A stretch of 64,000 bases of DNA from Lophium mytilinum. Lineage: Eukaryota; Ascomycota; Dothideomycetes; Mytilinidiales; Mytilinidiaceae. The DNA lies in the NCBI GenBank assembly GCA_010093605.1, contig MU004181.1, positions 1,054,001 to 1,118,000 on the forward strand. The letters are read 5' to 3'. The notes beneath the pieces were generated by a model. That model was given only the letters and a program-made list of their open reading frames with translations. It was not told the origin of the DNA and made no database searches. The position numbers and the translations under genes were made by a program. This document shows, piece by piece, positions 1 to 64,000 of this stretch; position 1 is the stretch's first letter; every line of letters begins with the position of its first letter.

Positions 1-782
1 CATGCAAAATATCCCATTCCGTTCTGGACCAGAAAAAAAGGCCTCCCCACAGGGGGGTCCTATATGTCTTTGTAGAGTACCAAAGTGAGAGAAGGGAAAC
101 AGTATCAAAGAAACGACCGGAAAAACAACATGGTTTAGATGCATATGTGAATTCGAAACGATGAGCGAAAATGTGAAGAGTAAGTTGAAAAGGGAAAATG
201 GGGGGTATGCCACACGATACGCCGAAGTTTGGGAACCGTTTTTGTAGTAATGAGGAGAAGTGAGGCGAACAAAGGAGCAACGAGGACGAGAAGAACTCAT
301 CCCCATCAGTGAAAGATGCCCGAATTTAGCACTAGGAGATTCATTAAGACGACCCCACACGAATGTGAAAGCCATGACACAGGAGACACAAGATTCCACA
401 GCACGACTAAGAAGACAAGCTCTGGGGAAAGAGGTGCCGGCCTACAGTATGAGAGAGAAAATTACAGAAACCGCCACAATAGTGAGAAAGGATTTCCGAG
501 CTTGAAGTAAGTATCCCTAACAAAGACCCTTGAGACTTCTTTCCCCACACCTTGAATAAAACAATCCGACCCGAGAAACATTTTGGGGACATAAAAGCAA
601 GCAAGACAGGCATAGGCAGTCAACAGGAAAGACCGCGCCCCAGGGACAGACAGTTTAATCGGGAGAAACACCTAACCGGTACTGGAGGATAAGTATCCAA
701 GGGTACCCACGTAAACAGCCAAGCACATGGAGAAGATAGATACTCTGGATGCAGCTAATGAATCGAAGGAAAAGCGGTGCGC
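1..782. other. 3' flank / intergenic, no gene seen
   Basis: This stretch lies downstream of the PUB1-like gene, which is read leftwards and stops at 783. It should hold that gene's 3' UTR and terminator. The short open frames here have no recognisable domain and overlap each other on both strands. I see no RNA gene. Confidence 0.5.
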
Positions 783-2510
783 CTAGCCCTGGTATCCGCC
801 GAAGCCGTTGTTGACTTGTCCGAAGTTGCCCGGGTTGGGCTGGCCCCACTGCTGAGCAGGCTGACCACCGCGACCGTAACCTCCAGCGCTGCCCGGCATT
901 TGCTGATAAGGTTGGGCCATGCCAGGGCCACCGAAGCCGGCTTGGTTCTGTTGGTAAGGCTGACCACCAGGGCTGGGGCCTATGAAAACGTTAGTACGCG
1001 CTGACATTCCAGCATTCTGTCGGTGCATACCTTGAGGAGACATTGGGCCAGGTCCGTTGTATTGCGGGAAATACGTGCTAGGGGTTTGCGGGAAGGCAGA
1101 GTTCGGCGCACCCTGGGCTGGAGAGTATCCCTCGAATTGGCCAGTCGGAGGACGGTCCTTGCCCCACTATTCCGTTGTAAGTAGTTGCGTACGAAATTAG
1201 AGACAGTCATCAAACTTACGCTGCACTTGAGAGGACGTCCGTTGACGTTGTACCCGCTGAGCTGGCAGATGGCCATAGCGGCATTCTCGTGCGAGTCCAT
1301 CTTGATGAAAGCAAACCCACGGTCCGACTGGAATCGAGTCTCCACGACGTACCCAAAGTTCTGGAAGAGGGGCACCAAGTCGGTTTGGGACGTGTACGGA
1401 GTTAGGTTGCCGACATAGCAGGTCGTCTGCCACTGGGGAGTCTGTTGGACGATCATGTCATAGCTCTGAACGCCGTGGGTCGGGAAGTGATGATGCCCGT
1501 ACGGAGTGGTCGGGGTCATGCCCATGGAGGCCATAGCCTGCTGCTGAGAGATCGAGGGCTGGCCCTTCTGGTTGGCCCAGTTGCAGCGGATGGCGCGCGA
1601 TCCAAGCCATTCGCCATCCATGGAGCTCAAAGCCCGTTCAGCATCGCTGCGATCGCGGAACGCAACAAAACCATAGCCACGGGATCTTCCAGTCTTCATG
1701 TCCCACATGACACGGGCTTCGGAGACGGGGCCGAAAGTTGAGAAGGCTTGGAGCAGGACCTCATCGTTGACCTCGTTGGAGAGATCGCCAACGAAGATGT
1801 GGAAGTGGTTCGAGGTGTCCTCTTTGGTCGTGTTATTGGACTGGTAGGCCCAGTTGACGCGGATTTCCTGCTCTGTTTAGCTCATGGCTTGAAGCGCATC
1901 GGGAGCTGACATACCGTGTTGTGGACACGACGACCGTTGAGAGTCTGCATCGCGCGTTCGGCCGCAGCTGGATCGTCGTACTCGACAAAGCCGTAATTGA
2001 AACCCTTTGATTGAAACTGTAAGCGCTGTCAGTGCGATGGGTGTTCGCAGCAACGGGTCATTGTGATGATGGAGATGGAAGGGACGAGAAAAATGTGGCG
2101 CAAGGCGGCGCGTAGGATTCGGCGCATAAAAAAGCAACGCAGGGAGTACATACATTTTTGTCAGGGATGATCTTCACATTCTGAACGTGCCCAGTGGTCT
2201 CGAAGATTTGTCGCAAGACCTCCTCGGTGACGCGAGGGTCCAGTCCGCCCACGTATAGCGCCCGCTTGTTGGGCTCGGGAGCCGCACGACGCACGTAGCC
2301 GGGACCGCCGCTGGTTGGCGACATGACACCGCCGGACAGAGGAGAGCTAATCGCGGTGGGAATCGGATTAGTGTTCTGCGGAATGGCCAACGGAGGGGGA
2401 GGCATGTGCTGGCCGGCTTGCCCATTGTTCTGGCCGTTGTCGTAGCCGGGCGCGCCAGCCGAGGCGGGCGGCGGCGGGAGGGCCGAGGCCTGCGAGGTAG
2501 AGTCGGTCAT
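783..2510 (-). CDS. PUB1: PUB1/TIA-1-like poly(A) RNA-binding protein, three RRMs
   Basis: This is a nuclear/cytoplasmic RNA-binding protein of the Pub1/TIA-1 family, which binds U-rich and poly(A) mRNA and affects stability and stress granules (family knowledge). The spliced exons are 2510-2154, 2016-1915, 1870-1220 and 1166-783. All junctions are phase 0 and the product is 497 residues. RRM1 lies at about 85-158 (RNP2 ALYVGGL, RNP1 GFNYGFVEY). RRM2 lies at about 172-250 (HIFVGDL, RGYGFVAF). RRM3 lies at about 302-372 (TCYVGNL, RGFAFIKM). The N-terminus is P/Q/N-rich and the C-terminal roughly 125 residues are Q/G/N-rich, as in the family's prion-like tails. The start at 2510 is followed by an open low-complexity leader. 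The gene is divergent from the gene starting at 3394. Product identity is strong; exact intron edges are by consensus (GTATGT, GTATGT and GTAAGT donors). Confidence 0.93.
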
Positions 2511-3393
2511 GGCGAAGGCGTCGGTGGTGAGTGGTTATTATGGGGTGGTCGAGAAGCCGTGGAAGAGGTTGAATCGACGAGGGGCGCTGCAGGCGGCCGT
2601 GCGGTAGGAAATGCTAGCACGGGCGGTCTTCTTGGGCGGCCCGGACTCGAGAAATAGTCGGCGGGAAAGAAAACGATGAACAGATATGTGTGCGCGTAGT
2701 AAAAGGTGGACAGCTATATGACGGTGAGGTTGAAAAGTATAGCGGTCGTCGAAGAGAAGAGGAGGAGCCGTGAGCGGCAGGCGCACTCGGACCAGAGACG
2801 AAAGCAGGCACAAGGAGAGAGGAAAGGAAAGAGAAAAGGAAGGCCGCAGAAGCAGGAGAGACCCGACGCCAGCAACGATGGAGTTGGTGATGCGGAGGGA
2901 GGTGTGGGGTGAGTTGGGAGGAGAGCGAGAGCTGCCAAAAGGTGTGCAATCCTGCTGGCCGCGCTAGCCCGCCTTGGGCGCTGGGCGGGCCCTCCCGCGC
3001 TGCAGCTCGGCGGTATCAACGGCGCGCGTGCTTAGTATGCAGCGCTGTCACTGCGAATGTGCGTCGATATGGGTGTCTTTGACGGTTCTGAACTGCAAAG
3101 AACTGTGCCAGATAACGCAGGGCAGGCGCATCGGGCGGGTGCTGCTTCTATATCCTAGAGACGCCCGATCAGGCGGTACAATACGTACGATACGGTAATC
3201 TTTGCGTGCCTGACTAACTCGACGCTAGTGAGCCCGTAGCATCGGCGTGGGAGATGGCCCGCCAAAGCTTGGTACCGTTGAGCCTCCGCCGCCTTTCACC
3301 GTCGACAACAGCGGATGCGTCACCGTGTTGCCTCTCCCATACCCTCACTTCACCCCTTCTCTTCCTCGCTGCACGTAACCCCGACTCTCCAGC
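2511..3393. promoter_or_regulatory. Shared divergent promoter with CT-rich leader for PUB1
   Basis: This region lies between two divergent starts (2510 leftwards, 3394 rightwards). From about 2740 to 2870 the + strand is almost pure purine. The PUB1-sense strand is therefore a long pyrimidine tract, a common feature near transcription starts of highly expressed fungal genes. No open frame of note lies here. Confidence 0.5.
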
Positions 3394-4601
3394 ATGGCGA
3401 CGCCCCAAGCCCAAGCTCCGCCCGTTGCTATCCCTCTGGACCAGCTGCAATCCATGGTCAACGCCGTGGTGAGTATCCACTCCAGTAGTCTATATACCCA
3501 TTCCAGTACCCAGTCGCCTAACCGACTCCCAGCTTATGCAAACCGGCAAAATCTTCAAAGACCCCAAGCTCGCAAGCTCCGCCAAAAATGCCTACAACCT
3601 GAAGCGCATCGTCCCCGCTGCCGTCGACCGCTTCCAAGACTCGCTGGACGAGCTGGAGGATGAGATTGTGCGTTGATCTCCCCTATACACCTACGCGACA
3701 AAACTGACACCCTCAGCACCGTGCCCAAGCTGTCTTCCGGAGGGACCTGGCGTTAATACGAGCCGACCGCATAAAACGGGAACAAGCAGAAGCTGCAGAG
3801 CGACAGCGCGTGGCGGCAGAAGCAGCATACAAGGCCTCCAAGCCTGCAGAGACACAGAGCAAGCCAGACGACATCATGCGAGGCGTCGAAGACCTCTTGA
3901 ATGAACCCAATCCGCCTGCGGCCAAGGAGAAGTCGCCGGAAGCCCCCCCGCCGCCTGAACCAGCAGTCAAACCGCAACCTCCTCCCTCCTCATCTGTAGC
4001 ACAAGTGTCGCTGCCTGCGCCAACAGCTCCTATGTCTCATCCTGCGCCCATTAATACTACCGCTGCTCCGGCCCCGGATCCTCTCTTCGACGCGACACCG
4101 ACCACCGCCGCAAGCATGCCGGACGCAGCATTCGATTTCGATGCTCTCTTCGAGAACGACCCCGCCGACCCCACCGACCCACCCGTCGACACTACCACTC
4201 AAAATCACACCGTAAATGACTTCGAGTTGGACCTCGGCGGCGGCGGTGGCGACGACAGTCAGTCGCTCCTGCGTGGCCTCGAAGACTTCGCCAACAGCGG
4301 AGCAGACAACGCCAACACCTCCAATATTGAGCCTACGTCCAACGACTTCAGCATGCTAGACCTTCCCCCTGTGCCAGTTGCTGGAGCCCCGAATTCAGGT
4401 ACTTTGGATGTGCTCGCTGGTATGGGCAATCTCACCTCAGGGGCACCTCAGCAGGAGAGTCTGCCCGCCCAGGACCAACAGGTGGCGGACGACCTTATGA
4501 ATCTAGACGTGGAGGCCACCACTTTTGATGATTTGTTTCAGTGGGACGACAATCAAGAGGGAACTCAGTTCGAGGATCAGTTCATGGACTTTGGCGATTA
4601 G
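3394..4601 (+). CDS. Hypothetical protein with acidic C-terminus, possible Mediator Med2-like
   Basis: The exons are 3394-3468, 3533-3667 and 3717-4601, all phase 0, giving 364 residues. Residues 1-70 are helical (LDQLQSMVNAV, then a segment ending DELEDEI). An Arg/Lys/Glu-rich helix follows (about 72-110, RADRIKREQAEAAERQR), probably a coiled coil. The remainder is Pro/Ala-rich and then strongly acidic, with DDLFQWDD and a final FMDFGD. A short helical N-terminus, charged coiled coil and disordered acidic tail fit fungal Mediator tail subunit 2, and the acidic end could act as an activation domain. That assignment is inference from architecture; no diagnostic motif proves it. Gene structure is well supported. 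Confidence 0.72.
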
Positions 4602-5032
4602 GGGTGGGGCGAGGGGCTCGGCAGGTAGGTTGGTAGTCTTCCAAGTCCTATGTCAGGCGGTCTGGTCTAGCTTCTACCCCCTAAATAGTGTAAATCCAGC
4701 TTTCCTTAAAAGGCTTATTGTTCAAGCCTATGGACACCCTCATGCGGCCGTCTGACTGGCTTCCGCGCAGCCTAAACTCTATAGACTGAATATAAAGTTC
4801 GTCACAGCCCAAACCAGACCACCCACTCCAGATTCCAACCAACCATCAGGCGCCACTGTCAGGAGTGCCCCAGTGCATCACATAATCTTCAAATGAAGTT
4901 TGAAAGTTCACCACAGCTTTACCTACAGCTCCCCACTACCTCCTATATACACGCATTTTCAGCCTTCTCATAAATCATAAAAAAGGAACACATAACCAAC
5001 GTAGTACCCCACCCCTTCTTAGCTAAACGAGA
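4602..5032. other. Convergent intergenic region, 3' UTRs
   Basis: This lies between two converging genes (ends at 4601 and 5033). It is AT-rich, with A-rich runs near 4976-4986 that could serve polyadenylation. Nothing else is seen. Confidence 0.5.
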
Positions 5033-6778
5033 TCAAACATGCAAACTCCCAATACTCTCCACAACCACCTCAAAACTCGCGCTCCTAAAGTCATCCTTCA
5101 GCAACGTCGCGCTCGTCGGATAAAAATTCATAAGCTGCTGCCCCTCCCCCCACTGCGGCCACTCCGTCACGCCACTGCCCACATTCGGGTCCAAGTGGTG
5201 CACAAACGAGAAATAATACGAGTGGATCGACGCGGACGCGTAGTTCGGCAGGATCCCGTAGAAAACCTGGAGGAGGTCGCTGGCATGGAACGTGCCCAGC
5301 ACGGGGGTCCCGTAGTCGTAGCTGCTCAGGTACGACCAGCTCGGCACATCCGCGTTCACGGCCGTAGCGGTGGTCAGGAACGCCCGCCGGCTGAGCGTGA
5401 AGGTGAGGTCGCCGAGAATCGCGGCGAGGCGCTTGAACTGCGGGTACCAGTTCCAGAGGTCCCCGGTGCGAAAGGGGGAGCCGGCGGAAGCGTCGTCGGG
5501 GTAGGTGGCGACGAGGGCGGAGATTTGCGCGGGCGAGGCGTCGGCGAAGAAGATGTTGGCGAGGTAGGCTTCGAGGTCGGCGGTGGTGGAGAGGTTGGAT
5601 TGGAAGAGGGCGAAGATAGTGCCTTCGTCTTCTTGGTCGCCGATGATGAAGGGGACTTTGGCGTATTTGCCGGCCGCGATGAGGGTTTCCGGAGAGGCGG
5701 TTAGTGCGGAGCCGTCGGGGCGCGGGAGGTAGGAGAGCGAGACCGAGTTGTAGGAGAGGATTCCTGGGACCGAGTTGGCGGCGTTGAGAAGGGTGGTGTA
5801 GTCGACTTCTCGGAGGCAGGCGAGGGTGTCGCTGGCGGATGAGCATCCGGCTGCCTTCACGACAGTGTCGTAGACGACTTGCCCCTTAGGACAGTCGACT
5901 GGGTCAGCTGGGACCACGGAGCCGGAATCCATAATGCCGGCTCTGAAGAGAGGCTTTCCCTTGTAAGTGTTATCGCCATCGTACAATGCCATTTGATCCA
6001 GGACTGATATGGCTCCTGCTGACTCGCCCCAGATTGTAACTTTCTCAGGGTCTCCTCCAAAAGCGGCAACATTGTCTGCGATAAATTGCAATCCCAGCCT
6101 TTGGTCCAGAAGTCCCAGATTCGCTGAGCCATCGGCCAGGATCTCGGCACCTGGTAAGAATCCGAACCCTCCTACGCGGTAATTGACTGCAACGAATACA
6201 ACAGGCTTGCCCTGAATGACTGAATCTCTGACCAATTGAGCGCCGTCATACATCAATGACGATCCGAGCTCAAATCCGCCGCCAAATCTTATATCCTTGT
6301 CAGTGAAGCTTCGCTGTGGCAAATCTTGATCTAGAGAGGAGACATCTTACATCCAAAAGAGTACTGGTAGTTTTGAAGAGACAGTGGTTCCTTCAGGTCG
6401 AATAACATTGAGAGTCAAGCAATCTTCTCCCGCATTAGTGATGGTTTGGAAGAGCGGCAAGTCGAGTAAAGTCCCAAGTATCGAAGTAGGAAATTGGCTC
6501 GTGTCAACATCGAAGAAGAACTGAGGACACGCTTTTGCAATTCCTGTTGCGCTAACTGTGCCTAGGGGCGAGTTCAATGCCTGCGGTGGCTTAAGACGCA
6601 GGTGGCCCACAGGAGGCTGTGCGAACGGAATACTATTGAAGATGTCTACGCCGAGAAGATTTGATCCCACAATGGTGGCTTGGGGTGATGCGATGCTGAC
6701 CGTGGGAACGCCTCGTTTTGCGGGTGCAGCGTTTACAAGGGGAAGGACAATCAAAAGAACTGAGAAGAATTTGAACAT
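5033..6778 (-). CDS. Secreted type-B carboxylesterase/lipase (alpha/beta hydrolase)
   Basis: This is a secreted ester hydrolase of the cholinesterase / Candida rugosa lipase family. Exon 1 is 6778-6351 and exon 2 is 6287-5033. The 63-bp intron uses GTAAGA, and splicing restores [11 protein letters not shown], the family oxyanion-hole motif. The product is 560 residues. It begins with a hydrophobic signal peptide ([17 protein letters not shown]) followed by a KR dibasic site. The nucleophile elbow GESAGA has its Ser near residue 232. The motif GDQEDEGT supplies the likely acidic residue and FHASDLL the likely catalytic His. EDCLTLNV is the type-B signature 2. An in-frame ATG 13 codons upstream (6817) is possible, but 6778 gives the clean signal peptide. 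Substrate is unknown. Length matches the family and no lesion is seen. Confidence 0.93.
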
Positions 6779-9039
6779 ATTGAGAAGCGTATTGCGCTGT
6801 GACTCTGGTCTATGCAACTGTCGAGATGCTCACTGCCTGCCATCGTTTCCTGGTAACACATCGTGAGATTATATGTCCAAACATAATCCTCAACAAACAC
6901 TGTCACAAGCTGAGAGATGGAAGTCAAGCTAAGTAAGTCCTCGGTCAATAATGAAAGAATGACCAGATGATCCCCTTCAGCACTCTTTGGGGGTGGTCTC
7001 CGGCTCTTCTCCGTTATTATATAGCAGTTGTAGGTGGCTTGAGAAGCTTTCCGGGCTCCATGAACGGCTCTTACTCGGTATTTGGTTAGTTGAACACGGA
7101 GTGCTGGGGATATCTGTATCGCTACTGGTAATTAGTGCAGCAAATAAGATCCAATTTGCGGGGTGCCCATTCGTGGAATGTGGAGACTAGAGCGGCGCGA
7201 GAAGTGCCGGCGGATGCATCAAGATGCATAGTGGGAGACTAGGAGGATCTCTTCCCGCACGTCGTCTTATGATCAAATCAGACCGCCTAGAAAGATCTCC
7301 TAAAATGATTTACAACGCGTTGCCCCTGGGCGATCTTTTGGCACCCCTTCGAGGTCAAAATGAGTCTCTACCCATATGAATGGGGCCATAGTCCTTCACT
7401 TCAGAATGAAAGGGAGTACGAGGCGTATGCCCGGAAGCCGGAGACGGTAAGAAAGCTTGGCCAGAATACGTCACGGCTCTATATGAATTTGCGGGGTGCA
7501 ATCCTGGGGTAAGAGCCGATTCCTAGTCTCTTTCCCAGAGCGTCGGCGTTGATACCAGAAACAGGATCGCGGGGGGTATACACGGCTGGCATCCCACCAC
7601 ACCCTCTTGGAAAGGGCGCGGGGGGGCGGAGTCATGATGGTAGCGGTATGTGCGGGTAGATTGTTCGATGAACTGAACTCGGTGGATTACCTCCGTTGCC
7701 TCGGTATCTCTGTACACAAGGTCATGGGACGAAACTGACATGGGTTGTAAAAGCGATGACCTCTATCGATGAAGGTAAATTGGCTTTTCCCATACTTAAC
7801 CAGTGCCTCTTTTTGACAGAAGAGAGACGCTCTCGTGAAGTTAGGAAGCAAAGGAAGAGTCACGCGAGACTGAAGGAAACTGAAGAGATTCCTGAAAGAC
7901 TACCTTATACCAAGTCCGCTTCATTCTGGCTGGGAGTTGCACGCGAACCCGCAAGGGACCAGTCAATACCCATTAGCAAGAGCTTTCATGTGCTTGATGC
8001 CTATCCTTTAGACCGGTTTGCAAGCTCAATGCTTCGTGGGTCAATAACGGATTCTTTTCGACCCAGAACGCTGCCGGACGATTCGAAAGAGGAGTCAGGC
8101 GCATGAGGACGCTGAAGCGATCACGACTTCTGTCCGACAGGGCTCCCGATATTGAATTGCAGGCATTGCACCAGCGCCTTGGTATAGCCTGCTAGGACCC
8201 TACCTACAACTCGGCGCAAAGACCAAAGATAGGAGCGCTTCGTGGCTGCGCCCGAAGTCATAGCTCCTCGAATCTGGGGAAAGTAATTCCGGCTCATCTG
8301 CCGGCAGACATGCGTCCACGTGCGACCCATGGAGCGCTCGGCGTATTTCACATGTTTGAGGAATACTGATGACCAGTAGAGGGGTGTTGGCCGCCAGGGC
8401 TGTGGTGAGGAAAAGGCGGGGGTGCTCCGAGCGTCTTGACGGACATCAGAGAGCCAGCGGGGATACTTTGACAAGAGCATTCCGAAAGGGTCGGCTCAAG
8501 GAGTAGGTACAGGTCAGCACATTGGTGGTGAGGATGGTAAAAATATACGAGTCGAGTCGGGAATGAGTAGACTCGTAGACCTGGCACGAATCCTGCCTAG
8601 CCGAATTTATCTCAGAGAACATAGCACAACAAAGCTCCACAATTTCACTTCCACTACGTCGCATAACCAATTTTTGGTTTTAATCGATCGGTAAGCGGTG
8701 GTGCTCGGTGGCGACTACTCTTCATCTCACAGGCAGCAACTGAAGAATGGCTGCTATTAGCCGTAATGCTATCGTTGATGACTGACAGCTCGGAGCATCA
8801 CCAATATTGGTGCACATATACTTCGTATACGCATTACTTACGTGTTGCAACAGCGCAGTTGGCAAGTGCCTACACTATCACAAACACGGACTCAATCCTT
8901 CGATCGTCAGCGCGATTTTCCATTTGCGTCACGAATTAGGAGAGCAAATAGCACATGCCACAACAATATGGATCTCAGAGACTCCAGAAAAGTCGAAGTA
9001 TCATGAGAAAACATATACCATTCACTTACTAGCTCCGCA
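6779..9039. other. Long region without a supported gene
   Basis: About 2.3 kb upstream of the lipase start. It contains scattered open frames on both strands, the longest at 7696-8106 (+) with about 136 codons and no recognisable domain, codon bias or homologous motif. The lipase promoter should be within 6779-7300. Confidence 0.45.
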
Positions 9040-9312
9040 ATGGTGACCCTTCGCTCTGGAAAATCAGTCAAGACTGACACCCCAGCCGCCCCAGCCCCCC
9101 GAGCACGAAAACACGCAAAAACCAATACCACGACCACAGCCAAGGTGACAAAAAAGGAGGCACTGAAACCTTCCAAGAGGGCGAAAACGAAAAGAACAAG
9201 TATGCCGAAAGACAGCAATAGCAAGACACCAGTAGAGATGACTGCGCCACCACAGAATGAGCGCCACCATATTGATACGACGTCGGCGAGGTCAGAGCTC
9301 CCTAAGATTTAA
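9040..9312 (+). CDS. Small basic Thr/Lys-rich hypothetical protein
   Basis: This single open frame of 90 codons begins MVTLRSGKSVKT, a start often seen in fungal nuclear proteins. It is rich in K, T, P and A with several basic clusters (ARKHAKT, KRAKTKRTS). It ends 91 bp before the ADP-ribosylglycohydrolase start on the same strand. It could be a small disordered protein or an upstream open frame in that gene's leader. No domain is recognised. The composition is biased, so chance cannot be excluded. Confidence 0.35.
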   Translation: MVTLRSGKSVKTDTPAAPAPRARKHAKTNTTTTAKVTKKEALKPSKRAKTKRTSMPKDSNSKTPVEMTAPPQNERHHIDTTSARSELPKI

Positions 9313-9402
9313 AGATGCCTTGTAGGCACCGATTTTGCACATATCAAGAATTGATCCGGCGATAAGACTCTCAATTCAATTTTCCACATTTTCTACAGGA
9401 AC

Positions 9403-11128
9403 ATGGCTGATTTTGTGCACGTTGAAAGACCCAATGTCGAAGGACCCCCTCAACCACCACCCGTGAAGGAGCCGACACCTTCGGAAGGCTTGGATTTCCT
9501 ATCTGTGCACCCATTCGTGAGGGAATCGGTGCAGGATAAGGTGTTCGGTACCATAATTGGGTCGGCGCTGGGCGATGCCATCGGGTTGTACACAGAATTC
9601 CTCACTCAGGATGCGTCCAAGACATTTTATCCGACGAGGAAGTTCCAGCTCGTGGCGCCGGTGACCCCTCGATACGCAGACAATCATCGCAGTAGGTTTT
9701 GAGATTCTCTTTGTGATTTCGTAGTTCTGCTGGGATAGGTTCCCTAATCTTGTTCACTCATCTAACGATATACCTCTCGGTCAGCTAGTCCGTTATTGAA
9801 GACAGTCGGACCATACAAACTGGAGACGCATAACCTTACTTACTCTCACGCAGACAGATTTGGCCCAGTAAGCTAACACCCCATGCTTCTCGTCTCCCAA
9901 AATACCATTTTCTGTGCCCCTTACATCGGCAACTCTTCACACCACTCCCCCTCCGAAGTGAGGTATTGACCACCCCCAGTGCGCCTGGACCGACGACACC
10001 GACCAAGCCCTGCTAATCCTGCTCTCCTACCTGCACAACCGCGGCACCATCTCCGCCACCGACTTCGCCGCCCGCCTCCGGATCTGGGTCCAGCAAGGCC
10101 TGCGCGCCCTCGACACGCCCCCAATGGGCTTAGGCAAGCTCGTGAGCACGGTCGTCGGATCGAAGGCATTCCTCACCTCGCCAACCGAAAGGGCGATAGA
10201 TGCATGGATCAAGACTAAACGGTTCGTTGCCCCTAACGGAAGCTTGATGCGGACCCACCCGATCGGTGTCATGGGCGTAGGCCTCACGGAGGAGGCGACG
10301 TGGCGTGCGGCGACGGAGGTTGGGCGCACAACGCATGTGGATCCGAGGTGTGTTGTTTCTTGCTGCATTTCGGTAGGCTTGATTAGGGGGATGCTTCGTG
10401 GAGAGGTGCGGAATGAGGGGGATGTTGATGCGTGTATTGAGCGGTCGTACGCGTGGGTGAAGGGCCAACCCGAACTCATGAACCCGGGCGACAAAGATAG
10501 GGTTCTCACCGCCCAAGAGGTTGAACGCCATCTCGAGCGGACAGAATTTGAGAAGCATGTCTATGCTAAGACGTTCGAGGAACTGGATCTGGATTCGCGA
10601 GCCGCGATGGGCTATGTGTACAAATGTATTGGTAGCGCGATCGTGACGCTACGGTTGGGAATGAGGGAGTCTTCGAAGGGGTCAGTGGTTTCAGCGGAGG
10701 TTTTCGAGAACTTGATCACGGACCTGATCATGTATGCTGGTGATGCGGACACGAATGGGGCGGCAGCTGGGGCGCTTCTTGGGTGCTGGCTTGGGTTCTC
10801 AAGGTTGCCGCCGACGTGGGAAAGGGGACTAGCGCATCGGGAGTGGTTGCTACATAAGGTCGAGAGGTTGAGTAAGATGATTGGTGTCACTTTGAGAACT
10901 GCTGGCGAGGAGGATACGCCTGAAGTCGACGAAGATCCTCTGGGGGGCAAGACGGCAATGACCCAAGAGCAGATGAACAAGAGAGATCATGACTTTGTAA
11001 CGCGAATGATAGAGGAGGACAAGCAGAGAAAGGCGCGGCTGGAAAGAGAAAAGCAGAAGGGAAAGTTCAGCGGCTGGCTGAGAGGGCTGTCTGGAAGCGG
11101 AACACCAATGGAAAGATCAAGGGCTTGA
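9403..11128 (+). CDS. ADP-ribosylglycohydrolase (ARH/DraG family)
   Basis: This enzyme removes ADP-ribose from modified proteins or nucleic acids, or hydrolyses related N/O-glycosides (family knowledge). The exons are 9403-9691, a 14-nt micro-exon at 9854-9867, and 9980-11128, giving 483 residues. Without the micro-exon the flanking exons are out of frame. With it the protein reads HRNRFGPCAWTDDTDQ. The metal-binding signatures are WTDDTDQ (about 104-110) and GDADTNGAAAG (about 355-365), the two conserved halves of the binuclear Mg site. GSALGDAIG near the N-terminus is the third family motif. The C-terminal roughly 80 residues are charged and probably disordered. The gene converges on the MYND gene with 169 bp between stops. 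The target substrate cannot be deduced. Confidence 0.92.
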
Positions 11129-11297
11129 TTCTAATTGTCATCTAAATCATCGCATTTGATATTCACCATCGTAATGTCTCATCAACTACCGCAGAGACCG
11201 AAACCCTCCATCGTTCTCAAGGCATCGTGCAAACCGAATCTAGCAGTCCTGAAATCGCAAAAGGCTCAAGATGAGAAGCAAACAAGATACTTCCGGC

Positions 11298-14200
11298 CTA
11301 AGTCACCCAGGTCTTTGGCTTGCATATTTTCTTATGGCGCTTCCAATCTGCCTTCTGACAAGGCTTTGAGCAATACTTCATGTTCTGACAACGTCCACAC
11401 CTCATCAATGTTGTGCCAATTTCATCTGTCGTCTTGCGACAGAAGGCACACGCTTCAACATTTACCTTAGAGAGCTCACGGGATGTGCTATCCATGCCGG
11501 CCAACGCCTCGACATATGGGACTGGAAACACAGGAGATATTGCTACTCGGACGGCGTAGTCCTTGACCATGTCCCACTTTGGTACACCTTGAATGAAGCT
11601 TGATGGAAGCTTGCCATTTCCGCATGAGCAGATAACCTGTTTTCCGTGGGCGTAAGACGATGGAATTCGCTGCTGCGTCTTGTACTCGCATGTGGACAGG
11701 TGCTTCCAGGATCTACAGCGCTCAGCGAACGCCGGAATCGCGTGCTTCCATAGTTTGAGCTCATCGGCATTGACGTCGATGTTCCGGAAGTTTGCGTCCG
11801 CAGAAAGAGCAGCTATAAAGGGTCGAATGTTCTCACAGACGTTGTCTGTCAACACTAGCACAGCCCCGTCCAGCAATACCGTTGCGTTTGCCAGGTCGAG
11901 ACGCAGTGATTGTATGAAGAAAATGGCATGCAGACCACCATCTTCGGGCTGATTTATGCCAAAGATCCGCAAACGCCGTCCTTTAGGAACCGAGAAGTTC
12001 ATGAACATGGTAAAGAGAGAATCCTTGAAATTCGTTCTTAGATCGTCATGAACGGGAAAGAAAGCACCTGCTGACCTATTCTCTCGTTTCATCTGTCTCT
12101 CATTTGCCGAGAACATCATAGAGATATGAGTGACGAGCCACTGCATTTCCGCTTTTTTAGCAACGTCGAGGATCGGCAGGTAATCCGAAGAAGTGTACGG
12201 GACATTCCAAAGGACATCATTAGATTTTTCGGGGAACATGAGGTATACCATGTCCGGACGCTGAGCGAAGGCCGAAGGAACTAGAGCGGTTGCGACTACT
12301 TCAACATATGAGGATTTGCGTGCAATACGTACACGGCAGCGAGATTCCAGCACTGGGATAGGAAACCGGAATAGATACCTCCGGGGGCTTTCTCCGATAG
12401 TCAAGTTGATGTTGAAAGAAGATTGTTGATGAATCTGCACGAGAGCACCTCCGGTAAGCAAAGATTTATGGTCAGCAAAGATGATATCGAGATGAGCCGT
12501 GATATTACTGAGGCTTGCCGCACTCATAGTGGCTGTAAATACGACTCTGGGATCTTCAGAATTCCCTGGAACGGGCTTCGTTAGGACAGCTTCGGCTGTG
12601 GTACGGAAAGAAGAAGCCGAAGCTACAGACTGGCCTAAGTTGGGTAGAGAAGGAAGGCCAGATAGGTTTGGGGCATGCTTGGTTACGAAAACGTGATCTT
12701 TGTCCCCAAGTGTCGTCTGATACACGTTCAGGCGGTCTCCTAAGGCGCGGACAAAGGTTGGGGTCGATAGCGGAGTGCTGACAACACCAAACGAGACAAG
12801 TGTTTTGTGGAAATCTCTCACAACGAACCAAGTTGGCGCCAAGAAAGACACAAGCACTGGCTCTTTTCCAGACCAGCCTCGATCGTCTTCGGTAATGCGA
12901 AGGCGGAAGTCGTCATCGTCTCTGCTTCCAGATGAGCTCATTGTCCCAAAAGACATATTCAAGGCCGAAAAGCTATTAGTGAGGCGGTCCAAAGAGTTCA
13001 AAGTGCATCGAACAGGTGGTGTGCTTAATTCCCGCTTTGAAAGGCTCGTGAAGACCCCAAGTTTAGAGCAGGGCACTTTCAAAGTGATACATACGACCGG
13101 AGGGACATCCTTCCACAGACATGGGCCGATCGGCACCCCTGCCGTCTGGTGCATTCTGGGGTTTGGCAAGTACGTCGTATTATGATGCACCCCAAAGACG
13201 TACAAATAGACGAAGAGCTCTTGGAGGTAGTTCCTCCCAAACATCAGTGTCTGATCTTCCGAGATTTTCTGGATAAGCTTGTTCATCATATTGCTCCAAT
13301 CCGTCTCGATCCTCTCGCGAAGAAATCGAAGGAGCAGAGCAAAGCTCCCTCGATTGTGTTGCACCTTCGAGCTGTTCTGGAGCGTATAATTGATGGATTT
13401 CTGGCTGATCAAACTTGCCATCATAGCGGCGTGGTCTTCATTGCGAAACATCGCTAGGTATGTGTTGCAGAGTAGCCGCGATAGCTCCAGAGGATCAACA
13501 TGCATTCTATGATCATGCCAGGCTCGCGTAAAGTCGGACGTTGGGCAGTGTTTCAAGGCCATTTTCGAACGTAGTTGGCGGGCAGACCCACTCTGCATCT
13601 TTGTGATGGAGCTAAATGAGTCAACAGTGTGATCAATCGTCGTTCCGAGCTCTGAGACATTGGTCCAGTATTCTACAGGTAGTACCCCAAACAGAAACGC
13701 GATTGTCTGGAAATTCCCACATAGAAGCGCATTGACCGTCTCCTCCGTGGTCTCTTGATGCCGAAGTGATGTTTCCACGTAGAGAGTCGAGCATGGCGAT
13801 TTGGAGAGAATGGGAACGGCGGCCACGAGTAGATTCACTGCGCCGACATGGTCGGCAAGGTTTGAGGTGTCGACAACGTCGAAGGTGACTGGGGCAGTTC
13901 CATGTGCGCCGTAGGAAACTGGGTCCAAGATAATTGGCTTGGAATGCCACATGTCATGATACCAGTTGTTGTTATCATCTCGATGCAAAGTATGACAAAA
14001 TGCCATCGCATCTCCGGCGAAGAAGCGAAAGCATAACTTCTTCTTGATACTGATTTGGAATGCTGTGACCCACGAGTAGAATTCAGTCTTTGCGCTCTGG
14101 ACCACTATTCCGGTTTGGGGTATTCCGTCATTCATTGGACGGAGAGGGGAATCATTAGTCAAGGGTGCGTATGCCGTTGCGAGATGGAAGCCAGTTATGG

Positions 14201-15341
14201 GATTTGTCCCATAGTGAATGGTGGCGTTATCGGAAGCCGTCGAGGAAAATGTCGGGTTTGGATGTGTCGAAGCCGTGATACGCTTGCTGTCTGTCGTCGT
14301 TACGCCAAATCTCCAGAAGTCTGCATGGACTTGAGAAACCTCTCTGACAGCTTGAATACTTAGTGGTCCTGCGGAGCGCACTGCTGTTACATTGGGTCCT
14401 GTACCCATGTCCAGGTCTGTAGCAAGGCTCAATTCGGTTTCGAAACGCTTTCTGTGGTGCGCCTTTGTTTTTGCATTCCCATCCGAATCAGCCCACTTGT
14501 TCCAGATCGCCTTGACGCCACTAATGGTATTCGCGTCACAAAATTTGAGAAACCGGCCGTATTTGCTATCATGCCAGTGGTCGAGCGTACTTGCAGCTGC
14601 CAGTAGCTTTTGCGATTGAAACAATAGGGAGGCAAGTGATTCATCGTCGAGATAGAAGTGGTAGTAGATGTTCCACAGTGTTTCATCTCGTACCCCGACG
14701 TCATCTTCCGAGATCATAGTGAACAGCAAGACATTCCGCGCTAAATCAAGGAAGTCAGAAATGCTCAGAAAGTGAATATAAGAGTACGTACCGATGATCG
14801 CTGCTTCAATGTCGCAGCAGGTGAAGTCGAGAGTCTGATGGTCTAATTGTAGTTAGATAATGGTTCATATGAATCGTCACATAGCTTACCATTGTTTTGA
14901 TTCATGTATGCAGTAAACAGAATGCTTCGGACATCTCCGCAGCCAAGTAGTAGAACATCCACGCTCTGCTCTGGAGGGATACTCTGAGTTAAAAAAGCTG
15001 CAGGCGTGTTGCCAATAGGGTAGAAGAAAGACAAGAGGTTGATATGTGCCGCTTGCATGCTGACGGAGTTTCGGACTTGGATATTTGTTCTAGCAATGGC
15101 GTGCTCCAGGTTAGCATCTATGTTGGAGGGGTGGCGGACATATGTAGGAAACGTGAAATGTTTGGTGAAGGCGAAGCAAAGGGGAGATGAAGCAGTGAGT
15201 AGACGCAAGTAGAAGATGCGGCTGGTGCGCGTACCCGTTACATACATATGCTTCACACGAACAAATAACTGCAGTCAAGGAAAAGCGTGGTAGCTTACTA
15301 TTAACATTCTCGGGAGACAGCATCTCTACCAGTCTGGACAT
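11298..15341 (-). CDS. DUF4470 / MYND zinc-finger protein (1254 aa)
   Basis: The exons are 15341-15299, 15117-14890, 14842-14792 and 14740-11298, all junctions phase 1, giving 1254 residues. The short first exon (MSRLVEMLSPENVN) joins to NANLEHAIAR. Residues about 30-100 form the DUF4470 region, with LLLGCGDVRSILFTAY as its hallmark. A long central region of unknown function includes a DUF4471-like middle. The C-terminal 50 residues are a MYND finger with the full Cys/His set (CAFCRKT, MRCGRCQNMKYCSKPCQ, WKRHKKIC). MYND fingers bind proline-rich partners. DUF4470/MYND proteins are common in filamentous fungi without known biochemistry. The third and second introns are only 51 and 47 bp. The gene lies beside the RIP-mutated retrotransposon but is itself uncorrupted. 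Confidence 0.9.
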
Positions 15342-15700
15342 GTCTACCCCTACGGCTAGAAGGTTATAGAGAGCGTAAGTGATAATAATTAAGCCTGGAA
15401 TTGGATGATCAAGACATAATTACTGCGTCTTTCGTTCTCCCCAATACATCTCTCTTTCGAATTCCATGGGTTGCCATAATGATACTCTCTTCTTTCCGCC
15501 ATTGACACCCAGTCCGTTCCATTCGAGGATTAAGTCTTTTTTGTCATTTTGCCTAAGCTATAGAGTGACTATGGCTAAGCCGTACAAGGAGAGGTTGCAC
15601 TAAAGCACCCGAAAGAAGGGGATTTACACCCCACCGCTCCAAACGTTGGTGTTTCGGTCCTACTCTGCTTAACCGCAATAGAAAGGTGCGCCTGTATTAG
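15342..15700. promoter_or_regulatory. Promoter side of the DUF4470/MYND gene, up to the RIP boundary
   Basis: This is ordinary-composition sequence between the MYND gene start and the abrupt switch to CA/TG-depleted sequence near 15700. No gene is seen. Confidence 0.45.
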
Positions 15701-17399
15701 AGAGAGGCCATTAAACTAAGTATATGTAATAAAACTAATAACCTATTTACCTATAAACTTTCTATATCCGCTAAACCTTCTATATCTTCTATACTTTCCA
15801 AGCCTTTACTATTACTGTCGCTGTTATTATTATTAAGCAGGCACGCCGGCCTAAGTTAATGCTTAATTTCTCTTAGGTTCTGTCCCTATATTAGCTTAAA
15901 GGTTTCCTTATTATTCTCTTTACTTCTATAGCGCTTAGCTATGCTTAATATTTAATCTACTATAATTTACTTAAGTATTACCTTATAGTAATAGGTGCGT
16001 GCCGCTATAGGGTCCTAGTATTAGTTCTATATCTTAAAAGAGAAGCTTAGGTAGGCTTTCTATAAGCACTACACAGCATTTTAAAATAGGGTAAGCTATT
16101 ATCTTACACCCGCTTTTAATAGTTAGGGTGTTATAATTATAAAGATAACTAGCTTATTAAGATCTTAGAGTACTATAAATAGTATATTAGCATCTAGGCG
16201 GTTTTATATAGCGTAAGCTTCCGCCTATACTATAGTTACTACTATATATTTATACTATATATATTTTATTATTAGGTTAACGCGGTAGATAGAGTAGAAC
16301 TAGAGTTATTCCTCTATCTAGTCTAGCCGGCTACCTGTATGTACTCTACTATAAAGTAGGCGCTAGAAAAGGTTGCTAACTTTTAGTACTAATAACGCAC
16401 TATATACTAGCCGCTATAGCTTTTAGAGTTATATATCTAGTTATATATTCTACTTATAGGTATCTCTAGAACCTTAGATATAGTAGCTAAAGTTATATCT
16501 CTTTAGGCGTTTATCTAGCATAATTTTATAGGCCTTTCTATACGTTATTTTAGCTAGAGGAGATCCATCTTAAAGCTTAAATTCCGGGCGTACTTAGTCT
16601 AGCGGGTACTAGTGTCTTATAGTTCCTATCTTAAGCGCTATTTTCTATGCCTTAGGTAGTAATATAATTAGGCGTGTAATAGCTATTTTATACTATTACT
16701 ATTATATATTAGTTATCCCTTATAGAATTATTAGTATCTCTTTATAGGCGTTTTAAATATCCCCTAGATATCTAGCTCTATACTTCTATAGTGCCTTCTA
16801 TACACCTACTCCCTATCTTATTATACCTATTCCGGGGGCTAGCTAGCTAATAATATTATAGTACTAGATATATAAGTTAAGAGCTTCTATACAGGTTTCT
16901 AGTAGTACTATTCTAATAAACTTATCTCTCTAGAATCTAGGTCTATTTATACCCTTCTATCTAAGCTAGAAGCTATTAAGTTCTAGTAATAAATTCTAAA
17001 TATTTAGAAGGTGTTAGAACTAAGGCGTAAGTATAGCTTTATAGAGGATAGTCTACTAGGTAGATAAGGCGTATATAAAAATATCTTTATATAGGGTAAC
17101 CTAAGGTAGTATTAGTTAGGTAATAAATCTTTATACTAGGGCTACTATTAAGGTATTAGCTATTATTTATAGGTCTATATAACCTATACTACCTTAGTCT
17201 AGCCCGCTGTAGGCGTATAGGTTATTAATTATGCCGCACGCTTTATCGTTCTATATTAGGCAGTAGTACTCCTTCTCTATCTTTTAGTGGTCTAAGACTA
17301 TAATAGTTAAGAATTAGAGCGCGTATCTAGGTAGGGATATTATAAGGGTATTTATAATAAGCACCTGTTCTTTTATTAATATATAGAACTAGAGCTAAT

Positions 17400-18441
17400 A
17401 GGCTATAATTATTTAGAACTTTAGAATTATTTTACTCTAGAACACCTCTAGCTGCTATTTTATATTAATTCTAACTAGTATCCCTAAGTGCGCGTAGGGG
17501 TTTTCTAGTAATACCGGCTAGATATCTAGCAATTATATGCCCGTTAGACATACTTCTAGCAGGAGTGTCTTTTTTTAATTTACTTTAGCACCTAAGGCGC
17601 GTTTATAGCGTACTAGGAGCTCTATTAGAGTATCTACTTTCTACTAGCTATAGAGAATTACTACTGTATTATCTATATACAGCATGGTTTTTAGATAAAG
17701 GGTATTAATCTAAACGCCGCTTATGTGTAGGTCCTATAGGATACTTTATGCGAGGCCTTCTATTATAATTAGAAATAGTAGGTAGCTAAGTAGATTGCCT
17801 TATTATACGCCGTAGAGAATATAGATAATCTAGCTAAGGTACCCGTTTATATAGACCTTTAGTTTTGCACCTTAGTATAGTACTTATACCTAGGTAATAA
17901 AGCGCTATAGAATACTAATATATTATATTATTACCTATATATACTTATAGCTAACTTAGTTATATACTTTCTCCTAGTCTAAGAATAGAATAGCTAGAGG
18001 TTTATTTAAGGGGCGGTATTTTATAATTAGATACTAGATTATCCTTATATTATTATTAATAAGTTAGTTAGGTAAGAAGGTAGATTAGTATACTCTAATC
18101 GCCTTACCTAGTACCTTAACTAGACGTTATATAAGAATATCTATAAATAGCTTATAGTCTATATTTATAATTAATAGCGGGCGGTAATTTAGTAGTATCT
18201 AGTTATTACCCTTTTTAAATAGTATAGTTAATATACCTTCTATCTAAGACCCTAGCATTATATTACGCTGGAGGATTATATAGTATACCTCTATTAATTT
18301 AGCTATAATTAGTGGTAATAGTTTATTTCTATGCTGGTAAAGAAGAGCCTTATAAAACTCTGTAGGAAGTCTATCGCCGCCGGGTAACTTTTCTAGGGCC
18401 GCCCGTTTAATGGCCTTGCAGAGTTCCTTTTCTATTAGCAC
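17400..18441 (-). pseudogene. Fossil reverse transcriptase of the LINE
   Basis: The longest open remnant is 18441-18244. It holds KLPGGDRLPTEFYKALL, which matches the conserved LINE reverse-transcriptase finger segment (normally around a Pro-Asp-Gly, then lP.EFYK). About 235 codons further, at 17668-17679, is YIDN in the context LYIDNTVVIL. This is the expected place and context of the YADD/YIDD catalytic box, with its second Asp changed to Asn by a G-to-A change. The intervening frame is interrupted by many stops. Confidence 0.72.
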
Positions 18442-19149
18442 GCATATAAGCTAGTTAGCCTCTTCTAGACTTATATAGGTCTAGATATATAATAGAAGCT
18501 TCTTAACTTTATCTGCGTCTAATAGCTTTATACTATATAGATCTTTATAGAAGTCTATAGCTACTTCTATAATTTTAGTCCCGCTTATATATAGAATATT
18601 ATATTTATCTCTAAGGCCTTTAATTTTAGCTTACGCGTTATTATTTTAGGCTTTAGAGAAGAATAGTCTTATAGGTCTTTTATTAGTAAGTATATGCTTT
18701 ACCTGCGCGTTATATATATAGTTTTTATAGTGCTATTCTTCTAGGCACTCTTTTTAGGCGTTTACTGCCGCTATTCTATCTTTAAGCGCTAGGTTTATTA
18801 CTCCCGGGCGTTGTTTTTTCTAGAGTCTCTTACGCTTCCTCTCTAGTATCTATTTTAGGCGGAACCTAGATTTTACTAACTTCTATATTTTATTACTAAG
18901 GACTTCCTAAATAGTTTACTTATAGTCCTGCCATTCTATAACCGGGTTGTTTCCTAGCAGGCTTTCTAGAGCCTTAATATAAATTATTTAGATGCGCTTT
19001 ATCTTTATTATTATTAGACTTAGTTACTATCTACTAGGCCCTTAGTTAGTAGCTTTAGGTAGTTAGTATATAGTAATAGTAGTGTAGTAATCTATAGATA
19101 GCCCTATAGGCTTTAGGTCCTATTCTTTTATATTACGCAGCTAGTCTAA

Positions 19150-19830
19150 CTAAATATAAATCCGGTCTATCCTTAATATGCTAACTTTATTTTAGTAGAA
19201 GGTAAAGGCTATAGTATTAGAGTTACTATATTACTACCTATCTACTATTTTACATTCTCCTTCTATAATCTTAATTAATCTATGCATTATAGTTATATTC
19301 TATGCGGGCGGGGTAAGAAGGTTATACTAATTAATCTTTCCGGCTATCTTGTTCTAATCTCCTTCTATTATGTTATAGCTAACGGGTAGGTTTACTGCTC
19401 TAATAGCGTATACTATCTAGATAAACTATAGAAGATAGTTAGTTTATTCCGCAGGGGGGTATATATTACTAATAATAATTTATATATTTTTACATTATAT
19501 ACTATAAATTAATAGGCGTCCTTCCGGGTTATTAAATAGGATATAGTCGCCGTTAATAGGGTTCTAGGACATAGTATTAGTATTAATAATAATAGTAATA
19601 CTATAGCCGCGCGAGCCCTCTTTTATACTTAACGCGATTTATAGAGCTAGAAAGTTATATTTATATTCTAAGTATAGCTTCTTAGTAAGAAGGGCTTCCT
19701 AGATTAGTATAATATTAGTCTTTTTACTTATTATTATTTGCGATAGTAATTTAAACCGGGTAGAGTCTTTAACTAACTAGATATTTTATAATACTATAGA
19801 CATTCTAAATATTAATTATAATAGGGTTTA
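19150..19830 (-). pseudogene. Fossil AP-endonuclease region of the LINE
   Basis: On the minus strand from about 19805 a single frame reads for about 100 codons if TAG/TAA are ignored. It includes TNIILI-stop-EALL followed by KEGSRGYSITII. This matches the IxxxQE metal-binding motif of the exonuclease/endonuclease/phosphatase fold, with the Gln codon (CAG) turned to TAG. It sits upstream of the reverse transcriptase as expected in Tad1-type LINEs. It is badly decayed. Confidence 0.6.
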
Positions 19831-20599
19831 GTTCCGCCGGCAGTAATATAAGTATACTGCAGGGGCTAACGTTTAAAGAGGCTGGAAGTAACGCTTTAAT
19901 AAGCTGGCTACACCCTAAAACCGGGTGGTTTCTTAGTAAGTTTTTATATATTGCGCACCTATTTAAGGTTAAGTCTACTATTCTAAACTTAGCTAGAAAT
20001 AGAGTTAAGTATCTAGGGTTTAGCTGCCCTAAGGAGACGCTAAACTAGTAGATATCTAGAATCTAGTTAACTACTATAATTATATTTCTAAACCAAATTC
20101 CGCGCATTTCTTGCACGCCTAGCTAGATCCCTATACCTTTTATCTTAAAAGACTTAACTATAGCTACTACTTCTATAATTTTAGCTATAGGGTATTCTAA
20201 GATATAGTTTAAAATAAATATATAGGCACCCCTACTCTTAAAGAGCTAGATATCTATAAGGTAGTTCTAGAGTAAAATTATTAAGCTAGAGAGTTTCTTA
20301 GCTACTTTACTATCCCTGCATTCTAGAATTTATCTATTAGTGTTGTGCCTAAAGGCTTATTAGACGTCGCCCAATACTATAAGGTCTATAACAGCGTCCG
20401 TAATATCTACTAGTTATAGTAGTGCTGCGCCTTATTCTCTTAGTTTCTATAGTAACCTAAGGAATAGATATCTACTATTAGTAAAGCGGACAGGTGCGTT
20501 AGATAGAACCCTACAGGCTGCCCTTTTAGTCTTAACTTTCTTAAAGCGTAGTAGTATTACTAGTATTTTTACTCTAGCTATAGCCTTTCCCTTACCTTT

Positions 20600-21850
20600 T
20601 TCTTTAGGCTTAGAGACTTCCGCTATAGCCGCTTTTTATTAAAGAACGCGTATAATAAAATTAGGGTTTAGTTAGTTTAGGTAGAGGTAGAGTTATTAAA
20701 GATATAGAGGGATAATTCTTAGGTCTATTCTATTTAGTAGCTCTAAAGGAGCTAAAGTAAAGCGGGAGCAGGGTAGAGGTACTAGTTAAATCTTATAGCG
20801 GAGGGGGGAGCTAAAGTCTAGTCTAGAGCGGCCGCGTTTAGCGCTCTATTATTAGGTTTACGTATATGCTCGTTCGCGTTTAATAGATAGAGTAGAGGCA
20901 GAGGAATCTAGAGTATATATTTTATACTAGGGGGATAGTAAGTATAGTATTAATAGAGTAGGTATTTAGAAGGGGGTAGCTTTTTCTTTATACTTAGTTT
21001 TAGCCTTTTTCTTTCTCTTTTTCTTTTTCTAGCGGACCGGCACCTTATTGCCCGGGGCAGTCCTTTTAATAGCTATAGAGGATAATTCTCTAGTATCTAG
21101 ATTACTACTAGAGTTACTATCTCTAGAGAGCCGCATTACTATTACTATTACTTTATTATCTTCTATATCTAGTAACCCGGGCGCTTCCTCTATTTTAGCG
21201 GGTGCCTCTTAGGGTGTTGCCCCGCTATTACTTATTACTATATCTTTAGCCGCCGCCTTTACTTTACCTTTCCCTTTCCCTTTAGTCTTATCTTTATTCT
21301 TATCTTTATCTTCTTTCTTTACCTTTTTATTTACCTTCTTATTAAGTTTACGTTATTTAGGTAAGGGGAGAATAAGGTTTAAGTAGTCTTTAGTCTAGTG
21401 TAGACTGTTGCATTTTTAATAAGGTTTAGAGGGAGAGAGTCCGGCTTTATAGTTAGCGGCTACTTTAGCACATTTAGTTTTCTTATGCTCGCGCTTTACT
21501 AATTTAACACTTTACTTACATGCCTTAGTATAGGCTTTTTAGTTAGTAAAGTCCTATATATTATCTATCTAGTTAAAGCGCTTACTAAGGCCTAAGTTAT
21601 TATTATTAAGGTTTATATTACTAGCTTCCGTGTTTAATTTAAGGATATAGTTAGAATTAGATTTAATAATAATAATATTCTTGCGGTTATCTATAGTGGA
21701 CGCTATAGAGGGGGATATACTATATAGTATATTATTAACTAGCTAATTTATACTATTAGAGGTGTCTAGTTATTCTATACTAGACGTAATAGTAGAACTA
21801 TCTATAGAAGTAGTAATAGGTATATTTAAAGGCATTTAAGTAGTTTAGTA
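20600..21850 (-). pseudogene. Gag-like ORF1 remnant of the LINE
   Basis: The minus strand between about 21550 and 20950 reads as a Lys-rich, low-complexity protein (long KDKNKDKTKGKGKGK-type and poly-Lys runs at 21300-21250 and 21035-21005). A short Cys/His cluster precedes it near 21480-21400 and could be a decayed zinc knuckle. Position at the 5' side of the element fits ORF1. The zinc-knuckle reading is tentative. Confidence 0.4.
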
Positions 21851-21960
21851 ATTAAAAGTTTTTAGTTATACTTATAATATTTATTTAGGTTTTATAGAAG
21901 ATTTACCGCGCTTAACCGTATATAGTTTCTTAAGCTAGGAGGAAGGGGCCTAGAAATCTA

Positions 21961-23992
21961 GTTGCACCGGGGAGTACTGCCACGTATTCTATAATACATC
22001 TATTTAGCGGCTAGAGGTGTGGTGGCCTTATTATGCATCCTTGAGGATCGCTTCCAATTGGCGATTTCTCACCGCTCGTCGCCGACTCGGCCTTAGTGGT
22101 CAGGGGTACCCCATCTAGCGTGAACTAGGTGCGACCCAAGACCAGCCGAAGCTCCAGTCCGTTCCATTCGCTTCTGCCGGTTTGCATCGGAGTTCCACCT
22201 ACTTACATGAATGTTCTGGCGCCCATGTAGAAACGGCAATAGTCTTGTTAATGTGAGATGGATGCGGGGTGCTGCGTCGAAAAACGGGACGCGCAACGTT
22301 GTAAGAAGAACGATGCTCATGTGATGGCGCGTTTTGGGACTAGCTCAAACGCGCGTAGAATACCACACCTTTGATGTACATTTGTAAGTCCCTAGGCATC
22401 AACTTCACTTCTCTTCCAACCTACTTCTTCCTCCAACTTCTGCGCTTCCCTGACCATTACCCCATCTGCGTGCACGCGCTCCAGCCCATCGCCGTCCTGC
22501 CTCGGGATCAATGACGCAACCAGAAGTGGCTGTGGAGATTCGCGACCTCCAGGGTACCGTAGAAAAGCTCTAGCTAGAATAAATATCTTGGAGGCTTCCA
22601 TTGCATCGTAGCAGACATCTGTGAATTCGTCGGGTGCACTTATGTCTCAAGGCGCAGAGTGGAGCGCGCAATGGTACGTACTTCTGGGTTCTTTCTTCAT
22701 CAACGATGTGCTTATTCTTCGCTTTCAGGTTGCGTACTCACTACGAAAGAGGCTCCGCTTGTTCCGTAACGCAAATTGCGTTGTGGCGCGCCTATCGCGA
22801 AGCCGCCTGATGTGACGAGCATGCCCAACTCCAGTCTAGCAGAGACTTCATAAATAACGTTTCCAACACCTTTCCCGACGCGGCCGCCGTAGTCATCCAG
22901 ACAAGCACTGAAGAACGGGCCTGTCTTATTTGTGGTATTCGATCATGCGCCACTTCCGCAGCTCTATCGATACCTCCTTCAGGGGTGGCGTTTGTAAATC
23001 CACAACTGGCTGGAGCCTTGCAGAATAGATAAAGAAGAGAACCCCCAGAAGTCCAGAGTGAACCTAGTTCGAGGATAAGAGCGGCGGCGATGAATTCGGG
23101 GACTACCCTAAAATCTGGTATATCCCGGGCTGGGTGTAAGTAGGTCCTCGTGTCAACAGACATGAGACAATCCGGCTAGAATTCTGCACCTTAAAACGTG
23201 AGCTTCAAAGGCATTAACCCACGCTGTCGCACGAACTTTGCCTTCAGCGGCCAGCGACTACGATAGGCATGTTAGCTCTAACACGTGAGCTTAGGGCTGG
23301 CGGTTTTTTTGGCCATACATGAGTTTCTCTCCGCCCATGCAAACGTAGTTGTTGCGTTCCAGTCCTTGCCCAAGCAGGGCACCTGGTAATACTACTCCCG
23401 AGTTGTATGCAATTCCGTTGAGAAGACTTCTGCAAGATTCGATCTTTTCTAACAGCAACTCACTGAAGATCCACCGGGTGTCTGATCCTCAGGAACCCTC
23501 ATATGGCCTGTCCTCAGCACCATGTTCTCCTTCAATCAATCCGACCTCCCTTTTATGAGCCCCCGGATTCTCCGGCTTTCACATCCGGGAAGAGCTTGTG
23601 GACTTGATCTATGTTGTCTACCTCGCCAAGACTTGCATCCGTACCACTTATGTAACTGACGATTGAAAGGAATGCGAGGTAAGTAATATCGTGTCCCCCA
23701 GGTAGTTAGCCACATCTGACCTTTCAGCATTACCACAAATGCACAGAAGATCGCTTACATACCGCCCGCTATCTTACTCAAAAGCCATCTAATCAGGAGA
23801 AAGCGTTCTTCATTTAGACTGTCGAGTGGCTTATTATGAGTGTCTTAAAGCGTTAAAGAAAATGCAGAAGCTGATAAATGAGGATGAGATTGAAGCTGAG
23901 GGCATACACGACGATGACAACGACGTGGAGACGGAAAGAGACCACAAAGCTGTGGCCAGTATCGATAGACTGGAGAATGCTCGCAGAAATGT
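21961..23992. other. Region between the LINE fossil and the F-box-like gene, no supported gene
   Basis: Base composition returns to normal at about 21960. Several short open frames exist on both strands, for example 22792-23163 (-), but none shows a recognisable domain or splice-compatible partner. I see no RNA gene. Confidence 0.45.
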
Positions 23993-25065
23993 TCAGGATC
24001 TCAGGAGATCCAATCTTCTGTCAAGTCTCCACCTAACTCGGCTCCGCACCTCACCGACTCGGCTCCCTCCAGCACCGTTCACTTGTAGTACATCACCTTC
24101 CATCTCATAATTTCCGACATCGCTAGTCAGAGCCTTGTTACTCCTCAATTCATCCAACTTCACCTTGAGCCAAGCACCCTTCGGATTGCCCTCTTCCACC
24201 GCTTTCTTTACCCAGTCATCAAGTATATCACTTGTCCAATATCTAACACCCCAGGTGCGAGCTGTGTTCATGATATCAAACACAATGGTCCTATCACATC
24301 CGCCTTCCATCACCGCAAACCGCACCAGGTCTAGGCCAGGTGGCTTACCAAGGCGGCGGTTGTGATTGAAAAGATCTACTACGCTGTAATTTCTCGCAAG
24401 AATTGCCTACACATGATCAACATCGAGACACAAATCCAAAGCGGAAAGGAAGAATGTACCTCTTTTTTGCCTTGTACAGCAAGTCGGCGTGTCTCTTTAT
24501 CAGCCCAGTCCACCGTCATTGAGCTGGTCTGGATGAGGAAGCGAAGGAACTGCGTCTTCTCTTCTGTCCACGGGCCATGTAGAAGTTTAATAGGAATCCG
24601 ACATTTGATGTAGCTCAACTGGGGAAGATGTCCAATGGTGAACGGCATTGAGGCAGGGTCTGAGAACGCAGGCGGCCAAATGGGCGTGAAGCAATCGTCA
24701 TCGCCACATATACAGCCGACTTCCTCATAAGCTCTTGTGAGATATATCTTGAAGAAGTCCCATGTCATAAATCTACACGCGAATATGCGACTGGATCATT
24801 CCCATCAGCCTACTACATCATATTATCATGCATCATGTGCACCGGAGTTGAACGGAGGGACCCACGATTGAATCCTTGTTTGTCGAACACGATCCCCAAT
24901 GGGTACAGAGAGGTATGCTGAGCATATGCCTTGATAGCAATGGTTCGAGGCTAGCTTCGATGCGAGATGTGGAGAGGCGAGTGGGAGATCAAGATTCCAA
25001 AGGGAATGCTTGAAGATTTCCTCTAAAATCTCCGTAGGCAGGCGTTCCAAAGGAGCAAGAGGCAT
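23993..25065 (-). CDS. F-box-like fungal protein
   Basis: The exons are 25065-24866, 24790-24460 and 24406-23993, giving 314 residues. Residues about 5-45 (APLERLPTEILEEIFKHSL, then LPLASPHLASKLAS) are the F-box-like N-terminus of a family expanded in Dothideomycetes and Sordariomycetes. The central RFMTWDFFKIYLTRAY is the family landmark. The C-terminal half (LARNYSVVDLFNHNRRLGK, then GNPKGAWLKVKLDELR) is the conserved tail. F-box proteins recruit substrates to SCF ubiquitin ligases; the substrate is unknown. The first intron uses a GTGGGT donor and CCAG acceptor. Removing its 75 bp restores IQSRIFACRF and skips four in-frame stops. If that intron were not spliced the locus would be a pseudogene. 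An ATG further upstream (25200) is less likely. Confidence 0.78.
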
Positions 25066-25832
25066 GGCTCTAGTATAAAGGGGTCGTAGAAAGTGAGAGC
25101 TTAGTGAGCAGTAGATCGCTCTTATACGCTCAATATGCTGCAGCCTGGCGGAAGGGGCTGGGGCTGAGGCCTCACACCAGGCGAAGACGACGCGTTTCAT
25201 GACGAGTCGGATACGAGTGAATGATATAATGCTATAATTAAATTTGGTTTAGTTTGGATCGTTCCTGTGCAATTGCGACGAACAAAGTGCTGTTCTAGTG
25301 TCCCTTGCTCCTCCTCAACTCCGCGTGCCGCGCGATCTGAAGCTTGGACGCTCAGATCTGGCTTCAACCCCCACGTCCTACTTCAATACTCATCGTCCCA
25401 CCCATTAGCCTGCATTCCTATTCACCTCAGAGACTGCTTCGATCGTCTAATCAGACCACAGAACGATACCGGCTCTCGATCAACCCTGCTGACCCATCCG
25501 CCCCATCGATCGCTACCTCAGCATCGGTACCTTACTTACCCTTGCTTTTGACCTGTTGTTTACTTCCGCGTCACGACGCGCTTTATGGGTCAATATGCGC
25601 CTTTGAGCTACTCGTTGTAATTTACGCTGTGGCTAACGAAGACCATGTCGTGCAGGCACTTATTCCTTTCGACCGTTCCAGACCAACTATCAGCAGTTTC
25701 ATCCAATCTCACAATCGTCTTCGCACTGAGCTGCGTGCATTTTCGAGCTGAAAAAATTCCGAGACTGCTTTAGGCTTACGCGATATTAATGCTATCCGAG
25801 ACTTAGGATACGGTACCTTGCTGCCAAAGGCT
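25066..25832. promoter_or_regulatory. Divergent promoter of F-box-like gene and histidine kinase
   Basis: These 767 bp separate two outward-facing starts. The right part is pyrimidine-rich on the + strand, as in a long leader for the kinase. No conserved site was recognised. Confidence 0.45.
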
Positions 25833-28800
25833 ATGATACCGGAAAACTCATTGCACGAATACGAGGATACCAGCTCCTTGGGCCACTACGACCTTTCTCC
25901 CCCCAGTGACGCCACTACAAGATCGGAGCATGTCCAGGACGGCAAACACCACTCCGTACAAGCATACAACTCGTTCAAAGATGTCTCGATTATCGAGCTT
26001 CTCGAACATGCGGAAGGGCCCATTTTTGTTGTCGACATAAAAGACCTCGCATACCTTCGGGCAATAAAGTTAGTTGTAAGGCTTCCAATAACGTATCAAA
26101 ACCAGGTCATGCGAACTTCCGGGGTATTACTCAACGCTGTAAATGGACAGAATGAGGCGGATTATGCCCGTTTCCGGGCTTGGATACTTAGTGTGTCTAA
26201 GACTGGGCAAGATGAGAATCACTCATACCAAGATTTCATCTGGCACGCCTATACTATAAGAAAGAGGTGGCGTATTATTAGCGGGGTCCGCAAAGGCATG
26301 AGGTCACTTCTAGACCAAAGAGATTCGTCAAATGTGTCAGGGCTTTTACCTAACTCCAGCGAAGCGTCATCCGAGAATGCTTCTGCAAGATTCAAGGACA
26401 GACGAACGAATACTAAAGATTCTCTGCACGGCTCTTCTGCTAAAACTATCTCTACGAAAGATTCTGCCGACTCTCCGCTGTCTCTGGAGAACGACAAAGT
26501 CCCAGCAACCCTTGAATCAAGTAACCTAGCTTCCGAGTCATCAAACTATGCCGACTTTGTCCGAGGGTTTGACTGGGGCTCGACGGCGCTGGGACCCATG
26601 GACTCATGGTCGCATCAGTTGCGCACGATGGTTGATATGATCATTGCCACTCCGACTCCAACATTTCTACACTGGGGCGACTCTCAAGGTCGAGAGCTAG
26701 GCAACACCCCCAGTCTTGGCGAAGGTGCCGCGATATTGACGCAATGCTAATAAATATAGGTCCCCAACTAACTTGCCTGTACAGCGAATCTGCTATTCCA
26801 TTCGTCGGTACTGGACACCCGTTTGCATTTGGCAAGGACCCTCGAATCGCTTTCGAGAACGGCATGAACGCGCTGATGCCTTTCATTCAGAAAAGCTTGA
26901 TCACTAAGCGAGGCGTCAGGGTAGACAACTTACCAGTTTCCATGGACAGGGGGTTCGGATCAAATGAAGAAACGTTCTTCTCTCTGGCTTTGGTCCCAAT
27001 AGTCGATGGCGAGGATACAATCATCGGATGGGTCCAACAGACTTTCGAACAAACGAAAGTAAAGCTTGCAGAAAGGCGAATGGATACGTTGCTCAGACTA
27101 AGCGAGGGTATCACATCTTGTCCCAATCGGAAAATCTTTTGGGGTCGAACTTTGCAGGCCATTAGCCAGAATCCACGCGACATTTGCTTCGCCCTTCTTT
27201 ATTCTAGCACAGAAAGTACAGAAGTGCGGAAACGGAGTCTGTCTGAGCTCGCCTCCGATGGGTTTCAGGCCAGGAATTTGGGGCTTGAGGGAATATTCGG
27301 AATACCTCCCAATCACCCCGCCGTCTTGAACCGACTGCAAATTGAGGCTAGTCGAGGTCAAGAAGGATTCATACCCTACTTCACTAAGGCTTTAGATATC
27401 TCTGAACCCTTGCACTTACGACTTACCGACGGTACTTTGCCCGACTATCTTGTCGCGGGGATAACAAGTCCCACTTTTAGCGATGCCTGCGACGCCGTGT
27501 TGATATGCCCAATTCGATCAACAACAGGTACTCCGTCAACTCATAACACCGCTCTTGGGTTTCTGATCATTGGATTAAACCCACGCCGGCCATATGACGA
27601 CGACTACCGCTCCTTCATCAACCTCCTATTACGACAAATCCAATCTGCAATGGCATCCGTACTTCTACTTGAGGAGGAAATCCATCATGGGCTGTCCATC
27701 GCGGAACAAGCTGCGGTAGAGCAACGAAACATTGAGGAGGAAATGGCTTCGCGTACGGAGGAACTTAAAAGGAAAGAGGGGTATTACAAGCGTCTTTGTG
27801 ATATAGTGCCCGTGGCGCTTTTTGTCATGGAGTAAGTTACTGCACGACCGCCAATTGTGTTATTGTTACTAGGCCATGCTAATGAGTCAAAGATATCTAC
27901 CCGGTGACACAAATGGCTCGTACACATACAGAAACGACAAATGGTTTGAGATGACGGCTGACGATCGAACGGTTTGTCCCAGTCAATGCGTTTACGAAAA
28001 TCTGCTGATGGTGTCCCGACCTTCAGAATAAAGCTTCTTGGAGGTCGCCCATTTGGTACATTTCCCTTCTCATATCTTACTTACTCAAGCAAAGTATTAA
28101 TGACCTGCCAGGGAAAGACTTCATCCCGATGATGCTGACTCGACCCAGGAGGGCTGGCTTAGAGCCACAGAAGGTGCTGGGACAAGAATGGAGTACCGAG
28201 TGAAGATGAGAGGCGCCGAAGATGACCACAGCCCAGAAAACTACAATTGCGTCCTCTTGAACGCCGTTTCGTCTCGTAATGAGGACGGTTCCTTGAAGGC
28301 GATAATCGCAACTGGCTCAGACATTACGGTCAACAAAGTAGCAGAAGTTCTGCAAAGACAGAGAATAGAAGATGCAGTCGAGTCGTAAGTGACAGCTCCT
28401 CGTTGCTTGAAGTGAATGTCCCGAAGCTAATGCTACTCTAGCAAGCGGATCTTGGAGCAATTCATTGACGTAACCAGTCACGAGATGAGGAATCCACTCA
28501 GCGCTATCATGATATCAGGTATGCAGTTTCTTTAGTGCGCTCGCAGAGCACCTGCAATCCCATGAGGAATTGGTACAATGATGTCTACTATGCGCTGTGC
28601 TGACTTGTCACAGCTGAGGATATCTTCAAAACTACTTCTAGTTTGAAAGCTGCAATCCAAGGCCAGAACCAGTCAGTTCTTTCGTTAGTCGAGGAAATCA
28701 AGGATGCGGCGGAGACAATCCTTCATTGCACCCAACATCAAAAACGAATAGTGGATGATGTTCTCACAATATCAAAAATGGACTCTGGCCTCTTCAACGT

Positions 28801-30283
28801 TAGTCCGGAAGAAGTGAACGTCGTGAAAGTGGTGAAGCACGTACTCAGGATGCTTGAGAAGGATTTCACTGCCAAAGACATACAAACCCGTCTAGCTATC
28901 GAAGATTCCTTTACGGAACATGACATTGGATCTGTGCTACTCGATCCGAATAGATTGGTTCAAATCCTAATGAACTTGCTCACAAACTCCATCAAGTTCA
29001 CCGCGGGAAGACCGACTCGGGTCATAACCGTGCACCTCGATGCTTCTCTGGAAGAGCCCAAGCATGACCATGGTGGCGTTGAGTTTTTGGTTCCAAAAAA
29101 GCGAAAAGAGGATCTGACACTTAGACCGGAGTGGGGCGAAGGCAGAATTATGTTTCTCATTTTTGCAGGTAAGAACATCGAAAAGGTCTTAGCCTGTTGT
29201 CTAAATCTCGTGTAGTTGAGGATAGTGGTTGTGGACTCGAAGACACTAGTATTCTGTTCAACCGCTTTTCGCAAGCACCGAAGACCCACGTCAACTACGG
29301 TGGTTCTGGTCTTGGCCTTTTCATCAGTCGAGAGCTCTCAGAGATGCAAGGTGGAGCGATTGGTGTCTCTTCTGTCTTCGGACTCGGCAGCAAATTCGCA
29401 TTTTACATCAAATCCCGACTGCCTGTATCTCTAGTTAGGCCACCTTTACCTAATTTCGAAGCCTTCGAATCCTTGCGGCCTATGCCCGCCGACCTAGCCG
29501 TAGGAACTAGTTTCAGCGTACCACCAGACCTAAATACTTTGCAATCAGAGCCTAATCAGCCCAGTTGGGTAGACAAGGGCACGGAACCGAGTCCTGCCGT
29601 ATCGCCCAACGTAGCCGCCCGTTTCGCAACCACAACTCCACTCACGTCACCGCCCGTGTGCTTTGACGTCCTCCTCGTTGAAGACAACAAGATTAATCAA
29701 CAAGTCCTATCAAAACAGCTACGAAAAGCTGGGCATGGCGTCAGAATTGCGAACCATGGCGTTGAGGCTATTGACGCTATCAACGAAAGCGTTTACTGGA
29801 GGGGCCATGAAAGCGATGGCGTCCATCTCTCTGTTGTGCTCCTAGACATTGAGATGCCCGTCATGGACGGACTCACGTGTATCAAGAGAATAAGAGAATT
29901 GCAAGCTGAAGGAATAGTGGTCAAGCACCTACCAGTCATTGCAATCACCGCGAACGCAAGGGCAGAGCAAGTGAAGGAGTATCACGAGGCAGGGATGGTA
30001 AGACCTCCTCTGATGTGATTTCTTTGCCTTTCACTCTCTTATTGTTTCTTCTTTCACGCTCATCTTGGCTTCCTTCAACTCAGACCGCCTCCCTCTCTAT
30101 TCGCTCCCTGCTTCTTCCGTCTCAAGATCACCTTCTTGTACATCTCCGTTCTCATTGAATGCTAATTGAGCAAAGGATGATGTGATTTCAAAGCCATTCA
30201 GCGTTCCCAGCGTCCTCGCCACAATGGAACGTCTAGTTCACCAGTACGGGAAGGCTAGTTCCGGGCTGTGTAAACCAACCTAG
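25833..30283 (+). CDS. PAS-type hybrid histidine kinase
   Basis: This is a two-component hybrid sensor kinase, predicted to autophosphorylate and pass phosphate to its own receiver and then to an HPt protein. Nine exons (25833-26688, 26760-27831, 27893-27971, 28027-28055, 28112-28384, 28442-28518, 28614-29168, 29216-29997, 30176-30283) give 1276 residues with all phases consistent. FDWGSTALGPM.SW with HWGDSQ..LTCLYSESAIPF is the N-terminal PAS-like sensor seen in many filamentous-fungal kinases. A second PAS region (W..LHPDD) precedes the H-box SHEMRNPLSAI with His near 783. The N-box is NLLTNSIKFT and the G-boxes are DSGCGL and GGSGLGLFIS. The receiver has LLVEDNKINQQ, the phospho-accepting Asp near 1191 (VVLLDIEMPVMDG) and Lys near 1247 (SKPF). 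No membrane segment is visible, so it is probably cytosolic. The signal sensed is unknown. Confidence 0.93.
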
Positions 30284-30681
30284 AAGACACCAAAATGATC
30301 ACGCTGTATTTCTACGCTTCTCGGTCCGAAGTGTTATTATAATTCCACCTAGTTCTGCTTTTGACTAAAGCATCAAACTACCTCATTCTGATTATGTACC
30401 CCAGCTACTCCATCCCCACCCCCTTCCGCTTTCAATGTATCGTGTTCTCCACAAATCTGATTGCACATCGAATAAAGCAATTAGCCATATGAGATACCTT
30501 GGCTTGAACGCAATAATGAACGTTTTGCCTTTCCCACACTGCAACTGATCAGCCTTTTCATCACCAGTGATTTCAGCTCCGCAGATCTATAGCAACTCGG
30601 CCATTGCCTTGTTCCAGACCACCTTTATCCATAGACTACCATTTATCCCAGAAAAAACATGATATGCTCTCAGATATCCTT
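30284..30681. other. Convergent intergenic region, 3' UTRs
   Basis: This lies between the kinase stop (30283) and the RTA1 stop (30682). No gene or repeat is seen. Confidence 0.45.
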
Positions 30682-31607
30682 TCATGGTTTCACAGTACGG
30701 CTATGCTCTGCAGAATGAGCTCCCTCACTCGTGAGCTCTATCATCGAGTCCGTCGTCGAGCCCCGCGATTTAAGTTGGCTCGGATACCAGATAAAGAAGC
30801 CAATCATCACCAACAGCATCAACGCCCCATCAAACGCGTACGTCGGCCACTCGTTATCGAACAGATAGCCGGATCCCATGATAAACTCAACCATCCGATA
30901 GATATTCCGCACCAGAATCGCTGGCGACGTCGCGTACAGCATGCTGAGGCACGCCTGCCACGGGACATCGCGCGCAGCGCCAGTCTCGGCGACGTGTGCT
31001 CGAAACCGGATGTTGAAGGACACGCAACACACCATGAAGGCAATGAACACGATGATCTGGACGCCCAGCCCGGCGACGACGATGGCGTTGCCGATGTGGG
31101 CTTTTTCTGGGTGGGAGACCATACCGGCACCGCCGCCTTGGATGTTGAGGCAGGCCCAGTCGCCGGAGACGAAGACGATGGTCGTCCATCGGGGGGAGAG
31201 GAGCGAGAAGGTTTCTCCGTGAACCGCGCGGATGCAGTGGGAAAACACCATGTATAGTGATGCGGCGAAGAAGACGGGAGGGAGGACGAGGAAGATGGAT
31301 TGGATTAGGTAGGGGCCTAAGGTGCCGGTGGAGTAATAGGATGCTACTCGGGCGATGTAGCCGATTACTTCGACTAATGGGATGGAGTGTCAGTGGTAGA
31401 TTTTGGGGAACGGTTGGGTCTGGACCGTGACGCACAAATGCCGCCGACGACGAAGGGAATACAGAACCACATCTTCTCTTTAATCATCTTCCAGGTGTGG
31501 ACTGTGGTTATGAGGCTGAATAGAGCGGTAAAGGCGATAGCGGCGGGGAGACTGGGCACATAGTGCCATAGGTAGACCTTTCCCTCGTACATTTCGAGTG
31601 TCGGCAT
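30682..31607 (-). CDS. RTA1-like seven-transmembrane protein
   Basis: This membrane protein belongs to the RTA1 / lipid-translocating exporter family (yeast RTA1, RSB1), linked to sphingoid-base export and resistance to membrane-active compounds. Exons 31607-31436 and 31373-30682 are joined across a 62-bp intron (GTGCGT donor), giving PFVVGGIFEVIGYIARV, a family hallmark. The product is 287 residues with about seven hydrophobic spans. Family motifs visible are the YYSTGTLGPYLIQSIFLVLPP loop, SGDWACLNIQGGGAG (the GD...QG.G motif) and AILVRNIYRMVEF. The C-terminus is hydrophilic and Ser/Thr-rich. It shares a promoter with the Zn2Cys6 regulator at 32299, suggesting control by that factor. An ATG at 31697 would add 30 residues; 31607 matches family starts better. 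Confidence 0.92.
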
Positions 31608-31972
31608 TTTGATTATGAGGGATGGTAACACAGTACCTAGGAATCTAAAGGTTTTACGGGAAGGTGATATGATGATAGGGAAAGGCGCCAAATTCAAGGT
31701 CGAAATCTTGTCAAAATGCTGAGGAAAGCTAGGCTAGACGAGAAGGTATTTTGAATGATGAACAGCAGAACGAGGTCAGTGTATCCTTATAACGACAGTC
31801 CATGATTGACTCCTTGAACAGTGCTGCGGAGACGCGTATGCAACGATCACACTCTGACGCCGGTCAGGGCTTGGCTGGTATATACATATCGCACCTTTTC
31901 AAACACCTCGTCCCCCTTCTCGCATCCTCGTCCGCATTGAGCTTCAGCGTCCAAGCTTCCATCGGCGGGATC

Positions 31973-31989
31973 AGCCGAACACGCGTGTT
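31973..31989 (+). promoter_or_regulatory. Copy 1 of a 17-bp palindromic motif, candidate regulator site
   Basis: The sequence AGCCGAACACGCGTGTT contains the perfect palindrome AACACGCGTGTT. The same 17 bp recur in reverse orientation 241 bp further on. It carries a CCG half-site, the triplet typically bound by Zn2Cys6 factors. Function is inferred. Confidence 0.5.
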
Positions 31990-32229
31990 AGCTAAGCAGG
32001 ATCTACCGCTATCGCGAGCGGCCAATGATATAGATCTCTACTACAACCTCACATTGGCTGAGGCTCTGGTGCGAGTCCTTTCCGAGACGACATGAGGAAA
32101 GGTGGAGGTTGAAGGATCTGAGCAATTCTTGGCGCTCACGCATCCCACTCAGCCCCGAGCTACAGAGTCTCATCCAAGGAACACATCTATCGTCGGGGGC
32201 TTTCCTCGACGTTTAAGCGACCAAACTGC

Positions 32230-32246
32230 AACACGCGTGTTCGGCT
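32230..32246 (-). promoter_or_regulatory. Copy 2 (inverted) of the 17-bp palindromic motif
   Basis: AACACGCGTGTTCGGCT is the exact reverse complement of the copy at 31973-31989, and carries the matching CGG triplet. It lies 53 bp upstream of the regulator's start codon. An exact 17-bp inverted pair in one promoter is unlikely by chance. Autoregulation is inference. Confidence 0.5.
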
Positions 32247-32298
32247 AGCTCCACAGCCTAGCTACCAAAGTCGTTCATCTTGCCCTAGATCTTACGCT

Positions 32299-33659
32299 AT
32301 GCTTCGTCGCAGCCACAAGAAGTTCCGAGGGGGTTGCTTAGAATGGTGAGTCGCATGGAAAGGGCCTTTACGTGCCCAGGCCTCTATACTCATCCTAGTT
32401 CCCCTGAACATATACTAACCTTGGCTGGACCAGCAAGCGACGACATGTCAAGGTAATGCTCTATGAATGATACGAGCGCATCTTGACTAACTCTGAGCCT
32501 TCCTAACCATCAGTGCGATGGACGCCGCCCCGTATGCCTCCTATGTACCATGTCCGAGCGGGACTGCAGCTATGCATCCCAAACCCCATCAGAGAAAGTC
32601 TCGCCATCGGGTTCATCTTCACATGAGCAGTCTGCAAGTCCAGGCGACAGTCACAGTGAAGGGGGTTTTACCCTGGCTGCCGCTTCCTTCTCTACTCCCG
32701 ACTCATCAGAACAGTCAAGTATCCAAAACGAACAAGACCCAACCATTGACGATGCCATCAACTTGAACCACATGGAACTTCTCGTCCACATAACCTTGAG
32801 CCACGACATGTTCAATCTCGGCCATAGCCCTAACGACTGGCCCACTGACTTCTCATTCGCCCTCAAGACAGGCCTCAAGGAGCCATATCTCATGCATGTG
32901 CTACTCGCTTTCTCCGCTCGCCATCTAGCGTTCCTACATCCTCAGCGTTCCGCCTTCTACCTCCATCAAGCAATGACTCTGCAAACTCGCGCCGTATCGC
33001 TCTTCAACGCAGCCTGGACTGGTGTAGACCAATCCAATTGCGTCGCCATACTTGGCTTTTCTTCGATCTTAGGGCACCACCTTCTCGCCGACACACTAGC
33101 CAAGCGGGATCCGGGCGGTTTAGAGGGGTTCATCGCCCATTACACGCAGTGCGTAGAGATGCATAGGGGTATCTACACTATCGCCACAAACGCATGGCCG
33201 TTGTTGATGGCGACCGAGCTGCAACCAATCCTATCGCTTAGCGCAGACTTCACCTCACGAACGCCCAGAGGCAACCACTGCCAGCGGATCAGGGAGCTGG
33301 TAGACAGCGCTAACGGGCTAGAAGAGGAGTACAAGGAGGCTTGTCGACTGGCGATCCAGTACCTGCAGGTCGGGTTCGACGCGGTGTTAGCAGAGGAGGT
33401 ACCGGGCCACCGCTACGAGATGATCTTCTCGTGGACTATGCTAGCGCCGCCAGAGTTCACGTCCTTGTTGGCCTCGAAGCGGCCGGAGGTTTTGGTCTTG
33501 CTGGCGTATTATTCGTTGTTGCTCCATTACGGCAGGAAGATGTGGCAGGTTGGGGATGCAGGGGCGTATATATTCGAGATTATTGTGGACTATCTGGGCC
33601 CAGAGTGGGATCATTGGCTTGAATATCCTCGGGAAGGGATAGCTAGGACTGTCGATTAA
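32299..33659 (+). CDS. Zn2Cys6 transcription factor (UPC2-like architecture)
   Basis: The exons are 32299-32345, a 19-nt exon at 32434-32452, and 32514-33659, giving 403 residues. The zinc cluster spans all three exons: C13-x2-C16-x6-C23-x6-C30-x2-C33-x6-C40, with KRRHVKCD between. A Ser-rich linker follows. From about residue 80 the helical regulatory domain starts LNHMELLVHITLSHDMF and continues LLAFSARHLAFLHP. This is the short, N-terminal-cluster layout of Upc2-like/sterol-uptake-control regulators common in filamentous fungi. It is divergent from the RTA1 gene. The nuclear activator role is family knowledge; its targets are not known. Both small introns must be removed to complete the cluster. 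Transcript data would confirm the 19-nt exon. Confidence 0.88.
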
Positions 33660-34305
33660 CCTCTTTAGTCGTTCTGGAGCTTCTGGCCGCCTGTCCATAA
33701 ACTTCGCTGGTACGGGAGCTCTTTTCAATGGGTTCCGAAGCGTCTACCTCGAAGAACACCCATTTAGACTTATTCTAGACCTGATGGCATTAAGAGAATA
33801 GGAGAAGTTGAGACGTACAATGGGAGGACGAGTGATTATCTACCAAAAACGCGGAGCCGAGTACCGGCGCCATAGCTTCAACAGCTTCCCCTCCACTCAA
33901 ATACCTCATTCACCAACGCCCACTCTTGCCTAGACCCCCACCCGTTCGTACACACACTACATCCATTGCATTTCTATCCGGCACACTCTCCGGCTCCGTC
34001 GCAATTGAATAGTGCCCCTCGCGTGACGTAGCGCAAGGAAGAGCGCTCAGGTACAGTTTTCGTCTCGTAAAGTTTCAGCCCGCAAATCACGTCAACCACG
34101 CCTGCAATCACGAAACTACCAAATTCGCATCCCCGCTCCGCTCATTCTTCAACGCGCATCCACTCCCTTCACGCCCGCAACGCCAAGCAGCACTTCTCCC
34201 TCTCTCCGAGCCTCCGCGGAAGCTTCCCTAGCTAATCAGCATGCAGCGAGCTCCTGCAAAGCTCCCAGCAATCCGTGGCGGCGGGCCACGCAGGGATCGC
34301 GCACC
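33660..34305. other. Intergenic, promoter of the DUF202 gene
   Basis: This lies between the regulator stop and the DUF202 gene. The right part is C/T-rich on the + strand, compatible with a leader region. No gene is seen. Confidence 0.45.
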
Positions 34306-35497
34306 ATGGCGCAGGCGCATGAGGAGCAGAGATCTCCCGCCGGCGGAGGGGGCCAGCTGTCGGCAGCCGTTGAGGAGCAGCAGCAGCAAGCGGGCCTTCG
34401 CGTACTGTCCTCAAGCAGCTCGTCTTTGTCCTCGAAGCCTCTCAACACCCCCGAGACCAAGCCGCAAAACACATCAATTGGGACCGCACACCCCCAATTG
34501 ACATCGCCGTCGACATTCACGGCCTCTGGGCATAGCGATAAGAGCCCAGCCGCCCGAACGAAGGAAAACTCGAGCCTGGACCCTGATCCACCGCAACAAT
34601 CCCTCTCCCACCGCCCCAGCATCACTTTCTCCTCCGCCTCCTCCATGGACCGGCGCCGCGCGCGGCGCGTGCCTGCGGACGGTGATGGCAGCGCGGACGA
34701 GACGGTGCCGATTATCTCGCGCGAGCAGGGCGGGCATGCGCGCGACTACCAGTCCATCTCGCCGCAGATACGGGCGAAGCACGCGGGCGGGACGGCGATA
34801 CCGGGGAATGGAGTAAATCGCGAGCGACAGGAGCGGGAGGCCGAGGCGGCGGCGGTGGCAGCGGAGGCCAAGGAGGGGCGGTGGTGGAAGAAGGTGATTG
34901 AGAAGTATGGGAGCGTGGAGTTGGAGAACAAGGGGAGTGTGGCTAGGGATCATTTGGCGCTGGGTATGTGTTCAATCTTTCTTCTACAGCCGCATTGAGG
35001 TGTTCCTTTCTCAAATGTTGCTTGGGGATGTCTTTTCGACTTCGCGAGCTCCGATCCGATTCTGTTACCTCCTCCTGCTACCCCACCCCCTACTCTCATC
35101 ACTCAACCAATTAAACCCTAATCCCCCTCTCACAGAACGCACCTTCCTCGCCTGGCTCCGCACCTCCCTCTCCTTCGCCAGCATCGGCATCGCCATCACC
35201 CAGCTCTTCCGCCTCAACACGGCCATCGCCTCCTCCAACCCCCCTTCCGCCACCGAGTCCCCCCGCGCAAAGCTCCGCCACGTCGGCAAGCCCCTCGGCG
35301 CCACCTTCATCGCCATCTCCATTCTCATCCTCTTCATCGGCTTCCACCGCTACTTCGAGTCCCAGCACTACGTCATCCGCGGCAAGTTCCCCGCCAGTCG
35401 TGGGAGTATACTGGTTGTTAGTGTAGTCGCCGGTGCGCTGATAGTTGCGAGTTTGGTAGTTGTGTTGGCGATTGCGCCGGGGGCGTTTGAAAAGTAG
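34306..35497 (+). CDS. DUF202 domain membrane protein
   Basis: Exons 34306-34963 and 35136-35497 give 339 residues. The long N-terminal half is disordered, rich in Ser, Pro, Gln and Ala. The C-terminal half starts with [27 protein letters not shown], the DUF202 signature, and splicing across GTATGT/CACAG completes it. Three transmembrane spans follow: about 228-245, about 275-295 and about 315-335. DUF202 also occurs in VTC-type vacuolar proteins, but no SPX or VTC catalytic domain is present here. Function is unknown. An ATG at 34241 in another frame is not used. Confidence 0.88.
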
Positions 35498-36143
35498 GCG
35501 AGGGAGTGTGGGGAGATGGTGACATGAGATTGGGCGCGCTTTTTTAAATTATTAAAAGCATTGGGATCTGGCGTTAGGAATTTCGCAACGACTGATAACG
35601 ATTTTCACGTAGCAAGCGGCCTCAATTTACGTACGCTTCGTTGATTGTTTGGCTGTTGGAGTTTTGGGTTCTGGGATGTTGGATCTAGTCCCACCAGAAA
35701 GAAAGAAAATTGAGATGGACATCGATTATCGAACCTAGAACCCATCAACATACACAAGCACATGTCATGTGAAATATATCCGATCGTTGTGAAGTGGAAT
35801 GTCACTTTGATTTGCAGGCTCTGGGGGCCCTAATTATCTACCTACGTTCCGGCTGGCTTTTCGTGGGTCACACGACAGCTCGTTATCACACATCAAGAAG
35901 GGGTAGTGTTTGCCTCTCAAACAAGCTCAACAAGCCGTCCTCCGCGGTGGTGAAAACTCGCGTGCACTGCCGCCAATGCTGGTCTCCTGACCATGCCAAA
36001 TAACCGTACGCCGCACAGGGGTGGACTGATGCTCAACCAGCAGAACAAAAATCCACAACAGTGCGGGGGGCCCTTTCCCCAAGCCAAGCCGAAATCAGTT
36101 ATCTCGTGGAGTCAATGCGTCATTGGATGCTTCCGGAGGCAGC
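35498..36143. other. Convergent intergenic region
   Basis: This lies between the DUF202 gene stop and the DBP5 stop. Short overlapping open frames show no domain. Confidence 0.45.
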
Positions 36144-37820
36144 TCAGTCGTCCGCGGAACCGTCCATCTGCATCTGATTGTTCATGTCTTTGGTGGACTT
36201 GCCGGCGCGGGAACTGCGGATAACCTTCTTCACCATCTTTTCCACAGAGTCCCAGTCGTGGTGGTCGACGGCGATGAGGTCGGTCTTGAAGTGGGCAGCA
36301 ATGTCTGCGAGGGCCTGCCAGCTGCCGCGGTCGTGCACGAAGCTGAGAGCGACGCCGACACGTCCGAAGCGGCCAGTGCGACCGATGCGGTGGAGGTAGG
36401 TCTCTGGATCCGGGGAGCCGTCTGCGTGGGTGGGGATGTCCTAGATCGATTGTTAGTAGCTGGTGCGGAAATGAGAGGGCGGAGTAGCATACGTAGTTGA
36501 TGACCATGGTGACGGACTGAACATCGATTCCACGCGCAAGCACATTTGTCGTGATCAGCACCTTAGCCTCACCATCCCGGAACTTGTCGATGATCCTGTC
36601 GCGATCAGGTCCCTCCAGGCCACCGCTTAGTTGGGCAACGGTGTGGCCTTCGGCGATCATACGGTGTTCGAGCTTGGCTGCCGTAGCACGAGTCTAGTCG
36701 TGTTAGCCTGTGTCATTATTGTTGTTGCGTGGGATACTTACTCGGACGAAGATGATAGAGGAAGCGGTAGTCATGAGGCCGTAGAATTTGAGCAGCACAG
36801 CGAATTTGTCTTCCAACCCGTCGCAATCCAGGTACAGCTGCTTGATACCCTCGATCGTGAGCTCTTCGTGCTTGAGGGTGATTTGGTTGGCATTGGGCGC
36901 AAAGACTTGAGCGAATTCGAGGACATCGGGAGGGAATGTCGCCGAGAAGAGAACAGTCTGAATATTCCGGGGAAGCATCCTTTGCAAGTTAGTACCAAGC
37001 CGTCAAAGGGTGCATGATGGGCTTACTGTTTCACACGCTTGCACTGGTCGCCCAAGCCCTGTTGATCCAGCATGTTGTCGGCCTCGTCAAGGACAAGAAT
37101 CTGAAGCTGCTTCGAGTCGATGTACTTCCTCCTCACCATGTCCATCACCGTGCCTGGAGTTCCAACAATGATCTGGCCTTCGAACTTCTTGTTCCTGTGT
37201 GTTGGGTCCGGGATAGCTGGGGTCACGACCAAGCCTTCCATGAACTGTCCCATGTGCTGAATGACGCCTAGTATCTGTCGGGCCAGCTCTCGGCTTGGGG
37301 CGAGGACCAGCGCTTGGGGAGTCAGGTTGTTGAGGTCGACGCGCGTTAACATGTTGAGGGAAAACGCGGCTGTCTTTCCAGTACCGGATTGGGACTGCGC
37401 GATCATATTTTGGGGAGGATTGTGCAGAAGTAGGGGTAGAGCGCGCTCTTGGATCTTGGACGGCGAGCGGAAGTTCATCTCCATGATTCCTCGAAGGAGC
37501 TCCGGCTTTCTGAAGGTAGAGTTAGTCTCAGCGCGGGCAACATGACAGATACAAACTTACAGGTTCAGCTCCTCAAAGCTCTTGACAGAGAACAGAGGGC
37601 TGTTAGGGTCGGCTTGCATGTCAGCCAGCTTGACCTCGACCTCATATTCGGGCTCGATGAGGGCGGGCTCTTTGCCTTCCGGGATGCCTCCATCGAGCTG
37701 GGAGTCGGCGACAGAGGAGGGCGCATCGTCTTTAGAGGGCATGGTGATGCGACTCTCGAGGGAGGCGGAGGTTAAAGCTTCTGGTTTGGCCTCTGTAGCA
37801 GCAGGAGTAGTGTCAGCCAT
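36144..37820 (-). CDS. DBP5: DEAD-box ATP-dependent RNA helicase Dbp5
   Basis: Dbp5 remodels mRNPs at the cytoplasmic face of the nuclear pore during mRNA export and also acts in translation termination (family knowledge). The exons are 37820-37561, 37509-37027, 36979-36742, 36693-36493 and 36440-36144, giving 492 residues with consistent phases. The disordered N-terminus precedes [19 protein letters not shown] and the Q motif (PSKIQ). Motif I is [10 protein letters not shown] (about 124-133), then PSREL, TPGT, DEAD (from about 228) and SAT. Motif V is ARGID and motif VI is HRIGRTGR (from about 411). The ending with [10 protein letters not shown] is short and acidic. [25 protein letters not shown] is diagnostic of Dbp5 rather than other DEAD-box families. 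It is divergent from BZZ1. Confidence 0.96.
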
Positions 37821-38774
37821 GGTTTCGTGAGTGAGTTTGTATGGCTGTCGGCAGGCAGACGGCGACGGGTGCGGGCGCGGGTGCTTGCAGAAGCGTGTGT
37901 GCGCGCAGAGAGAGGTGGCAGCTGGTGTAGGATACCATGCAGCAGTGGAGTGTAAGAGAACAAGCGAAGACTAAGCGGATGTGTTCAAGAAGTACGGTGG
38001 TGGGTGACAATAGCTATTGTGAGGTGAATTTAGGTAGCTCGCGTCGCCCGCCCCACCAAACGGAAAGTCTTGGCGAGGCGGTGTCCGGCCCTGCGTGCCT
38101 GAGGCGTCAACGCGAGGCGGGGCTGTTAAATGCGGCCCAGGTGCTCCGCAAGGCTGGCTACGATGTTGAATAGCCTTTAACGTTGCTAGCAAATAGCAGC
38201 AGCAGCAGTTTGAAAATAGGATAATATTTCTTTGTCTTGAAAGTCGACAAGGCACTCCTTACAGGCGCCGCTTAGCCATGATATATATATTTCTTCTTCT
38301 ATTTGCGTGGTCCGTAGATGCATATGTTGCTTCTCTTTGCAGTCAAGTCTAGCGCCTCAATCATAATCTCATTGCTGTGTTACCTCTGTACAGCTCGTGC
38401 ATATATCCTTCCCGATTTGGTAGACGGTTTTGATATTCTACCAGGGTCTGATGGCGTTCCAAAATTGAAGAGTATTGGAATCCACCTCCATCTTAGCCAT
38501 AACAGAGAGACTCAATAACTCATAGCCCCGCGGATGGTTAAAGTCAGTAGACTGTTCAATGATACCTAACTTCCGAATTCCATAAAGCGGCGTGGCTGCA
38601 TAGGGCTTGGCAGCTTTTGTTATACGAATGCCCAGGGCCGCAACGGCTGACCCCCGCCAATGAGCCACGACGTCCTTCGGCGCTGCAATTCACTCCCGCG
38701 ACCACCGCCCTGGACATGTCTGCTGCGGGAACACCACACGACCCCGCCTGCTACTTGCTAAGGAGTCTAAGGCC
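37821..38774. promoter_or_regulatory. Divergent promoter of DBP5 and BZZ1
   Basis: This 954-bp region between outward-facing starts contains a short CAG/GCA run near 38200. No gene or conserved site was recognised. Confidence 0.45.
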
Positions 38775-41364
38775 ATGGCAGAGATTGACATTGCTCCCCA
38801 GTTTGGAGCCGAGCTGAAGGTGAGCAGCCGCCCCGTCATGCGACCCGCCAAACTGACCCAGTGTGCCTCGACAGGATGGCTTCAAGCCCGTCAACGCCTG
38901 GGTATGTAGACCCCCGCAACCGCCTATATCCTCAGAGTCTTGCGCGACCTCCGAGAAACTTCCTCCCGCACTCATCCGCCCCGACAAACGCTGACGACAC
39001 TCTGCTCAGGTTACCAACGGCATTGCGTGGCTCGATGACATACAGCAGTTCTACCGCGAAAGAAGTTTGATAGAGAAAGACTATGCCGCCAAGCTCAAGG
39101 CCCTAGCCCAGAAGTATTTCGAGAAGAAGGCCAGAAAGTCTAGCAGTCTGAGTGTTGGAGACACTCCTACTGTTACCCCGGGCTCTCTGGAGAGGCACGT
39201 CACCAGGCGCAAACACTATAGCGGACTTTGCTGACGATACATCCACTCCACAGTGCTTCTATGACCACATGGGGTGTGCAGCTCACCACCCTCGAAGGAC
39301 GGGCCTCGGAACACGAAGGCTTCGCCACGTCCCTCATATCCAATATCGCCGACCCTCTGAAGAACCTGGCTACCCGCTACGAGGAGCTTCGGAAATATCA
39401 TGCCGAGTATGCGGCAAAGCTGGAGAAGGAGCGCGATGGCACATATGGGGACCTACGGAAGATGAAGGGGAAGTATGACAGCGTTTGCCAGGAAGTGGAG
39501 AACCGCCGAAAGAAGATCGATTCCTCTTTCGATCATGGGAAAAACAAAGCACGGAATGCCTTCGAACAACAGCAACTAGAAATGAGAAACGTCAAAGTAC
39601 GTCTTCGCCTCTGGCTTTTAGCACTATGCTGACTATTCTAGAACACATATGTGATCACGATCAATGTTACGAACAAGCAAAAGGAGATGTACTACCACGA
39701 GTACGTTCCCGAGCTTCTTGATGTAAGATATGGCTCCATGAACACTATTATGATTGCAGATATTGAAGTCATTCTAGAGCCTTCAGGACCTCTCTGAAAC
39801 CCGTGTGGCCAAGTTGAACACAATATGGTCGACCGCTGCGCAAATTGAAACATCAACCCTGACAAGAAGTACGAGACTTGTCGAACACCTCTCCGGAGAA
39901 ATTCCCAGGAACAACCCATTGCTAGACTCGATGATGTTCGTTAGACACAACGCTGGATCCTTCCTGGAACCGGGAGATTTTCAATTCGAGCCAAGCCCTG
40001 TTTGGTTAGACGACGGCAATGTGGCTACTGATGACGGGGCAAAGGTTTTTTTACGGAACGTTTTAACGAAGAGCAAAGGCCAGTTAATAGAATTTCGCCG
40101 TGAGCTCGACAAGAAAAGGAAGGAAGTCGAGAACGCCAAAAAGGTCCGACAGAACATACGAGATGGCAAAGATAAGCGCGACGAGGTCGAAGTTGTCCGT
40201 GCTATCTTTGCTATACAAGAGGGGATGCATGAAGTAGAGCGGCAGAAGGTGACTGCAGAAGTTGAGGTGTCGACCATCACGTCAAACGTGGGAGACGTCA
40301 GCATCGGGGCGAGCGCGCACAAGTTCAAATCCCAAACATTCAAGATACCTACAAACTGCGATCTATGTGGGGAGCGGATCTGGGGGCTATCCGCCAAGGG
40401 ATTCGACTGTCAAGATTGCGGATACACCTGTCATAGCAAGTGCGAGATGAAAGTCCCCGCAGACTGCCCCGGCGAACAAAGCAAAGACGAGAAAAAGAAG
40501 CTGAAAATGAAACGGCAGGCAACAGCCAACGCTGCAACACCAGCAGCCAACGGAGGCGCCTCGGATTCCCACGGCGACATGCCTCGCATAAACAGAAGCG
40601 ACACAGTCAATTCAATGAATACACTCAGCTCAGGATACTCCGCAACGGCCCATCGATCGATATCTGGTGCTGTGTCACCTACGGATGAGACTCCTCCTGA
40701 AAGAGTAGGAACCGTCAAACCAACGCCCGGCCCTCCTCGACGCAACCGCGTTGTAGCGCCCCCGCCTGCGCAATACATCAAAGACGACGACGACATCGCA
40801 AGCATCGCCGGCTCCTCGAAGGGCGCGGAGCAGAAGGGCAAAGTGCTGTACGCGTACCAAGCGAACGGCGACGGCGAAATCAGCGTGAAAGATGGCCTGG
40901 ACATCACAATCCTAGAACCCGACGGTACACCCTCTATCCCTTCCCCACACACTTCTTACTAACTTTCCACAGACGGCTCCGGCTGGACCAAAGTCCGCGC
41001 CGGCGCCCTCGAAGGCCTCGTGCCAGCCGCCTACATCGAAGCAATGCCCCAAACCCCGCCATCCTCCTTATCCACCATCAACCGCCCGGACTCGACCTAC
41101 TCCGCCTCCTCCGTCTCCCTCGCCGGCAGCATCACGGCGCCGGGCAAGAAAAAGGGGCCCGCGGTGGCGCCGAAGCGCGGCGCGAAGAAGCTGAAGTATG
41201 TGGAGGCGCTGTATGACTATAAGGCGCAGAGCGGGGCCGAGCATGATATGGCGGAGGGCGAGCGGTTTGTGCTGATTAATATGGATGCGGGGGAGGGGTG
41301 GGCGGATGTGGAGAGGGGTGGGGTGACGAAGAGCGTGCCGGCGAATTATATTCAGGAGGTGTAG
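38775..41364 (+). CDS. BZZ1: BZZ1-like F-BAR/C1/SH3 actin-patch protein
   Basis: Bzz1 links membrane curvature to WASP/type-I myosin-driven actin assembly at endocytic sites (family knowledge). The exons are 38775-38819, 38875-38901, 39010-39194, 39254-39596, 39642-39722, 39778-40924 and 40973-41364, giving 739 residues with all phases consistent. The N-terminal FCH/F-BAR (about 1-270) includes IAWLDDIQQFYRERSLIEKDYA. A C1 zinc domain follows at about 408-457 (H...CDLC...CQDCGYTCHSKCEMKVPADC). Two SH3 domains follow at about 583-635 (VLYAYQA) and about 684-737 (YVEALYDYKAQ, ending SVPANYIQEV). The third intron has a GC donor (AG|GCACGT), required to give LESASMTTWGVQ. The layout matches ascomycete Bzz1 in order and size. 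Confidence 0.95.
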
Positions 41365-42089
41365 GGAGGGGAGATGGGATGAGATGAGATGAGGTGGTGG
41401 GGGTTTTTGGGACTGTGGGAAGCGGTTAGCGAGCGGTGAACGGGTTGGATGTGTTTGTCCTGGATGTCGAAGACGCGGGTGCCTTGCACTTCTTCGCTTT
41501 CTTGTTCAGTTTTCTACGGAGCCTAAAATTCGGACCGAGGGTTTGAGTTTGCATTGGTTGGCTAGGGGCAGACTTGTGTTTGGCGGATGATGCTGCATTG
41601 TGGGGTTTCTTGTTATTCAAAGGCTCTTGATAGATTATGGTTTCGATCCTTCACCTTGTTTTGATCTCAGTGGGGGTACTAGTAGTGTTACTGCACCGCT
41701 GTCGCTGTCGCTGATTACGAACCCTCCTTGGCTAAGTAAACCTTTCGCCCCTGTGCCCCTCACCATCTGTGGAGATATATAAGGGCCTTCTTAGGATACA
41801 AGTAGCAAGGCTGAGCTTTGGTTAGTATGGCGCTTCAACTAGGCAAATGAAAACCTGAGCCGGTTCTTACAGGCAATTCTGCGTAAATCAACTTCGAGCC
41901 TTTCCGAATCGCTATGCTAACACGCACGGAACAAATCGCGTTTGCCACCGTCTGGGAAAAGGAAAACGTGAAGATGTGAGATAATGACGTCGCTGCAGAA
42001 ACGGAAGGGAGAGGATCGGAGGCCTTTCAATTGGTATGTACTGCTATCCTTTTGATTCAGGCCCGATTTAGGCGAAGGTTTCTGGGGTC
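41365..42089. other. 3' flank of BZZ1, includes a short GATGA microsatellite
   Basis: A GATGA-type microsatellite lies just after the stop (about 41372-41397). The rest shows no gene. Confidence 0.45.
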
Positions 42090-43800
42090 TTTTGGCGAGC
42101 GGTGGAAAACGGGTCGAGGTTTGTGGGTTCGGTGGAGGCGCTTCTGCGGGAAATGAGCGGAGGGTTGGGGAGAAGTCTTTACATGTCGAACTGCGTGAGA
42201 GGGGTTAGTTGGGCGCGGAGGGCACAAAAGGGGCTACGTGGCGTGGTTACTTTGTATGACAAGAAGAGCCTTTGGAAAGGGCTTGTAGATTAGGTCGCCG
42301 TTTAGAGGGTAAGGAAAAGATGTTGGAGCACTCCGGTAGACAAAGGGTGGGCTTTTGTAGGAAGTTGTTACATATCGAACTGCGGAAGACGTTTCTTAGG
42401 GGACGCCGAGGGGTATATAGAGGGTTATTTTTGGATACTATTCGACGGAGGCTGGGAATCAGGTCGGCGTTAAGAGGATGTGGGAAGGCTGCTGAAGCAC
42501 TTTTGGAAAGGATTTACAGAGCTTCGTTACTTCTTTTCTTATATATAACCGCATAAGATGATTCTTACTATATACAGAGGGTACGCGGAGGCTCCGCTGA
42601 ATAGTTGTGTTTAGCTACGAATTGGAAGAGCGTGTGAATTAGGTCGACGTTTAAAGGATAGGGGAAGGTTGCTGGAGCACCTCCGGAAAGTAATAGCAGA
42701 ACTTGGTTGCTTCTTTTCACATTTGTAATCGCGTGAGGAATTTGATGTTAGACTTGGAGGGCATACTGCGTAGTGGCTTTTGCTACCCGGAGAACGACCT
42801 TGCAAATCAGGTCTGCGTGGAGAGGATGAGGACAAGGAGCTAGGACGCTTCGGCGAACACATAGATTTGTTTCGCTACAAGTATTGACATATCGAACCGT
42901 GCAAGGTATTTCTTATTAGACGGAGACACCACGCAGAGGCCTTGTAGGATAGGATTTTTTTATAACGAGAGGAACGGGCCTGCAGTTTAGACCAGCGTCT
43001 AAAGAATGCTAAAAAGCTGCCGCGGCCCTTCGTGCAGAAGTGGTGCCCCTTTGTTGTAAGTTGTTACAATTTGAACCGCATAAGTCCTTCTTTAGTAGAG
43101 ACGGAAATCACGCAGCGTGCACTAAGTGTAGTAACTTTTACTCCGCAATTGGAGGTCTAAAATCAGGCCGCCGTCAAGAGGATAATAGAAACGTGCTGGA
43201 GCTCCTCTGCAACGAGGTTGGGTCGTCTGGTGACAAGATGTTACATATCGAACCGTACAAGGACTTTTTTCATAGGTAGGGAGGTCAGGCAGTGTGCACT
43301 AAGCGTAGCTTCTTTTAGTCCAGAATTAGAGGCCCTGAATCAAACTGCTGTTCAGAGGATGTTGAAAGCGTGCCGAGGTAGCGACGTAAAGAGATTGGGT
43401 CGTCTGGTTGCGAGTTGTCACATATCGAACTGTATGGATAGAATTTTCATAGACGCAGAGGATCAGAGCCCCTGGATTAGACTATCGCCAAAAGGATAAA
43501 GAAAAGTTGCTGGTGCCCCTCTGTTAAGGGCCTTATCTGTCCAGTCATAAGTTGTTACATATTGAACCGTGTCAATGGAATTCTAATAGACGCAGAGGGG
43601 GGTTAGATGGCACACTACTTGGTCCTTTTACCTCATGATTAGAGCACCTCAATTAGACAGCCGTCAGTAGGATAATGAAATGGTTGTGGAGCTCGTCTGT
43701 GAGTTGATTGGTTCGTCTAGTTACGAGATTGCTTATATCGAGCCGTGCTGATGGAAGCTGGATAGAGACGGAGGGTACATGGGGAGCACGCTGCGTGGTT
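42090..43800 (+). repeat. Tandem array of about ten diverged ~177-bp units
   Basis: A landmark close to TTACATATCGAACCG recurs near 42179, 42368, 42539, 42717, 42885, 43064, 43241, 43418, 43555 and 43732. The gaps are 189, 171, 178, 168, 179, 177, 177, 137 and 177 bp. Two further blocks recur in each unit. One is close to TAGACGCAGAGG, after the landmark. The other is close to AGAGGATAAGGAAAAGTTGC followed by TGGAGC, before it. Units are strongly diverged but clearly related. They hold only short open frames. In frames 177 bp apart (59 codons) a peptide like LHIEP recurs, so decay from a coding repeat is possible. I do not recognise the family. Confidence 0.82.
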
Positions 43801-46293
43801 CTTTTGCACAATGCAAGAGTTGGGATCGATGTTCTGGTTCTCGGAAGTACACGATCTTTATAATTGCCACGTTCAGTCCGGCAAAGTAGTTGCCATGCCG
43901 GAGCCTACAAGAGAGGGGTATGCCAATGAAGCCGAAGAGCTTTAGATGGCTACTTGACGGGAAACCTACCGCGCATATCCCGTGGAACACATTTACCAAG
44001 CCCATGAAGCGGGAAGACGTCGCAAACTTGCGGGTATTGACACCGAGACACTAGGGAGATTAAAGTCCGACATGCGGTGACTGGATCGGTCACTCATCCT
44101 ACAGTATTATTTTTTGGACCAATGTTGTGCGATATTTGCAGATAGTGCCGTTACCAGTGGCTACCGACCATCACGCCATGCAGCATGAAGTAGCATTTGC
44201 CGCGCGTTGGCCATGTTCGTGGGTGCCGTTTGCTTTTCCCGGAGTGGCACGAATCGGGCGCTAGAAGGTCGACCACGTTCCACTCGGCACTTTCGGTCGT
44301 GGCAGATATTACGCCGGGACGAAGGCGCTGGGCGGGGAGATGAGTGTCGACGAACGAAACTAAGAGGGATTGAGGCTGACAGTTGATACGGAGTGAACCG
44401 GTTGCTCTTAGAAAAATGTTGTACTCACAGCAAGTACACCTACATACATAGTTTGCCATGGCAACTTCCATATTGGAGCGATGAGCAAGCGTTACCTGTA
44501 TTCAAAAAGGCCAAGGTACGCAGCTGAAGGCACAACCATACCTCGCGATATGGGCGGCTTCTAGTAGAGAGCAAGCACAACACCAGCCTAGGTACGCCTA
44601 GCCCATTACGAATCGGGAACCCAACGAATCGTGGGACCTAGGTTGCCATGACCCCCGGCTGCGGAACGCGTGGTCCCTTTTCGTTGAAGCAGAGACAGAA
44701 CACAAGCACAGAGCGACGTTGTGCGACGAGTGCCGGGCAGGTGCAGGCCACATGCAAGAGCCGTGATGCAGATTAGGATGACGTGGGCGCGAGATGAGGA
44801 TGGTCGAGAGCTGCGAGGGGTTTTGCGGGGAGGGTGAATTGGGACCCAGGAGGCCTGTCCTGCTCCCGCCCACACACAGCGAGTCACAGCCGTGGCCAGG
44901 CCGAGGATGAACGAAGCGCAATTTAGGCCATCTCGAAAACGGTCGGTAGCCTCGACGAGCTGCCGAAAGGAGCGCGCGCTGGCAGAGATCGCTACGGGCC
45001 CTGTCTTATCGCGCGACTCCGGCGGACGAGGCCCCTATTGCGACAAGGCTGCCGGCGATCGCTCTCTTGGACTGCTGCGGGCGGGGCGGTGAAGTGTCTG
45101 ACCATCTCGGCCCTCGCGAGGTGGGATGGGAGGGGAGAGGACGGCATTCCAGCTCGCATTCCTTCTGCGGAATGTCCAAACGTCGCAATTGACGCACAAA
45201 CAGGGTCCAGAAATCGGACCTTTCCAGCGCAGGTACGCTGCCGACGTGATTGGGCCGTGGGGAGGCCTTGAACGACGTCGGCTTGCCGACTCCACACGCG
45301 GGTTGCTGGTTGGCCGGCAAAAAGGCCCGCTCCTTGGAGATCGACGCCTGAATGCCTGTCGGCATCGATGCTGCAGCCTCAACTCCAACCCTGGCCCGCG
45401 AATGTCACGATACCCTCACTTGCCACCCGCGGGCTACAAGCAGCCGTGTCGCACACACAGCCGTAGAATGTTCTCACACGACGGCCTCGCGCCCTCACCC
45501 GCTGGTGCTCTGCGCCGAGGCCACGCCGCTGTGCCATGTCGCGGGGATTAAGTAGATACGATGTTTTCTCGCCCTCCAGCTTCCGGCTTCTTGCTAGTCT
45601 GCAGCACCCCCATTGCTGCCGACGCTCTCATTGACGCTGCAATTACACATGCTGCAATTGACGCTGCCAACGTCCAATTCACGCGCCCCAGATCCATTGA
45701 CGACTGGCGATTCACGCGCGGTGCAGCCTCGCCCTCATTTGCTTCCTGAATCCCACTGCCAACGAGACCACCGCGGCCGTCTGCTCGCCGTGGGCGCAAT
45801 CACGCGCTCCCGCTCTGATCCAATCTCGTTCGTGGGCGGCTGTGCGTCCACTTTGTGCCCCCGGCCCCCCCTGTCCAGCGTGTTTGTTTCCCCTGACGCT
45901 AGCCCCGGACCGGCCCACTCATCTCGCGCCCTCAACACCTCGACTCTCCCTCTCCGTCTCCTCTTCCATGCTGTAGTGCAAGGTCAACCTCTTCATCGCG
46001 ACACACCCGGCCGCATTGTTTATTCGCATTCCACCAACTCGGAGCCTAGTCTCCCATTCACTCATTTGGAACGCCTTGTATCGATAATAATATCGAAGTC
46101 ACTCGTTCACCGCTACACCAAGAGACCAGCACCCTTCAATTCCCGCCTTGCCAGCCTCATCTGAACGCTGACAATACTTCCGGTCAGTGCTGCGTGTTTG
46201 TCTTGCGCAATTGTCCCTCCTTTACTGAACCGACTCCAGCTCCTGTCAACAACAACTGTCGCTCACGCCCTCTAATACCACAACACCGTCGCC
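43801..46293. other. Gene-poor region upstream of the SUN-family gene
   Basis: About 2.5 kb. Open frames here lack domains and overlap on both strands. The segment from about 45900 to 46293 is C/T-rich and probably carries the promoter and leader of the gene at 46294. Confidence 0.45.
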
Positions 46294-47680
46294 ATGAAGT
46301 TCGCAACCGTCGTCCTCTTCGCGACCGGCGCCATGGCTGCCGCCAAGGTCCATCGCCACCGTCACCGCCATGCTCCCAATGCTCTGCTCAATCGTGAGGC
46401 CAATCCCGATGTCGTCACCGTCGTCGTCTACATGCTGGACGGCGTTAAGATCACCGAGGAGGAGTGCCAGGAGGGCATCAAGAACGGCACCCTGATCTGG
46501 GGTGACGACGGCGCCCCAGTGGTTGCCTCCTCTCCTGCCTACACCCCCATCCCCACTCCTACTCCTACTCCTACCCCCAGCTCTGCTGCCGTCAAGGTCG
46601 CCGCCTACTCCCACCACTACGTCGCGCCCTCCAGCGTCGTCGTCTCGAGCGCTGCGCCTGCTCCTTCCGTCTACAGCGGAGGAGGAGGAGATGAGTCCGG
46701 GAATGTGGACGTGCCCTTCCCCACCGGCCTTCCTTGCTCCAAGTTCCCAGAGGGATATGGTGCTGTCAAGAACACCTACATGGGTCTCGGTGGATGGATT
46801 GGCATTCAGAATCCGGGTGGAACTGCCATGGGAGTCAGCGGCCAGTTGGGCTACACCGACATTGCTACTATCCCCAAGGGCTCTTGCGAGGATGGCTCTT
46901 GCGTCAAGGATGGAATGTTCGTTTCCTACAACTGCCCTCCCGGGTACGCCAAGTCTTCGTGGCCCAAGATGCAGGGTGCCACTCTCCAGTCTGTGGGCGG
47001 TCTGCTCTGCAAGAACGGCGAGCTGGAGCTAGCCGATGGCGCTATTGCGAAGACTCTTTGCGTGAAGGGTACCTCTAAGGTCACCGTCAAGGTCCAGAAC
47101 AAGATGGAGAAGTGCTCCTCCATCTGCAAAACCGACTATCCTGGTAATTATTCCATCGCGAAGTTATTTCAAAGTTTCTTTACTTACATGATCAGGTACC
47201 GAGGGCGAAACCGCGGGCGTCTATATTCCGTCCGGCGAGACACAGGAGCTTTTCTGCCCCGACAAGACCGAGTACTACTTCTGGGACGGCAAGGGAACTT
47301 CTTCCCAGTACTATGTGAATCCCGCCGGCTATGAGCCGCAGGACGCTTGCTGGTGGGGTGCTCCCAACAAGCCATTGGGCAATAACGCTCCCATGAACAT
47401 TGGCGTGGGATACAACCCTGGCGATGAGAATGCCTACATCTCCCTCTTCCAGAACCTGCCCACTAACCCCGTCGACTTCCTCGACTATACCGTGGAAATT
47501 ACCGGTGATAACCTCAGTGGTAAATGCAAGTACTCGAACGGCCAGTACTGTGACGGCGACAACTGCAATACCGGAGCTGGATGCCTTGTAAGTTGACTCG
47601 ACACCAAACCTTTCTAATGCATGCTAACGTAATTGTAGGTTGCCTCGCGCGGAGGTGAGGTCCTCATCGTCCTCTCATAA
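46294..47680 (+). CDS. SUN-family secreted cell-wall protein (SIM1/UTH1/NCA3-like)
   Basis: Exons 46294-47143, 47196-47587 and 47639-47680 give 427 residues. A signal peptide (MKFATVVLFATGAMAA) is followed by a His/Arg-rich stretch. Next come a short acidic segment and a low-complexity Pro/Thr/Ser linker (PTPTPTPTP near 90). The Cys-rich SUN domain occupies about 145-427. It includes PFPTGLPCSKFPEGYGAV, YNCPPGYAKSSWPK and YYFWDGKGTSSQYYVNPAGY. SUN proteins (GH132) are wall-associated beta-glucan-active or binding proteins involved in septation and wall remodelling (family knowledge). The last exon has only 14 codons including stop (VASRGGEVLIVLS). CT-rich leader and good codon use suggest high expression. 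Confidence 0.93.
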
Positions 47681-49230
47681 TCGCAGCCAAGCGCATAGTT
47701 GGTCTTTACGCAGTATACCCGACCTACGACCGCGCCTTTTGTTACTTGTAATTGCATTCTTGTGGGTCCATTCGACCGATACGTTGACGACATGGGTTTC
47801 GAGGGAAGCAACCCGCCAATTTCTTTTCGGAATACAAGAGTTACGAATGTCTGAGAATACTCTCGCATTTCGGAATTTCTCAACCGTGTCTGGAGACACT
47901 TTCAACAAGGATCTTTCTTGCGTCCAGTTCGAATCGAACGGTAGCCTCGGGTAAACCCCCTGGGCCATTGTTTGCTGGAGAAACGGCTCGTATCATTGAT
48001 CTTTGGCGGGTTTGGGGGCGTTCGGTTGTCCAATGCATTTTCATGACGGCATCTGTATCGCAATCATCCCGGGCCCACAGTCTTCTCTGCTGGCATTGAC
48101 GAGAAAACTTCTGAGAAGCGGTCAGTCACCTCTTACATTCTCTTGTATCTGTTTATGCTGCCCTTCCCTTCGCCGGAACCGCCCGACAAGTCTGGCCACC
48201 TTTATGCCCCCTTGATGCGATTACTTGCTTGCGTTCCCTTTGTTTTAGTGTTTTACCTTACTTGCTGTCTATGCTTTCCCCCCTACCCAGCGAATTACTG
48301 TTTATATAGGGCGGCAACGTTGCGCGTCATACCGGACTTGCTGCCTGTCTGTCTGTCGAATGGGGCAGGAGGGCAGGAGCATAGATGTCTATGGCCAATG
48401 GGGACGGGTATGGCTTGGTTGGCAGCTGCTGCGATCTCAATGTATAATGTTTTTTCTTCTTGATATTATGTGTGCGATTGATGCGTGATTGATGTGTAAC
48501 GTTGACGGTGTGAACGATTCGAGTGGCACAGTTGAAAGGATTGAGGGAAGTTTCCCTGAAAGTGTATTGAGAAGCACCCGCGGCGGTAACGGGAGGGCGA
48601 ACGTCTTATACGTTAAGGATGCAAAGAAGAAATACGGCGTGTTTCAACTTCAAAAGCTTACGAATATCTCTAGTTGGACAAGTTGTATGGAGGACTTGTA
48701 CGAGCAAATGAGGAATTCGCAAGAAGACACTCCCATGTTTCATGACCCGCCGGCCCCCAAAAACAGCTTCCAGCTTACATAGTACAGATCGACTGGGTAT
48801 CCATGGCTGAACGGTTTTCTAGGATCTGTGTTGGTTGTTCGGTCTGCCTCTTCGCCCCCGCTATCTTCAGCTCTCGACCCCACCCCGCTGCTGTGGAGTG
48901 GATGCCTGGTGCACCGCCTCAGCATCTCACCGCTGGATGATAGGCCATGCATCATTGCGCATAGATCGTTGACTAGGTAAGACGGGGCGCGAACGGGTGG
49001 TTCCTACTTAACATCGTCTCAGCTCTCTCAACGAGCGTCGCGTTTCTGTTCTTTCTTCTGTCGGGTCTGCTTTGAGAGAGATTTTTGGCCATAAACTGGT
49101 GGCTGTTTGAAGCTTCACGACATCTTGCGCCTGGTTGAATATCTGAAGGCTTGTTGGAGAGAGTAGACTGGGACGGCACAGACTCTGCTTCTTACGTCTT
49201 TCTCGAGTCTTAGTTCGAAGAACGGGAAAT
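47681..49230. other. Intergenic between SUN-family and CCCH genes
   Basis: About 1.55 kb. The open frame at 48489-48782 (+, 97 codons) has no recognisable motif and no splice partner I could find, so it is not called. The start of the CCCH gene is preceded by pyrimidine-rich sequence. Confidence 0.45.
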
Positions 49231-50944
49231 ATGGCGTCTATCTCACTCGGCGAGATCGCCTCAATCACTAAGAAAGCGGTCGAGATCATCAGCGCGCTTG
49301 CATCTGCGCCTGCGGATTTGCGGAAGGCACAAGTAAAGGTATGTACTATCACTTTCTCGATCTTCTTAAGCACCTCTTCTCTCAAATCGCCCATCTATCC
49401 ACCGCTTCCGCCCTATGCCTATCCTCCCACCCTCCCATTCCAGACCCATCTATCTATCCACCTCCCCCTTCCCCTTCTTCTCTCCTCCTCCTAACCACCC
49501 CCCAGGTCTCCGCCCTAAAAATCTACCTCTCCGCCATCTCCCGGGAGCGCCACAACCCCGCCTCCACCCTCAACAAAAGCGCCTCCATCCGGCGCGACGC
49601 CGAGCTCCTCCTCGGCTTCTGCATGGCCCAGCTGGAATGCGTGCACGCCATCAGCCGCAAGTACGCCGGCAAGGGCGCCAGCATGGACCTATGGACGCGC
49701 ACGAAGTGGATTGCGGGGGACCGGCAGGCGTGGGCGGAAGCACTCAGCGAGCTAGAAGAACTACGAGTTGAGCTGCGGGAGTATGTTAGGGATGTGAGTG
49801 CGGCTTTTCCTACCTACCCTCCCTGTTTACTCGTTTCTGGTTCTGAGGGGGGATTGTGGGTGTCTTGGTTTGTCCCACCCGGCTGATTACAGGGTGACAG
49901 GTGTGTATTGGGGTTATTGGGGTGAACGCGGTCGAGGCTGCGTTGGATGAGACGGACGATGAGGAGAAGGCGGTTAGTACGGCGATTGCGAAGAAAAACC
50001 GGAAGCATCCCGGGCGCGCTGTGTCGGCGGAGGAGCGCGCCGAGTTGGTGCAGTTCGCGAAGACTGTCACCGCGCAGCGCAAACCCGCCCCCAATCCCAC
50101 ACCCAACAACAACAGTGGTGGTGGTGGCGGTGGTGGCTCATCCGCAAAGCCAAAACCGAGACCCGCCGCCAGTGCGCCGCGGCTGGAGTGCTGGGTCCTC
50201 CGCACGAGATCCTCGCCGACGGGCGTGACGAAGACGTGGAAGCAGGAGAAGCGCGCGCAGTGCACGTTGCGGCAGACGGCGAAGGAGCTGCGGGAGGCGG
50301 CGAGCGCGAAGACGATTACGACGGGGAGCGATGAGGCGGTGGTGACGTTGCTGAAGGCGAAGAATGCAGGGGAGAAGGGGGCGGAGAAGGCGAGGTGGGT
50401 GTTTGTGGTGGGGAGGGTGATGCAGAGGGGGTTTGTGGGGTTTGGGCTTGCGGCGACGGAGACGGTGATGGTGGTTTTGAGGAGGGAGGTGGCGAAGGGG
50501 AAGGGGGGGAAGGGGAAGGATGCGAAGGGGAAGGATGCGAAGGGGAAGGAGAAAGATACGAAAGGAAAGGAAGCTAAGCAGAAAGATGCCAAGGAGAAAG
50601 ATACGAAAGAAAAGGTTACTAAAGACAAAGATGCCAAGCAGAAAGATCCTAAAGAGAAAGACGGAGACAAGAAAGGCAAAGACAAGGAGGAGAATAAGCC
50701 AAAAGCACCTCCTGCACCCAAGAAACCGCAAGCCGATTGCCGCTACGGCTCAGAGTGCACAGCACTAGACTGCAGGTACAAGCATCCGCAGCGCGGGCCA
50801 TGTCGGTACGGCGAGGATTGTTATAACGACAAGTGTGGTTTTGAGCACGGGGTGCGGCAGTGCAAGTTTAAGGTGTGTCGGAAGGCTGGGTGTACGTTCA
50901 AGCACCGGGCGGGGCAGAGGGGGAAAGTCAAGGATTCGACGTGA
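49231..50944 (+). CDS. CCCH zinc-finger protein with Lys/Asp repeat tract
   Basis: Exons 49231-49338, 49506-49793 and 49901-50944, all phase 0, give 479 residues. Residues 1-140 are helical (MASISLGEIASITKKAVEII, then KIYLSAISRERHNP) and resemble the N-terminal part of fungal NACHT/ankyrin-associated or STAND-type N-domains, without a clear family match. A Gly/Asn linker follows (about 195-215). A highly charged tract at about 330-400 is built of 5-6-residue GKDAK/EKDTK-type repeats. The C-terminus has three compact CCCH-like fingers: CRYGSECTALDCRYKH, CRYGEDCYNDKCGFEH and CKFKVCRKAGCTFKH, of the Nab2/ZC3H14-like type. It is probably RNA-binding. The DNA of the charged tract is purine-rich and repetitive, so copy number may vary between strains. 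Confidence 0.82.
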
Positions 50945-51338
50945 CGTCGTTCGAAAATCAGAGGGAAGTTGGTTGTACTCTTTACAAGTATTTAGGAATT
51001 CAGAGTAGACAGTTATTTTCTTATAGCGTTTCTTTATAAAGGGAGGTTCTATCGAATGGATATGGTATGGTCTGTGCGCCTTTACTAGTCTATAAAGGGT
51101 TGGAAATACTTGAGATACCCTAGCAACATATCGGCTTTTCTGATGCCTGCATCTTTGAATGCTGGGTGGTTCCCCGTAAGGTGATGTGAGGATGCGTATA
51201 GACACAAAGCTTCTGTCCATTCATATCAGTGGTAGGCATAGCACCACATAGCTGTGACTAACAAGATCACAGCCGATCCTGACTCTCCGCCTCCCATAGA
51301 TGGTCGGGGAATGATCCGTTCCCGTCAACTATATTTTT
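50945..51338. other. Convergent intergenic region
   Basis: This lies between the CCCH gene stop and the end of the lectin pseudogene. Nothing is recognised. Confidence 0.4.
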
Positions 51339-52500
51339 TCATCGAGTAAGTCTTGGCGGCGACCAAAGATGTTGAACGCAGAATGTGGTATGAAGCTTCA
51401 GTTTCGTGTTGCCCACGTCTTCGGCTGCGACCGCAGGGCTGTAAGACAGTCCAACACCCACCACAGGCGTATTTTCTGGAGTGTCCCCAAATAGGAGCGA
51501 CCACAATTGGCCATTCGAGCCCCAACCGTAGTGAAAGATACGAATCTTGCCATCGACAACTGCTGCAGTTGGAGACGCACTCATGCCAACGCTGGGGATC
51601 TTTTGTGACGCTGTACAACTATTCCCGTCGCACACAACGTAGTTCAGCTCGCCGTTCTGATTTGGCCTTTGGAAGAAGCAGTGCAGTTTGTCGTTCCAGA
51701 CCACCGCCGTCGAGCTTTCCGACATGATGGACTCATCGCGGACCAGCCGGTCGCCGGACCAGCTTGATGCGTCGTAGGTGTTGTACTACAGCTTGCCTTT
51801 TTCACTTGCGCCTTGATGCAAGCAGTAGAGTCTGTCTCTATACACGGCAGCCGTCGGACTCGAAACCAACCATGTGTTGTCGGGATTACTGGCCCAGCTC
51901 TAGTTCTGGCCGTCAAACGTCGTGAACCATAGTTGTCCAGCATCTTTTCCTTGGTATGAGCAGTAAAGCTTGTCCTCGAATTCCACCACTGCAGGTCGAG
52001 CTTTCGCGCGAAGATTATTGCCGCTAGGTTCTCGGATCTGGTGGTCTCCCTCCTAGTTGTTGCCGTTGAACGTGTTGTACCCGAGATAGAAGTAGCACAG
52101 CGGCCACCATCATCGGACGTATACACGCCGTAGTAGTTCTTTTTGGCCATTGCAGCATTCTCAAAGTCAATGTTGATCTGACCGAACGTGCCGATCTTGA
52201 ACCAAATAGCACCTTTCACAGGTCCGCCGGAGCCTGGATCATTCATTGCAACCCAGCCAGTACTCCTCCTTACTGGAACGGTTGTCGGGAGTAGTCGCTC
52301 CAGCCACATCTTTCAATAATCGCGGAATACAGATTGGCCATTAAGTAGCTCGTCGTAAGTAGCGTTGCGAAAGAAGAAAGCAATATGACGGTCACCGGGG
52401 TGCTCGCTAGTAGTCGGAGAGTTTCCGTTCCATCTCCTACTACGGTGCCGAGTCCGTAGAAGAAATCACTACCGACTCCTATGGCCTGTTCATTCACCAT
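51339..52500 (-). pseudogene. RIP-damaged lectin-like (beta-propeller) pseudogene
   Basis: The locus reads leftwards from an ATG at 52500. The N-terminal part (MVNEQAIGVGSDFFYGLGT) is followed by a domain with IWFKIGTFGQINIDFENAA. Several propeller-type repeats resembling fucose-specific lectins then follow (STAVVWNDKLHCFF, SPTAAVVDGKIRIFH). The frame changes near 52300 and again near 52100. In the repeat part it meets three TAG codons at 52053-52055, 51900-51902 and 51786-51788. Each lies where the other repeat copies carry Trp, so each fits a TGG-to-TAG change, i.e. TpG to TpA, the RIP direction. The last segment (51725-51339) is open. No intron set restores one frame. It is described as a broken gene; no function is claimed. 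Confidence 0.75.
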
Positions 52501-53433
52501 TTTGGTTCGGAAGGATTGGGGGTTCTAGGGGTGGGCTTGGCGGAAGTTCAATAATAAGGAAACTCAACGAGTAGGCCGCAGAGAGGAGTTGACCTAGGAA
52601 TGTCAGCTTACAGTCTATAACAAAAACCTCGTGCAAGGGCTCTTATACTTGATGTGAACTCAGCTCTCTAGCCTTGTCTTGTCACAAGACATAACTCAAG
52701 TGGTGCCTTTGAGACATGTCTGATTTTCAGTTCGGCTCCAAGCAGATAGCTGAGCTTGAAGAAGGCTAGATGATAGGCCTGCGAGAAGAATTGTGCCGGC
52801 AGCTTGTCCAGCTCGATTGCATCTTGACCTCCTTGAAGCGGGTCCAAGACTAACAACGATCACGAAAAGGCTCCTGATAAGCTCGGATAGTCGCTAGCAC
52901 TGGAAGAAGACGCATCTTGCAGCATCAAGACCTATCCCATATTCAGCTCGATTGTGTCTTAATCTACTTAGGGCGGGTCTCAGACCAACGGAAGTAAGGA
53001 ACAATCTCCTCAAACGCTCCATTAGTTGCTAGCAATGCAAGAAGATGCGACTTACAGAACTAATGAAGTGGAGGCTTGTCTCAAGTTCCGTTTGATTAGT
53101 TTTAGAGCAGCCTAGTGTTGCTATGCTGCTGCTAAAAATCATCTACCGAGCTTAGACTAGGGCGCTTCCCCGCAACAGCCCTCTCAGGAGTTACCGAGAG
53201 TTCGAAATGCTGGAGATTACGGATTGGTATTACGCACTGGGATTCGCGGATGCTAGAGTGGATGTGACAGGGTGACTATGAATGCAACATTGGCTAGAGA
53301 CTTATCGCGAACGAGCCCCACGCAACCTAGAAAGAAAAGCGAATCAGCCCGAAAATCGCTCCCTTCAAAATCAAGAGACTTCTCATTCCCAAGACCGTGG
53401 TCATCAACATGCTTTCCCCGTGTCTCCTAGCCC
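52501..53433. other. Intergenic with a decayed direct repeat
   Basis: This is about 0.9 kb upstream of the lectin pseudogene and downstream of the CorA-like gene. It contains two related 114-bp copies (listed separately) and no supported gene. Confidence 0.45.
52809..53057 (+). repeat. Two diverged 114-bp direct repeats
   Basis: Copy 1 is 52809-52922 and copy 2 is 52944-53057. Both begin CAGCTCGATTG and share TTGCTAGCA/TCGCTAGCA and a GAAGA-GC-end block in the same order and at the same spacing. Many differences are transitions. The offset is 135 bp. The repeat is not recognised. Confidence 0.6.
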
Positions 53434-53518
53434 CCAGGGTTGCCGTCACAAAAAGTGAGACTCTGGAGCACCGTGCGCCCCGCTAAGTAGAGCTCACTTT
53501 TCGTGACGGTAGCCCTGG
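53434..53518. repeat. Imperfect inverted repeat across the CorA-like stop codon
   Basis: The 26-bp arms are 53434-53459 and 53493-53518, with a 33-nt loop. They match as reverse complements at about 23 of 26 positions (left arm reads CCAGGGTTGCCGTCACAAAA then AGTGAG). The right arm contains the last codons and stop of the CorA-like gene, so the transcript end can fold into a hairpin. Confidence 0.7.
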
Positions 53519-56500
53519 CCCCTCTCTGGATCGGAGCGGTGGTGGGTGAGCCTCTTTGGTCGTAGTGCGCGCATGTTGAAGAGCTCTTTCACTCGGTGGT
53601 GTAATTTGCCTGAGGAAGCCTGCTTGCCCGAACGCTGCTGGCCTGAGGCACTAACACTTTCCGCCTTTGCACCCTCAGCGGCCTTTGTAGGGATATAATA
53701 CGAAACACCCTCAAGCCTAATGTTTCTCCAAACAGTAAGCCCCGGTCGAAACGCCAGAGCAATAACGAGGATGATGAAAGCGGTGATTGCCGTAATAATC
53801 ATGCCAATCAGGGTCTTTTTTACAGGAGCAGCACTCATGCTGAAGATGCCGGTAGCAAAACCTAGTGGAAGGAATATTACAGTTACGTAGGTGAAGAAGC
53901 GGACATTCTCTGCGCTTTGGTAGCTCAACTCGTCTCTTGTAGAACTAGACATGCGGTCAAGTAATAGTCTTATCGACCGTATGTCGGCAAGACAGTGCTC
54001 TAGATCCCGGATTCTCTGATTGTTGGACGCGGTAAGCTTGGCAATAACTGACCGGTATTTCCTCTCGTCGTCCCTCGTCCATCTGGGCCGTTCAAGCTGA
54101 CGCTCGCTATCTCGATTTCTCCATAATCCAATGTTCTCTAAATTTTCCTTCAAATCTTCCTCCATGACTTGCAGAGTATATTGGAAAGCTGGCCACTTTT
54201 TTCGGAAGACCGAGTAGTCGTCCGTATTCATGGGAACCGACAGCAAAGTGTGCAACACTAGGAGGGTGTTCGACGTGTTCGTGTTGGCAGCTGTTTTGGC
54301 ACGTGGAAAGAGGCGGCTGAGTCGTTTACCCGTCTCCTTAAACATTTCATTATACCGCTTCTCGATCTTTTGGAGCATAAGGTCGAACAACAGAAGCTCT
54401 AATACCTTACGCTGGCGCCACGGCTCTTTGTCTCTCTCAAAGTGAGACAGAGTGCCCCTAGGTTTGATTAGGTCGTTGAAGCGCGCTAGCAGGTCATCTC
54501 TTTTGGCTGCGCTGAAGAATTGAGCCCGCTGGGAGTCTTCCTTTGGCTCATGTTCAAGAACGTGACAAGTCCAGTAGCGATCGAAAAAGTCCCCAACAAA
54601 TCGAAAACCCGTGCCCGCTCTCCTCATCACCATGTCGCCTCCCAGGAATTTAAGGTCGCCCTCCTTCTCGCCTTCCTCTACTTTGAAGACTTGATAAGAG
54701 GATAAATGCAATTCAGTTCTCCAAAGGTTCGAAGTTGCTATCACTTCGTCGAAGAAGTGTTTTTTTTTGCGATCGTGCTTGTAGAAAAATTGCTTTAGGC
54801 ATTCCCGTTCCCCTTTCGGAGATGCAAGATTACAGCATAGCATTTTCGTATCGCGATTAGGATTAGGTAGCCAGATGAACCTTTTCTTAGCGTGCTGTGC
54901 CGTTCTAGGAGGTTTTAACACGTCGTAGATGCTCTGGTTGCACGAGACTTCGAATGCGTTCTCTTGTGGTTGATAGCGGCCTGTTCCGGCTGACTTCGGA
55001 ACATCGACGATTACGCCTCTCAGCATTGTGTCTTTGTGATCAAATTCCTCACACAAGCCAGAGTTGGAGTCCAGAAATTCGGGATAGTCGTACAGCCATT
55101 CATCTGACAGCTCAAATATGCTTTTTTCATCAATGAGATTGTTGAATGGTAATGACTTCCTCATCTCCGAGGTCTGCAATGCTTTCCGCGTATTGGCCAG
55201 CAATGGTTGTTCAGCCGTAGAATTGACCATATTCGCTTTCTTCGGTACCTCCACCAAGGTCTGCAATGCTTTCGGCGTATTGGTCTGTAATGGTTGTCCA
55301 GCCGTAGAATTCACCATATTCGCTTTCTTGGGTGCCTTCTCCACATTCGCTCTGCATTCCCAAAGAGTGCAGGGCACTTCAAAGCTCACCCGCCAGTGAA
55401 AGTCTGTCCAGCCAAAGTCGGGTTCTTGACTGCCTTGTTTAAGATTGCCTGGGAACAGTCCGTTCCGCCAGGAGCTTTGAAGCAAAATGTCTTTTGCGTA
55501 GGTGAGCATCTTGGGTGGAGACCTGGTGTTGATTTGATGGCCATTGCTTGCCATCATCATCGCTAATCCGTATTGTAAGGGATTCTCCCATGCCAAATCT
55601 TCATTATCTTTATGGAACCTCTGCGAATCGTTCGTAGCCATCCACATGGTGTCCAAATTGTCAAAAAATGGTGTCTTTGTCGTATAGAACAATGCAGTGT
55701 CCGTGGAATGGAAGAGAAACCTGCTTGCGGATGCTGAGCGGGAAACAGCAATCATCCTCCGCCTCGATACGTTGTTTTCTGTGGTGAACCGTTTTATCAC
55801 CTTTGATTTGAAGTCTGCCGAGTGGTAGCTTTGTTGCAGTAAGCTCTCTTGTGCATGAGGATCAGAGTGTCTATTACGCGGCGGTAGCTTCATTCTGTGA
55901 CTTTTTCCTGTTCTGAGATCCAGAATGCCAAGACTCTCGATAGATAGGAGCGCTCTCCATATCCATACGTGGTCTTCCAAGCGGTATTTCTTCTGTCTTC
56001 GGTGTGATTTGCTCGACGGGCGAGGAATTGCATAAAATCCTCGTTTGTTCTCTAGATCGAGTGCCTCTACCCAATCATGGACACTGCGTCGCAATGACTT
56101 CCGTGGATTTTTGAAAAGTCCCTTGATCTCCTCATCCTCAGTCTTCATTGCGAAATCCGCGAATTTGATGATGTTCAATGGCCAGTCCGATAATGATTTT
56201 AGGCTTAGAACGTCTTTTGAGAACTCATGTGGTATCTTTGCACCTGTAGCCCAATGATTTGCTCCGAGAAGTCCATCCATGTCCTTGGCCTTCCCTTCTT
56301 CCCAAGTCCCAAGCATAATTTCCCTCTGCTCGGTCCAAGTCAGGTGGGCTCGACATGTATCCTTGATTCTACCTAGTAGCGAGACCAAGAACGCCCTTTC
56401 ACAAGCCGATCTCTTGACTTTACGACAGTTACAATTAGCGAGGTCATGTTCCTGCTGAGAACTGTTTTGCTCCTGCTGAGTCTGGAGCTTTTCTTCGAGG

Positions 56501-57904
56501 CACTCAAACATCGAAAGCAAGAACTGGAAAGCAAAGCTAGTGCTTGTCAGTTGAGAAATTACATTCCTTGTGAGGGAATTTAACTCACAAACTAGCTGAT
56601 GTAACGATCCGATGTCCCGAGATATCTCCACAGGTCAAGACAACATCCGAACCTACAGGGATACTACAAACGGAAAGTATGTGCTCCAGGTTACGTCCCA
56701 GGGTGAAGTTCAACTGAGGATTGGATGAGACTTCCAGTTTTGTGAAGGAAGGTGTTGCAAATGCTTTGTACGCGTTTGCAAGGTCTGACTCCGAGATCAG
56801 AGGAACATTCTGTTGACTTTCGTTTTGCAATAGCACTAGCTTGAAGGCTAGTGTTACTTGAACTGGTTTGTAAGGCTGAACTAGATGCCCAGGATTTTCA
56901 CATCTTGTCTGATACCAATCATCCGCGTAGTACTCGAAGTCTTGGGCTTGACCGTTCACAAAAAGCGCCATTACCAAGGCAACGGTGTAACTCTCCTTAA
57001 CGTTCTTATGGAAAAGAACGAGGTTGTGACCATTTGCGATGAGAGAATGTGAGTACTGAAGGGATTCTGACTTGTCTTCCTGGTTGAACTGATTCCGTTC
57101 CTCGACAAAGTCCAACCCCCGTATCAGAAGATTCGCTGAGAACAACAAAGTTGACGGTATTGTGACGGACTTTGTCGTCGTCTCATAATGGCATTGTTGG
57201 AAAACGATATCCTGGAAAATGACATGTTGCGCGGCCACGGAGAAATGGGGGTGATTGATAGGCTGAGCGGTGAACAATGGCCAACGATTGTGAATGAATT
57301 CCATAGCAGGCATCATTTCGATAGCCTCCTGTAACTCCACTGGGATTTCTTCACTGAAATAGTGGGTGATAGCTTCATCGTTGTGTGTGGAGACGTCCAT
57401 GAGCTTTTTCGCCCGACCTTGGACGTCGGACGGCTGTGGTACACTGGGGAGGTCCACGCAGACGAATCCTGATTGGCCAACTCCTAGATACCGCGTGATC
57501 TGTATGAGATCGCCGTATGCGCTAGTACTCGCCGTTGTTCCTCTATCGCCAAAAGATGCATATGTGGCTGCGTTTCTAGTCTTTTGATTTGCTTGTGGAG
57601 GGGGTGAGCAGCGTTCGTCCTCTCTTGGGTTATCTGCGAGCAGCATCGTGAGAATTGAACACATGATTTGGTGAGAGGTCTGACCTATTATGAACTGCCG
57701 GAAGTCCACTTCCCTCACTACATTCTCACTCGCCTCTCTTCGATGCCTTTCTGCTCCAGCCCTATCTGCTTCCCTCCTTTCTAGTTCGTCCCCTTCAGAA
57801 CTTTCGGCTACAGTATGAGGCTCTTGTAGAACTTCTTGAATTGCTGTTGGTCGGTCTTCCGAACCTCGAGAGGTTTGCGTTGGAACATGGGCGCTTTCGG
57901 CCAT
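53494..57904 (-). CDS. Large CorA-like (Mg2+ transporter-like) membrane protein
   Basis: Exon 1 is 57904-56589 and exon 2 is 56536-53494. The 52-bp intron (GTGAGT/CACTAG) joins SASF to FAFQFLLSMFE, giving 1452 residues. The N-terminal roughly 440 residues have no recognised domain. The middle is rich in charged residues. A helical stalk (LEHCLADIRSIRLLLDRMSSSTRDELSYQSAEN) precedes two C-terminal membrane spans at about 1315-1337 and 1345-1367. This is the fungal CorA-like layout. The canonical GMN signature is replaced by GIFSMS, so Mg2+ transport is uncertain. A tandem duplication of about 28 residues (KANMVNSTAGQPL and KANMVNSTAEQPL) lies in the middle (DNA about 55165-55340). The start at 57904 (MAESAHV) is preferred; upstream in-frame sequence lacks another ATG that I would favour. 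The gene is divergent from 59427. Confidence 0.83.
55160..55340 (-). repeat. Intragenic tandem duplication of about 84 bp
   Basis: Two adjacent copies in the CorA-like coding sequence encode KANMVNSTA-G/E-QPL and continue to PKALQTLVEVP or RKALQTSEM. The unit is about 28 codons and keeps the frame. The DNA copies remain nearly identical, so the duplication is recent. Confidence 0.75.
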
Positions 57905-59426
57905 ATCTGGGAATGAGGTCGACTTGTGTAATTGTCGAATTGCACGAAGCTGGATTGCAACGAGTGAGTCTGCGACAAGGCTGAGTTGTGACAAGGCTGA
58001 AGTGCGACGAGGCCAGAACTGGGCAGGCCGGCGGGAGGGCTGAATGGTTTATAGAGCTCGAGGAGTCGGCTCATCATCAATGGCAGCATAGCAGGCTGCA
58101 AGCCTCAAACCAATTTCACTTGTGTGCATATCCATACTTACCACGCCTCAGCTCGATGCGATGCATATATGCCGCCAAGAGGCCGCCTAGCCTTGCTGAA
58201 GGAAATGCATGGCCGTCGGGTCTGAATCCTGTCCTATGAAGATCAGGTAAGAAGTGACTATCGCCGTTTGTTCAAAATCAGATGATTCCTGCCAAGAGAC
58301 GGGGATTACAAACTCTGCAAGTCCTAGGGTTGGAGGGTTGGAGGCTCGGGGCACATCCAGATTGAGGAATGACTGCATCTCTATACGTCCAAGGCATATG
58401 TGGAGACGTGGGTTTTCCTGGAACTTAACCGTTCAGCTGGCTTATACACGGGTGGCTTAATCGCAGCCAACAGCAACCTTGAAAAGACGGCAGCAGGCTT
58501 TCAACTCGTGGTGAGCATCGACGATGGATCTTCGCATAGCTTTATGGAAAGGATCCGCTGCTGTGCCGGCTTCTTATCGATCACGTCTTCGACTCTACAC
58601 AACCTCTCTGATGTTACGATACAATTCTTGCTTGTGTGAGATGCTTGTGAGGCTAAATGGAGAGATCCCTCGCAATGAAAGGAAAGAGGAACTACAAGAC
58701 GACTTGGCCTCGGAAAGGCTTTTGAGGAGATGAGGAAATTGGGAATACTCACAAACACAGTCCGTTCAGTCCAGTGGTGTTGCCTCTCAGGCCTCTGTAT
58801 GCAGGTTTTGCCCGTCGGCTTTCCCTTCTAGCTTTAGGGGCCAGAAGCTTGGGCCGCCTCCTCAACCCCCCCCCTGCCCCCTGACCCCTCTTTCGGGCCA
58901 ACTCGATACAAAGGTATCGCCAACACGTTTCTCGACGAACAGGAAAGAAAGGTAACAACCCCGGAATCTTCTCCTATGATCACGTCTAGGAGCGACTCCC
59001 TAATCACAAGAGACTTGTGCTGGGCGTTGCCGGTGAGCTTGATGGACCTCACCTACCTGGCGTCAAAGTGAGAAGATTCGGAAGGCTGTGCAAGGCATGA
59101 TACGAAGAAAAGGCGCAAGGCTGACTCTATATCTAATCTTTGCGCCCTAATAGCCCTCCAATCATGAGAGCTCTGTGTCTCCAAGTTACAGACCTCTTCA
59201 TGTAGTTCGCTGAGCTGGAAGGAGGCGCCCTAGGGCACAAGGCTGGAATTTCGAATGCGAGATTACGAGAAATGGATCACGGCAGTGGCGTGCGCGATAA
59301 ACAGCGTTCAGTATATACGTTCATGGACGCCTCTCTACGCATCGTCAATCTGAACGCCATATTCTCATCACAAATCGATCAGATTCCTACACGAACCTTC
59401 TCTTTACTCCAAATTCTCTGTCTAAT
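57905..59426. promoter_or_regulatory. Divergent region between CorA-like and tubby-like genes
   Basis: This is 1.5 kb between outward-facing starts. A C-rich run occurs near 58861-58890. The open frames are short and mutually overlapping. No gene is supported. Confidence 0.4.
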
Positions 59427-60305
59427 ATGGCTTCAGCCATCGAGCTTCAAGGCATGAACGACGGCCTCAAACGTCGCCACTCAACAAGAGCAAGCTCCAC
59501 AGCAACCGCCCTATCGACCTATACCACAGCCAGCTCGACCGCAGCCCGCCGACGGTCCACGCCCGCCATCAATCAGCAATATAACTCTTCAGAAGATGAG
59601 CCACCATCCTACTACAACACCCAACCCCAAGAGGCCCTCACTGCATCCCTCCCCAAAGATTCCCCCAGCTTCGCACCCACGCACACCTTCTGGGTCACCC
59701 CCAACGGCATGTTCACACGCTCAATCCCCGTGTACGACCTAACATCAGACATCTCCACCCCCTACACCGGCCTGTCCTCAGTCTACAAAGCGTCTGTCCA
59801 GACCGCTCTAAAAGATCACTCACAAACCCCATGCTACACGCTCACCCGCCAAAGCTGGTATGGCCAGCACTACAACATCACCGACGCCACTGGCGCATCC
59901 ATCGCCGACTGGCAGCACCCCTGGTCCTCCGGCGGCGCGGCCGTGCTCACGTTCCCCACTGATAGCACGCACAGCACGCACGCGGTGGCTGTGCGGGACA
60001 AGCGATGGTATCTGCACAATCAGACCTTTGTGCTGAACTCGGTGACATACGAGTGGCGGAACGACGGCATGTTTGTGTCGCAGGCTATGACGCTGTACAA
60101 GATGCTTGGCAGCCAGCGGGTCACGGTGGGCAAGTATACGTCGAAGTGGTGGTGGAGCTGGAGCGGGGGTGGGGGTACCCTTGTTGTAGATGCGAACGAG
60201 GTCGATGAGTTGGTTGCTGTGGTGAGTTTGGCGGTGGTGTTGAAGAAGAAGCGTCAAAGAGCTGCCGAGCGTAGAGTGAGTGGAGGCGGAGGAGGTGGAT
60301 GTTAG
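59427..60305 (+). CDS. Tubby C-terminal-like / LURP-one-like protein
   Basis: A single exon encodes 292 residues. The first 80 are disordered, rich in Ser, Thr and Ala (STRASSTATALSTYTTASS). From about 85 a beta-rich domain begins FAPTHTFWVTPNGMFTRSIPVYDL and continues TLTRQSWYGQHYNITDATG and KRWYLHNQTFVLNSVTYEWR. This pattern is typical of the fungal tubby C-terminal-like (LURP-one-related) fold, a possible phospholipid or ligand-binding scaffold. A hydrophobic segment near the end (ELVAVVSLAVVL) is followed by KKKRQRAAERR and a Gly run. Function is unknown. The start is the first ATG after an upstream in-frame stop. Confidence 0.8.
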   Translation: MASAIELQGMNDGLKRRHSTRASSTATALSTYTTASSTAARRRSTPAINQQYNSSEDEPPSYYNTQPQEALTASLPKDSPSFAPTHTFWVTPNGMFTRSIPVYDLTSDISTPYTGLSSVYKASVQTALKDHSQTPCYTLTRQSWYGQHYNITDATGASIADWQHPWSSGGAAVLTFPTDSTHSTHAVAVRDKRWYLHNQTFVLNSVTYEWRNDGMFVSQAMTLYKMLGSQRVTVGKYTSKWWWSWSGGGGTLVVDANEVDELVAVVSLAVVLKKKRQRAAERRVSGGGGGGC

Positions 60306-63300
60306 GTTGCCTATGTTTCTTCTGGCTTTGTGAGAAGGAATGCCACGTTATACATATAGGTTGAAATAATGTTTTTTTATGGAGAAAATGTTTGTCATCC
60401 TATAGGGAGCACATCTAGCTGGAAACTCGTGTGCTCGCTGTCGAGGCCCGGAAAGTCTTACAAGGCAGCGTAACCAAGTCCTCATGTCTGTGTCTGAACG
60501 TGCACACTTTCACTAAAAACACGTGAAAGAGGGCAACAAAGGTGCAGACAAACAACACCCTAAAGAAGAGACGCATTCAGTGCATTCCATATTGACAGCT
60601 TTGCTTCTTGTGTATATACATTTTTAATCACCGCTTGAAGTGCTCTACGAAACTCACTAAAGTGAGCCGAGACGTACCTTTCTCAACTTCGCAAATTGGC
60701 TCGCAGGATACGATGCAAACGTTGATGCAAAGTACGTAACGGTATATACGGTAGATCTGTTCGATTACTGCGTAACGCTATTTTACGAAAGCCGGTCCTG
60801 GTAGCTTAGAGACTAGTGAAACTAATGGAATGGAGAACATGTAGAAGCACCGATCTCCCACAAATAATCATCACAAACCAACGTCATAAACCTCCAACAT
60901 ACATACCATGCACTACCACCAACAACTCATCCCAGATCGCCAATACCAGCACAAACCCCAATCCATCCCTCCCCTGCCAAGCCGCAATACACTCGCACCA
61001 GGATCCCCCTCGGCATCCCCCCGAACAAAATCGCCCTACAGCCCCGCCCGGGACTACGTAATACGTACCACCTCACGGCCCTCCAGCAGGTCCTCCTCCC
61101 CCCATCGGCCGGCATCATACCACAGTCCACCATTCTGTAAATATAGACTAGACGGCCTACTACTCACCAACCTGGCTCTCCGGATCGCCAGCGCTATTGA
61201 AACTCCGCGCCAACCCTGTCTTGTTGTCGTCAACAAAACACAGCCCCGTGTCTCTCTCGGCGCGCGCATCCGAAAAGATCCCTATGTTGCGAGACACTCT
61301 AGGCATTGGTAGAAGAAATACGGGTTTGGATGGCGAGATACTTGAGCGTACCCCGGGCATGCGCGTGTCTGTCAGTACGGTATAGGGGAGCTGAGTTAAG
61401 CAGCCCGGCCCAAAGCAGCCGAGCACGCAGGCACAGGGGTGCCGAATCTGATAGGGCACGCCCCGGGGCCGTGAGCGTGTGCAGCGCTCAGCTTCGCCAC
61501 ACTGCCGGCGTGCGTACCCTCTTGAGTGGAGATGGTAGTGCTTATGGGATTTTCTTGCGAACGGGGGGGCTGGCAGAGGTGGTTATTCGTTGAAAGGTGA
61601 GGTTGGAAAGACATTTTGCAATAAGGAGTACATACGTGCAGGCCCCTCCCCTTCCTCCCTCCACCCACCCCCCACGCAAGCGTTTCAGCTGGCTGCAAGG
61701 AAGCCACGCAGAGGAAGCCAACGGGAACGCCGCTGCGGGATCGCGGGTTCAGATCCGGGGGTTGCGTGTTTCAGCGCGAGGGCGATGCGGGTGGGCGAGG
61801 CCTTTCTGGTGGTGGGGGGGGAAGATGAGAGGGAATTGGAGGTGCTGGAAAGACGGGTCTGACATGCAGAATGCTATGCTAGGCTTGGCCGCTACTTGGC
61901 TGAGTGTGCTGTTCTCTATCGTGTTTGTTCTTTGAGAAGAAATACCGTACAAATGGATGCTAGCTTCTCGCGGAGTACTATGTAGAAAGATTAAATAGAT
62001 ACGGGAGGTCCACCTCCTTGCTATTGGAGGCGTACAGAAATGCCTCGATCGATGGAGATCCAGCAGCAAATAGCTCTTGCGGGAGATCTCCAAGCCCTGT
62101 TTCAAGCCTTGTCTGGAGATGGATGCACAAGGTCCCTGGCCGTGGACAGCCACCCGTCTAAATTGACAATTAACGGGAACAAGCCACAGGTTCGCACAAC
62201 GCGGGCCCGAGAATCAAGTACTGGGTCGGCCCAAGGCTTGACGGCGGATTGCGAAAGAGCTCAGGGGGCGAATCGAGCAGTGTGAGAGGCTGTTGACCAG
62301 TGCCGGCTTCCTGTCAGCTCCGCAGGGCGTTATAGGTGTGGCTGGGTAAGCCAATAGACGGCCTGAATTGGGTAGTTCTCAATAGAAGAAGGATCCGGAG
62401 GAGCCGCCAGGCTGATGCCGCGGCTTGCGTGGTAGTAAACGCCATATAGACGGGCATACAGGCAGAGAATCTACAGAGCTCGATACGGCAGGTCTACGAA
62501 GGCATTTGGATGTGGCGATTGGCATTATGCACCTCCTGCCAGCCGACTTGCCGACCTGCCAAAAGGAAGCATGCGGTGCCTGGACGATCGACTGGCGTCC
62601 TCTCCCCACAGCCGGACAGATCGGACAGCTCGACACGGCTATCTCGGCCACTTGCGGAGACTCTTCCTGTACGACGCCGCGTGCCTCTACAGCGTGTTGC
62701 ACAGTCGAGGACACAGTGGCAAGGCGAGAAATGATGGCGGCGGCGGTTTGAAGATGGAGATTTGGGTTAGATGTGTGGCACACCTGAATGCCAATCAGGA
62801 GAACCGCGACGAGGAGCAGGGCTCGAGCAGTCTGGCAGCACGCAGCGATGGACCCACCGTCACGAGGCATGCCAGATCGCTATGACCTGCATGCTCTAGC
62901 CCTTGACAGCTGCGGGGAGCACTGGTTGCGTCTCGAGTAGGCTTGGAGGAAAAGAAAGCGCACGAGAGGCAACGGCGGCCTCTGGTCACCGCAGCGGAGC
63001 TACAGCAGGAGCCGTGGCTGGAGGCGTCGCACAGGGGAACACGGTGCGGTGACGTGCGGGTGGAGAATGAAATGACGGTCCCAATCTGAGGTGGATTGCG
63101 AGCCGTATGAGGTGGATTGAGGCCCATATTCAACCAGCTGCTCGGCCCACGGCACCCACACGAGCATCATCGCGACAAACACCGCAGGCGAAGGGCCGAT
63201 AGCATCACGAGTTCACGACACCAGTGTGCCAGTGAGGCCCGGGAGTGCCCTATCTCCACCCGGTGCCCGTGTTTGTTTACAGTGGACTGTCTTCACGACC

Positions 63301-64000
63301 GTTTGGTTATTTTAAGGCACAGGGTTTGGCAGAGGGAGGGATGTCGAGGTGAAACGGCGCGCCAGGGCCAGCTGGTGTCTCCACGAAAGGGCCTTGGCCT
63401 TCATGGAGCGTCTGGGGCCCATATCTTGCCCAGGCTTTTGGTGCTGTTCCCCCTGCATGACGCGCCGCTGCTTGGGCCGAGCGCTGAGGACTGCCGCACT
63501 TCGCGCCCAATGACATGCCGGCGACGAGGGGACAATCTGCCAGCGGAAATCAGGGTCGTGGATTGCTCTCCCCTTGTGCTGCCGCGATCTGCCAGCCGTC
63601 GTTGCTGGTCGTTGCTGTCGGCGAGGATGGAGGACGCGGCGAGATTGCTCGATACTGAGCTATGGAGCCCCCGGCTTCCTCTCCTCGTCCTTCACTTCGC
63701 CGGCCCGCTTTGGGATGAACTCGTGGCTGCCGCGTCGCCTTTTCGGGCTCTCTGGCGCACCGCTGGGCCCATTCCAGCTTAGATGCGGCCGTGCCGAGTG
63801 CGCCGACCTGTTTGCAACCGTGAGATGGAGCCCGCTGATTCGTCGACGCCCTGGAGGTGTGCCTGCAGCCTGTCACGCTGAGCCGATTCCGCCATCAGCC
63901 ATCGTTCCAGAGGTTGCGTGCCGTGTCGTCTTAATCGTGATGAGCAGCACTGCGAGCTCCGTCGGCAACGACACCGCGGGACGAGCGAGCTGTCGTTGCA
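60306..64000. other. Right-end region, no supported gene
   Basis: These 3.7 kb become GC-rich to the right of about 61000. Open frames exist on both strands (longest 63117-63782, +), but they are Arg/Cys/Ser-rich, overlap antisense frames of similar length, and show no domain. A short duplication of GAGGTGGATTG occurs near 63091 and 63108. It may contain RNA genes or exons that I cannot see. Confidence 0.4.

Follow-up and report, generated by a model that had tools for sequence, protein, structure and literature searches.

A diverged tandem array in Lophium mytilinum belongs to a dispersed satellite-like repeat family linked to gaps between convergent genes

What kind of element is a row of similar units, each roughly 177 bp long, that lies between two genes of the Dothideomycete Lophium mytilinum, and does it stand alone in its genome? 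The row was noticed in the window analysed here, a stretch of 64,000 nucleotides of contig MU004181.1, by a sequence-only reading which described at least ten diverged units with three shared blocks in gene-poor DNA and proposed a decayed satellite, a nucleosome-positioning array or the relic of a 59-residue coding repeat. The array is a real, old and diverged tandem repeat, and it is a member of a dispersed satellite-like tandem-repeat family with no consistent coding frame.

Head-to-tail units were recovered where the array had been proposed, both as direct repeats of ~170-180 bp and by profile search, and the estimate of at least ten units resolves into nine full units and a partial tenth (Table 1). 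The three shared blocks are genuine (ATYAGGYCG..GT..AGAGGAT, GCTGGAGC and TTACATATCGAACCG). The spacing had been described as more regular than it is, with five of nine gaps at 177-179 bp; measured by the ACATATCGAAC box, three gaps fall in that range, and the block-1 unit spacings are 169, 180, 168, 180, 176, 174, 140 and 176 bp. In a self-comparison, which the reading had suggested as a check, shared 9-mers at a lag of 160-200 bp numbered 15 in the array, compared to a mean of 0.39 and a maximum of 5 in 500 two-base-block shuffles; the 68 other window stretches compared averaged 0.87, with 9 at most. Furthermore, leave-one-out searches with nhmmer recovered all nine omitted units (E 5.7e-17 to 3.3e-34), the best match outside the array in the 64-kb window having an E of 2.1. 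Pairwise identity among the window units is 0.44-0.64, and sites differ in rate (log-likelihood -1223.9, against -1215.5 with a gamma term). Tandem-repeat detection, the other check suggested, was divided, as the direct repeats were found but the array is absent from the Tandem Repeats Finder output for the 64-kb window. Because the array is missed by this program and resembles plain intergenic DNA, fungal families of this kind may go unannotated. The description as gene-poor holds locally, with no ORF of dicodon score >=12 in 41361-45552, and ARAGORN found no tRNA genes in the window.

Table 1. Features of the array and its neighbouring genes, in window positions.
Feature	Position	Strand	Basis
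Whole array (partial and nine units)	42172..43813	+	Direct repeats, nhmmer, 9-mer lag test
Partial first unit	42172..42260	+	nhmmer E 2.4e-6, seed profile
Unit 2, 169 bp	42277..42445	+	Leave-one-out E 3.8e-18
Unit 3, 180 bp, box degenerate	42446..42625	+	Leave-one-out E 4.1e-28
Unit 4, 168 bp, box degenerate	42626..42793	+	Leave-one-out E 4e-24
Unit 5, 180 bp	42794..42973	+	Leave-one-out E 1e-19
Unit 6, 176 bp	42974..43149	+	Leave-one-out E 6.1e-23
Unit 7, 174 bp	43150..43323	+	Leave-one-out E 3.3e-34
Unit 8, shortened, 140 bp	43324..43463	+	Leave-one-out E 2.7e-21
Unit 9, 176 bp	43464..43639	+	Leave-one-out E 3e-22
Unit 10	43640..43813	+	Leave-one-out E 5.7e-17
Conserved box, inner part ACATATCGAACTG	42370..42382	+	Family box definition
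Further ACATATCGAACTG copies, 0-3 mismatches	42181, 42887, 43066, 43243, 43420, 43557, 43733	+	
Upstream neighbour, ORFs with C1 and SH3, stop near 41364	39805..41364	+	Pfam C1_1, SH3
Downstream neighbour, SUN-family, ~2.5 kb past array	46294..47596	+	Pfam SUN, two adjacent ORFs

The outcome of a genome search for the unit, also recommended by the reading, depended on the method. A DNA search with the whole array against its own genome (43.18 Mb, 24 contigs; very common words skipped) matched only the array itself, whereas patterns and an iterated profile uncovered dozens of related arrays. As such, the proposal of a decayed satellite came close, but the window array is one among many relatives that were invisible to the reading. 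The pattern TTACATATCGAACYG has two matches in the window array and two more on contig C5, and a model built from the sequence of the nine window units alone detects an array at each of the latter (best E 1.4e-14 and 5.1e-6). With looser patterns, matches were clustered and outnumbered those of reversed controls (130 vs 72, 69 vs 9, 145 vs 40 and 20 vs 4); for the 130- and 145-match patterns, the places listed are the first 100. The iterated profile, with 22 loci fetched by place and the window, yielded 166 matches at E <=1, of which 153 lie at E <0.01 and 13 at E 0.01-1; all 22 fetched loci have a match at E <0.01 and 21 have two or more, L052 being weak. Nothing below E 2 was found with the profile in the rest of the window or in reversed loci. 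Among 26 further 3-kb loci taken from the 130-match pattern, 8 lacked a unit, 12 overlapped known arrays and 5 held new arrays (L016, L018, L019, L020 and L033), which were added, while a weak pair, L028, was left out. The resulting sample comprises 28 arrays with 186 box matches, at 2-14 boxes per array.

Four later loci, picked for 3-4 pattern-matched units, all hold arrays, with 8, 8, 4 and 5 profile matches (two of the first 8 overlap). Moreover, two degenerate exact patterns matched 79 and 64 times, compared to 2 and 0 for reversed-pattern controls, and combined they mark 59 loci on 19 of the 24 contigs, 25 of which have at least two units by the patterns alone. All 28 of these loci that were fetched hold arrays and the remaining 31 are candidates; since four arrays, the window's included, were missed by both patterns, about 63 candidate loci result. 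Units of the family are homologous and stand head to tail, and the 28 arrays and four later loci include several unlinked loci with unrelated flanks. One subfamily (L033, L040, L041, L044 and L048) is found across several contigs with identity up to about 78% and mostly carries the TTACATTTCTAACCG box variant, which would perhaps indicate more recent spread. Beside the array of L007, at 5958-6095, there are three near-identical repeats 44 bp apart which are unlike the array unit. Among the titles and abstract openings listed in literature searches on fungal tandem, satellite or convergent-gene arrays, no such family appeared, although one may still be in print.

The family is characterised by a box of ~30 bp with the consensus GTTACAAGTNGTTACANATCNAACCGCGTAAA, followed by a T-run and TAGACGCGGAGGG. 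In 69 long units, box identity is 0.72 within arrays and 0.66 between arrays, where the rest of the unit reaches 0.44 and a letter-shuffled baseline 0.25, although the apparent conservation is inflated because the loci were picked by box patterns and the units also counted by box. When units were anchored on their non-box part, 64 of 70 had a box just downstream, its information content being no lower than that of the anchor, which argues that the conservation does not come purely from box-based searching, even if box patterns had guided the choice of the loci themselves. Within the window array taken by itself, box conservation exceeds that of the rest of the unit only slightly (0.619 vs 0.539), and 11 of 137 rotations do as well. 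The boxes are also polar: adjacent boxes form 132 same-direction and 11 opposed pairs (23 loci), and a single orientation is kept in 23 of the 28 arrays. Mixed polarity is seen in L035 (3164-5836), where seven boxes in one direction are followed by seven in the opposite one, and in L038 (3122-4018), where boxes mostly alternate about 100 bp apart.

Spacing between boxes falls into classes of ~96-101, 107-110, 120-121, 134-148, 155-157, 163-171, 174-183 and 186-200 bp, drawn from 138 same-direction neighbour pairs within 80-215 bp; outside that range there are also a single 47-bp gap and six gaps between 290 and 779 bp. The 177-bp period is thus one class among several, and by eye the 180-bp class corresponds to the 100-bp class plus a block of ~80 bp that includes AAATCAGG and AAGAGGAT. 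Because the spacing is spread over such classes and is not fixed near one nucleosome repeat, the earlier idea of a nucleosome-positioning array is unsupported as a common principle. Spacings within 80-215 bp do fit a ladder of ~11.4 bp (R 0.495, matched by none of 2000 jittered sets), but 40 of 2000 sets are as good once the test is restricted to distinct lengths, and 10.5 bp does not fit. This ladder is taken only as a lead, because shared ancestry of the lengths could cause it, and an 11-bp period in conservation along the unit was not found (p 0.57 to 1.0).

The family is strongly linked to gaps between convergent genes, to which the window array is an exception. With gene orientation taken from a dicodon ORF caller trained on ORFs >=300 codons, 24 of the 28 arrays were classifiable, as 19 convergent, 3 same-strand (window array included) and 2 divergent, a bias counted in the very arrays in which it was first seen and including several gene calls with low scores (12-17). 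Using the same sequences and caller, 4 of 31 background gaps >=500 bp are convergent (Fisher 7.4e-7 against 19/24 for the arrays), as are 6 of 36 gaps >=300 bp (Fisher 1.7e-6), these background gaps being few and drawn from the array-bearing loci themselves. For a Pfam check, 10 pairs with long ORFs were selected from the 19 convergent ones, and in 7 of these each gene has a family above its cut-off in the assigned orientation. Among the later loci, L056 is convergent and L054 probably same-strand by weak scores, while L055 and L057 are not classable. In L040, L050, L051 and L052, arrays nearly fill the space separating the flanking ORFs. The upstream neighbour of the window array is presumably Bzz1-like.

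What might such arrays do? We tentatively favour, as possible rather than probable, the reading that the conserved box of this dispersed satellite-like family is a putative protein site and that the arrays perhaps separate convergent genes as a roadblock or boundary. The arrays would have grown by duplication in place, with a degree of spread from locus to locus, the ~30-bp box would serve as a DNA-level site for predicted protein binding, and rows of bound boxes may keep the transcription or replication of one gene out of its neighbour. Such a role is suggested by the convergent setting, the prevailing single polarity, and analogy with RTS1/Rtf1 and Reb1 roadblocks. The box contains three TAAC/GTTA half-sites about 10-11 bp apart, which by motif match would presumably suit a Myb-type protein; the genome has 9 matches to Myb domains, with E up to 1e-5, which is not specific evidence. 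If the box binds protein, this would amount to a cis-element system that is dispersed and tied to pairs of convergent genes, where collisions of polymerases and of forks have to be handled, and the box and the locus list are concrete, testable targets. A bolder version, a genome-wide system in which dozens of polar arrays with one protein-bound box form transcription or replication barriers between convergent genes and the ~11.4-bp ladder keeps proteins or paired helices in register, seems unlikely. In a variant of it, the arrays may be homology-pairing or silencing centres, by analogy with Neurospora RIP, in which recombination-independent homology recognition is described as reading triplets every 11 or 12 bp (PMC4858203).

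The convergent bias would also arise if insertions are tolerated only where no promoter is hit, and a neutral satellite that survives only in promoter-free gaps would show it. A neutral or near-neutral dispersed satellite, made by tandem duplication and ectopic spread and with the box simply as its oldest shared part, is nearly as likely as a protein site with a barrier role. It would account for the loose spacing of the boxes, the mixed functions of the flanking genes tested (dehydrogenase and vacuolar channel; CoA ligase and thiolase; TIP49 and citrate transporter) and the local kinship of units, which in 69 long units have an identity of 0.555 within arrays vs 0.472 between arrays and in 40 cases find their nearest relative in the same array, against 3.9 expected. 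The excess of box identity over the rest of the unit between arrays, and the recovery of the box in units anchored outside it, are harder to reconcile with neutrality, though both are partly biased by locus choice. High copy homogeneity, as under concerted evolution, was not found, with 44-64% identity in the window array and the 0.555 given above within arrays. A non-autonomous mobile element of MITE-, Helitron- or SINE-like kind, tandemised and decayed yet still spreading pieces of arrays, is decidedly unlikely; subfamilies common to several contigs at up to about 78% identity are what it would leave, but the best 45 inter-locus matches all lie inside arrays and have no common ends, and 27 of the 28 arrays are without a called internal ORF.

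The same scarcity of ORFs (the one exception is an edge call in L020) bears on the 59-residue coding relic, whose chance now appears extremely remote: most spacings are not divisible by 3, the units share no common frame, and the LHIEP-like peptides said to recur in frame sit in different frames in different units. Two adjacent units are open in one frame for 112 codons at 43161-43499, this forward frame has 20 stops across the window array vs 35 in base shuffles, and, when the core block is taken whole, only 1 of 300 column shuffles equals one of the six frames; yet this best frame does not coincide with that of LHIEP and is displaced by one base at alignment column 57 in eight of nine units, and when blocks are tested singly, 10 and 19 of 300 shuffles do as well as the best frames. 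The LHIEP frame, tried as a candidate and rejected, gave -0.80 vs -0.66 for column shuffles, 202 of 300 of which were as good. Transcribed non-coding RNA or small-RNA loci are very improbable as well. This possibility was approached with RNAalifold (A1, A2, A4 and the 186 box regions), G-test covariation, folding z-scores and Rfam, and it could draw on the strand-specific conservation of the box, a few arrays whose folding energy lies below that of shuffles (L037, mean z -1.9; L042, -1.5; L036, -1.1), a strongest covarying pair just beyond the box that is 73% Watson-Crick or wobble, and a 4-pair helix of -0.5 kcal/mol in window units. Apart from these weak signs, however, the structure tests yielded almost nothing and brought out no covarying helices, and the consensus fold is 0 kcal/mol on the 186 box regions (both strands), on minus-strand window units and on the 100-bp class. 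Similarly, mean folding z over the 186 boxes is -0.18 and -0.08 vs +0.08 in 124 control stretches, and Rfam gave no match in the window, while in 15 array loci its sole match is a tRNA outside the array.

Several known systems help to place the family. Alpha satellite with CENP-B boxes has a tandem unit of ~170-180 bp with one short conserved protein box, and the window array resembles it in unit length and in having one short conserved box; alpha satellite is centromeric and very long, whereas the arrays here are kilobase-sized and lie between ordinary genes. In the beetle Tribolium castaneum, TCAST-like elements form 68 short dispersed arrays near genes, 29 of them in introns, and are related to a major pericentromeric satellite (PMC3411249). 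Dozens of short satellite-like arrays scattered over chromosomes are common to both cases, with 68 in the beetle and about 63 candidate loci here, but the Lophium arrays lie mostly between convergent genes and have a short box that stands out. In contrast to the pericentromeric kinship of TCAST, the one whole-array search here (very common words skipped) found only the window array.

A parallel for a barrier role would be RTS1 of fission yeast, a replication fork barrier whose four motifs, spread over ~450 bp, are bound by the Myb-domain protein Rtf1, described as specific to S. pombe outside its Myb domain (PMC10473836). A row of repeated motifs is common to both cases; here the box carries TAAC-type half-sites, and the one polarity of a Myb-protein barrier array (RTS1/Rtf1 or Sal-box type) is seen in 23 of 28 arrays. 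RTS1 is a tested barrier at one locus, whereas there are dozens of loci here with a putative barrier role. A pattern for rRNA motifs, probing a link to rDNA terminators or fork barriers, gave no match. In budding yeast, Reb1/Rap1-type roadblocks have high-affinity sites at which a DNA-bound protein stops RNA polymerase II (PMC10310618). The likeness to these roadblocks would lie in the proposed mode of action; their proteins are known, whereas the box here has a putative binder.

Other parts of the window show different kinds of repeats. An AT-rich block at 15500-21800, with GC about 0.32 and a strong RIP signature (TpA/ApT 1.83; substrate index 0.29), is probably a dead repeat, and its signature indicates that the species has or had active RIP. 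The corresponding indices are 1.19 and 0.96 in the window array and 0.72 and 1.21 nearby, and across 17 arrays transitions at CpA stand at 0.167 vs 0.119-0.150 in other contexts, values that do not clearly mark RIP as the source of the divergence among units. At 50492-50686, 15-bp-type repeats encode a tract rich in Lys, Glu and Asp, in an ORF whose C-terminal motifs are rich in Cys and His. Furthermore, an 87-bp tandem duplication (1.9 copies, 90% alike) is located at 55170-55337, within a long ORF of the minus strand that has a CorA domain.
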